Shown here: piece after piece, positions 1 to 39,719 of the stretch
How the letters are laid out: the number at the start of each line of letters is the position of its first letter
Numbering within the stretch: the first letter of the stretch is position 1
Assembly: GCA_027592745.1 (NCBI GenBank)
Contig: JAQCLG010000016.1
Location: 1 to 39,719 of the forward strand
Source of the DNA: Pseudomonadota bacterium
Lineage (GTDB): Bacteria; Pseudomonadota; Alphaproteobacteria; SP197
Reading direction: 5' to 3'
Length of the DNA stretch: 39,719 nt
Notes under the pieces: model-generated
Told to the model about the DNA's origin: nothing
Databases searched by the model: none
What the model saw: the letters and a program-made list of their open reading frames with translations, nothing else
Program-made: the position numbers and the translations under genes

Positions 1-653
1 AGCACCGCCGCGGCAGCCTCGCGCAGGGCGGCGGGATCGAGGCCGCCGAGCAGGGCCGGCAGCATGCCGACGCAGGAGAGCACGGCGTAACGCCCGCCGA
101 TCGCCGGGTCGTGGTCGAAGATCGCGGCGCCGTGGGCCTCGGCGAAGTCGCGCAAAGGCCGGCTGCCCGGTTCGACGATGGCGGTGAAGCTGTCGCCATC
201 CAGCGGCGCGCCCGCGGCCGCGCGCCAGTCGGCCGCAAGCATGGCCTGGGCCATGGTCTCGACGGTGGCGCCGGACTTGGAGACGGCAAGGACATGGGTG
301 CGGGAAGGCTCCAGACCCGCCAGCGTGGTCTGCCAGGTCCAGGGATCGACGTTGTCGACCAGGTGGCAGCGCAGGCGCGGGGCATCGGCCAGAGCAAGCA
401 GGGTGCGCGCACCCAGGCTGGAACCGCCGATGCCCAGGAGCAGGACGTCGTCGGCCCGTGCCGCGATGGCATCGGCGCGGCGCGCCAGGCCGGCCAGATC
501 GGCGCGTTCGCGGGCGATGGCCAGGCAAGGCAGGCGGCCTGCCGCAAGGTCGGCGGCAAGCGCCACACAGGCCTCGCCCAGCGCGGCCGTACACGGCTCC
601 TTGTGCGCGACGGGTGCACGGTCGAGCGATTGATCGTAGGGCTGCGCTGTCAT
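1..653 (-). CDS. pgi: Glucose-6-phosphate isomerase, 5' part (cut by left edge)
   Basis: Cytoplasmic isomerase interconverting glucose 6-phosphate and fructose 6-phosphate in glycolysis and gluconeogenesis. About 217 N-terminal codons are present; the reading frame runs off the left edge with no stop. Reading from the ATG at 651-653, the protein contains LLGIGGSSLGARTLL (phosphosugar-binding SIS loop) and VSKSGATVET, which corresponds to the PGI SKTxxTxET signature. The protein begins only about 70 residues ahead of the GIGGSxLG loop, shorter than in E. coli Pgi, suggesting the compact bacterial form. It follows the M16 gene after a gap of about 130 bases that shows no clear terminator, so it could be the last gene of the ileS block or have its own promoter. 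The family call is secure; the C-terminal catalytic half cannot be checked here. Confidence 0.93.
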   Translation of the reverse strand, partial: MTAQPYDQSLDRAPVAHKEPCTAALGEACVALAADLAAGRLPCLAIARERADLAGLARRADAIAARADDVLLLGIGGSSLGARTLLALADAPRLRCHLVDNVDPWTWQTTLAGLEPSRTHVLAVSKSGATVETMAQAMLAADWRAAAGAPLDGDSFTAIVEPGSRPLRDFAEAHGAAIFDHDPAIGGRYAVLSCVGMLPALLGGLDPAALREAAAAV

Positions 654-785
654 GGGTTCCTCGGTCGCCAGATTACTGCGGAAGGCGGCGGGAGGGAACA
701 AGGGGCATGGTCACCGGTCCCGGGCCGCGCCGGGTTCAACGCGCCGGGCGGCAACAGGCTGCAGGCCGATCGCGGATGGGAAGCA

Positions 786-2114
786 CTAGTTGGTGACGTC
801 CGCCTCGATCCCCTCGGGCCGGCCGGTGACGACCACGAGCAGGTTGTCGGGATCGAGCAGGCGGCGGGCAACGCGCTGGACGTCCTCGGCGCTCACCGCC
901 TCGATGTGGGCATTGCGCGTCTCCAGGTAGTCGGCGCCCAGGCGGTCGAGCTGCATGGAGACGAGCATCGAGGCGATGGCCGCATTCGACGAAAGCTGCA
1001 GCGGGAAGGAACCGGTGAGATAGGCCTTGGCATCGTCGAGTTCGGTCTGGGTGAGACCGTTTTCGACGACATCGGCGAGCACGCCGCGGACGACTTCGAG
1101 GGTCTCGGCGGCACGTGCGTTCTGGGTGCCCGCCGAGCCGAGCCAGAGGCCGGCGTGTTCATAAGGGTAGAGATAGGTGCCGACAGAATAGACCAGGCCG
1201 CGCTTGTTCCTGACCTCCTCGAACAGGCGGGTGTTCAGGCCGCCGCCGCCCAGCGCCTTGTTGAGCACGAAGGCGGCGTAGAAATCGGGGTCGTCGCGGG
1301 AAATGCCGGGCAGGCCGAAGGCGATGGCGGCCTGGGGCACGTCCATGTCGATGACCTCGACGCGGCCGGCCCGGGCCGTGACGTCGGGCACGTCGAGCGG
1401 TGCGCCGGCCTGCGGCAGCCCGGCGAAGGCGCGGTCGACCAGCGGCCCCAGGGTTTCGGCATCGATCGCACCGACCGCCGAAACCACCAGGCGATCGCGG
1501 GCAAAGGCGCCGTTGACGTAGTCCTGCAGGTCCTGCGCCGTGATCGCGCCGACCGATTCGGGGGTGCCGTCGACCGGCCGGCCATAGGCATGGTCGGGGA
1601 AGGCCGCGGCGCTGAAGGCCTGCCAGGCGACGGCATCGGGGTTCTGCGCGTCGTTCCGGAGGTTGATCACGATCTGGCCGCGGATGCGCTCGACCGGCTC
1701 GGGATCGAAACGGGGCTCGTTGAGCGCCAGGCGCAGCAGGTCGAAGGCCTCGTCCTGGTTCTGCGTGAGCGTGGTCAGGCTGCCGTGGAACTCGTCGCGC
1801 CCGGCATCGAAGGAGAGCTGCACGGAAAGTTCGTCGAGCCGGTCCTGGAAGGACTTGCTGTCGAGTTCGCCGGCACCCTCGTCGAGCAGGCCCGAGACCA
1901 TGTTGGCGATGCCCGGCTGGTCGGCCGGATCGAGCGAGGCGCCGCCGCGGAAGGCAAAGTCGAGGGCCAGGATCGGGATCGTCGGTTCGTTCTTCAGCCA
2001 GACCTCGATACCGGCCGGCGTCGTGAAGGTCTCGATCCCGGCGGCATGGGCCGGGACGTGGGAGCCGGCCAGGGCCAGGATCAGGAGGACGGCAGGTTTC
2101 AGGCCATCAAACAT
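786..2114 (-). CDS. M16 family peptidase, non-catalytic (R/Y-type) subunit
   Basis: A 442-residue protein with an N-terminal signal peptide (hydrophobic stretch at about residues 7-24, then AHA), so exported to the periplasm. It has the M16 fold but lacks the HxxEH zinc site: the corresponding stretch reads GIANMVSGLLDEGAG. It keeps the C-terminal Arg/Tyr-type substrate-binding region (TRLFEEVRNKRGLVYSVGTY). In two-subunit bacterial M16B peptidases one subunit supplies HxxEH and the other the R/Y pair, and the gene just upstream supplies HxxEH. The start ATG lies inside the last codons of that gene (8-base overlap), implying translational coupling and equal production. The likely role is as obligate partner of a periplasmic zinc peptidase; the substrate is unknown. 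Confidence 0.9.
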   Translation of the reverse strand: MFDGLKPAVLLILALAGSHVPAHAAGIETFTTPAGIEVWLKNEPTIPILALDFAFRGGASLDPADQPGIANMVSGLLDEGAGELDSKSFQDRLDELSVQLSFDAGRDEFHGSLTTLTQNQDEAFDLLRLALNEPRFDPEPVERIRGQIVINLRNDAQNPDAVAWQAFSAAAFPDHAYGRPVDGTPESVGAITAQDLQDYVNGAFARDRLVVSAVGAIDAETLGPLVDRAFAGLPQAGAPLDVPDVTARAGRVEVIDMDVPQAAIAFGLPGISRDDPDFYAAFVLNKALGGGGLNTRLFEEVRNKRGLVYSVGTYLYPYEHAGLWLGSAGTQNARAAETLEVVRGVLADVVENGLTQTELDDAKAYLTGSFPLQLSSNAAIASMLVSMQLDRLGADYLETRNAHIEAVSAEDVQRVARRLLDPDNLLVVVTGRPEGIEADVTN

Positions 2115-3447
2115 CGTCGTCTCCCTGGGGCAGCAGGACGCCGGTCACTTCGGTCTGGGGCACGAAGACGGCGCGGGCGGCGGCATTGACCTGCTCGACC
2201 GTGACCGCCGCGATCCTCTCGGGCCATGCCTCGATCTCCTCGATGGTCAGGCCGACCGCCAGGGAGGCGCCGTACCAGCGCGCGATGGAGGAAACGCTGT
2301 CGCGGGCATAGATCAGGTCGGCGGCCATGCGCGACTTGGCACGTTCAAGCTCGACCTCCGTGATGCCCTCGGCGAGCAGGTCGGCGATGGCGGCGCGCAG
2401 GGCGGCCTCGGCCTCCTCGGCGGTGCGGCCGTCGGCGGGCACGATCCAGAACCCGAAACGCGAGGGATCGACCGCATCGGAATCGTACCAGGCGCCGGCG
2501 GTGGCGGCGACGCCCTGGTCGACCACGAGGTCGCGGTAGAGCCGGCTGGTGGTCGAGCCCGAAAGCACCTGGGCCAGGGCTTCCAGGGCATAGGCCTGTT
2601 CGGACGGGCCGGTGACATGGGTCGGCGCCATGTAGGAAAGCTGGATGCTGGGCTGGGCCGCACGCGGGTCTTCCATGACGACGCGGCGGGCCGCCGACTG
2701 CGGCGGATCGGCGGCGCGTTCGCGCGGGGTAAGCTCGACCGCGGGGATCGCGCCATAGATGCGCTCGGCCAGCGGGCGGACCTCCTCGAGGGTGACGTCG
2801 CCGGCGATCACCAGGATGGCGTTGTTGGGCGCGTAGTGGGCGCGATAGAAATCGACGACGTCCTGATGGGTCAGGCCCAGGATTTCATGGTTCCAGCCGA
2901 TCACCGGCCAGCCGTAGGGATGGATGTAGTACTGCGCGGCGCGGACCTGTTCGGCGAGGATCGCCGAGGGGTTGTTGTCGGTCCTCATGCGGCGTTCCTC
3001 GAGGATCACCTGGCGCTCGGTCTCGACGTCCTCGTCGGACATCACCAGGCCGGTCATGCGTTCGGCCTCCAGCTCCATGACGAGTTCCAGCCGATCGGCC
3101 GCGACGTTCTGGAAATAGGCGGTGTAGTCGTAGCTGGTGAAGGCGTTCTCGGTGCCGCCGTTGCGCGCCACGATGTAGGAGAACTCGCCGTCGGGCATGT
3201 TTTCGGTGCCCTTGAACATCAGGTGCTCGAGAAAGTGGGCAAGGCCGTTCTTGCCCGCGGTCTCGTCGGCCGAGCCGACGCGGTACCAGACCATTTGCGT
3301 CACCACGGGGGCGCGGTGGTCGGGGATGACGACGACCTCCATGCCGTTGTCGAGCGTGAAGCTCTGCGCCCCGAACATGTCGGCGCGAGCCGGCAGGGCC
3401 AGGACAAGCAGCAGCAGGACGGGAAACAGACGTGGCAAGCGGTGCAT
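2107..3447 (-). CDS. M16 family zinc peptidase, catalytic subunit
   Basis: A 446-residue exported peptidase. The signal peptide covers about residues 1-22 (hydrophobic LFPVLLLLVLALPARA). The zinc motif HxxEH is present as AHFLEHLMFKGTENM near residue 75, with the third ligand Glu expected in the ELEAERMTGL helix about 75 residues later. The C-terminal M16 domain is present (STTSRLYRDLVVDQG). It overlaps the non-catalytic partner by 8 bases. The position downstream of ileS, lspA and BamF-like lipoproteins is a common alphaproteobacterial order (from memory) and fits an envelope housekeeping role in degrading short or misfolded exported peptides. A 125-base gap upstream holds a GC hairpin without a U-run. 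The physiological substrate is not known. Confidence 0.93.
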   Translation of the reverse strand: MHRLPRLFPVLLLLVLALPARADMFGAQSFTLDNGMEVVVIPDHRAPVVTQMVWYRVGSADETAGKNGLAHFLEHLMFKGTENMPDGEFSYIVARNGGTENAFTSYDYTAYFQNVAADRLELVMELEAERMTGLVMSDEDVETERQVILEERRMRTDNNPSAILAEQVRAAQYYIHPYGWPVIGWNHEILGLTHQDVVDFYRAHYAPNNAILVIAGDVTLEEVRPLAERIYGAIPAVELTPRERAADPPQSAARRVVMEDPRAAQPSIQLSYMAPTHVTGPSEQAYALEALAQVLSGSTTSRLYRDLVVDQGVAATAGAWYDSDAVDPSRFGFWIVPADGRTAEEAEAALRAAIADLLAEGITEVELERAKSRMAADLIYARDSVSSIARWYGASLAVGLTIEEIEAWPERIAAVTVEQVNAAARAVFVPQTEVTGVLLPQGDDDV

Positions 3448-3494
3448 GGGCGCCCTCGGTTGCGGAACGGCGGACAGTCAGGGGGGAGATTGTG

Positions 3495-3512
3495 GCAGGG
3501 CCGTGGCCCTGC
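3495..3512. repeat. Short perfect GC hairpin between lipoprotein and M16 genes
   Basis: An 8-bp perfect stem (GCAGGGCC / GGCCCTGC) with a 2-base loop in the 125-base gap between the second DUF3035-type gene and the M16 catalytic gene. There is no U-run on either strand, so intrinsic termination is unlikely. It could be a processing or stability hairpin, or chance in GC-rich DNA. Confidence 0.3.
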
Positions 3513-3572
3513 ACCCCGCCTCGCGCGGCTGTGAAGTCGCGTGCGCAGGCGGGCGCGACGCGGGGCCCGCGC

Positions 3573-4106
3573 CTAGAAGATGCCGAAGATGCTGTCGAAC
3601 CAGCTGTCGTCCTCGATCGGCGTGCCCTGCTCGATGGCGACGTCGCTGCCGATTTCCGGGCCCTCCTGGATCTCGACGGCGCCGCCGCCGGAATGGTCGC
3701 CGAACAGCAGCACGTCGACCAGCTCGGGATCGCCCGCCAGCAGCGCGTTGTCGTGGTTGAGGGTGCGGCGGATGCCGGGATCGGCCTCCAGCACGCCGGC
3801 GCGCACCAGCAGGTTCTGCTCGCCCATGGTGGCGTCGAGCATGGTGACGTTGATTTCCGCCGCGACCGTGTCGTCGGCGATGACCGTGCTCTCGGCCTGG
3901 TTCGGGTTCTCAGGGCGCAGGCCGTATTCGGGCGGCACGGTGAGGGGAATGGCGCGCGAGGCGGTGACCTCGCTGGGCGGCATGTAGCCGCGGCCTTCCT
4001 GCTCGTGGACGCTGCCGCAGGCGCCCAGCAGCATCACGCCCAGGGCCAGGGCTGCGGGAACGAGCGCGCGGGAAACGGTCGGGCGGGAAACGGTGGGGCG
4101 AATCAT
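3573..4106 (-). CDS. DUF3035 (BamF-like) lipoprotein, second copy
   Basis: A 177-residue predicted lipoprotein. The start at 4106 (MIRPTVSRP) is preferred because it gives a compact signal peptide ending in the lipobox LLGAC, with the lipidated Cys near residue 28. The mature part holds MPPSEV and IPLTVPPEYGLRPENPNQ, which resembles the conserved core of DUF3035 proteins, named BamF-like for a proposed link to outer-membrane assembly. The C-terminus is acidic and ends in WFDSIFGIF. It lies 4 bases after the stop of another DUF3035-type lipoprotein, so the two form a tandem pair in the lspA block. The family assignment is from the proline-rich motif and context. Confidence 0.72.
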   Translation of the reverse strand: MIRPTVSRPTVSRALVPAALALGVMLLGACGSVHEQEGRGYMPPSEVTASRAIPLTVPPEYGLRPENPNQAESTVIADDTVAAEINVTMLDATMGEQNLLVRAGVLEADPGIRRTLNHDNALLAGDPELVDVLLFGDHSGGGAVEIQEGPEIGSDVAIEQGTPIEDDSWFDSIFGIF

Positions 4107-4110
4107 GGCG

Positions 4111-4689
4111 TCAGAAGATGCCCTCGAGCAGGCCCTTTTCCTCGGGCTCGACGACCACGGCCTGGAAGTCGCCGGCATTGGCCGGCAGGCCGAGCGCGGC
4201 GTTGTTCTGCAGGCGCTGCTTCTCGGCGGCCGGGTCGATCACGACCTCGGTGTCGTCGGGGTGTTCGAGCCAGAACTGCAGCTCCTCGAAGAAGCCGTGT
4301 TCGGTGACGATCCTCTTGTGCTCGATGTCGATCGTCTCGCGGATCTCGGGCTCGTTGGCATCGGTCTCGGCCTGGACCATCAGCATCGTCTCGGCGGCGC
4401 TGGCCCCGACGGTGCTGCCGGGATCGCCGCCCAGGAGCACGGCCATGGCCTGCTGCTGGGGCTGCAGTTCCTGGGGCCGGGCCATGCCGGGCTGGGGCTG
4501 GGGCAGGACGTCGAGCGTGGGCGGCATCTCCAGGGGCGCACGCGTGACGACGTTGAACTCGTCGGGCGAGCTCTTGTTGACGCCCAGGGCATCGCGCAGG
4601 TTGCTGCAGCCGCCCGTCGAAAGGCCCAGGGCAAGCAGCAGCACGCCCGGCAGGGCGGCGCGGCGGCAGGTGGCAAGGCGTGACATCAT
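4111..4689 (-). CDS. DUF3035 (BamF-like) lipoprotein, first copy
   Basis: A 192-residue predicted lipoprotein from the start at 4689 (MMSRLATCRR). The signal peptide is PGVLLLALGLSTGGC, with the lipobox Cys near residue 28. The sequence after it, NLRDALGVNKSSPDEFNVVT and then RAPLEMPPTLDVLP, closely matches the usual DUF3035/BamF opening. An upstream ATG at 4758 overlaps the lspA stop as ATGA and would add 23 residues; it suggests coupling but gives an unusually long leader, so 4689 is preferred. Lying directly after lspA, it is itself a likely substrate of LspA. Its function, probably at the inner face of the outer membrane, is inferred from family naming. Confidence 0.8.
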   Translation of the reverse strand: MMSRLATCRRAALPGVLLLALGLSTGGCSNLRDALGVNKSSPDEFNVVTRAPLEMPPTLDVLPQPQPGMARPQELQPQQQAMAVLLGGDPGSTVGASAAETMLMVQAETDANEPEIRETIDIEHKRIVTEHGFFEELQFWLEHPDDTEVVIDPAAEKQRLQNNAALGLPANAGDFQAVVVEPEEKGLLEGIF

Positions 4690-4754
4690 GGTCCAACCAT
4701 AATCCGAAACGGTGCCGGGCGGAAACGCCGCAGCGGCACAATCGCGCGGCGTGT

Positions 4755-5255
4755 TCATCGGCCCTTCGTCTTGCCCGGGGTTCGTGGCGTCATCATGGCA
4801 TCGACCACGAGCAGCAGCACGCCGACGGTGATCGCGGCATCGGCGATGTTGAAGGCGGGCCAGCTGTAACCGGCGACATGGACGTCGAAGAAGTCGGCCA
4901 CGGCGCCGTAACGCACCCGGTCCAGGGCATTGCCCAGCGCCCCGCCGATCACCAGGCCGATGGCGACGACCGGCAGGGGTTTCTGCGCCTGGCGCAGCCA
5001 GAACACCAGGCCGAGCGAGATGGCGACCGCGAGCGCGGTCAGCAACCAGCGCGTCGTCTCCTCGCCGCCGCTGAACATGCCGAAGCTGACCCCCCGGTTC
5101 CAGACCATGACGATGCGGAAGAACCCGGTGATCTCGACGGGCTGGAAGTTCAGCCCGTTCAGGAACTCGATCAGCACCGCCTTGGAGACCTGGTCGGCGA
5201 CCAGCACCACCGCGGCGACGGCAAGGCCGTAACGCAGGGCGCGGGCGGGCGTCAG
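4755..5255 (-). CDS. lspA: Lipoprotein signal peptidase II, probable CTG start
   Basis: LspA is the inner-membrane aspartyl protease that removes signal peptides from diacylated prolipoproteins. The sequence shows four hydrophobic segments, a DQVSK motif in the first, and the two catalytic Asp regions: GGALGNALDRVRYGAVADFF and PAFNIADAAITVG. No ATG, GTG or TTG in this frame would preserve the first membrane segment. A CTG at 5253-5255 does, giving 166 residues, the normal LspA size. It overlaps the ileS stop as CTGA and has GGAGG with a 7-base gap upstream (5263-5267). The gene therefore appears to start at CTG by coupling to ileS termination. A sequencing error replacing ATG is the alternative. 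It is followed by two lipoprotein genes. Confidence 0.92.
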   Translation of the reverse strand: MTPARALRYGLAVAAVVLVADQVSKAVLIEFLNGLNFQPVEITGFFRIVMVWNRGVSFGMFSGGEETTRWLLTALAVAISLGLVFWLRQAQKPLPVVAIGLVIGGALGNALDRVRYGAVADFFDVHVAGYSWPAFNIADAAITVGVLLLVVDAMMTPRTPGKTKGR

Positions 5256-8101
5256 GAGCCGACCTCCGAGACATCGGCGACCTCGGCAACGGCCGTGGCG
5301 CAGCGCCGGCAGGTGTCGGACATGATCGGGTCCTGCCCGACCTCCTCCAGCACCATCCAGCAACGCTCGCAGCGCTGGCCGTCGGCCATGTGGACGATGA
5401 CGCCGATGTCCCTGACGTCCTCCAGCCGGTACGCCTCGGCGGGCGCCTCGCCCTCCTGGACCGTCACCGCGGAGGTGATGGCGATCTCGGCGAGATCCAG
5501 GTCCTCCAGCGCGGTGATGTCGGCGGCCGTCGCCCAGACGTGGGGATGGGCCTGCAGGCTCGCACCCAGGCGCTTCTCGCGCCGCTCGACCTCGATCGCG
5601 CCGGTGACGACGCGGCGCAGACGGCGGACCCTGGCCCACCTGGCCGCCAGCCTGTCGTCGCGCCAGTCGGCGGGCACGTCGGGGAAGAGGCGGCGGTGGA
5701 CGCTTTCACCCTCGCCGGGGAAGCGCGTCAGCCAGGCCTCCTCGGCGGTGAAGGCGAGAATCGGCGCAAGCCATGCCGTCAGGCAGGAGAACAGGTGGTC
5801 GAGCACCGTGCGCGCGGCGCGCCGGCGCACGGTGTTGGCGGCATCGCAGTAGAGCGCGTCCTTGCGGATGTCGAAGTAGAAGGCCGAAAGGTCCGTGGCG
5901 CAGAAGTTGTGGAGCGCGATGAACAGCTCGTGGAAATCGAAGTCGGCGATGTTCTGGCGCACCTGGGTATCGAGTTCGGCCAGGCGATGGAGCACCCAGC
6001 GCTCCAGCTCGGGCATGTCGGCGACGTCGATGCGTTCCTCGTCCGAGAAACCCGCAAGGTTGCCCAGCAGGTAACGCAGCGTGTTGCGCAGGCGCCGGTA
6101 GCTGTCGGCTTGGTACTTCAGGATCTCGTCGGAGATGCGCAGGTCTTCGCTGTAGTCGGCCGAGACGACCCAGATGCGCAGGATGTCGGCGCCGAGCTGG
6201 TCGATGACCTTCTGGGGCGCGACGACATTGCCCAGCGACTTCGACATCTTGCGGCCCTCGCCGTCCATGACGAAGCCGTGCGTCAACACCGCGTCATAGG
6301 GCGCGCGCCCGCGGGTGCCGCAGCTTTCCAGCAGCGAGCTGTGGAACCAGCCGCGGTGCTGGTCGGAGCCTTCGAGATAGAGCGAAGCGGGCCATTGCAG
6401 GTCCGCCCGCTGCTCCAGACAGAAGGCGTGGGTCGAACCGGAATCGAACCAGACGTCGAGGATGTCGCGGACCTGTTCGTAGTCCTGCGCCTTGTAGTCG
6501 TTGCCAAGGAAACGCTGGGGGTCGTCGGCGAACCAGACGTCGGCCCCCTCCTCCTCCACGGCTTGGGCGATGCGGTCGATGACGGCCTGGTCGCGCAGGA
6601 TCTCGCCGGTCTCCTTGTGGACGAAGACGGCGATGGGCACGCCCCAGGCGCGCTGGCGCGAGAGCACCCAGTCGGGCCGGGTCTCGATCATGCCGCGCAG
6701 GCGGGTCTTGCCGGCGGCCGGCACGAAGCGGGTGGCGTCGATCGCGGCGAGCGCGGTGTCGCGCAGGCCGCCATGCTCCATCGAGACGAACCACTGGCTG
6801 GTGTTGCGGAAGATGAGCGGGGCCTTCGACCTCCAGCTATGGGGATAGCTGTGGCGCAGGCTGGCCTTGCCCAGCATCGCCCCGCTGGCGGCAAGCGTGC
6901 GGATGACGGCGCCGTTGGCATCGCCCTCCTTGCCCTCGGGTGTGAGCACGCGGGCGCCGGCAAAGAGCGGCACATGGTCGAAATAGGCGCCGTCCTCGCC
7001 CACGGTATGGGGCACCTCGATGCCGTTTGCCATGCCCAGCACCCAGTCCTCGGCGCCATGGCCCGGCGCAATGTGGACGAAGCCGGTGCCCTGCTCGGTG
7101 GTGACATGGTCGCCCGCCAGCAGGGGCACGTCGTAGTCGTAGCCCTGGCCGCGCAAGGGATGGGCGCAGACCGTGCCGGCGAGATCGTCGCCCTTGAAGC
7201 GGGCAAGCTCCCTGTGGCCGGCGATGCCGGCGCGGCGCAGCGAATCCTCCAGCAGCTCGGCGACGTAGAGCAGCTTCTGCCCGAGCCTGGCGCCGGACTT
7301 CTCGGCAAGCTCCGTCACCTCGATGAGGCGGTAGTCGAACCCGGCGCCATAGGCGATGGCGCGGTTGCCGGGGATGGTCCAGGGCGTCGTCGTCCAGATG
7401 ACGACGAAGGCGCCTTCGAACTCCGGCCGCGAGGCCGTCACCACGGGGAAGGCCAGATCGATCGTCGTCGACTTGTGCTCGTGGTACTCGACCTCGGCCT
7501 CGGCCAGCGCGGTCTTCTCGACGCAGGACCACATCACCGGCTTGGAGCCGCGGTAGAGCATGCCGTTCATGACGAACTTGCCGAGCTCGCGCACGATCTG
7601 CGCCTCGGCGGGATAGGCCATGGTGGTGTAGGGGTTCTTCCAGTCGCCGGTGACGCCCAGGCGCTGGAACTCCTCGCGCTGCACGCCGATCCAGTGGTCG
7701 GCGAACTCCCGGCATTCGCGGCGGAAGGCGACGATGTCGACCTCGTCCTTGTTGCGGCCGGCGGCGCGGTACTTCTCCTCGATCTTCCACTCGATGGGCA
7801 GGCCGTGGCAGTCCCAGCCCGGCACGTAGTTGGCGTCCTTGCCCAGCATCTGCTGCGAGCGGTTGATGACGTCCTTGAGGATCTTGTTGAGCGCGTGGCC
7901 GATGTGCAGGTGGCCGTTCGCATACGGCGGCCCATCGTGCAGGATGAACTTCTCGCGGCCCTTCGAATCCTCGCGGAGCACGGCATAGAGGTCCATCGCC
8001 TCCCAGCGCGCGAGCAACTCGGGCTCCCGCTGGGGCAGGCCGGCGCGCATGGGGAAGTCGGTCTCGGGCAGGAACAGGGTCGACTTGTAGTCGGCGGTCA
8101 T
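5252..8101 (-). CDS. ileS: Isoleucyl-tRNA synthetase
   Basis: Class I synthetase charging tRNA-Ile in the cytoplasm. The protein is 949 residues from the ATG at 8101 (MTADYKSTL), the normal start; the frame stays open for another 30 codons upstream but without family-like sequence. Visible are the HIGH motif (YANGHLHIGHALNKILKD, about residue 60), the CP1 editing domain (TTTPWTIPGNRAIAYG, TEQGTGFVHIAPGHGAED), the KMSKS loop (GRKMSKSLGN, about residue 600) and the C-terminal zinc finger CERC...CRRC. It is the first gene of the block with lspA, which overlaps it by 4 bases. In many alphaproteobacteria ribF is directly upstream (from memory); here a dioxygenase gene and an AT-rich decayed gene separate them. 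Confidence 0.98.
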   Translation of the reverse strand: MTADYKSTLFLPETDFPMRAGLPQREPELLARWEAMDLYAVLREDSKGREKFILHDGPPYANGHLHIGHALNKILKDVINRSQQMLGKDANYVPGWDCHGLPIEWKIEEKYRAAGRNKDEVDIVAFRRECREFADHWIGVQREEFQRLGVTGDWKNPYTTMAYPAEAQIVRELGKFVMNGMLYRGSKPVMWSCVEKTALAEAEVEYHEHKSTTIDLAFPVVTASRPEFEGAFVVIWTTTPWTIPGNRAIAYGAGFDYRLIEVTELAEKSGARLGQKLLYVAELLEDSLRRAGIAGHRELARFKGDDLAGTVCAHPLRGQGYDYDVPLLAGDHVTTEQGTGFVHIAPGHGAEDWVLGMANGIEVPHTVGEDGAYFDHVPLFAGARVLTPEGKEGDANGAVIRTLAASGAMLGKASLRHSYPHSWRSKAPLIFRNTSQWFVSMEHGGLRDTALAAIDATRFVPAAGKTRLRGMIETRPDWVLSRQRAWGVPIAVFVHKETGEILRDQAVIDRIAQAVEEEGADVWFADDPQRFLGNDYKAQDYEQVRDILDVWFDSGSTHAFCLEQRADLQWPASLYLEGSDQHRGWFHSSLLESCGTRGRAPYDAVLTHGFVMDGEGRKMSKSLGNVVAPQKVIDQLGADILRIWVVSADYSEDLRISDEILKYQADSYRRLRNTLRYLLGNLAGFSDEERIDVADMPELERWVLHRLAELDTQVRQNIADFDFHELFIALHNFCATDLSAFYFDIRKDALYCDAANTVRRRAARTVLDHLFSCLTAWLAPILAFTAEEAWLTRFPGEGESVHRRLFPDVPADWRDDRLAARWARVRRLRRVVTGAIEVERREKRLGASLQAHPHVWATAADITALEDLDLAEIAITSAVTVQEGEAPAEAYRLEDVRDIGVIVHMADGQRCERCWMVLEEVGQDPIMSDTCRRCATAVAEVADVSEVGS

Positions 8102-8324
8102 GGAAGACGATTCCGATGTCGTGGGCGGATGCGGGCGAACGCGACGTTCCCGGCCCTCAGAGGAGGACCGGGCCTGTAATTCGCAGCCCAACCGCCGCTT
8201 TGCAAGGTCCGCACGACATGGTGGCGCTGATTAGCACCGGGGGGTGGGGGAGTCGAGGGGGGCGCTCCAAAGCTTCGAACTCAATCACGAGCAGGCCGCT
8301 ATCAAAAGACACGAAACTGAGCGA

Positions 8325-9209
8325 TTACACTTGAGTATCCATCTCTCGATAGAAAGCCTCCTGGCTTTTGTTGAATAGGTCATTAATTGGATCACATAAA
8401 GCCATGTGTCTGGAGAAACAAATATTCATATCATTAATATAAGAGACATCGCCGCCCACTAAGGGGTGCGCTTCAATAGAACTAAAAAGTGCAAGAGATA
8501 TTATGTCTGAAGTGATGCGGGAGATATACGCAGACTGAAGAATCATAAGTTCGTCTTCTGATCGTAACGCGCGATCCAAAAGCAGGTCCATGGCGGCATG
8601 ATCTGCATGCGCAAGATGACTTGCCATTCCATACATATGCAAGAATGTCAGAAAATCTCCATCTTTCTTGTTTTTGTTGGATATTTTTTGTAGCCTGTTA
8701 AGAATCTCCGAAAACGACCAACTCTGATCTATTAATTGACGTTCCTTTCTAGACATTTTTCTTGGAGAATGTTGCATTCTTTCATCATAAAGTAAGCGAA
8801 ACACATCTCGCGAAGGATGGCCTTCTGGAAACCCACCTTCCGCTATCTTTGCCTTACGAGCTCTACGTTTATCCAAGGCTATTGGGATTATTTCCCAAAA
8901 CTCTTCTATCAAACTTTCTTGCTCGCTTTCTTCACTTAATGTCAATAGCAACATATTTGCATTAGCTTCGTATACTGCCCTAAGAATAATCTCGGCGTCC
9001 CAGTCAAATTCATTGCTTACCAGAGTCGAAATTGCTTTTGATCTATCGGATGCGTATCAAGATAATATAACCAATGTTTTGATAAGAGTCTTTCATCTTT
9101 CTAGATCGACGATATTTACGCTCTGCCAATATAAGATGTTTCTTGCGATAAACTGCCACGTAGCACTAACAATCTTATTGCGCATCTCCCTTTCATCACT
9201 TTTGTTCAT
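8325..9209 (-). pseudogene. DUF5677-like gene broken by two in-frame TGA codons, AT-rich
   Basis: A single reading frame of 295 codons, from ATG 9207-9209 to TAA at 8325-8327, is interrupted by TGA at 9093-9095 and TGA at 9057-9059, 12 codons apart. The protein-like signal continues on both sides: WQFIARNILYWQSVNIVDLE before, DRSKAISTLVSNEFDWDAEI and ILRAVYEANANMLLL after. The pattern of an initial helix, ILRAxxEAxxN and later YGMASHLAHAD resembles DUF5677 proteins, of unknown function and often mobile. An in-frame GTG at 9227 overlaps the stop of the preceding dioxygenase gene. The remaining intact part, from ATG 8954, is 209 codons and lacks the N-terminus. Composition is strikingly AT-rich against GC-rich flanks, indicating transfer and decay. 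Normal TGG Trp codons occur, so recoding is not needed. Confidence 0.68.
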
Positions 9210-9223
9210 CCCTTCAAGGCTCT

Positions 9224-10045
9224 TCACCCCAACAGCACCATCGGGCTCCCCACGTCCACCACGCCGATGCCGCGGTGGGCCTTGTAGCCGAGCAGTTCCT
9301 GGGCGCGGCGGGGCATCTGGCGGGCGGTCTCTATGGGGACGGTGAGGAAGGTGTTTTCCTCCGTGCGCAGCCAGCCGACGACGAAGCCAAAGAACATGCC
9401 GCGGCGCCACTGGTCGGTGGTGGTGTTGGCGCCGCCGCCGTGGACCGTGCTGCCGAGGTAGAGCAGGGCGCAGCCGGCGGCCATCTCGGCGCGGCCGATC
9501 TCCTCCGGTCTGGCTTCGCGCTCCAGGTCCCAGCGGTGGCTGCCGGGCACCACCTGGGTGCAGCCGTTCTCTTTCGTGAAATCGGTCAGCGCGAACATCG
9601 CCTCCACCTGGAGCAGGGGGCGGGGCGCCTTGATGTGGGGCCAGGCGTCCTCGTCGCGGTGGAGCATCTGGGCCTTCTCGCCCGGGCCGATCTGGATGAG
9701 CTGGCCGGTGTTGAGCAGGTAGTCGTCGCAGTTCTCCAGCAGCAGGTGGTCGGCGACGCGGGTCATGAAGGAGGACTCCATGATCGACCAGAAGGTGCGC
9801 GAGCGGGCGGGCAGGCCGTCGAGCCGAATGGTCTTCTTGCCGTAGAAGTCGACGTGGAAGTCATCGGTGGGATGGCGCAGGCCGGGCGCGATGCCCTCCA
9901 GCGCGGTGTCGAGCTCGCCGTTGAGCGCGGCGAGCTGGGCGGGCGAAAGCGCGTCGGTGACGATGACCGCGCCGTCCTGCGTGAGGATGGCGGAGATGTC
10001 CTCGGCGGAGGCGGAGGCATCGATGGTGCGCAGACTGGGGGCCAT
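9224..10045 (-). CDS. Phytanoyl-CoA dioxygenase (PhyH) family Fe(II)/2-oxoglutarate oxygenase
   Basis: A 273-residue cytoplasmic oxygenase of the PhyH type, which hydroxylates small substrates using Fe(II), O2 and 2-oxoglutarate. The HxD pair of the facial triad is in QMLHRDEDAWP (about residue 135); the distal His is in GSTVHGGGANTT, followed by WRRGMFFGFVVGWLRTEEN carrying the probable 2-oxoglutarate-binding Arg. The start at 10045 (MAPSLRTID) fits the family; upstream in-frame codons look like GC-rich non-coding sequence. It stands alone between ribF and ileS, with a repeat element upstream and AT-rich foreign DNA at its stop codon. The substrate cannot be deduced. Confidence 0.88.
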   Translation of the reverse strand: MAPSLRTIDASASAEDISAILTQDGAVIVTDALSPAQLAALNGELDTALEGIAPGLRHPTDDFHVDFYGKKTIRLDGLPARSRTFWSIMESSFMTRVADHLLLENCDDYLLNTGQLIQIGPGEKAQMLHRDEDAWPHIKAPRPLLQVEAMFALTDFTKENGCTQVVPGSHRWDLEREARPEEIGRAEMAAGCALLYLGSTVHGGGANTTTDQWRRGMFFGFVVGWLRTEENTFLTVPIETARQMPRRAQELLGYKAHRGIGVVDVGSPMVLLG

Positions 10046-10189
10046 GGGCGGAGTCCTTGTCGTCTGTGGGGGAGGCCAGTGTAGGACCGTTGGGGGCGGC
10101 GCGTCAGTCCCCCTCGCGGCGGGGTTCCGCATCCGGGTGCGAGGCACCGTGGAATGGGCCAGCGGCCTGGGCGACTTCCCATTGCTCTT

Positions 10190-10355
10190 CCCCTCTCCCC
10201 TTGTGGGAGAGGGCAGGGTGAGGGGTCATACGCGCGGTAGCGCGGAAAAAAACGGGTGGGCCTTGCTTGGCGTTGCGCCCCCTCACCCAGCTTCGCCTAG
10301 GCACGGCCAACGGCCGCGCCAAGGCTGCGCAACCCTCTCCCACGAGGGGAGAGGG
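10190..10355. repeat. REP-like inverted repeat with a hairpin inserted in one arm
   Basis: This is the content of the 317-base gene-free stretch 10046-10362. Left arm 10190-10225 begins CCCCTCTCCCCTTGTGGGAG and ends CAGGGTGAGGGG. Its complement is present at the right as CCCCTCACCC (10278-10287) and CCCTCTCCCACGAGGGGAG (10333 on), but the two parts are separated by about 45 bases. The inserted part itself folds: GCCTAGGCACGGCC pairs with GGCCGCGCCAAGGC over 12 of 14 positions. Each CCCTCTCCC...GGGAGAGGG unit is also a hairpin. Such CTCTCCC palindromes are common dispersed elements in alphaproteobacteria (from memory). It may also help end the ribF-side or dioxygenase transcripts. Confidence 0.8.
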
Positions 10356-10362
10356 AGAGAGG

Positions 10363-11349
10363 CTAGACGGACGTCGCCGGCCAGTTGCCGCAGACTTGGC
10401 TGGAGCGCCCCACGAGGCCGCCGAGCACCACGCGGGCGCGGGCGCAGTCGGCGGTCATCTGTTCGATGAGGGCTTCCATGCCGTGGAAGGTCATGTCCTT
10501 CCTCACGCGCTCGACGAAGGCGACGCGCAGGTGGCGGCCGTAGAGGTCGCCGGCAAAGTCGAAGAGGAAGGTTTCGAGCACCTGGGTGGTGCCGGCGAAG
10601 GTCGGGCGGGTGCCGATGTAGGCGGCCGCGTCGTGCCAGTCCGTGCCGTGCGGCCCGACGATGCCGGCGCGCACGGCGTAGATGCCCTCGCCGGGGTGCA
10701 GGCGGCCGTCGAGCGAAAGGTTCGCGGTGGGGAACCCCATGGTGCGGCCGCGCCGGTCGCCGCCCTGGACGCGGCCCTCGTATTCCCAGGGATGGCCGAG
10801 CATCGCGCCGGCCTGGTCGACCAGGCCGCGGCGCAGCAGGACGCGGATCTCGGTCGAGGAGATCTTCTGGCCGCCGTGGGCGATGGCGGGAAGCTCGTGG
10901 TAGGCAAAACCCTCCGGCCCGGCCATCTGGGAGAGGACATAGGCGTTGCCGCGCCGGCCCTTGCCGAAGACGAACCCCGGCCCGGTGACGACATGGGAAA
11001 CGCCGAGACCGCCGACCAGCAGGTCGGCGACGAAATCCTGGGCGGAGCGCCCGGCCATGGCGGTGTCGAAGCGCAGGTTGACCATCAGGTCGAGGCCGAG
11101 GTCGGCGAGCAGGCGTGCCTTCTGGCGGAACGGCGTCAGGCGGAAGGGCACGCCGTCGCCCTGGAAGAAGGCGCGCGGATGCGGCTCGAAGGTGACGACA
11201 CCCGAGGGGCGCCCCTCCGCGCGGGCCAGCTCGCCCGCCCGGGCGATGATGCCCTGGTGGCCCAGGTGCACGCCGTCGAAATTGCCCAGCGCCACGGCAG
11301 CGCCCCGCAGGGCGGCCGGGGTCGTTTCGGGATGGCGCAGGATGCGCAT
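10363..11349 (-). CDS. ribF: Bifunctional riboflavin kinase / FMN adenylyltransferase
   Basis: Makes FMN and FAD from riboflavin in two ATP-dependent steps. The protein is 328 residues from ATG 11349; a GTG at 11361 would add four. The N-terminal FAD synthetase domain shows ALGNFDGVHLGHQGII with the HxGH nucleotidyltransferase motif, GPGFVFGKGRRGN and KISSTEIR. The C-terminal flavokinase domain has GRTMGFPTANLSL (PTAN motif) and FLFDFAGDLYGRHLRV. It follows the MaoC-type gene by 26 bases on the same strand, so they are probably cotranscribed. It may supply cofactor for the several flavoproteins seen later, but as an essential gene it needs no such link. Confidence 0.97.
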   Translation of the reverse strand: MRILRHPETTPAALRGAAVALGNFDGVHLGHQGIIARAGELARAEGRPSGVVTFEPHPRAFFQGDGVPFRLTPFRQKARLLADLGLDLMVNLRFDTAMAGRSAQDFVADLLVGGLGVSHVVTGPGFVFGKGRRGNAYVLSQMAGPEGFAYHELPAIAHGGQKISSTEIRVLLRRGLVDQAGAMLGHPWEYEGRVQGGDRRGRTMGFPTANLSLDGRLHPGEGIYAVRAGIVGPHGTDWHDAAAYIGTRPTFAGTTQVLETFLFDFAGDLYGRHLRVAFVERVRKDMTFHGMEALIEQMTADCARARVVLGGLVGRSSQVCGNWPATSV

Positions 11350-11375
11350 GGCGCGGTCCACCGCCCCCGGCGCGT

Positions 11376-11807
11376 TCAGGCCCCTGCGGGCCGGGGCAGC
11401 ATGACCTGGGCCTCACCCTCGATCACCACCTTGCCTGCCACCAGGCACAGGGTCTCCAGGGTCAGGCGGCGCTTCTCGGGATCGATCGCGGTGACGGTGA
11501 CACGCGCGGTCACCGTGTCGCCGACGCGCACCGGGGCGCGGAACTTCAGGCTCTGGCCCATGTAGATGGTGCCCGGACCGGGCAGGCGCGTGCCGATCAC
11601 CGTGGAGATGTAGCTGGCGCCGAGCATGCCGTGGGCGATGCGGCCCTTGAACATGGTGCCCTGCGCGAACTCCTCGTTGAGGTGGACGGGATTGTCGTCG
11701 CCCGAGACGCCGGCGAAAAGCACGATGTCGGCTTCGGTGACGGTGCGGGCATAGGAGTCGGTGGAGCCGACCTTCAGGTCGGCAAGGCGGTCGTGGGCGG
11801 CTTCCAT
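11376..11807 (-). CDS. MaoC family (R)-specific hydratase-like hot-dog protein
   Basis: A 143-residue single hot-dog domain protein. The hydratase 2 motif is complete: ADIVLFAGVSGDDNPVHLNE with the catalytic Asp and His, followed by KGRIAHGMLGASYIS. Members such as PhaJ hydrate trans-2-enoyl-CoA to (R)-3-hydroxyacyl-CoA; that reaction is a family inference. The start at 11807 (MEAAHDRLADLKVG) gives the usual length. It precedes ribF on the same strand. A MaoC-ribF pairing recurs in this bacterial group (from memory), without a known functional reason. Confidence 0.9.
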   Translation of the reverse strand: MEAAHDRLADLKVGSTDSYARTVTEADIVLFAGVSGDDNPVHLNEEFAQGTMFKGRIAHGMLGASYISTVIGTRLPGPGTIYMGQSLKFRAPVRVGDTVTARVTVTAIDPEKRRLTLETLCLVAGKVVIEGEAQVMLPRPAGA

Positions 11808-11928
11808 GGGGGCGCTCCGGCGCTGGATTTTGTGCGCCGCACCATAGGCAGGCGGGCGGAGCGCTTCAAGCGGCCTGCGCCGCGGGTGGCGGAAGTCGGG
11901 CGTCACGGGTGCGGCAGGCAGGCTTAGG

Positions 11929-12197
11929 CACGCGGAGACGCGGAGTGCGCGGAGCGGTGCCGCCCTTTTGAAAAACTCCTCATGCCCGCGCAGGCGGGCA
12001 TCCAGACGCACCGGCGGTGCGATCCTTGCGCGTACGACATGGTTAGCGTTCCCAGGTTGAGGAATCCCGAGTGGCCGTGCTCTTGCCGCGACGGTGGTGC
12101 GTCTGGATTCCTGCCCCCCGCCTTCGCGGGGGCAAGCTTCGCAGAAATGAGGACGAGTACGGGCGGCACCGCTCCGCGCACTCCGCGTCTCCGCGTG
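11929..12197. repeat. 269-bp element with perfect 37-bp terminal inverted repeats
   Basis: This fills most of the 397-base gene-free stretch 11808-12204. The left end 11929-11965 begins CACGCGGAGACGCGGAGTGC and is an exact reverse complement of 12161-12197, ending ACTCCGCGTCTCCGCGTG. A second, imperfect inverted pair is nested inside: GCATCCAGACGCACC (11998-12012) against GGTGCGTCTGGATTC (12096-12110). A local hairpin TGCCCGCGCAGGCGGGCA is at 11983-12000. No coding frame of note and no clear target duplication are seen. It ends 7 bases before the methyltransferase stop codon. The form is MITE-like or a composite of dispersed palindromes; mobility is inferred. Confidence 0.8.
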
Positions 12198-12204
12198 GGG
12201 CCGC

Positions 12205-13227
12205 CTAGTTTCCCCGCCGGGAGTTGCGCTTGCGGGGGCCGCCGGGTTTGGGGGCGACGCGCTGGAGGCCCAGCGCCTCCTCGATCGCGGGCAGGTCGGG
12301 ACAGGGGCCGGGGGTGTAACCGGCCAGGGCCTCGACCAGGGCGGCGATGTGTTCGGGGGTCGAGCCGCAGCAGCCGCCGACGATGCGGGCGCCGGCGTCG
12401 CGCGCCAGGCGGGCGTAGGTCTTCATCAGCTCGGGCGTGCCGGTGTAGCGGATCTCGCCCTCGACGTATTCGGGCACGCCGCAGTTGCCCTTGGCGACCA
12501 GAACGCGGGAGGGATCGGCGGCGCCCGCGATGCCGGCGACGGCGGCGATCAGCTCGCCCAGGCCGTTGCCGCAGTTGGCGCCGCAGCCGGCGAGCGGCGG
12601 CTGGCAGGCATCGTAGAACGCCGCGGCGGCCTCCGGCGTCAGCCCCATCATGGTGCGCCCGTTGGTGTCGAAGGTCATGGTGCAGACGATCGGCAGGCCG
12701 CAGGCCCGCCCGCCCTCGATCGCGGCCTGCGCCTCCTCGGACGACGACATGGTCTCGATCCAGAGCAGGTCGGCGCCGCCCGCGGCCAGGGCATCGGCCT
12801 GTTCGCGCAAGGCGGCGACGGCATCGTCGGGATCGAGTTCGCCGACCGGGGCCATGATCTCGCCCGTGGGGCCCATGGAGCCGGCGACCAGCACCGGCCG
12901 GCCGGCGGCGTCGGCGATCTCGCGCGCCAGGCGCGCGGCGTTGGTGTTGAGCTCGGCGACGCGGTGCTGGCTCTTGTGCAGCTTCATGCGGTGGCGGGTG
13001 CCGCCGAAGCTGTTGGTCAGGATGATGTCGGCGCCGGCCTCGACCATGCAGCGGTGATGGTCGCGGATGCGGTCGGGGTGGTCGGTGTTCCACAGCTCCG
13101 GCGCATCGCCAGTCTCCAGGCCGCGGGAGAAGAGGTTCGTCCCGGTGGCGCCGTCGGCGATCAGGTAGTCGCGCTGCCCCAGCAGGAAGCCAATGCGGGC
13201 GGCGTGGGGAAGTTCGGAAAAGGACAC
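12205..13227 (-). CDS. Homocysteine S-methyltransferase family protein (BHMT-like)
   Basis: A 340-residue zinc methyltransferase of the family that moves a methyl group from betaine, S-methylmethionine or methylcobalamin-type donors to homocysteine. Visible are the opening LIADGATGTNLFSRGLETG, the NSFGGTRHR segment, the first Cys ligand in GANCGNG and the pair GGCCGS near residue 295. The GTG at 13227 is preferred as start because AAGGG lies 8 bases upstream and the opening SFSELPHAARIGFLLGQRDY matches the domain edge. The ATG at 13284 would add 19 residues of poor family likeness. It stands alone between an inverted-repeat element and a pilin gene. Betaine as donor is plausible given the later amine genes, but not proven. 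Confidence 0.9.
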   Translation of the reverse strand: MSFSELPHAARIGFLLGQRDYLIADGATGTNLFSRGLETGDAPELWNTDHPDRIRDHHRCMVEAGADIILTNSFGGTRHRMKLHKSQHRVAELNTNAARLAREIADAAGRPVLVAGSMGPTGEIMAPVGELDPDDAVAALREQADALAAGGADLLWIETMSSSEEAQAAIEGGRACGLPIVCTMTFDTNGRTMMGLTPEAAAAFYDACQPPLAGCGANCGNGLGELIAAVAGIAGAADPSRVLVAKGNCGVPEYVEGEIRYTGTPELMKTYARLARDAGARIVGGCCGSTPEHIAALVEALAGYTPGPCPDLPAIEEALGLQRVAPKPGGPRKRNSRRGN

Positions 13228-13313
13228 GGCAAAAGCCCTTGCGCAGGTGGCGTCAAGGCGGCGGGAGTGGCGCCCTTGTGCCATGCGCCCGGCGGGCCAT
13301 CAAGGGAAGCGGT

Positions 13314-13532
13314 TCAGTCGCCGCCGCCCGAGATGTCCTGGACGGATTCGCCCAGGTTGTCGAACGTGGCGCCGACATCCTCGCCCAGCAGGATGGCGAT
13401 GGAGACGAAGGCAAGCGCGACACAGGCCGCGATCAGCGCGTATTCCATCGCCGTGACGGCGCCCGTGTCGGCGGCGAACCGGCGCAGGCCCCGGGGCCGG
13501 CCCCCTGGAACACGCCTTCCTCCGATGCCCAT
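13314..13532 (-). CDS. Flp/Fap-type pilin
   Basis: A 72-residue small pilin. A basic leader (MGIGGRRVPGGRPRGLRRF) is followed by DTGAVTAMEYALIAACVALA, which carries the Flp prepilin peptidase site (cleavage after Gly with Glu at the fifth mature residue, then Tyr) and the single hydrophobic helix. The tail is acidic and glycine-rich. Flp pilins are assembled by Tad machinery into adhesive fibres. No tad, cpa or prepilin peptidase gene is within the window, so this is an orphan copy that would need machinery encoded elsewhere. The start ATG is followed by the typical leader length. Confidence 0.88.
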   Translation of the reverse strand: MGIGGRRVPGGRPRGLRRFAADTGAVTAMEYALIAACVALAFVSIAILLGEDVGATFDNLGESVQDISGGGD

Positions 13533-13624
13533 GGGCAATCCTCCGTGCACGCCTGTGCAACGATAGTGCAGCAGCCCGGCGGGCGCCACACAGGCAAAGC
13601 TAACGCGAAAGGGTAAAGCGGCGG

Positions 13625-14734
13625 TTAATCGCCCTGCGTGCGTCCTGTGCGCGCCATCACACGAAAGAGCAGGGGCGCCAGCAGCACGACCAGGGCGATG
13701 CGCAGGGTGTGGTGGGCCGCCACGAAGGCCGGGTCGATGTCCTGGGCGAGCGCGATCAGCGACATCTCGGCCAGGCCGCCGGGCGCGTAGGCCAGCAGCA
13801 GGGCGTCGAAGTCGAGGCCGGTCGCCCAGCCCACGACCAGGGCAAAAAACACCGCGACGGCGAGCAGCAGGACCAGCGCGCCGACCGCCAGCAGCAGGGC
13901 GTGGAGCAGGGTCACCGCCCGCGTGCCGGCAAAACGGCAGCCGATCGCCGTGCCGAGCACGACCTGGGCGACGGCCACGGCCTCGAGCGGCGGGGTCGAG
14001 GCGGTCAGGCCCGTCAAATGGATCGCGGCGCTGACGATCATCGGCCCGATCAGGGTCGCAGCCGGCAGGCGCAGGCGCACGGCGACGAGGCTGCCGACCA
14101 CCGCGGCGGCGGCCAGCAGGCCGAGATCGGCCAGGCCGACGTCGAGCAGATGGGGCCGCCCGGCCAGGGTCGCGGCGGCACTCGAGGCGCCGGCATCGCC
14201 CGTCAGGCGGAACCAGAACGGGATGGTCGAGACGACCAGCAGAATCCGCGCGGCATGGGCCAGCGAGATGGCGCGGGTGTCGCCGCCCTGTTCGGTGCCC
14301 AGCACGATCATCTGCGCCAGGCCGCCGGGCACACCGGCGTAGAAGGCCGTCGCCATGTCGTAGCGCGCGACACGGCGGAAGTAGAGCAGCGACAGCAGGG
14401 TGGCGACCAGCAGATAGGGCACCAGGGCAGCGAGGCTGACCGCCCATGCCCCGGCCTGGGAGAGCAGATCGGGCGTGAAGGCGCTGCCCAGCATGACGCC
14501 CAGCACCGCGACCATGACCGAACGCAAGCCCTGGGACATGCCCAGCGGCACACGGCCAACCGCGGCAAGGGTGGTCAGGCACATCGCACCCAGCATCCAG
14601 GCCAGCGGCAGGTCGAGCCGCCAGAACAGGGCGCCGCCTGCCGCGCCCAGCGCCAGGGCGAGCGCCATGGCGGGCCAGATGCGGCCTTTGTCCCGGTGGG
14701 GCGCAGGCCCTGACCTGGTATCGGGCGATGGCAT
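13625..14734 (-). CDS. AbrB family membrane transporter-like protein
   Basis: A 369-residue inner-membrane protein with about 10 hydrophobic segments arranged as two similar halves. Each half has a Gly-Gly-Leu-Ala loop: AGVPGGLAQMIVLGTEQGGD and YAPGGLAEMSLIALAQDID. This duplicated PGGLA/EM pattern is the mark of the AbrB (COG3180) family, sometimes annotated as ammonia monooxygenase-like in error. The start at 14734 (MPSPDTRSG) gives a short cytoplasmic tail before the first membrane helix. It stands alone; the transported substrate is unknown. Confidence 0.86.
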   Translation of the reverse strand: MPSPDTRSGPAPHRDKGRIWPAMALALALGAAGGALFWRLDLPLAWMLGAMCLTTLAAVGRVPLGMSQGLRSVMVAVLGVMLGSAFTPDLLSQAGAWAVSLAALVPYLLVATLLSLLYFRRVARYDMATAFYAGVPGGLAQMIVLGTEQGGDTRAISLAHAARILLVVSTIPFWFRLTGDAGASSAAATLAGRPHLLDVGLADLGLLAAAAVVGSLVAVRLRLPAATLIGPMIVSAAIHLTGLTASTPPLEAVAVAQVVLGTAIGCRFAGTRAVTLLHALLLAVGALVLLLAVAVFFALVVGWATGLDFDALLLAYAPGGLAEMSLIALAQDIDPAFVAAHHTLRIALVVLLAPLLFRVMARTGRTQGD

Positions 14735-14845
14735 CGGGGAAACCCGTTCGCGGTGGGCCACGACCTTAGAGCGGATCGCGCTCGACGAGGTAGAGCAAAG
14801 CCTCCGCGAAGGGCAAGGCGCCGGCCAAGACGGTGCCCAAAGACC

Positions 14846-14881
14846 AAAGGGCGGAACCATCTTGCGATGATCCCGCCCTTT
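14846..14881. terminator. Stem-loop between AbrB-type gene and 43-residue ORF
   Basis: AAAGGGCGG (14846-14854) pairs perfectly with CCGCCCTTT (14873-14881), and CATC/GATG inside extends the stem. On the minus strand it is followed by CTTT-rich but broken sequence, so it may end the small ORF transcript that stops at 14965. Termination efficiency is uncertain because there is no continuous U-run. Confidence 0.45.
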
Positions 14882-14964
14882 CCGGGGTCTGCTTCCGGGT
14901 TACCGCCGCCGCAATGGGTAACCTGGGTGCCGGCCCTTTGGGGTTGCGTTGTTGCGCTCGGCGC

Positions 14965-15096
14965 TTAGTTGATCAGCGGCCGGAGAGCGTTGAAGACGCC
15001 GCCGAAGGACGTCTGGTTCTCCCGCCGCTCGTTCAACCGGCGGTGAGCCTCAGCACGAGCCTCTTCGCGGTTCTTGAACTGGATGACGGACTTCAT
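14965..15096 (-). CDS. Small basic 43-residue protein divergent from LysR gene
   Basis: A 43-residue ORF beginning MKSVIQFKNREEARAEAHRR and ending in ALRPLIN. AAGGAG lies 7 bases ahead of the ATG, a strong ribosome site, which supports real translation. It is charged and probably helical, with no signal peptide or membrane segment. It is divergent from a GcvA-type LysR gene with a 143-base shared region carrying an ATTAG-N5-CTAAT dyad. The second GcvA-like regulator in this window also faces a small ORF, a DUF1127-type protein. I do not recognise the family. Regulation by the LysR protein is inferred from geometry. Confidence 0.7.
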   Translation of the reverse strand: MKSVIQFKNREEARAEAHRRLNERRENQTSFGGVFNALRPLIN

Positions 15097-15219
15097 GATA
15101 CTTCTCCTTATCGATTTCGTGACGATCCGGCGCCCTCGGCGCCTTTCTGATCTCGTCTCGTTGAGGGAAAGATAGGTTTCAGGGCCGTTTTCCACAAACG
15201 ACATCTTGTCACGGGTCTC

Positions 15220-15234
15220 ATTAGCAATTCTAAT
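15220..15234. promoter_or_regulatory. Perfect dyad ATTAG-N5-CTAAT, candidate LysR/GcvA site
   Basis: The 15-base dyad ATTAGCAATTCTAAT ends 5 bases before the LysR start codon. It fits the T-N11-A form of LysR sites, and CTAAT is the core reported for E. coli GcvA binding (from memory). A related sequence, GTTAGATAAACTATC, is in the equivalent place before the second LysR gene at 18185-18199. Likely autoregulation and control of the divergent 43-residue ORF. Confidence 0.6.
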
Positions 15235-15239
15235 GCGGC

Positions 15240-16172
15240 ATGAGCAGCCGTCGTCTACCCCCCCTGAACGCCCTGCGCGCCTTCGAAGCGGCCGCACGGC
15301 ACCTGTCGTTCACGCGCGCCGCCGACGAGCTCGGCGTCACCCAGGCCGCCGTCAGCCACCAGGTCAAGGCCCTGGAGGAACGCCTGGAGGTGCGCCTGTT
15401 CGAACGCCATGGCCGGGGCCTGTGGCTGACCGAGGAGGGCGAGATCTACCTGCCCTTCCTGCGCCAGGCCTTCGACCTGATCGCCGACGGCACCGACCTG
15501 ATCCGCAGCCACGATGCCCATGGCCCGCTCAGCGTGACCATGCTGCCGACCTTCGCGGTGCGCTGGTTCATCCCGCGCCTCTCGAGCTTCCAGAAGCGCC
15601 ATCCCGACATCGAGGTGCGCATCGCCACTAGCGAACGCAACGTCGACTTCGCGCGCGAGGACGTCGACTGCGGCATCCGCTACGGCAAGGGCGAATGGCC
15701 CGGGCTGGAGGCGGTCAAGCTGTTCGAGGACCGCTACGTCGCGGTCTGCTCGCCCGAGCTGCTCAACGGCCCGATCCCGCTGCGGAAGCCCGAGGACCTC
15801 AAGCGCCATACCCTGATCCACGACCAGGAGGACGAGGACTGGCGTTTCTGGCTGACCGCGCTCCACGTCAAGGGCGTCGACACCAGCAAGGGCCTGACCT
15901 TCGACAACCACGAACTTGTCATCGAGGCCGCGGCCGCCGGCCTGGGCGTCGCCCTGGCCAGCCGCATCGTCATGCAGGACGATCTCGACGACGGCCGCCT
16001 GGTGATGCCCTTCGGCGACCTGACCGACGAGAACCTCTCCCACTGGCTGGTCTATCCCCGCGGCAGCCAGAAGAAACCCAAGGTCGCGGCCTTCCGCGCC
16101 TGGCTGCTCGAGGAAGCCGCCGCCGCCACCGTCGCCATGAAGGCGAGCCGGGGCACTACCAGCGCAGGTTAG
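15240..16172 (+). CDS. LysR family regulator, GcvA-like
   Basis: A 310-residue DNA-binding regulator. The N-terminal winged helix-turn-helix is LNALRAFEAAARHLSFTRAA followed by DELGVTQAAVSHQVKALEER, typical of the GcvA subgroup; the effector-binding domain covers about residues 90-295 (HGPLSVTMLPTFAVRWFIPR and ERNVDFAREDVDCGIRYGKG). It is divergent from a 43-residue ORF, with a dyad immediately before its start. Its 3' end overlaps the HAD hydrolase gene tail-to-tail by 17 bases. It closely resembles the LysR protein at 18211-19149, so the two are probably ancient paralogues. The effector is unknown. Confidence 0.93.
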   Translation: MSSRRLPPLNALRAFEAAARHLSFTRAADELGVTQAAVSHQVKALEERLEVRLFERHGRGLWLTEEGEIYLPFLRQAFDLIADGTDLIRSHDAHGPLSVTMLPTFAVRWFIPRLSSFQKRHPDIEVRIATSERNVDFAREDVDCGIRYGKGEWPGLEAVKLFEDRYVAVCSPELLNGPIPLRKPEDLKRHTLIHDQEDEDWRFWLTALHVKGVDTSKGLTFDNHELVIEAAAAGLGVALASRIVMQDDLDDGRLVMPFGDLTDENLSHWLVYPRGSQKKPKVAAFRAWLLEEAAAATVAMKASRGTTSAG

Positions 16173-16998
16173 GCAGCAGCCGGCAACCCGGCGGCAGCAG
16201 CGGCGCCAGGCGCGCAAGGTCGCTGTCGTCGCCGCGCAGGCCCAGACGGTCGCGCTCGCGCCCCGACGCCACCAGCACGCAGGACATGCCCACGGCATGG
16301 GCACCTGCGATGTCGGTCGTGATCGCGTCGCCCACGGCCAGCACCCGGCCGGCCGGAGGATCGCCCAGGATCTCGAGCGCGGCGCCATAGGCGCGACGGT
16401 CGGGCTTGCCGAAGCGCAGCACGGAGCCGCCCATGGCGGCGTAACACTCGGCCACCGCCCCGGCGCGCGGTACCAGGCCTGCCGGCGAGACGGCGTCCGT
16501 GTCGGGGTTGATGCAATGGAGCACCAGGCCGCGCGCCAGGGCCGCCGCCAGCATCGGGCGATGGCCGGCCATGCCGCCGCAGCGGGGATCAAGATCGCTG
16601 ACGACCAGGATCCCGGCCTGCTCGATGACGTCGGCATGGACAAGATCGAGGCCGTCGAAGAGACCCAGGTTGCCCGCGGGACCGCAATGGAACACGGCCC
16701 GGCCGTTGCCCTGGCGGCGCCACCAGGCGCGCCAGACTTCCCCGGCGGTCAGCATGGCACGTCCGGGAGCGGGAGCGATGCCCATGGCGGCAAGGCGGTT
16801 TTCCTCGAAGGCTGCCGGGCGCGGCGCATTGGAGAACAGCAGGACGGCGATGCCTTCGGCGGCCAGACCGTCGAGCACGTCGCGTGCACCGGGGTAGAGG
16901 CTTGCGCCGTCATGCAGCGTGCCCCAGAGGTCGAGCAGCACGCCGTCGTGGCCCGCCAGGAGATCGCGCAGGCCCCCCGACCACGACACGGCGGTCAT
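16156..16998 (-). CDS. HAD superfamily hydrolase, subfamily IIA (TIGR01459-like)
   Basis: A 280-residue phosphatase-type protein. HAD motif I is LLDLWGTLHDG (nucleophile Asp with Trp in the next position), motif II is LLFSNAPRP, the Lys is in RFGKPDRRAYGAAL and motif IV is AVGDAITTDIAGAHAVGM. The cap lies between motifs II and III, as in the NagD-like IIA group. TIGR01459 members occur near ribF and ileS in many alphaproteobacteria (from memory). Its ATG overlaps the expected end of the ispD-like gene as ATGA, so it would be coupled to translation of that gene, which is interrupted by an amber codon. The substrate is unknown. Confidence 0.87.
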   Translation of the reverse strand: MTAVSWSGGLRDLLAGHDGVLLDLWGTLHDGASLYPGARDVLDGLAAEGIAVLLFSNAPRPAAFEENRLAAMGIAPAPGRAMLTAGEVWRAWWRRQGNGRAVFHCGPAGNLGLFDGLDLVHADVIEQAGILVVSDLDPRCGGMAGHRPMLAAALARGLVLHCINPDTDAVSPAGLVPRAGAVAECYAAMGGSVLRFGKPDRRAYGAALEILGDPPAGRVLAVGDAITTDIAGAHAVGMSCVLVASGRERDRLGLRGDDSDLARLAPLLPPGCRLLPNLRW

Positions 16999-17672
16999 GA
17001 CGCACCGCCGCGATCGAGCAGCGCCAGGTCTTCGGGATAGGTGATCTTGACGTTGCCCGGCGCTGCGGCGACCGCCTCGATACGCGCGCCCGCACGCAGC
17101 AGCGGGGCATAGGCGGTCGCCTCGTCCATGCCCAGGGCGCGCGCGGCCCGGAGCGCGGCGTCCAGGCGCTCGCGCCGGTAGGCCTGGGGCGTCTACGAGT
17201 AACCAAGGTTCTCGCGCGGGGTCACGGCGACGATGCGCCCCTCCTGCAGGCCCACGACACTGTCGCGCACGGCCATGGGCGTCACGGGAACCGCGGCATC
17301 GGCGCCGGCGGCCACCGCCGCCAGCACGGCGCGCACCAGGCCGGACGTGGCGAAGGGGCGGGCGACTTCGTGGATCACGACAAAGGAGGTCTGAGCCCGG
17401 GCAAGGCCCGCCAGCAGCGATGCCTGGCGGCTCGCCCCGCCGGCCACCGCGATCGTTCCGGCGGGAGCACGGTCGAGCAGGTCGCCGGGCAGGCAGACCA
17501 CGAGGCTTGCGGCAAAGGGTGCCAGCAGGGTGACGGCATGGTCGAGCAGGCTGCGACCGCCATGGTCGAGAAAGGCCTTGGGCAGACCGCCGATGCGCTC
17601 GCCCGTGCCTCCGGCAAGGACGATCGCCGTCACCGCGGCGGGATCGGGAATGACGTCGTCCGTTGGTGGCAC
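16995..17672 (-). pseudogene. ispD: IspD-like cytidylyltransferase interrupted by an in-frame TAG
   Basis: IspD joins CTP to methylerythritol 4-phosphate in isoprenoid synthesis. The frame opens with AIVLAGGTGERIGGLPKAFL (nucleotide-binding loop), then VVIHEVARPF and PMAVRDSVVGLQEGRIVAVT. At 17193-17195 a TAG falls inside the conserved TPQ motif: ENLGYS, stop, TPQAYRRERLDAALRAARAL. After it the same frame continues through MDEATAYAPLL and NVKITYPEDLALLDR to TGA at 16995. The usual residue there is often Gln, so a single CAG-to-TAG change would explain it. Start GTG 17672 gives 225 codons; GTG 17633 is possible. IspD is essential if the MEP pathway is the only route, so options are sequencing error, another ispD copy, amber suppression, or a true loss in a paralogue (HEVARPF differs from the common HDAARPF). 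Confidence 0.8.
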
Positions 17673-17717
17673 ACGAGACCCGGTGGCTGTCGAGCGTTTA
17701 TTATCACACGCACGAAA

Positions 17718-17749
17718 CCGGGAGGCGACAGGGCACGCCGCCTTCCCGG
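17718..17749 (-). terminator. Stem-loop after the DUF1127 gene
   Basis: CCGGGAGGCG (17718-17727) pairs with CGCCTTCCCGG (17739-17749), one bulged base, loop of 11. On the minus strand it lies 24 bases beyond the DUF1127 stop and is followed by TTTC. A plausible but weak intrinsic terminator. Confidence 0.45.
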
Positions 17750-17772
17750 TCCCGCTGCAGGGCAACCATCCT

Positions 17773-18084
17773 CTAGAACCGGTCGCGCTCCCAGGGAGCG
17801 CCATGGTCGAGGCCGGACATCGTCAGGTGCGCCCAGGCGGCGGCACGCGCGATTTCCGGGATCGATCCCCGGTTGACGCCGATGTCGCGCAACTGCCTGT
17901 CGTTGAGCGCAGCCAGGGCGCGGGCCGAGGCCCGTGCGCTGCGCCCGTGCTTCCAGGCCAGGACCGCATCGCGGGCCAGTTCGGCCAGGCGCGTGCGCAG
18001 CGTACGCGGCAGCGGCGAGGCCACCGGCAGGCTGCGCAGGTCGGAAACCAGTTCCTTGGGGTTGATCGATTGACCGTAGCTCAT
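17773..18084 (-). CDS. DUF1127 domain small protein
   Basis: A 103-residue basic protein from ATG 18084, with AAGGA 8 bases upstream. The C-terminal part reads LNDRQLRDIGVNRGSIPEIA, the diagnostic DUF1127 motif (LxDRxLxDIGxxR). DUF1127 proteins are small Arg-rich proteins; some studied members bind RNA and affect phosphate or carbon metabolism, but function is not assignable here. It is divergent from a GcvA-like LysR gene across 126 bases, a layout mirrored by the 43-residue ORF and LysR gene at 14965-16172. Control by that regulator is inferred. Confidence 0.88.
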   Translation of the reverse strand: MSYGQSINPKELVSDLRSLPVASPLPRTLRTRLAELARDAVLAWKHGRSARASARALAALNDRQLRDIGVNRGSIPEIARAAAWAHLTMSGLDHGAPWERDRF

Positions 18085-18184
18085 GTGAATTATCCTTGAT
18101 CGTCGGGTGTTTTTTGCTGCGGTGATGGAGAAGAATTTGGCTATTTCCTGAGGCGCTGACCAACGATATGATCTCTTGCAACGT

Positions 18185-18199
18185 GTTAGATAAACTATC
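18185..18199. promoter_or_regulatory. Imperfect dyad GTTAG-N5-CTATC, candidate LysR/GcvA site
   Basis: GTTAGATAAACTATC lies 11 bases before the start of the second LysR gene. It shares TTAG-N5-CTA with the perfect dyad before the first LysR gene (15220-15234). The surrounding 18085-18205 stretch is locally AT-rich, as expected for a divergent promoter region. Confidence 0.45.
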
Positions 18200-18210
18200 C
18201 TGTAGGAGCC

Positions 18211-19149
18211 ATGGACCCCCGTCTGTCGCTGATGCCGCTCAACGGCCTGCGCGCCTTCGAGGCCGCCGCGCGCCACCTCTCCTTCAGCCACGCCGCCGAG
18301 GAACTGGGCGTGACGCCGGCGGCGGTCAGCCACCAGATCCGCGGCCTGGAGGACAAGCTGGGGCACCGCCTCTTCGTGCGGCGCACCCGGGCCGTGGAGC
18401 TGACCGAGGCGGGCCTGCGCCTGCTGCCCGGCGTCGCCCAGGGCTTCACCACCCTGGTGCGCGCGGTCGCGGAACTGGAAGAGAGCGGCGGCGAGTCGGT
18501 GCTGACCGTGACCGCCTCGCCCTCGGTGGCGGCGCGCTGGCTGCTGCCCCGCCTGGACGGTTTCCAGACCGCCCACCCCGCGCTCGACATCCGCATCTCG
18601 GCCTCCAACCGCCTGGTCGATCTGGGCCGCGAGGGTGTCGATGTCGGCCTGCGCTTCGGCCAGGGGCATTATCCCGGCATGCACATCGACCGGCTGATGG
18701 ACGTCGACCTGTTCCCGGTCTGCAGCCCCGACCTGATCACACCGGCCAGGCCCCTTGCCTGCCCCGCCGACCTTGCCCATCACACCCTGCTGCACGACGA
18801 GAGCTGGAACTGGAACCAGGGACCCGTGCCGGGCTGGGAGATGTGGCTGAAGGCGATCGGCGAGAGCGGGGTCGACGCGCGCCGCGGCATGCGCCTGGAC
18901 GGTGCCGCGCTGACCCTGGAGGCCGCAGCCATGGGCCGGGGCGTGGCGCTGGCCAACACCGGCATCGCCGGCGACGACCTCGCGTCCGGCCGCCTGATCC
19001 GACCCTTCGATCCCAGCCTCGACCCGGCCCTCGATGTCGGTATCTTCTTCGTCTGCCTGCCCGAGTCGCTCGAGCGGCCGGCGGTCGCGGCCTTCCGCGA
19101 CTGGGTGCTGGCCGAAGTCGCGGCGGGTTCGCGCCGCGCCCGGGCCTGA
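18211..19149 (+). CDS. LysR family regulator, GcvA-like
   Basis: A 312-residue regulator. The helix-turn-helix reads LNGLRAFEAAARHLSFSHAA then EELGVTPAAVSHQIRGLEDK, nearly the same as the LysR protein encoded at 15240. The effector domain follows (ESVLTVTASPSVAARWLLPR, then DVGLRFGQGHYPGM). It is divergent from the DUF1127 gene and ends 1 base before the ABC membrane protein gene on the opposite strand. Probable control of the DUF1127 gene and of itself is inferred from the shared intergenic dyad. The effector is unknown. Confidence 0.93.
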   Translation: MDPRLSLMPLNGLRAFEAAARHLSFSHAAEELGVTPAAVSHQIRGLEDKLGHRLFVRRTRAVELTEAGLRLLPGVAQGFTTLVRAVAELEESGGESVLTVTASPSVAARWLLPRLDGFQTAHPALDIRISASNRLVDLGREGVDVGLRFGQGHYPGMHIDRLMDVDLFPVCSPDLITPARPLACPADLAHHTLLHDESWNWNQGPVPGWEMWLKAIGESGVDARRGMRLDGAALTLEAAAMGRGVALANTGIAGDDLASGRLIRPFDPSLDPALDVGIFFVCLPESLERPAVAAFRDWVLAEVAAGSRRARA

Positions 19150-19150
19150 G

Positions 19151-20182
19151 TCAGGCGGCCTCGCCTCGCATGGCCGCGACGATCAGGCGGTATTGCACGC
19201 GCATCTGGGCCATGCGGCGGTAGAAGTTCAGCAGCTCGCGCGCCGGGTCCATGATCTTTTCGAAGCCCGAGATGAAGGCGACGACGACGCCCAGCTCCGT
19301 GCGGCCCTCGATCACCATCCAGCCGCCGAACAGCAGCACGCCGATCGGTCCAAGGTGCCCGACGAGGTTGTTGACCAGCTTCACCAGGTACTTCAGCACC
19401 AGGATGCGCATGCGCACGCGGTAGATCTCGCGGATGCGGCTTTCGCCATGGGTCTCGCCTTCTGCCGCGATCAGGTCGCCCAGTTCGCGCAGCACCACCG
19501 TGCGGCGCCCGACCAGGTCGTTGAGCCGGCGCTGGATCCAGGGCGTGATGAGCAGCGAGGGCAGGAACAGGGCAAAGGCAAACAGCGCGATCAGCGGTTC
19601 GACGACCAGCATGTAGCCCATGACGGCGACCAGGGTTCCGGCCTGGAGCAGGGGGAAGCTCAGGCTTTCGCCGACGAAGGCGCCGATCTGTTCTGCCTCC
19701 GAGGCCACCATGGAGACCGCGCTGCCGCCATGGCCGTTGCCGTCGGCCTTGAAGTCGTGGTGCGAAAGGGCCTGGCGGAGGGAGCGGATGACGCTTTCGG
19801 AAATCCGCCCCTCATAGACGCTGCGGGCGAACTTCAGGGCCACCGTGCCCAGGGCGACCGCCAGATAGACGCCACAGAGCTGGACCAGGAGGCCCAGGTG
19901 TTCGTTCATGACGGCGTCGTCGACGATGCGCCGCTGCAGTTCGAGCGGGGCCATGGAAAGCGGGAGGACCAAAAGGGTGAGCAGGATCAGGCGTATCTGC
20001 TGGGGCCTGCTGACGCGCCAGACGTAACGGTAGAGGGTTGCCGGAAACCGGCGCGGCGGGCGCACGCCCGCAGACGGCAGCGTGGCGTCGACGACACCCA
20101 GCAGGATGTCCTCGGCGACGTGGGCCTCCCCGATGGTGCCGTCGCGGGCCTCAGCCAGTGGAGGCCTCGGCATGGCGTGCAT
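19151..20182 (-). CDS. ABC transporter type 1 transmembrane-domain protein lacking an ATPase domain
   Basis: A 343-residue membrane protein with a cytoplasmic N-terminal tail of about 60 residues and about six hydrophobic segments (RLILLTLLVLPLSMAPLELQ, LVQLCGVYLAVALGTVALKF, VMGYMLVVEPLIALFAFALF, GHLGPIGVLLFGGWMVIEG). The ELQRRIVDDAV region and the coupling-helix-like REIYRVRMRILVLKYL stretch resemble ABC exporter membrane halves. The protein ends soon after the sixth segment: no Walker A, signature or Walker B motif follows, and no ATPase gene is nearby. The start overlaps the hydrolase gene by 32 bases; ATG 20173 is an alternative. It is either a real stand-alone family with a non-transport role, or an ABC half using an ATPase encoded elsewhere. 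Confidence 0.8.
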   Translation of the reverse strand: MHAMPRPPLAEARDGTIGEAHVAEDILLGVVDATLPSAGVRPPRRFPATLYRYVWRVSRPQQIRLILLTLLVLPLSMAPLELQRRIVDDAVMNEHLGLLVQLCGVYLAVALGTVALKFARSVYEGRISESVIRSLRQALSHHDFKADGNGHGGSAVSMVASEAEQIGAFVGESLSFPLLQAGTLVAVMGYMLVVEPLIALFAFALFLPSLLITPWIQRRLNDLVGRRTVVLRELGDLIAAEGETHGESRIREIYRVRMRILVLKYLVKLVNNLVGHLGPIGVLLFGGWMVIEGRTELGVVVAFISGFEKIMDPARELLNFYRRMAQMRVQYRLIVAAMRGEAA

Positions 20183-21056
20183 GACGCATGACGTGGTTGG
20201 CGATCATCGGGCCGAGCTCTCCTTCAAGGTCATGGCCCATGCCCGGTATCTCGACCAGGGTGGCGCCAGGAATGTGGCGGGCGGTGTCGCGGCCGTGTTC
20301 GGGCTGGACGAGGCAATCGTCGAGTCCGTGAATCACCAGGCCCGGCACCGTGATGGTCTTCAGGAGATCAACGCGCGAGCCCGAGGAACGTACCGCCGCG
20401 AACTGCCGCTTGACGCCCTCGGGCGTCCAGCAGCGGTCGAAGGCGCGTCCGATGAGATCGGCGCGGTCGGCCTCGTCGAAGGGATAGCCGGGGCTGCCCC
20501 AGACCCGATCGCACTGCAGGGTAAAGGCGATGACGCTGTCGCGATCGTCCGGGTCGTCGGGCTGGGCGAGCAGCAGGGCGCGCACTTGCGGGCTGCTGCC
20601 GAGCGGAATCTCCGGGTTGCCCGAGGAGGACATCACCGTGGTCATGGAACGCAGCCGTTCGGGCCGCCGCGCGGCCATCACCTGCACGATCATGCCGCCC
20701 ATGGAGATTCCCATGACATGCGCGCGTTCGATGCCGAAGTGGTCCATCACGGCGAACTGGTCGGCGGCAAAGTCATCGACACCGTAGGGCACGTCGAGCG
20801 GCTCGCCGGCTTCGAGGCGCCGCTGCATGTCCTGCGCATCGATTGTGCCCCAGGCATCGAACTTCTGCGACAGGCCGGCATCCCTGTTGTCGGCGGTGAC
20901 GACGAAAAAGCCGCCGGTAACGAAACGGTCGATCATGGCCGCGGGCCAGTGGATGATCTGGCTGCCCAGCCCGCGTACCAGCACCATGGGGGTCGCGGCG
21001 GTATCGCCATGGGTTTCGACATGGATGTCGATGCCGTTGGCCTGGATCAGGGGCAT
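20151..21056 (-). CDS. Alpha/beta hydrolase
   Basis: A 301-residue soluble hydrolase. The nucleophile elbow is MGISMGGMIVQV (Ser near residue 118), the acid is probably in VIHGLDDCLVQPEHG and the catalytic His in IPGMGHDLEGE. The oxyanion region is VLVRGLGSQIIHWPAAM, close to that of aclacinomycin methylesterase-like and haloalkane-type hydrolases. Its 3' end overlaps the ABC membrane-protein gene by 32 bases, so the two are probably cotranscribed. The substrate is unknown. Confidence 0.9.
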   Translation of the reverse strand: MPLIQANGIDIHVETHGDTAATPMVLVRGLGSQIIHWPAAMIDRFVTGGFFVVTADNRDAGLSQKFDAWGTIDAQDMQRRLEAGEPLDVPYGVDDFAADQFAVMDHFGIERAHVMGISMGGMIVQVMAARRPERLRSMTTVMSSSGNPEIPLGSSPQVRALLLAQPDDPDDRDSVIAFTLQCDRVWGSPGYPFDEADRADLIGRAFDRCWTPEGVKRQFAAVRSSGSRVDLLKTITVPGLVIHGLDDCLVQPEHGRDTARHIPGATLVEIPGMGHDLEGELGPMIANHVMRHARHAEASTG

Positions 21057-21157
21057 GGGTTCACTCTCTGCGGTCCGGCCTGTAAGGGTAGGGCAGCGTC
21101 ACTGGCGGGGGCAGCCCATTTCTGGTCGTCGCACCACGCCGGTTCGGGTCGACCGGC

Positions 21158-21625
21158 TCAGAGGAACCCCAGCGTGACCGCGGCAAGGACGATGTAGCGG
21201 GCGGCCTTGGCGACCGTCACCAGCAGCAGGAAACTCCAGAGTGGTTCGCGCAGGATTCCCGCCGCCACGGTCAGCGCATCGCCGCCGATCGGCGCCCAGC
21301 TCAGCAGCAGGCTCCAGCGGCCCCACCGTCGGTACCATCCCGTGGCCCGGTCCAGGGAGCGCGCGGAGACGGGAAACCAGGATCGGTCCCGGTAGTGTTC
21401 GACCCAGCGCCCCAGGAGCCAGTTGGTCACCGAACCCAGCACATTGCCGAGCGTGGCGACAGCCACGAGCACGACAGGTGATTGCTCCTCCAGCACAAGA
21501 AGCACGACCAGCGCGGCTTCCGACTGGGCCGGAAAGACGGTGGCCGCCGCAAAGGCGACGGCGAACAGCCCGAGCAGCGGAAAAAGGTCTTCCACGACCG
21601 GCTCAGCCGCCGTGCAGCCAGGCAC
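21158..21625 (-). CDS. YqaA-type (DedA/SNARE-associated) small membrane protein
   Basis: A 155-residue inner-membrane protein with about four hydrophobic segments. FAVAFAAATVFPAQSEAALV, ATLGNVLGSVTNWLLGRWVE and LLLSWAPIGGDALTVAAGIL match the YqaA family, distant relatives of DedA proteins implicated in membrane lipid handling. The start is uncertain: GTG at 21625 gives the longest form and GTG at 21595 (VEDLFPLLG) is closer to the usual start. A possible 43-codon ORF ends just upstream at 21603. It lies on the same strand as the alpha/beta hydrolase, 101 bases away. Confidence 0.82.
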   Translation of the reverse strand: MPGCTAAEPVVEDLFPLLGLFAVAFAAATVFPAQSEAALVVLLVLEEQSPVVLVAVATLGNVLGSVTNWLLGRWVEHYRDRSWFPVSARSLDRATGWYRRWGRWSLLLSWAPIGGDALTVAAGILREPLWSFLLLVTVAKAARYIVLAAVTLGFL

Positions 21626-21734
21626 GTTGCATGGCGTCGATCATGCGCAGCTGGGCAGGATGGAAGGTCGGCGGTTCGAGCCGCAGGGCGATCCGGCAGG
21701 GGTGTTGCTGTGCGAGGGTAAATGCATGGTCCAT
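21603..21734 (-). CDS. Possible small ORF upstream of YqaA-type gene, 43 residues
   Basis: An uninterrupted 43-codon frame beginning MDHAFTLAQQHPCRIALRL and ending AWLHGG, on the same strand as the YqaA-type gene and ending within its possible start region. Codon choice looks ordinary for this genome, and the 220 bases between the YqaA-type and GST genes are otherwise empty. There is no convincing ribosome site and I recognise no family. It could be the start of a refolded or shortened gene, or chance. Confidence 0.3.
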   Translation of the reverse strand: MDHAFTLAQQHPCRIALRLEPPTFHPAQLRMIDAMQRAWLHGG

Positions 21735-21849
21735 GCTTATGGCCAAGCAGAGGCCGTGCCAAGATGCCGTTGCCTTCCTTCACCCTCGCGCAGGGCTGGC
21801 GGAGCCGGCCGCCTCCGCGCAGGATGACATGCCAAAGCAGGGAGCCGCC

Positions 21850-22473
21850 ATGTACCGCCTCTATGGAAAGCCCTTCACCATGTCGATGGTGCCCGAAGGC
21901 GTGATGGACGAACTGGGCATTGCCCATCAGTCGATCATGCTGCCACCGGGACCGACCACGGATCCCGCCTATCTGGCGCTTCGCCCCGACGGCCTAGTGC
22001 CGACCCTGACCGACGGCGACCTGGTGATCTACGAAGGGTCGGCCATCGCCATGCACCTGACCGAGAAACACGGCGCCCTGGCACCCGCCATCGGCACGCC
22101 GGAGCGGGCGCGGTGGCTGCAGTGGATGCTCTACCTGGGTTCGATGGTCCACCCCGCCGTGGCGCTGGAGTTCCATCCCGACTGGTTCACCGACGATCCG
22201 GCAGCGATTCCGGCAATCCAGGCCCGTGCCCGGCGGAGCTGCGACGAACTGTGGCGCCAGATCGAGGGCCAGCTCGTCGAGGATGCCTGGCTCACCGGGC
22301 CCGAGTTCACCAGCGCCGACATCCTGTTCCTGGTCCAGGCGATGTTCCACTGGGACTCGCCCGCCATGTTCGCGCGCTCGCCTCGCGTCACGGCGCTGGT
22401 CAGACGCATTCATGCGCGCCCGGCGATGGCCGCCCTGCTCGCCAGGCACGACGTTCCGGCACCGGCGGTGTGA
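21850..22473 (+). CDS. Glutathione S-transferase family protein
   Basis: A 207-residue cytoplasmic protein. The N-terminal thioredoxin-like domain runs MYRLYGKPFTMSMVPEGVM to about residue 78 and includes the glutathione gamma-glutamyl site YEGSAIAMHLTEKHG and the cis-Pro segment DGLVPTLTDGD. The all-helical C-terminal domain follows, with FTSADILFLVQAMFHWD as the usual hydrophobic capping region. GGGAG lies before the ATG at 21850. The stop overlaps the cupin start by one base (TGATG), so the two are coupled. Its place next to the TetR/amine cluster suggests a detoxification or stress link, which is inference. Confidence 0.9.
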   Translation: MYRLYGKPFTMSMVPEGVMDELGIAHQSIMLPPGPTTDPAYLALRPDGLVPTLTDGDLVIYEGSAIAMHLTEKHGALAPAIGTPERARWLQWMLYLGSMVHPAVALEFHPDWFTDDPAAIPAIQARARRSCDELWRQIEGQLVEDAWLTGPEFTSADILFLVQAMFHWDSPAMFARSPRVTALVRRIHARPAMAALLARHDVPAPAV

Positions 22474-22871
22474 TGGCGGGCGAGAACAACAGCTTCGATC
22501 CCACCGCCAATGCGCTTTACCTGGAGGACGGCGGCCGGGCGCAGACCCTGCCGCTCGACGAGAACTTCTGGCGCGATCTCACCCAGGGCGCCATCGCGGT
22601 CGACAACGGCTGGCTGACCATGGTCCTGCCGATGAGCGGCGACATGCCGCACTGGGAGATGCATCCCGAAGGCGAGGAACTGCTCTACGCCCAGTCCGGC
22701 ACTTTCATCGTGGTCATGGAAACGCTCGAGGGCGAGCGCCGCATGCGGCTGGACCGCAAAACGCCGGCCTTCGTCATGCCGCGCGGCACCTGGCACCGCT
22801 TCGAGGTCGAGAAGGCCGGCGAGATCCTGTTTGCCACCTACGGGCGGGGGACCCAGCACAAGCCGCGCTAG
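22473..22871 (+). CDS. Single-domain cupin protein
   Basis: A 132-residue cupin. The metal-binding motif 1 is HWEMHPEGEELLYAQSGTF (His, His and Glu ligands) and motif 2 is MPRGTWHRFEVEKAGEI with the last His. Such small cupins bind a divalent metal and may act as dioxygenases, isomerases or sensors. It is coupled to the GST gene and its last 4 bases overlap the end of the TetR gene on the other strand. Catalytic role unknown. Confidence 0.88.
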   Translation: MAGENNSFDPTANALYLEDGGRAQTLPLDENFWRDLTQGAIAVDNGWLTMVLPMSGDMPHWEMHPEGEELLYAQSGTFIVVMETLEGERRMRLDRKTPAFVMPRGTWHRFEVEKAGEILFATYGRGTQHKPR

Positions 22872-23479
22872 GCCATCATTCCGGCGAGCGCGACCTTGAC
22901 GTGCCGGCGGATGCGTTGCTCGACCCAGGGCCAGGGGTGGTCGTGGACCAGTTCCTGGTGGAACACGGCCATCACGAGATCGGAGAAGAGCGCGACGGCA
23001 GCACCGATGTCGAGACCGGGGCGCAGGTCCCCGCGCGCGACAAGCCGTTCCAGCAGGCGGGCGAGCGGGACATCGAAGACCCGTTGGTTGAGCCGTTCGA
23101 GATCGGCCTGGAAATCGCCCGCACCGCGGATCGCCGAAGACACCACCTCGCGCCAGACATCGTGGCCGAGCCAGTCCTGACCGTCCTTCATTTCCAGCAG
23201 CAGCAATGCAGCAATGGCACGCGCGGGGTCGCGCGAGGGACGGGCGACGAGCGCCTGCTTGCAGGCATCGATCAGCGCCCGGTCGGATTCGTAGAGCGCA
23301 ACCACAAGGCCGGCCTTGCTCGGCACGTAGGCATAGAGGGTGGGCACGCTGATGCCGGCGGCGCGCGCGATGTCCTCGACCGTCGTCGCACTGTAGCCGC
23401 GCTGAGCGAACAGCCCGGCGGCGGCGCGGAAGATCGCATCCCGTCGCTTCTGCTTCTGCTGTTCCCGCACACCAGCCAT
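22868..23479 (-). CDS. TetR family regulator
   Basis: A 203-residue repressor-type protein. The helix-turn-helix is FAQRGYSATTVEDIARAAGI followed by SVPTLYAYVPSKAGLVVALY; the helical ligand domain fills the rest. It is divergent from the trimethylamine-dehydrogenase-like gene, and the 87-base shared region contains a perfect 15-base palindrome at 23506-23520. It probably represses both its own gene and the flavoprotein-MttB pair, with a methylated amine or product as inducer (inference). Confidence 0.94.
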   Translation of the reverse strand: MAGVREQQKQKRRDAIFRAAAGLFAQRGYSATTVEDIARAAGISVPTLYAYVPSKAGLVVALYESDRALIDACKQALVARPSRDPARAIAALLLLEMKDGQDWLGHDVWREVVSSAIRGAGDFQADLERLNQRVFDVPLARLLERLVARGDLRPGLDIGAAVALFSDLVMAVFHQELVHDHPWPWVEQRIRRHVKVALAGMMA

Positions 23480-23505
23480 AGGCAGAATCCTAGGGCATCA
23501 AAATT

Positions 23506-23520
23506 CTTTAGTCACTAAAG
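23506..23520. promoter_or_regulatory. Perfect palindrome CTTTAGT-C-ACTAAAG, probable TetR operator
   Basis: Two 7-base arms are perfectly complementary around one central base. It lies 26 bases before the TetR start and 46 before the flavoprotein start, in locally AT-rich sequence. Size, symmetry and place are those expected for a TetR-family operator controlling both genes. Confidence 0.75.
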
Positions 23521-23566
23521 TTTCCATGTCAGGATCAAGGCTGTTCCAGAGTCGCAAGGCAGGGCC

Positions 23567-25597
23567 ATGAGCCGCGATCCCAACCACGACATCCTCTTCG
23601 AGCCGGTGCGCATCGGGCCGGTCACGGCCAGGAACCGCTTCTACCAGGTGCCCCACTGCACCGGCATGGGCCACGCCCTGCCGAAGACCGTGGCGGCGAT
23701 GCGTGCGGTCAAGGCGCAGGGTGGCTGGGGCGTGGTCAACACGGAATACTGCTCGATCCATCCCAGTGCCGACGACGGCCCCTACGCCTTCTGCACGCTG
23801 TGGGACAGGGACGACATCGCCAACATGCGGCTGATGACCGACGCGGTGCACGAACACGGCGCGCTGGCCGGCGTCGAGCTCTGGCATGGCGGCATGCACA
23901 GCGCCAACCGCTTCACGCGGATGGCGCCGCTTTCGGTGTCGGGCGAACCGCTGAACCTGGCGGCCCCGATCCAGGCACGCGCCATGGACCTGGCCGACAT
24001 CCGTGACCTTCGCCGCTGGCAGGTCGATGCTGCGCTGCGCGCACGCGATGCCGGATTCGATCTCGTCTATGTCTATGCCGGTCACGCCTATCTTCCCTTC
24101 CAGTTCCTCAGCCACCGCCACAACCGGCGCACCGACGCCTATGGCGGCAGCCTCGAGAACCGCGTGCGCCTGCTGCGCGAGATGATCGAGGAGACCCGGG
24201 AGGCCGTGGGCGACACCATGGCCGTGGCCGTGCGTTTTGCCGTCGACGAACTGATGGGCCCGGCCGGCATCACGGCAGAGGGCGAAGGCCGTGCTGTGAT
24301 CGAGATGCTCGCCGAGCTGCCCGACCTGTGGGACGTCAACGTCAGCGACGTCGACAACGATTCGCGCAGCGCCCGCTTCTCCGACGAGGGTTTCCAGGAA
24401 GACCACATCGGCTTCGTGAAGTCGCTCACGACCAAGCCGGTGGTCGGGGTCGGGCGTTACACCAGCCCGGACCGCATGGCAGCGCTCATCCGGCGCGGCA
24501 CGCTGGACCTGATCGGCGCCGCCCGGCCCTCGATCGCCGATCCCTTCCTGCCCAGGAAGATCGAGGAGGGCCGCGCGGAAGAGATCCGCGAATGTATCGG
24601 CTGCAACATCTGCCGCAGCGGCAACAACGAGGGTGCGCCGATCCGCTGCACCCAGAACCCGACCATGGGCGAGGAGTGGCGCCGCGGCTGGCACCCCGAG
24701 ATCATCCCGGCCCGGGGAAGCGACGCCCACGTCCTTGTGATCGGCGGCGGCCCCGCAGGGCTGGAGGCCGCACGCGCGGCAGGCCAGCGCGGCTACCGGG
24801 TGACGCTGGCCGAGGCCGATGGCGAACTCGGCGGCCGCATCAACCAGGACAGCCGCCTGCCCGGCCTTTCGACCTGGGCACGGGTGCGCGACTGGCGCCT
24901 GGGTCGCCTGCATGCCCTGCCCAGGGTCGAGCTCTATCCGGGCAGCAGGCTGGGGCCCGACGACGCGGCCGAATTCGCCGCCGATCATGTCGTCTGCGCC
25001 ACCGGAGCGACCTGGCGGCGCGACGGCGTCGGCGCCGCCACGCCCTTCGGCGTCGCCGGCCTGGCGCACGCCCTGACACCCGACGACCTTCTCAAGGGCG
25101 ACATCGCGCCCGCGGGTACCGTGCTGATCTACGACGACGATCACTACTACATGGGCTCGGCGCTGGCCGAACTGCTGGCCGGGCGCGGCCATGCGGTGAC
25201 CTATGCGACCCCTGCCCCGGTGGTCTCCTCGTGGACGGCCATGACCAACGAGCAGTACTTCATCCAGTCGCGCCTGGTCGACCTGGGTATCGCCATCGTC
25301 ACCGGCCACCGCCTAGGTGCGGCCATGGACGGCGGCGTGCGCCTCGACGGCGTCTACGGCGAGGCCAGCCGCGAATTCGCCTGCGACACCCTGGTCCTGG
25401 TCACCGCGCGCGAAAGCCAGGACAGCCTCTACCGCGAGCTTGCCGCACGCGGCACCGCCAACCTCCACCGCATCGGCGATTGCGAAGTGCCCGGTGCCAT
25501 CGCCCATGCCGTCCACGCCGGCCACCGCTTCGCCCGCGAACTCGACGAGATCATCGATCCCGACATGCCCTTCCGCCGCGAGCGGGTCGTGGCATGA
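23567..25597 (+). CDS. Trimethylamine dehydrogenase-like iron-sulfur flavoprotein
   Basis: A 676-residue enzyme of the TMADH/dimethylamine dehydrogenase group, which oxidatively demethylates amines and passes electrons to an electron-transfer flavoprotein. The start DPNHDILFEPVRIGP and then RNRFYQVPHC matches TMADH closely. Cys31 corresponds to TMADH Cys30, the 6-S-cysteinyl-FMN link. Tyr61 in NTEYCSI corresponds to TMADH Tyr60, which is Gln in dimethylamine dehydrogenase (from memory), so a trimethyl-type substrate is favoured. The catalytic Tyr/His motif is YVYAGHAYLP. The 4Fe-4S cluster is CIGCNICRSGNNEGAPIRC. The ADP-binding domain starts VLVIGGGPAGLEAARAAGQR. It is about 50 residues shorter than TMADH. 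It is followed by an MttB-family gene and probably controlled by the divergent TetR protein. The true substrate is unproven. Confidence 0.9.
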   Translation: MSRDPNHDILFEPVRIGPVTARNRFYQVPHCTGMGHALPKTVAAMRAVKAQGGWGVVNTEYCSIHPSADDGPYAFCTLWDRDDIANMRLMTDAVHEHGALAGVELWHGGMHSANRFTRMAPLSVSGEPLNLAAPIQARAMDLADIRDLRRWQVDAALRARDAGFDLVYVYAGHAYLPFQFLSHRHNRRTDAYGGSLENRVRLLREMIEETREAVGDTMAVAVRFAVDELMGPAGITAEGEGRAVIEMLAELPDLWDVNVSDVDNDSRSARFSDEGFQEDHIGFVKSLTTKPVVGVGRYTSPDRMAALIRRGTLDLIGAARPSIADPFLPRKIEEGRAEEIRECIGCNICRSGNNEGAPIRCTQNPTMGEEWRRGWHPEIIPARGSDAHVLVIGGGPAGLEAARAAGQRGYRVTLAEADGELGGRINQDSRLPGLSTWARVRDWRLGRLHALPRVELYPGSRLGPDDAAEFAADHVVCATGATWRRDGVGAATPFGVAGLAHALTPDDLLKGDIAPAGTVLIYDDDHYYMGSALAELLAGRGHAVTYATPAPVVSSWTAMTNEQYFIQSRLVDLGIAIVTGHRLGAAMDGGVRLDGVYGEASREFACDTLVLVTARESQDSLYRELAARGTANLHRIGDCEVPGAIAHAVHAGHRFARELDEIIDPDMPFRRERVVA

Positions 25598-25656
25598 GCG
25601 CCCGGGCCGACACCCCTTCCCTTCCTGACACCGTCACCGAGGAGACCGACCGATGA
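25594..25656 (+). CDS. Possible 20-codon coupling ORF between flavoprotein and MttB genes
   Basis: A frame beginning MSARADTPSLPDTVTEETDR starts at an ATG overlapping the flavoprotein stop (ATGA) and stops at a TGA overlapping the MttB start (ATGA). It contains the MttB ribosome site GAGGAGA. Such a bridge could carry ribosomes across the 55-base gap. With only 20 codons, chance is quite possible. Confidence 0.3.
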   Translation: MSARADTPSLPDTVTEETDR

Positions 25657-27194
25657 GCAGCGACGCACCCGCCCGCTCCGTTCGGCGGCGCGGCGGCGCC
25701 GGCGGCAGCGCCCGCCAGAAGGGCGGCCTCGTCCAGGCGCCCCGCGGCGTACCGCACAATCCCTGGCCGCCGTTCCAGATCGTCTCGGCCGAGCAGATCG
25801 AGGCGATCCACAGCGCCTCGCTCGACGTGCTCGCGACCATCGGCATGGAGATCCTGCACGAACCTTCGCGCGCACTGCTGGCGGCCGAAGGCTGCCGGGT
25901 CGAGGGCGAAAAGGTCTACCTCGATCCGGCGATGGTCGAGGAGAAGGTCGCGCTCGCCCCGGCCGAGGTGACCCTGCACGCGCGCAACCCGGCCAACAGC
26001 GTGACGCTCAAACAGGGCAACATCGTCACTTGCGCGGTGGGCGGCCCGGCCTTTGCCACCGATCTCGACCGCGGGCGGCGCAATGCCAACTTCTCCGACA
26101 TGGAGAATTTCACGCGCCTCGTGCAGTGCCTCGACGTCATCCACATCGAGGGCGGCGGCGCCATCGAGCCGACCGACCTTCCTGCCGAGACGCGCCATCT
26201 CGACATGTACCGTGCCTTCGCCACGCTGACCGACAAACCCTGGACTGGCTACGGCCTGGGCGCCTTCCGCGCCGACGACGCCATCGACATGGCGGCCATC
26301 GCCGGCGGCGTCACGCGCGACGACATGGTCGCCCGGCCGGCCATGCTGACGGTGATCAACTCCAACTCGCCGCTGCGCCTGGACGGGCCGATGTCGGAGG
26401 GCCTGACCGCCTTCGCCCGCGCCGGCCAGCCCTTTGCCGCCACGCCCTTCACCCTGGCCGGCGCCATGGCGCCGGCGACCGTGGGCGGCGCCAGCGTGCA
26501 GCAGAATGCCGAGGCCCTGGCGATGATCGCCCTGGCCCAGTGCGTGCGCCCAGGCACACCGGTGATCTACGGAGGCTTCACCAGCAACGTCGACATGAAG
26601 ACCGGCTCGCCGGCCTTCGGCACGCCGGAATATGCCCAGGCGGTGCTGATCGGCTGCCAGCTTTCGCGCCGCTACGGCGTACCCTATCGCACCAGCAACG
26701 TCACCAGCGCCAACAGCCCGGACGCCCAGGCCGCCTACGAGTCGATGATGGGGCTGTGGCCGGCCTTCCTGGGCCAGGCCAACCTGATCAAGCAGGGACT
26801 GGGCTGGCTCGAGGGCGGGCTCACCGCCAGCTTCGAGAAGTTCATCCTGGACGCCGAGATGCTGCAGATGATGGCGGCCTTCCTCAAGCCGCCGGCGCTC
26901 GATGCCGACGCCTTCGGCGTCGAGGCGATCGCCGATGTCAGACCCGGCGGCCATTTCTTCGGTACCGCCCACACCCTGGCGCGTTACGCGGACGCCTTCT
27001 ACAGCCCGCTCCTTTCGGACTGGCGCAACTTCGAGACCTGGGAGGAGGCCGGCAGCCCGACCGCGGCGCAGAATGCCAACCGCATCTGGAAGCAGCTCTT
27101 GGCCGAATACCGCCAGCCCGCCATGGACCCCGCGACCGCCGAGGCGATCGATTCCTTTGTCGCCCGGCGCAAGGAAGAGATCGGCGCAGGTTGA
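25653..27194 (+). CDS. MttB family (non-pyrrolysine) amine methyltransferase
   Basis: A 513-residue protein of the trimethylamine methyltransferase (MttB/COG5598) family. After a basic, disordered N-terminal stretch of about 35 residues the TIM-barrel begins (ASLDVLATIGMEILHEPSRA). Conserved blocks include FTLAGAMAPATVGGASVQQN, GGFTSNVDMKTGSPAFGTPE, NANRIWKQLL and ADVRPGGHFFGTAHTL. The frame has no internal TAG, so it is not a pyrrolysine enzyme. Characterised non-Pyl members such as MtgB demethylate glycine betaine, proline betaine or carnitine with a corrinoid protein; no corrinoid partner gene is here. GAGGAGA precedes the ATG. It follows the TMADH-like gene and is probably in its operon. 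Confidence 0.9.
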   Translation: MSSDAPARSVRRRGGAGGSARQKGGLVQAPRGVPHNPWPPFQIVSAEQIEAIHSASLDVLATIGMEILHEPSRALLAAEGCRVEGEKVYLDPAMVEEKVALAPAEVTLHARNPANSVTLKQGNIVTCAVGGPAFATDLDRGRRNANFSDMENFTRLVQCLDVIHIEGGGAIEPTDLPAETRHLDMYRAFATLTDKPWTGYGLGAFRADDAIDMAAIAGGVTRDDMVARPAMLTVINSNSPLRLDGPMSEGLTAFARAGQPFAATPFTLAGAMAPATVGGASVQQNAEALAMIALAQCVRPGTPVIYGGFTSNVDMKTGSPAFGTPEYAQAVLIGCQLSRRYGVPYRTSNVTSANSPDAQAAYESMMGLWPAFLGQANLIKQGLGWLEGGLTASFEKFILDAEMLQMMAAFLKPPALDADAFGVEAIADVRPGGHFFGTAHTLARYADAFYSPLLSDWRNFETWEEAGSPTAAQNANRIWKQLLAEYRQPAMDPATAEAIDSFVARRKEEIGAG

Positions 27195-27347
27195 GAACAG
27201 GACGAGATTCTTCTTGTCAGGACGCCCTCAGTTGACCCCAAAATGGACTTGCGCGAACCTTGAAAGAGACGTGCGAGTCTGTTCTTTGCAGAGATGCCGG
27301 CCCGAACGGCCTCTTCCATGGCTGGTTCGGGGGCATTCGAGGACGTT

Positions 27348-27929
27348 ATGGCCGACCATTCTTCTCGCGGTAGCGGCGGTGGACGCAGCGGTGTGACCGC
27401 CACCGTCAAGTGGTTCAATCCGGCCAAGGGATTTGGATTCGTCCAGGCCGGCCCCGACGGACCGGACGTCTTCGTCCATGCCTCGGTGATGACCCGGGCG
27501 GGCCTCACCAATCTGCCCAACGGCGCCACCATGGTCTGCGATATCGCCGAGGGCGAACGGGGCCTGCAGGTCACTGCGATCGCCAGCCTCGACCTTTCGA
27601 CTGCCGAACCCGAAGGATTCTCCGAGCGTCCGCGCGGCGGTTTCCGCGATGGCCCGCCCCGCCGGCCCGAGCGCCACGACCGTCATGACCGTCATGACCG
27701 CCATGACAGCGGCGGGCCCGAGCAGGAGCTGGTCGGCACGGTGAAGTTCTACGACAACAACAAGGGCTACGGCTTTGTCGTGCCCGATGGCGGCGAACGG
27801 GATGTCTTCGTTCCCGGCCGCGTGCTGCCCAAGACCGGCCTCAGCCGCCTCGAGCCCAACCAGCGTGTCCGCCTGCGTTACCAGGAAGGCGACAAGGGGC
27901 CGCTGGCGACCTGGGTCGAAACCGTCTAG
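27348..27929 (+). CDS. Cold-shock protein with two cold-shock domains
   Basis: A 193-residue nucleic-acid-binding protein from ATG 27348, with GAGG 6 bases upstream. Domain 1 (about residues 15-80) has TATVKWFNPAKGFGFVQ and DVFVHASV (RNP1 and RNP2). Domain 2 (about residues 125-193) has VGTVKFYDNNKGYGFVV and DVFVPGRV. Between them is an Arg/Asp/His-rich linker with four RHD units. Tandem-domain cold-shock proteins are common in alphaproteobacteria and act as RNA chaperones. The region 27195-27347 upstream is an untranslated leader; an in-frame ATG at 27294 would add 18 residues of low family likeness. Confidence 0.93.
   Translation: MADHSSRGSGGGRSGVTATVKWFNPAKGFGFVQAGPDGPDVFVHASVMTRAGLTNLPNGATMVCDIAEGERGLQVTAIASLDLSTAEPEGFSERPRGGFRDGPPRRPERHDRHDRHDRHDSGGPEQELVGTVKFYDNNKGYGFVVPDGGERDVFVPGRVLPKTGLSRLEPNQRVRLRYQEGDKGPLATWVETV
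27672..27707 (+). repeat. Four 9-base tandem repeats encoding (RHD)4
   Basis: CGCCACGAC, CGTCATGAC, CGTCATGAC and CGCCATGAC follow one another inside the cold-shock gene linker and encode Arg-His-Asp four times. The repeat could vary in number by slippage without shifting the frame. Confidence 0.85.
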
Positions 27930-28049
27930 ATCGCGCCCTGCCCGGACCGCCTTGTCACAGTCGGTCGATGCGCTCCCCGGGTCGGCGCAAGGCTGGCCGC
28001 GGCGTCTGAAACGCCGCTTCCCGACTGCGGAAAGCCTTCGCGGAACGCC

Positions 28050-29273
28050 ATGAACGATCCCGATGCCCAGAACATCCAGGCCATCAGCGACTGGCTGATC
28101 GAGAAGGGCCTTCGCCAGACACCGGTGCCCGCCATGGTCGCGGGGTTCTGCGAACGCCTGGTCGCGGCCGGCGTACCGCTGCTGCGCGTCAACGTCTCCG
28201 CCCGCACCATGCACCCCCTGATCGACTCTATCTCCAATGTCTGGCGCCGCGACCGGACGATGGAGGCGCGCGCCAACACCTTCGAGGAACAGAACCACGA
28301 GCGCTGGCAGGGCAGCCCGCTGCGCGTCATCGTCGAGACGATGGATACGAGGCTGCACCGCACCGACCTCACCGATCCCGCGCAGACTGCAAGCTGGAAG
28401 GTCTTCCAGGAGTTCCGCAACGAAGGCGCCACCGAACACGTCATCCGTCTGGTCGGCTTCGGCGTCGACGGCAAGCTGACCAACCGGACCGGCGTCATGA
28501 TGACCTGGCTGACCGATCGGCCCGGCGGCTTTTCCGACCGCGACATCGCCGTGCTCGAACGCATGATGCCGCGCCTGGCACTGTCGGTGAAGTCGACCGT
28601 GGACCACGAGATCGCCGTCAACCTGCTCGATACCTACCTGGGCCACCAGGCCGGTGCGGCGATCCTGGGCGGGTCCTACCGGCGCGGCACCTTCCGCATC
28701 ATTCCCGCCGCGATCCTGTTTGCCGACCTGCGCGGTTTCAGCGGCCTGTCGGACCGGCTCGACCGCGAGGCCATGGCCGACCTGCTCAACGCCTGTTTCG
28801 ATGCCATGGTGACGCCGATCCGGCGCCACGGCGGCGAGGTGCTGAAGTTCCTCGGCGACGGCCTGCTTGCGGTCTTCGACCGCGAGGGCCACGAGGATGC
28901 CGACATCTGCTTTGGCGCACTGCATGCCGCGGTCGCGGCCTGCGAGGGTGTCGCCCTGGTGCCGGTGCCCGGCGAAGCCGGCACGACCATGGAGCTCGAC
29001 GTCGCCCTGCACCTTGGCGAGGTCTATTACGGCAACGTCGGTGCCGCCGATCGCCTGGACTTCACCGTGCTCGGGCCGGCAGTCAACGAGGCCGCCCGTA
29101 TCGAGGCCCTGTGCGGCGAACTCGATACCAACCCTCTGATCTCGCACTCCTTCGCCCGGGCTGCCCGCCACTGCAGCCCCCATATCGCGCCGGCAGGACG
29201 CCACGTCCTGCGCGGCCTGGCCGAGCCTGTCGAGCTGTTCACGCTGCGACAGGGCGCACTCGAAGAGGCCTGA
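28050..29273 (+). CDS. Class III adenylate/guanylate cyclase
   Basis: A 407-residue protein with no membrane segment. The N-terminal 200 residues form a sensor-like region (KVFQEFRNEGATEHVIRL and RTGVMMTWLTDRPGGFSDRD) common to this alphaproteobacterial cyclase group. The catalytic domain begins at ILFADLRGFSGLSDRL, with the first metal Asp; GGEVLKFLGDGLLAVF has the second metal Asp, and TVLGPAVNEAARIEALC supplies transition-state residues. The purine-recognition Lys is probably in VLKFLGDG, pointing to ATP, but substrate choice is not certain. It stands between the cold-shock and dodecin genes with no tight linkage. Confidence 0.92.
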   Translation: MNDPDAQNIQAISDWLIEKGLRQTPVPAMVAGFCERLVAAGVPLLRVNVSARTMHPLIDSISNVWRRDRTMEARANTFEEQNHERWQGSPLRVIVETMDTRLHRTDLTDPAQTASWKVFQEFRNEGATEHVIRLVGFGVDGKLTNRTGVMMTWLTDRPGGFSDRDIAVLERMMPRLALSVKSTVDHEIAVNLLDTYLGHQAGAAILGGSYRRGTFRIIPAAILFADLRGFSGLSDRLDREAMADLLNACFDAMVTPIRRHGGEVLKFLGDGLLAVFDREGHEDADICFGALHAAVAACEGVALVPVPGEAGTTMELDVALHLGEVYYGNVGAADRLDFTVLGPAVNEAARIEALCGELDTNPLISHSFARAARHCSPHIAPAGRHVLRGLAEPVELFTLRQGALEEA

Positions 29274-29337
29274 ACCCCTGGCGCAACGGCGCCCGCCGCC
29301 ATGCGTTGCCTCTCCTGACACAACACGGAGAGAAGCC

Positions 29338-29547
29338 ATGTCCGACAACGTCTACAAGGTCGTCGAGATCGTCGGCTCGTCGCGTTCCAGCAGCGACGAC
29401 GCGATCCGCAACGGCATCGCGCGCGCCTCGCAGACCCTGGAGAACCTGGAGTGGTTCGAGGTTGTCGAGACGCGCGGCCACATCGAAGGCGGCACGGTCG
29501 CCCATTTCCAGGCCGTGATGAAGCTGGGCTTCCGCCTCAACGCGTGA
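29338..29547 (+). CDS. Dodecin family flavin-binding protein
   Basis: A 69-residue protein that forms hollow dodecamers storing riboflavin or FMN. The sequence MSDNVYKVVEIVGSSRSSSD, then AIRNGIARASQTL and WFEVVETRGHI, is the full dodecin pattern, with the flavin-stacking Trp at about residue 38. GGAGAG precedes the ATG. Its last 11 bases overlap the end of aroG on the opposite strand. It is a plausible flavin buffer. Confidence 0.95.
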   Translation: MSDNVYKVVEIVGSSRSSSDDAIRNGIARASQTLENLEWFEVVETRGHIEGGTVAHFQAVMKLGFRLNA

Positions 29548-30625
29548 CCGCAAATGCCGGGGCCGGGCGAGAGGCCCGGCGCCGTGCGCGCACGCCTTCG
29601 GCGAGCGTCTCGAGGACGTCGAGCGAGGTCTCCCAGCCGATGCAGGCATCGGTGATCGACTGGCCATAGACCGGCGCCTCTCCCGCCACTAGGCTCTGGC
29701 GGCCCGCCACCAGATGGCTTTCGACCATCACGCCCATGATGCGCTGTTCCCCGGCGGCAAGTTGTTCCGCGATTTCCGCAACGACGCCGGGCTGGCGTTC
29801 GTGGTCCTTGCGGCTGTTGCCGTGGCTGGCGTCGACCATCAGGCGCGGCGCCAGTCCCGCCCGTTCCAGTTCGGCCGATGCCGCGGCGATTCCGGCTGCG
29901 TCATGGTTGGGCACGGCGCCTCCGCGCAGCACGACATGGGCCTCGGCATTGCCCGTGGTCGTGGCAATCGCCGCGCGCCCGTTTTTGTCGATGGCCAGGA
30001 AGTGATGGGTGTCGGTCGCGGCCAGCACGGCATCGACGGCGATGCGGACATCCCCGTTCGTGCCGTTCTTGAACCCTACCGGGCAGGACAGCCCCGAGGC
30101 GAGCTGGCGGTGGACCTGGCTCTCGGTGGTGCGCGCACCGATCGCGCCCCAGGCGACGAGGTCGACGATGTACTGGGGCGTCATGACGTCGAGGAACTCG
30201 CAGGCCGCGGGCAGGCCCAGTGCGTTGATCTCCAGCAGCAGCCGACGCGCCAGGCGCAGCCCCTCGTCGATGCAGAAGCTGTCGTCGAGACCGGGATCGT
30301 TGATCAGGCCCTTCCAGCCCACCGTGGTGCGGGGTTTCTCGAAGTAGACCCGCATCAGGATCTCGAGGTCCTCGCCATGGCGGACGCGCTGCTCGGCCAG
30401 GCGCCGGGCGTAGTCGAGCGCGGCGACGGGATCGTGGATCGAACAGGGGCCGATGATGACGACGAGGCGGTCGTCGCGCTCGTCGAGGATGCGACGGACC
30501 GCCAAGCGGGCGCCGTTCACCGTGTCGCTGATGGCGAAACTCGCCGGCGCCTCGCCGATCACCTGGGAAGGGGGCGACAGGGTCTCCATGCGCGCGATGC
30601 GCAGGTCGTCGACGGGTTGCAGCAT
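29537..30625 (-). CDS. aroG: 3-Deoxy-7-phosphoheptulonate synthase (DAHP synthase, class I)
   Basis: First enzyme of the shikimate pathway: phosphoenolpyruvate and erythrose 4-phosphate to DAHP. The protein is 362 residues from ATG 30625, with GGAG 7 bases upstream. Conserved blocks are VIIGPCSIHDP, LMRVYFEKPRTTVGWKGLIN, VGFKNGTNGD and VDASHGNSRKDH, all typical of the AroG/AroF/AroH group. The N-terminal extension before the barrel could hold a feedback site. Upstream lies a leader ORF with a Phe-Trp-Tyr-Val-Phe-Tyr codon run and an intrinsic terminator, indicating attenuation by aromatic amino acid supply. Confidence 0.97.
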   Translation of the reverse strand: MLQPVDDLRIARMETLSPPSQVIGEAPASFAISDTVNGARLAVRRILDERDDRLVVIIGPCSIHDPVAALDYARRLAEQRVRHGEDLEILMRVYFEKPRTTVGWKGLINDPGLDDSFCIDEGLRLARRLLLEINALGLPAACEFLDVMTPQYIVDLVAWGAIGARTTESQVHRQLASGLSCPVGFKNGTNGDVRIAVDAVLAATDTHHFLAIDKNGRAAIATTTGNAEAHVVLRGGAVPNHDAAGIAAASAELERAGLAPRLMVDASHGNSRKDHERQPGVVAEIAEQLAAGEQRIMGVMVESHLVAGRQSLVAGEAPVYGQSITDACIGWETSLDVLETLAEGVRARRRASRPAPAFAVTR

Positions 30626-30668
30626 GTCGGGTCTCCATGGGGTCTGAGGGGGGACCGGAGGCGCCAAC

Positions 30669-30696
30669 AAAAAAGCCGCCAGGGTCCCCTGGCGGC
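30669..30696 (-). terminator. Intrinsic terminator in the aroG leader (attenuator)
   Basis: A 10-bp perfect stem, GCCGCCAGGG with CCCTGGCGGC (30675-30696), has a 2-base loop and is followed on the minus strand by six T (30669-30674). It lies between the leader peptide and aroG, so termination here would stop aroG expression. The 5' arm can also pair with leader bases 30750-30758 (see the leader entry). Confidence 0.92.
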
Positions 30697-30725
30697 GGAT
30701 TGGAAAGGTTCGGTGCGGGTAGCCT

Positions 30726-30809
30726 CTAGGCCGAACGGGTTCCAACCGGCGCCAAAGGCGTCGGATAGAATACGTACCAAAAGCGGTTCTGGTGGCCGGT
30801 GAGGTTCAT
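30726..30809 (-). CDS. aroG leader peptide with Phe-Trp-Tyr-Val-Phe-Tyr run
   Basis: A 27-codon ORF, ATG at 30807-30809 and TAG at 30726-30728. It begins MNLTGHQNR, then codons 10-15 (30765-30782) read FWYVFY, then PTPLAP. Five of six consecutive codons are for aromatic residues. Bases 30750-30758 (CCTTTGGCG on the minus strand) can pair, with three G-U pairs, to CGCCAGGGG at 30686-30694, which is the terminator 5' arm: a possible antiterminator formed when ribosomes stall. A second stem, GTTCGG/CCGAAC (30731-30736 with 30708-30713), lies between. The ORF sits directly after a promoter-like sequence. Very unlikely by chance in this position. Confidence 0.88.
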   Translation of the reverse strand: MNLTGHQNRFWYVFYPTPLAPVGTRSA

Positions 30810-30816
30810 GGCGACG

Positions 30817-30845
30817 GTTCTAGCGCCGCGGGAGATTGGTGACAA
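30817..30845 (-). promoter_or_regulatory. Probable sigma-70 promoter for the aroG leader
   Basis: TTGTCA (30840-30845) and TAGAAC (30817-30822) are separated by exactly 17 bases on the minus strand. Transcription would begin about at 30810, leaving almost no leader before the leader-peptide ATG. It lies 7 bases beyond the glutamine synthetase-like gene stop. Confidence 0.6.
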
Positions 30846-30851
30846 CCGGCT

Positions 30852-32195
30852 TCAATAGACGTCGAGATAGCGCCGCCGGTCCAGATCGCTGACATGGCGA
30901 CGGAAGACGTCGTCCTCGTGGCGCCGGGTCGCAACGAACCAGTCGACGAAGGCATCGCCGAACAGGCCGCGAGCCACCGGCGAGGCGTCCAGGCGATCGG
31001 CCGCGCTCCCCAGGGTGCGCGGCAGGCGGCGCTCGGGCGGCAGCGAGTCGGGGGCGGCCTCGCCCTCGAAGGCCAAGCCCGGGTCAATCCGGTTCTCGAT
31101 GCCCCATAGGCCGGCACCCAGGCACTGGGCGAGCGTCAGGTGCGGATTGGAATCGGCAGCAGGCACGCGGAACTCGACGCGGGTCGCGCCGGGCGCCCCG
31201 GTGATCACCCGCACGGCGCAGGTCCGGTTCTGTACGCCCCAGGCCGAGACGACGGGCGCCCAGATGCCCGGCACCATGCGCCGGTAGGCGTTGACGGTGT
31301 GCGAGCACATCGCCAGCGTCTCGGGGAGCAGGGTGACCAGGCCACCGACGAAATGGCGCATGGTCGCCGAGATACCCTGCGGGTCGGCGGGATCGTGGAA
31401 CAGCGCGTTGCCGTCGTCGTCCTGAAGCGAGACGTGGAGATGGCCCGACTGGCCGTTGGTCTGGTTCGACCACTTGGCCATGAAGGTCGCCATCAGCCCC
31501 TGGCGCTCGCAATGGGCCTTGGTGAAGGTCTTGAAGAGTGCGGCATTGTCGGCAGCGATCAGCCCCGGGGCGGGTTTCAGCGGCATCTCGACGCAGCCTG
31601 GCCCCTGTTCGGTATGGATCGAATCGATGCCGATGCCGAGCAGTTCCAGCACCGTTTCAAGGCCGTCGAAAAAGTCGTGCTCGATCGAGGGCACCATCGA
31701 ATAGGTGTGGTTGCCCGGCTGCCAGGATTCCAGGCCGGTGTAGTCCTTGACGCGCACGCTGGCGGGCGTCTCGCGCAACAGGAAGAACTCGTACTCGAAA
31801 CCTGCGGTGACCTGGAACCCCATGGCGCCGGCGCGGGCAAGCTGGTCCTTCAGCAGGTTGCGCGGTGCCAGGCGACCGGTCTCGCCGGCAAACTCGGCGA
31901 TGAACAGCGCCTCACCGTCGGCAAAGGGGTAGAGGCGCCCGCTCGTCGGGTCGATGGGTGCCGGGGCATCGGCCCAGGCGCCCTGGCGATAGGGCACTTC
32001 GGCGACATCCCAGTGATAGAGCACCTCGCAGAACTCGTAGCCGCCCTTGAGCAGCTTGACGAATTTCTCGGTTTCCACGCGCTTGACCCGGAACCGCGCG
32101 TCGATGTCGAAGATGCCGATGTGGACGGCCCGGATTCCCTTGGCCTCGAGCAGGCCAAGGACCTGCGCTACGGCAGCTTCCTGCCCCAGGCTCAA
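30852..32195 (-). CDS. Glutamine synthetase family protein (type III-like, possible gamma-glutamylamide ligase), TTG start
   Basis: A 447-residue ATP-dependent ligase. It starts at TTG 32195, overlapping the preceding stop as TTGA, because MSLGQEAAVAQVLGLLEAKG and IRAVHIGIFDIDARFRVKRV form the normal N-terminal domain and no ATG or GTG lies there. Catalytic blocks include GFEYEFFLLRE, EQGPGCVEMPL, MAKWSNQTNGQSGHLHVSLQ and SNPHLTLAQCLGAGLWGIEN. The C-terminus lacks the adenylylation-type loop of GlnA. The subgroup includes gamma-glutamylputrescine and N-methylglutamate/gamma-glutamylmethylamide synthetases; an amine acceptor is likely here but not identified. It is coupled to a DUF4870-like membrane protein and adjoins the PotD-like gene. 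Confidence 0.85.
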   Translation of the reverse strand: MSLGQEAAVAQVLGLLEAKGIRAVHIGIFDIDARFRVKRVETEKFVKLLKGGYEFCEVLYHWDVAEVPYRQGAWADAPAPIDPTSGRLYPFADGEALFIAEFAGETGRLAPRNLLKDQLARAGAMGFQVTAGFEYEFFLLRETPASVRVKDYTGLESWQPGNHTYSMVPSIEHDFFDGLETVLELLGIGIDSIHTEQGPGCVEMPLKPAPGLIAADNAALFKTFTKAHCERQGLMATFMAKWSNQTNGQSGHLHVSLQDDDGNALFHDPADPQGISATMRHFVGGLVTLLPETLAMCSHTVNAYRRMVPGIWAPVVSAWGVQNRTCAVRVITGAPGATRVEFRVPAADSNPHLTLAQCLGAGLWGIENRIDPGLAFEGEAAPDSLPPERRLPRTLGSAADRLDASPVARGLFGDAFVDWFVATRRHEDDVFRRHVSDLDRRRYLDVY

Positions 32196-32566
32196 CGGCT
32201 CTTCCCGCCGAACGCCCAGGAGGCCGGATCGGGCACCGACGCGCCCTGCTGCAGCCAGAGGATGCCCTTGATGCAGCGCACGATGATCCAGATGGTCGTG
32301 AGTGCGCCGAGCAGGATGCCGAGCCCCAGCAGAGGCACCGTCACCCCGGAGATGATCCCGAACAGGAGGCCGATCCAGAAGGTGCGGACCTGGAACCGCA
32401 GGTGGCTGGCCTGCCAGGCGGGCGCCTCGTTGCGCCCCAGGATCGCCATGACACCACCGATCAGCCAGGTGATGCCGGTGACGAACGACGCAAGGTAAAG
32501 AATGTAGATGGCCATGGGATAGCCCGAAGGCTCCGCCTGCACGACCTGTCTGCCGTTCTCGCTCAT
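32192..32566 (-). CDS. DUF4870 family small membrane protein
   Basis: A 124-residue protein with three hydrophobic segments (AIYILYLASFVTGITWLIGG, FWIGLLFGIISGVTVPLLGL, ILLGALTTIWIIVRCIKGI). The pattern is typical of DUF4870: an initial YILYL segment, HLRFQVRTFWI and IKGILWL. The start at 32566 (MSENGRQVV) has AGGGG 5 bases before it. It is translated in overlap with the glutamine synthetase-like gene (TTGA). The role is unknown. Confidence 0.85.
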   Translation of the reverse strand: MSENGRQVVQAEPSGYPMAIYILYLASFVTGITWLIGGVMAILGRNEAPAWQASHLRFQVRTFWIGLLFGIISGVTVPLLGLGILLGALTTIWIIVRCIKGILWLQQGASVPDPASWAFGGKSR

Positions 32567-32756
32567 GGCTGCCCCTCTCCTGCCGATGAGCACCGAGATT
32601 GGCCAAGCGCGGCGGACGACGCAAGCCCATGTGCGCAGTGGGTGCCCAGGGCTGCCGTTTGGACTACTATTGGTTCGTTAGGGTAACGGCCGCTGGGGCA
32701 AGCATCGGTCGCGGTATCGGTTCACGATCCACACAACCAGACATTGGGAGAACACC

Positions 32757-33893
32757 ATGCACGTCAAGCGACAGTTCGATGTCGACCGGTTCTTCAGGCG
32801 CATCAAGGCCGGCGAGATGACCCGCCGCGAGGCAACCGCGAGTTTTGCCGCCGCCGGCCTGGGCACGCTTTCCCTGCCGATGGGCAACAGCGCCCGGGCC
32901 GATGACGGTACCGGTCAGGACATCACCTATTTCACCTGGTCGGGCTACGACATCCCCGAGCTGTTTGCCAGCTTCGTCGATGCCCATGGCGAGCCGAGCT
33001 ACTCGGTCTTTGCCAGTGCCGAGGAAGGCTTCCAGAAGATGCGCGCCGGCTTCACCCCGGACGTCGCGCATCCCTGCATCGAGGACATGGACCGCTGGAT
33101 GGAAGCGGGCATCATGCGCCCGATCGACACCTCCAAGATCACCAACTGGGAGAACGTCTTCCCGCGCATGCGCGACACCCGCGGCGTGAAGTACGACGGC
33201 GAGGTCTTCATCGCGCCGATGGACTGGGGCAACAGCTCGGTCATCTACCGCACCGACCTGGTGCCCGAGGGCACCGAGGAGAGCTGGTACATGCTCTTCG
33301 ATCCCCAGTACAAGGGCCGCATCGGCGCCTCCAACACCTCCTCGAACGCCTGGGCCGCCGCCGCGGTGCTGGGCTTCGACATGTTCAACCCGACCGAGGA
33401 ACAGGTTGCCGGGCCGATCGCCGACCTGATGCGCCAGCAGCGCGAACTGGTGCGCTTCTACTGGGACGACCAGTCGGAGGTCGAGCAGGCCATGGCCTCG
33501 GGCGAGATCATCACCGCCTATGCCTGGAACGCCGCGCTCAAGAACCTGACCGACGCAGGCGCGCCGGTTGCCTATGCCAATCCGAAGGAGGGCATCTGGA
33601 CCTGGATCTGCGGCATCTGCCGTATCGAGGGCGGCAACGAGAAGGTCGACCTGCAGCACGAGCTGATCGATGCCTGGCTCGATGCCGAAACCGGCAAGTG
33701 GCTGATCGAGAACTACTACTACGGCCATTCCAACGAGAAGGCCTTCGAGCTGGCCGACCCCACCCTGCTCGCCGAACTGGGCTGGTCGAGCCCGGCCTCG
33801 CTGTTCGACGAGGGCATCCTGTTCGAACCCTACGATCCCCATGTCGAGGAGCGCTACACCGCGCTCTTCGAGGAGATCAAGGCCGGCTTCTGA
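32757..33893 (+). CDS. PotD-like extracellular solute-binding protein
   Basis: A 378-residue binding protein for an ABC importer, similar to spermidine/putrescine PotD. The N-terminal region has MTRREATASFAAAGLGTLSL, twin-Arg followed by a moderately hydrophobic stretch, so Tat export is possible. Mature sequence shows ITYFTWSGYDIPELF, the hinge APMDWGNSSVIYRTDL and WTWICGICRIEGGNEK. GGGAG precedes the ATG. No ATPase or permease gene for it is in the window. Near the glutamine synthetase-like and Rieske genes, it may bind a polyamine or quaternary amine (inference). A strong bidirectional terminator follows. Confidence 0.9.
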   Translation: MHVKRQFDVDRFFRRIKAGEMTRREATASFAAAGLGTLSLPMGNSARADDGTGQDITYFTWSGYDIPELFASFVDAHGEPSYSVFASAEEGFQKMRAGFTPDVAHPCIEDMDRWMEAGIMRPIDTSKITNWENVFPRMRDTRGVKYDGEVFIAPMDWGNSSVIYRTDLVPEGTEESWYMLFDPQYKGRIGASNTSSNAWAAAAVLGFDMFNPTEEQVAGPIADLMRQQRELVRFYWDDQSEVEQAMASGEIITAYAWNAALKNLTDAGAPVAYANPKEGIWTWICGICRIEGGNEKVDLQHELIDAWLDAETGKWLIENYYYGHSNEKAFELADPTLLAELGWSSPASLFDEGILFEPYDPHVEERYTALFEEIKAGF

Positions 33894-33913
33894 GGCCTCG
33901 ACCTGAAACACAG

Positions 33914-33944
33914 CGGGCCCGCCGGAGCGTTTCCGGCGGGCCCG
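33914..33944. terminator. Bidirectional terminator between convergent genes
   Basis: A perfect 13-bp stem, CGGGCCCGCCGGA with TCCGGCGGGCCCG, loop of 5, sits between the convergent PotD-like and Rieske oxygenase genes. There is only a short U-rich tail on either side, but the place and strength support a shared terminator. Confidence 0.8.
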
Positions 33945-33964
33945 TCTGCATTCCAAACCGTAAC

Positions 33965-35083
33965 CTAACGTTCGCCCAGCGCCTTGAGCACCTTCATCTG
34001 GAAGTCGTGGACGGCGTGTTCGCTGATCTCGCTGCGGGCCTGGTCGACGACGAAACGGCCCTGCCGGTAGCCCAGGCTGTGAAGACCTCGCTGCACGCTC
34101 TCGCAGATCGGGATGTCCTCCTTGCGCACGACATCGACGAACTCGATGATCTCGCGCTCGGCATCGCTCGGCGTCTCCTGGGGGAAGTACCACTCGATCC
34201 GCTGGTCGGTCGTCTCCGGACCGGTCGGGACGTGATGGAAGATCGTCAGGTTGCCGCCGGGATAGGCCTCGATGCACCAGTTGGGCCAGAGTAGCCAGCT
34301 GCCGAACTCCTGGGGCTTGGCCGCCCCCTGGGTCACCGTGCCGTAGCCGACGTTCTTGTCGCGGCTGTGGTGGCTGTGGTGAAACTCGTGGGTCGTGATG
34401 CGGTAGGATGACCAGTCGAGCGCCTCCTCGATCAGGGTCCGGTGCTGGTTGGGGCAGTGGAAACACTCGTCGTAGTTCTCGACCGAGTTCTTCCAGTTGG
34501 CCTGCAGCGGATAGCTGTCGCGGTGGGCGCACTTGAGCTCGGCGGCGTGGGGAGAGAAGGCCGCGATCTCGGCTTCGAGCGCGCCGGTAGCCTGCGCGAA
34601 ATCAAGCGCCTGGCCATCCAGGTTGACAAAGAGGAAGCCCAGCATGGTGCCAAGACGCACCGGCTCCAGGCAGAACTGGTCCCTGTCGAAGGACGGCAGG
34701 TGTTCGCTGCCCCGTGCGCTGCGCAGGGCGCCGTCCGTGCCGTAGGCCCAGTTGTGGTAGGGGCAGGTGATGACCGGGCCGATGCGGCCCTCGCCTTCGA
34801 GCAGGCGGTGGGCGCGGTGCTGGCAGACGTTGAAGAACGCACGGATCTCGCCGGACTGGTCGCGCACCAGGGCGACCGACTGGTCGGCAATCTCGCGCAC
34901 CATGTAGCTGCCTGGCTGGGGCAGCATCGAGACGTGCCCGACATACTGCCAGGTGCGATGGAAGATCGCGGTGCGCTCGCGTGCGAAGATCTCCGGATCG
35001 TAATAATACGATGCGTCCATGGTCTGGGAGCGCATCGGGTCCTCCTGAAAGCCGGAAACCCGCAACGGCGTCACGTTGGACAT
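33965..35083 (-). CDS. Rieske non-haem iron oxygenase, alpha subunit, quaternary-amine type
   Basis: A 372-residue oxygenase. The Rieske cluster is NVCQHRAH with TCPYHNWAY (about residues 85-110). The mononuclear iron site is VENYDECFHCPNQH: two His four residues apart, with Glu (not the usual Asp) three residues before the first His. This bridging Glu is found in carnitine monooxygenase CntA and in betaine or stachydrine demethylases (from memory). The third ligand Asp is probably in KEDIPICESVQ. The start at 35083 has GAGGAGG 7 bases upstream; an upstream palindrome marks its promoter. The partner reductase is not in the window. Likely substrates are quaternary amines, unproven. Confidence 0.88.
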   Translation of the reverse strand: MSNVTPLRVSGFQEDPMRSQTMDASYYYDPEIFARERTAIFHRTWQYVGHVSMLPQPGSYMVREIADQSVALVRDQSGEIRAFFNVCQHRAHRLLEGEGRIGPVITCPYHNWAYGTDGALRSARGSEHLPSFDRDQFCLEPVRLGTMLGFLFVNLDGQALDFAQATGALEAEIAAFSPHAAELKCAHRDSYPLQANWKNSVENYDECFHCPNQHRTLIEEALDWSSYRITTHEFHHSHHSRDKNVGYGTVTQGAAKPQEFGSWLLWPNWCIEAYPGGNLTIFHHVPTGPETTDQRIEWYFPQETPSDAEREIIEFVDVVRKEDIPICESVQRGLHSLGYRQGRFVVDQARSEISEHAVHDFQMKVLKALGER

Positions 35084-35108
35084 GGACCTGCCTCCTCTGA
35101 ACCCCTCG

Positions 35109-35130
35109 TTATTGAACGACAGTACAATAA
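35109..35130. promoter_or_regulatory. Imperfect 22-base palindrome before the Rieske gene
   Basis: TTATTG (35109-35114) and CAATAA (35125-35130) frame a core with two further paired positions (8 of 11 per arm). It lies 26 bases before the Rieske gene start, in an AT-rich break between divergent genes, so it is a good operator candidate. The regulator is not identified. Confidence 0.55.
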
Positions 35131-35209
35131 CCCGATGGCGACCGCAATCGGAGCGGGACACCACCAGAGCGTGCTATCGCGACGGAGCGGTTCGCGTTAG
35201 CCTTTCTCC

Positions 35210-35554
35210 ATGAGCAGTGGGGAGAAGGACGCCATCACCGCCCGGCTGAAGGTTCGCCTCGCCGAACTGGACGAGGCCCACGCATCGAGCGGGGATTACC
35301 GCGCGCCGGTGACGCTCGACCAGCAGAGCGTCGGCCGTGTCTCCCGTGTCGACGCCCTGCAGATGCAGGCCATGGCCCAGGCCCAGGAACGGCGCCGCCG
35401 TGGCGAGCGCGGCCGCATCGAGGCCGCCCTGGAGCGCCTCGAGACGGGCGAGTACGGCTACTGCAGCGAATGCGGGGAGGAGATCGGCCTCAAGCGCCTG
35501 GAGTTCGATCCTGCCGTCGCCACCTGCATCCGCTGCGCCGGGCGCGGCAGCTGA
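35210..35554 (+). CDS. TraR/DksA-type zinc-finger protein
   Basis: A 114-residue protein. The C-terminal C4 zinc finger is YGYCSECGEEIGLKRLEFDP then ATCIRCAG (CxxC, 17 residues, CxxC). The N-terminal part is a charged helical hairpin, including AQERRRRGERGRIEAALERL. Such proteins enter the RNA polymerase secondary channel and modulate transcription, with or without ppGpp. It is shorter than E. coli DksA, matching the short DksA-like alphaproteobacterial group. It is divergent from the Rieske gene. Confidence 0.9.
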   Translation: MSSGEKDAITARLKVRLAELDEAHASSGDYRAPVTLDQQSVGRVSRVDALQMQAMAQAQERRRRGERGRIEAALERLETGEYGYCSECGEEIGLKRLEFDPAVATCIRCAGRGS

Positions 35555-35584
35555 AGCGCACCTTGCCGGCCTGAGCGCACGTCG

Positions 35585-36430
35585 CTACACCAGCGCCGGG
35601 CCCCTTGTTTCGTCCTGGGGCTCGACCCGGGGGCCGTAGAGCGTCCGGTTGATGGCTAGGCTGCCGACCAGTCCGGGACGCGTGTCGTAGTGGAAGATCG
35701 TCAGCAGCCGCCGACGCGCTCCCGCGACCTCGCTGACGCGGTGCAGCGAGCGTTCGCCGCGAAAGATCATCAGCGTACCGGCCGGCACCGGAATCGTCAC
35801 CACGCCGCTGCGGTCGCCATCCATGACCCGGCCGACACCCTCGTAGTTTTCGTTCCCGGGTCCGCGCAGGCGCGGGACGCATTCGAAATCGCCTCCCGAT
35901 TCGGGCTTCTGCAGCATCAGCGTGGTGGAGAACTCCGAGCCGTCGAAGTGCCAGTTCTGGCAGCCGCCCGCGCCCATCACCGAGATGTTCACCGACTGGT
36001 AGCGGCAGGCCATGGGATGGAGCGGGGGCGCGTCGAGTACGGCCTCGAGGAAGGCCGGCATGGCCGCCGATGCATAGAGCGCGCGGATGCCGTTGCCGGC
36101 CGGCACCTGGTCATAGGCGATCTGTGCCATGCGCCGGGGACTGGTGCGCAGACGGGGATGGCCGGGCGGCGGATCGGGCAGCGGCGGGTCCATGCGGCCG
36201 TAGTAGGGAGTCGCCCGGTCGATGCCCGGCCACGCACGGTCGACGAAACCCTCGACCTCCGCCGCCAGTTGCGCCGCCGTCGCCTGCAGCACGAAGCCTT
36301 CCAGCGTGGCATAGCCCCGATCCGCGATCGCCGCACGCAGGCCGGCGACCATGGCCGTGCCGGCCGGCGTATCGAGCGCATGGATCGGCCAGCGCCCCAG
36401 ATCGACGATGTCGAGACCCGCGTTCATCAT
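35585..36430 (-). CDS. HxD-type Fe(II)/2-oxoglutarate oxygenase (HalD/BesD-like fold)
   Basis: A 281-residue oxygenase from ATG 36430, with AAGGA 7 bases upstream. The iron motif HxD is QNWHFDGSEFSTTLML (about residue 175); the distal His is in ERSLHRVSEV and the 2-oxoglutarate Arg in GARRRLLTIFHYD. The pattern with YQSVNISVMGAGGCQNWHF matches proteins often annotated HalD/BesD family halogenase. Halogenases replace the Asp with Gly; here Asp is kept, so hydroxylation is expected. The DAO-type FAD oxidoreductase lies head-to-head 105 bases away, and amino acid or amine substrates are likely. Confidence 0.85.
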   Translation of the reverse strand: MMNAGLDIVDLGRWPIHALDTPAGTAMVAGLRAAIADRGYATLEGFVLQATAAQLAAEVEGFVDRAWPGIDRATPYYGRMDPPLPDPPPGHPRLRTSPRRMAQIAYDQVPAGNGIRALYASAAMPAFLEAVLDAPPLHPMACRYQSVNISVMGAGGCQNWHFDGSEFSTTLMLQKPESGGDFECVPRLRGPGNENYEGVGRVMDGDRSGVVTIPVPAGTLMIFRGERSLHRVSEVAGARRRLLTIFHYDTRPGLVGSLAINRTLYGPRVEPQDETRGPALV

Positions 36431-36535
36431 GGAGATGTCCTTTCCCTGCATCGGCAGTCTTGGCACCGTGCCGGGAATTGGCAAGACTGCGCTGACCGCC
36501 ATCGACGGTACGCCCCCCAAGGATCGGACCACCCG

Positions 36536-37876
36536 ATGCCCATGATCTCCGAGACCTCGCCCATCGCCTTTGCCGACGCCCTGCCCGAGGCGGTCGATGT
36601 CGTCGTCATCGGCGGCGGCATTGCCGGTACCGCCACCGCTTGGTTTCTCGCCAGGGCCGGGGTGAAGGTGCTGCTCTGCGAAAAGGGCCGCATCGCCGGG
36701 GAGCAGTCCAGCCGCAACTGGGGCTGGGTGCGCCAGCAGGGCCGCGATCCCGCCGAACTGCCGATCATGATGGAATCCAACCGCATCTGGCGCGGCCTGG
36801 CGCAGGAAACCGGCGAGGCTGATCTCGCCTTCGTTCCCTCCGGCTGCGTCTATCTGACCGACACGGCGGCGGGCATGGAGAAGTATGCCAGGTGGTACGA
36901 GACGGCGCGGGAGTTCCAGCTCGACACGCGCATGCTCACGAGGGCCGAACTGGAGGAGCTGATTCCCGGCGCAGGCGGCGCCTGGCTGGGCGGCATGATG
37001 ACGCCCAGCGACGGGCGCGGCGAACCCTTCGTTGCGGTACCGGCCCTGGCCCGCGCGGCGCGCGCCGGCGGCGCGATCGTGATCGAGAACTGTGCCGTGC
37101 GAACCCTCGACATGGCCGGCGGACGGATAACCGGCGTGGTCACGGAGAAGGGCCGCGTGCGTGCCGACCGCGTCGTGCTGGCCGGCGGCGCCTGGTCCAG
37201 CCAGTTCGCCGCCAACACGGGCTTCGACCTGCCCCAGCTTGCCGTGCGTTCAACTGCGGCCCGCACCGAGGCGGTGCCCGAACACTACGCGCGCAACATC
37301 TCGACCCCGGGCCTGGCCATGCGCCGGCGTGCCGACGGCGGCTACACGGTCGCCAGCGGCGACATCGCCGAACACTACCTGGGACCGGCCTCGTTCCGCC
37401 ACGCCCTGAAGTTCCGCAAGCTGATCGCGCTGTCGGCACGCGACATTCGGGTCCGCCTGGGCGCGCCCGAGGGTTACCCCAACAGCTGGCGCACCGCCCG
37501 CCGCTGGAACGGTGACGAGGAGAGTCCCTTCGAGCGGGCGCGCGTACTCAACCCTGCGCCTTCGCCCGAGGCCGTGCAGCGCATCCGCGACCGCCTCCCC
37601 AAGCGGTTCCCCGCAATGGCCGGGGTCGGCCTTGCCGAAGCCTGGGCCGGCATGATCGACGTCACACCCGATGCCGTGCCGGTGCTGGGCGACGTGGCCG
37701 GCATGCCTGGGCTGATCGTGGCCACCGGCCTCTCGGGCCACGGCTTCGGCATCGGCCCGGCGATCGGGCGCATCGCCGCCGACCTGGCGCGCGGGCGCGA
37801 TCCCGGCCACGCCATGACCCGCTTCCGCCACGCCCGCTTCTTCGACGGCAGCCCGATCGTGCCCGGCCCCTACTGA
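36536..37876 (+). CDS. FAD-dependent oxidoreductase, DAO/DadA type
   Basis: A 446-residue flavoprotein. The Rossmann dinucleotide fold is DVVVIGGGIAGTATAWFLAR (about residues 20-40), followed by SSRNWGWVRQQGRDPAELPI, typical of one DadA/SolA-related group. The substrate domain follows and the C-terminal FAD site is GLIVATGLSGHGFGIGPAIG. Members oxidise D-amino acids, sarcosine or other secondary amines. The start is ATG 36536; ATG 36542 is nearly as good. It precedes a thioesterase gene by 25 bases and faces the 2-oxoglutarate oxygenase gene. Confidence 0.9.
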   Translation: MPMISETSPIAFADALPEAVDVVVIGGGIAGTATAWFLARAGVKVLLCEKGRIAGEQSSRNWGWVRQQGRDPAELPIMMESNRIWRGLAQETGEADLAFVPSGCVYLTDTAAGMEKYARWYETAREFQLDTRMLTRAELEELIPGAGGAWLGGMMTPSDGRGEPFVAVPALARAARAGGAIVIENCAVRTLDMAGGRITGVVTEKGRVRADRVVLAGGAWSSQFAANTGFDLPQLAVRSTAARTEAVPEHYARNISTPGLAMRRRADGGYTVASGDIAEHYLGPASFRHALKFRKLIALSARDIRVRLGAPEGYPNSWRTARRWNGDEESPFERARVLNPAPSPEAVQRIRDRLPKRFPAMAGVGLAEAWAGMIDVTPDAVPVLGDVAGMPGLIVATGLSGHGFGIGPAIGRIAADLARGRDPGHAMTRFRHARFFDGSPIVPGPY

Positions 37877-37901
37877 GCCACGCCGCAACAAGGACACGAC
37901 G

Positions 37902-38339
37902 ATGAACGAGCCGATCGACATCGAACGGCTGTGGCGCGGCTGGCGCCGCTCGCCCTTCCACCAGTTCCTGGAGATGGACCTGGAAGGCCACGACCGGGCC
38001 GCCGGCGAGGTGCGCTTCCGCGTGCCGTTCAAGGCGGACTACAAGCGCACGCCGGTCGCCGAGGGCATCCACGGCGGCGTCATTGCCAGCGTCATCGACA
38101 TTTCCGCGGCCTTCGTCCTGGCCGTGGCCGCCAACAAGACGGGCTTTCCCACCATCGACCTGCGCATCGACTACCTGCGCATGGCAGGAGACGGCGACCT
38201 TTCCGTCACCGCACGCTCGCTCAAGGCCGGGCGCACCATCGGCGTGGCCGATGTCGAGGTCACCGATACCCGCGGCCGCCTCTGCGCCGTCGGGCGGGGC
38301 ACCTACGCCACTGCGGCAACCGGCGTCACCGGGGGCTGA
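37902..38339 (+). CDS. PaaI-type hot-dog thioesterase
   Basis: A 145-residue single hot-dog domain protein. It carries the catalytic HGGVIASVIDISAAFVL motif with Asp/Glu positioning typical of PaaI thioesterases, then TIDLRIDYLRMAGDGDLSV. These proteins cleave acyl-CoA thioesters; the acyl group is unknown. It follows the FAD oxidoreductase by 25 bases, likely one operon, and is followed by a strong hairpin. Confidence 0.9.
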   Translation: MNEPIDIERLWRGWRRSPFHQFLEMDLEGHDRAAGEVRFRVPFKADYKRTPVAEGIHGGVIASVIDISAAFVLAVAANKTGFPTIDLRIDYLRMAGDGDLSVTARSLKAGRTIGVADVEVTDTRGRLCAVGRGTYATAATGVTGG

Positions 38340-38345
38340 AACGCA

Positions 38346-38377
38346 CAACGCCTCCGGGGGTGAACCCGGAGGCGTTG
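38346..38377. terminator. Bidirectional terminator-like hairpin
   Basis: A perfect 13-bp stem, CAACGCCTCCGGG with CCCGGAGGCGTTG, loop of 6, lies between the convergent thioesterase and substrate-binding protein genes. There is no long U-run, but position and strength support transcription ending. Confidence 0.75.
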
Positions 38378-38400
38378 CAGGCGTCGGATGCCGGCAGCGA

Positions 38401-39719
38401 TCAGCCCTGCCAGGCAAAGTCAGCGAGGTACCAGAGATAGGCGTTGGGACGCACCGAGATGTCGATATCGGCACGGCGCAGGATGGCGAGCGGCGGGAAC
38501 ATCAGCCAGACGTAGGCACCGGTCTCTTCCATGATGTCCTGCATGCGCACGTACATCTCATGACGCTTGGTCTCTTCGGTTTCGGCAAGACCGGCCGCGA
38601 ACAGGTCGTCGAACTCCTGATCGGTCCAGCGCTCCCAGTTCCAGATACCCTTCTGGCCGGAGACGTACCACTGCACCATCTGGCTGGGATCGGGCGAATC
38701 GCCGTACTGCATGATCCAGAGTTCGAGGTCCTTCCAGTCCTCACCCTCGCTCTCGAGGCCGAGGTTCCAGAACGGCCCGGGATCGAGCGGAACGATGTCG
38801 GCCTCGATGCCGACATCGGCAAGCTGGGCCTGGATGATCTGCGCTGCGGCCATGCGGTCGGCGATGTTGATCGTCTTGAGCGTGACCTTGAGGCCATCAA
38901 CCCCCGCCTCGGCGAGCAGCTCGCGCGCCTTGTCGGGATTGGCCGTCTCGTAGGCCGTGGTCTCGCGGTAGCCGATCAGACCCGGCGGCACGACGCCGCG
39001 CGCCCGGGTCGGCACGCCGCCCCAGGCACCGTCGATCACCGTCTGCACGTCGATGGCGTTCTGGATCGCCTGGCGCACCCGGATGTCCTGCAGGTTCGGG
39101 TGCTCGGTGTTCATGCCCATCCAGTACCACTGGGTGCTGTTGTAGACGTCGAGCACCATGCCCTCGGGCACCGACTCCTCGTAACGCGGGATCGAATCGA
39201 TGGCGACGAAGCCGATGTCGGCCTCACCGGCCTCCAGAGCGATCTCTCCGGTCTTGTCGTCGGGGATGATCAGGACCTTGATGTCGCGGATGTACGGTTC
39301 GGCACCGGTCCAGTTCGGGTCGGCCCCGATCGTCCAGTACTGGCTCTGCACCCATTCGCCAGGCTTGTAGGGCCCGCAATAGAAGGTCGGCAGGCCTTCG
39401 AACATCGTCTTGCCTGTGGCCTCGATCGCCGCCTTGCTGACGATGATGCCCGTGCCGTCGGCCAGCCAGGTGTAGAAGATCGCGGCAAACGGCGCGTTGA
39501 GCTTGATGACGCCCGAAAGGGTATCGGTGACCTCGATGCTTTCGAGGGAGGCGGCCTTGTCCTTCCACTCGGAATCGCGGATGCGCTCCAGCGAGAACTT
39601 GACGTCCTCTGCGGTCACTTCGCCCAGGGCATCGCCCGTGGCGGAATCGCGCCACATCAGACCGGGCTTGAGAGCAAAGGTGATGGTCTGGGGATCGGTC
39701 TGCTCGAGCGAGTCGACGA
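38401..39719 (-). CDS. ABC transporter substrate-binding protein, family 5 (cut by right edge)
   Basis: About 439 C-terminal residues of a peptide/opine/nickel-type (SBP_bac_5) binding protein; the frame runs on past the right edge, so the signal peptide and N-terminal lobe start are missing. Visible are DPQTITFALKPGLMWRDSAT and EVTAEDVKFSLERIRDSEWK, the family 5 signature region, then DIRVRQAIQNAIDVQTVIDG and GVVPPGLIGY. The protein is acidic and ends at DFAWQG. Permease and ATPase genes would be expected outside the window. The ligand cannot be set from sequence alone. Confidence 0.95.
   Translation of the reverse strand, partial: VDSLEQTDPQTITFALKPGLMWRDSATGDALGEVTAEDVKFSLERIRDSEWKDKAASLESIEVTDTLSGVIKLNAPFAAIFYTWLADGTGIIVSKAAIEATGKTMFEGLPTFYCGPYKPGEWVQSQYWTIGADPNWTGAEPYIRDIKVLIIPDDKTGEIALEAGEADIGFVAIDSIPRYEESVPEGMVLDVYNSTQWYWMGMNTEHPNLQDIRVRQAIQNAIDVQTVIDGAWGGVPTRARGVVPPGLIGYRETTAYETANPDKARELLAEAGVDGLKVTLKTINIADRMAAAQIIQAQLADVGIEADIVPLDPGPFWNLGLESEGEDWKDLELWIMQYGDSPDPSQMVQWYVSGQKGIWNWERWTDQEFDDLFAAGLAETEETKRHEMYVRMQDIMEETGAYVWLMFPPLAILRRADIDISVRPNAYLWYLADFAWQG

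Follow-up and report, generated by a model that had tools for sequence, protein, structure and literature searches.

The window, a stretch of 39,719 nucleotides spanning positions 1 to 39,719 of contig JAQCLG010000016.1 from a Pseudomonadota bacterium, encodes a type I-alpha DAHP synthase, AroG, preceded by a short leader region on the same minus strand (Table 1). The protein scores 501 bits with TIGR00034 (cut-off 173) and also matches PF00793, and its nearest solved sequences are those of Phe-regulated DAHP synthase. A preliminary description of this DNA had placed a TTGTCA-N17-TAGAAC promoter, a 27-codon ORF reading Phe-Trp-Tyr-Val-Phe-Tyr at codons 10-15, and a "perfect 10-bp terminator" with six U ahead of aroG. 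The sequence bears out the promoter match, the ORF, the downstream gene and the six U; the terminator stem, however, is 9 bp long. Five of the six codons in the run are aromatic, and a gap of 29 nt separates the leader stop codon from the terminator hairpin. Between the stop codon of the upstream glutamine-synthetase-like gene and the -35 hexamer lie 6 nt; at the position of this hexamer, relatives have GTGACA. We assessed the likelihood of such an arrangement by dinucleotide shuffling of the 295-nt region. An ORF with at least five aromatic residues in seven appeared in 3 of 4000 shuffles, and in none of them together with a terminator. By the same measure (at least 5/7, at most 60 aa), the leader is the sole aromatic-rich ORF on either strand of the window. 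The combination of aromatic ORF and terminator is not due to chance.

Table 1 Features of the aroG leader locus and other genes of the window.
Feature	Position	Strand	Details
Trimethylamine methyltransferase MttB homologue	25653-27194	+	PF06253, 607 bits
aroG, type I-alpha DAHP synthase, 362 aa	29537..30625	-	ATG 30625, stop 29537-29539; SD GGAG ahead of ATG
Intrinsic terminator GCCGCCAGG-GGAC-CCTGGCGGC-TTTTTT	30669..30696	-	GC-rich 9-bp stem 30696-30688 / 30683-30675; GGAC loop; six U 30674-30669
Segment 3, CGCCAGGGG	30686..30694	-	common to the predicted antiterminator (with 30758-30750) and the terminator 5' arm
Predicted inner antiterminator partner (CGAAC..TTCCAA.CCG)	30696..30713	-	between leader stop and terminator; nascent-RNA folding
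Predicted inner antiterminator arm (CGGTTGGAA..GTTCGG)	30731..30748	-	ORF end; nascent-RNA folding; partner 30713-30696
Segment 2, predicted antiterminator 5' arm, CCTTTGGCG	30750..30758	-	Pro-Leu-Ala codons; near copy of terminator 3' arm
Putative sensing codons 10-15, TTT TGG TAC GTA TTC TAT	30765..30782	-	Phe-Trp-Tyr-Val-Phe-Tyr
Leader ORF, 27 codons, MNLTGHQNRFWYVFYPTPLAPVGTRSA	30726..30809	-	ATG 30809, TAG 30728-30726
-10 element TAGAAC	30817..30822	-	17-nt spacer after -35; 7 nt to leader ATG
-35 element TTGTCA	30840..30845	-	from the sequence
Glutamine-synthetase-like gene, upstream neighbour	30852-32198	-	PF00120; stop codon 30854-30852
Halogenase D match	35588-36532	-	PF23169; weak 2OG-Fe(II) oxygenase families

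To place the leader in a broader context, we collected 185 aroG loci, comprising 80 named loci, those from the genomes of relatives, class and phylum, and extra upstream stretches. One procedure was applied to all, and 183 had usable upstream sequence. At 126 of the 183, an ATG ORF rich in aromatic codons precedes a terminator. Among the named loci, leader and terminator were present at 13/13 in the Hyphomicrobiales, 7/7 in the Lysobacterales and 29/31 in the Burkholderiales; the loci examined from Rhodocyclales, Nitrosomonadales, Enterobacterales and Vibrionales (the last represented by one locus) had none. Since candidate ORFs were chosen by aromatic density, single weak cases may be wrong, but there is no doubt about the signal of the family as a whole. 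Leaders of this kind include FYFWYYGFPMPLAEEGVRSP from Xanthomonas, YFWYFSYDSSLAAGGSRSI from Bradyrhizobium, KFYFYFFWHLRPLADREG from Burkholderiaceae and AFYFYFWFSVPGGREASA from Comamonadaceae. The peptides have a median length of 25 residues, and the terminator starts a median of 23 nt past the stop codon. Both the aromatic run and the terminator, whose conservation in relatives the preliminary description had proposed as a check on its reading, are kept in alpha-, beta- and gammaproteobacteria. ORF, promoter and terminator hold the same order and spacing before aroG in these three classes, although the sequences have diverged. This conservation, together with the failure of the shuffles to yield an aromatic-rich ORF along with a terminator, makes it scarcely credible that the terminator merely ends the glutamine-synthetase-like gene and that the ORF is incidental, an explanation suggested by the position of that gene on the same strand and so close to the -35 hexamer.

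We also searched genomes with an RNA model built from 29 leaders. One strong match per genome (98-114 bits) was obtained in 6 of 190 genomes of the class, and among 61 relatives strong matches fell in exactly the five that carry aroG; all five contributed to the model, so the informative part of this result is the absence of strong matches elsewhere. One genome of the search, G200, was not among the model sequences. Matches of 21-28 bits in other genomes were taken as noise.

The preliminary description had further proposed that one leader reads Phe, Trp and Tyr together, and this holds for most leaders of the relatives. Of 110 distinct peptides, 83 contain all three residues, 26 contain Phe and Tyr, and one contains Phe and Trp. 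Trp, a rare residue, is thus present in 84 of the 110, in all three classes. Codon choice in the leaders is also distinctive. Phe is encoded by TTT at 299 of 380 leader positions (79%), compared with 87 of 788 positions (11%) in aroG at the same loci. The median GC content of these loci is 66%, and the preference is a reversal of GC-rich usage. Tyr is encoded by TAT at 48% of leader positions and 28% of aroG positions, and 70 of the 380 leader Phe codons are TTT immediately before Trp. Slow codons would sharpen a ribosome stall; avoidance of structure in the aromatic run is another possible cause of the TTT choice. With Phe, Trp and Tyr all read within a single peptide, the leader would behave as an OR gate placed at the pathway's first common enzyme.

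A different reading of these compositions keeps the attenuator and assigns control to one or two residues only, for example Phe, or the first-read Phe10 and Trp11, with the others as passengers. A parallel is the C. glutamicum aroR-aroF attenuator (Neshat et al. 2014, as reviewed in PMC11802643), a described DAHP-synthase attenuator that the preliminary description overlooked. It too has a short aromatic leader peptide, AroR, before a DAHP synthase gene. It belongs to an actinobacterium and differs in reading Phe-Tyr-Phe with no Trp; its transcription rises on Phe limitation and is reported not to respond to Tyr (PMC11802643). Control by one or two residues also agrees with the 26 distinct leaders without Trp and with the strong preference for the rare Phe codon TTT. 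The retention of Trp in 84 leaders across three classes, and the frequent placement of TTT directly before Trp, argue against passenger status. We regard control by fewer residues as possible, with clearly less than even weight.

The preliminary description had suggested that a 9-bp pairing of 30758-30750 with 30694-30686 (CCTTTGGCG : CGCCAGGGG), including three G-U pairs, would block the terminator. The pairing is at that position, with two G-U pairs rather than three. Taken in the window alone, this 2:3 alternative pairing does not reach significance (shuffle p = 0.36); it is convincing only at the family level, where it corresponds to the conserved antiterminator core of the relatives and the proposed blocking role is supported. 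A segment of the ORF, usually starting 7-12 nt past the last aromatic codon, is a copy of the terminator 3' arm with a GGCGG core, and so pairs with the terminator 5' arm. Complementarity of this ORF arm to the terminator 5' arm has a mean score of 18.5, compared with 8.3 in shuffles, and the terminator stem itself is kept over the 110 distinct leaders with changes in its pairs. The equivalent of the core falls in each of the three codon phases (82, 18 and 10 of 110 leaders), being read as Pro-Leu-Ala in many lineages, as Pro-Gly-Gly in Comamonadaceae and as Arg-Trp in Devosia. This indicates that the RNA, not the peptide, is conserved.

Covariation was counted with the GGCGG core as the only anchor. 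The base next to the core and its partner in the terminator arm form A-T in 52 cases, G-C in 18 and T-A in 2; pairs outside the Watson-Crick set were A-C (9), G-T (7, a G-U wobble) and a few others. Over 101 loci this gives a Fisher p of 4e-8, and a tree-aware count yields three independent changes on supported branches, too few for significance in a sign test. The covariation is thus strong as a pattern and weak as an event count. For a protector 1:2 pairing upstream of the aromatic codons, a hairpin that in E. coli trp causes termination when the leader is not translated, complementarity was not above shuffles over 104 leaders (Fisher p = 0.16). The MSAK.. leaders of Burkholderiaceae show TCCGCCA : TGGCGGA complementarity, which is suggestive of such a pairing.

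These arms also bear on whether leader translation might instead alter access to the aroG ribosome-binding site, leaving termination unaffected. SD-like motifs lie near the aroG start at 84 of 110 loci, as such translational control would call for. Two features point to termination: 126 loci have a strong stem, rich in GC and with a U tract, and the antiterminator arm is a copy of the terminator 3' arm. We judge control at the level of aroG translation very unlikely.

We then modeled the folding of the leader RNAs. In the window, the predicted antiterminator is one long hairpin, with an outer stem (30758-30750/30694-30686) and an inner stem (30748-30731/30713-30696) that together enclose the leader stop codon; the preliminary description had found the core of this structure and overlooked the longer hairpin. 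Equilibrium folding with ribosome footprints was tried as a test of the switch and set aside: it always favored the terminator, and the states could be told apart only by folding the nascent intermediate. For the window RNA at full length, the fold at equilibrium is the terminator at any ribosome position (P = 1.00). Thus, the decision has to fall during transcription, as in classical attenuators, and in these models the switch must work only kinetically. For the nascent intermediate, RNA was modeled up to just before the terminator 3' arm with a ribosome footprint in place. With the ribosome on the aromatic run, the antiterminator had P > 0.5 in 107 of 110 leaders; this number was 68 without a ribosome and 59 with the ribosome at the stop codon. 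Its probability was higher in the stalled state than at the stop codon by more than 0.2 in 59 of 110 leaders, and the opposite was seen in none. For the window the values are 0.80 stalled and 0.19 at the stop codon, where the ribosome would mask the inner arm (30731..30748). In about half of the leaders, the modeled antiterminator persists despite a ribosome at the stop codon. Sequence and folding together point to a mutually exclusive antiterminator that shares the terminator 5' arm and would be freed by stalling.

The position of the promoter suggests where the leader transcript begins. We scanned 0-60 nt upstream of each leader ATG for the best -35/-10 pair. It ends 6-9 nt ahead of the ATG in 67 of the 110 distinct leaders, and the mean promoter score peaks at 7 nt (6.2, compared with about 4.2 elsewhere). 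An SD-like tetramer precedes the ATG in only 1 of 110 leaders, and the preceding base is C in 84%. Since the -10 element ends 6-9 nt before the ATG in most leaders and SD motifs are absent, the leader mRNA is probably leaderless, with a predicted start at or within about 2 nt of the ATG. The preliminary description, correct as to the promoter, had overlooked this. For some leaders of the Burkholderiaceae and Oxalobacteraceae, the best-matching promoter is instead 25-37 nt upstream of the ATG; these leaders may have a short 5' UTR without an SD motif. Leaderless transcripts were reportedly also found for C. glutamicum aroR-aroF by Neshat et al. 2014. The S. meliloti trpL-trpE(G) system is likewise an alphaproteobacterial attenuator, and its transcript starts at the leader ATG (PMC7298713), a start that is only predicted for the aroG leader. 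It senses Trp only, controls trpE(G), and its products act in trans (PMC7298713), whereas the leader described here holds three aromatic residues and precedes aroG. That attenuators from distant phyla share a leaderless start suggests that this mode of initiation is well suited to attenuation. The trans roles of the leaderless S. meliloti attenuator RNA rnTrpL, and of peTrpL, raise the question of whether the short RNA and/or peptide released from the aroG leader, predicted to be leaderless as well, also act elsewhere (PMC7298713). From one lineage to another the C-terminus of the peptide shifts phase while the RNA core stays the same; this speaks against a conserved function of the peptide, and we consider trans action unlikely.

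Taken together, a run of aromatic codons, a terminator ahead of the gene, and a gene that belongs to the biosynthesis of the putatively sensed amino acids are the sequence hallmarks of an attenuator. They support the attenuation reading of the preliminary description, and from them we infer the mechanism in vivo. We put the probability that aroG is controlled by a ribosome-mediated transcription attenuator at about 0.88. Transcription would begin at or beside the leader ATG, and a ribosome would follow RNA polymerase through the 27 codons. When charged tRNA for Phe, Trp or Tyr is scarce, the ribosome would stall on codons 10-15, leaving 30758-30750 and the remainder of the ORF free to form the long hairpin with RNA up to 30686. 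This antiterminator would take the terminator 5' arm, and polymerase would continue into aroG. When Phe, Trp and Tyr are all plentiful, the ribosome would reach the stop codon and mask the inner antiterminator, the 9-bp terminator would form, and a short RNA of about 140 nt would be released.

Ribosome-mediated attenuation is a long-known class of mechanism. Leaders of the ilvGMEDA type read several end products of a branched pathway in one peptide; their residues are branched-chain, in contrast to the aromatic residues at aroG. The E. coli pheA, pheST and trp attenuators share with the aroG leader the use of codons for the end product and an arm common to antiterminator and terminator, and differ in sensing one amino acid each and in having SD-led leaders. 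Attenuators before the Vibrio aroA-I-alpha(Y)-tyrA operon appear in the Merino list, as cited in PMC1173090. From that citation, they too precede a type I-alpha DAHP synthase gene, and they differ in being structure predictions only, for a gammaproteobacterial Tyr-linked operon; a Phe-Trp-Tyr leader was not found at the one Vibrionales locus examined. Rfam, including its trp, phe and his leaders, T-box and riboswitches, gave no match at the gathering threshold and only weak ones below it. One of these overlapped the Burkholderia sRNA BcKCsr7 and was taken as chance, this match being absent from the Burkholderia aroG leaders. Our literature search, which covered few subscription journals, brought up no account of a leader reading Phe, Trp and Tyr ahead of a DAHP synthase gene in proteobacteria. 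We give about even odds to the fuller proposal that these leaders form an undescribed family of type I-alpha DAHP synthase attenuators in alpha-, beta- and gammaproteobacteria. Such a family would be characterized by a leaderless mini-mRNA, rare TTT Phe codons together with Trp and Tyr codons, a three-input OR gate on entry to the shikimate pathway, and an antiterminator arm kept as RNA while drifting through all three phases.

The attenuator would provide a testable rule for flow into aromatic synthesis in many soil, plant-associated and opportunistic bacteria (Bradyrhizobium, Mesorhizobium, Xanthomonadales and Burkholderiales). In contrast, E. coli uses three DAHP synthase isoenzymes, and control of their genes is attributed to TyrR and TrpR (PMC5343134). 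For annotation, the gain is a leader ORF and an RNA family missing from Rfam. The leaders also form a large natural series in which the RNA arm is constant while the peptide frame shifts, allowing a clean separation of selection on RNA from selection on peptide.

A survey of the class found type I-alpha aroG in no more than 13 of the 385 alphaproteobacterial genomes, and the nearest relatives of the window AroG, alphaproteobacterial kin aside, are Xanthomonas and Dyella enzymes. Because of this rarity and this relationship, the gene and its attenuator are likely to have spread horizontally. The same layout precedes an aroG homologue on plasmid 1 of a laboratory strain, Paracoccus denitrificans PD1222 (L213:1198-1317), with the leader MSHRMPCTISFYWFRCPQRSRV, a -10 element TATGGA 6 nt ahead of the ATG and a terminator CCGCTGG..CCGGCGG. 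In the source genome there are two DAHP synthases with no relationship to each other: the window AroG, which is of type I-alpha, and an enzyme of type II (contig C86:23117-24430); no aromatic leader was found before its type II DAHP synthase gene, trpE or pheA. A DAHP synthase homologue with about 43% identity to the window AroG is present on many plasmids of Escherichia, Klebsiella and Salmonella.
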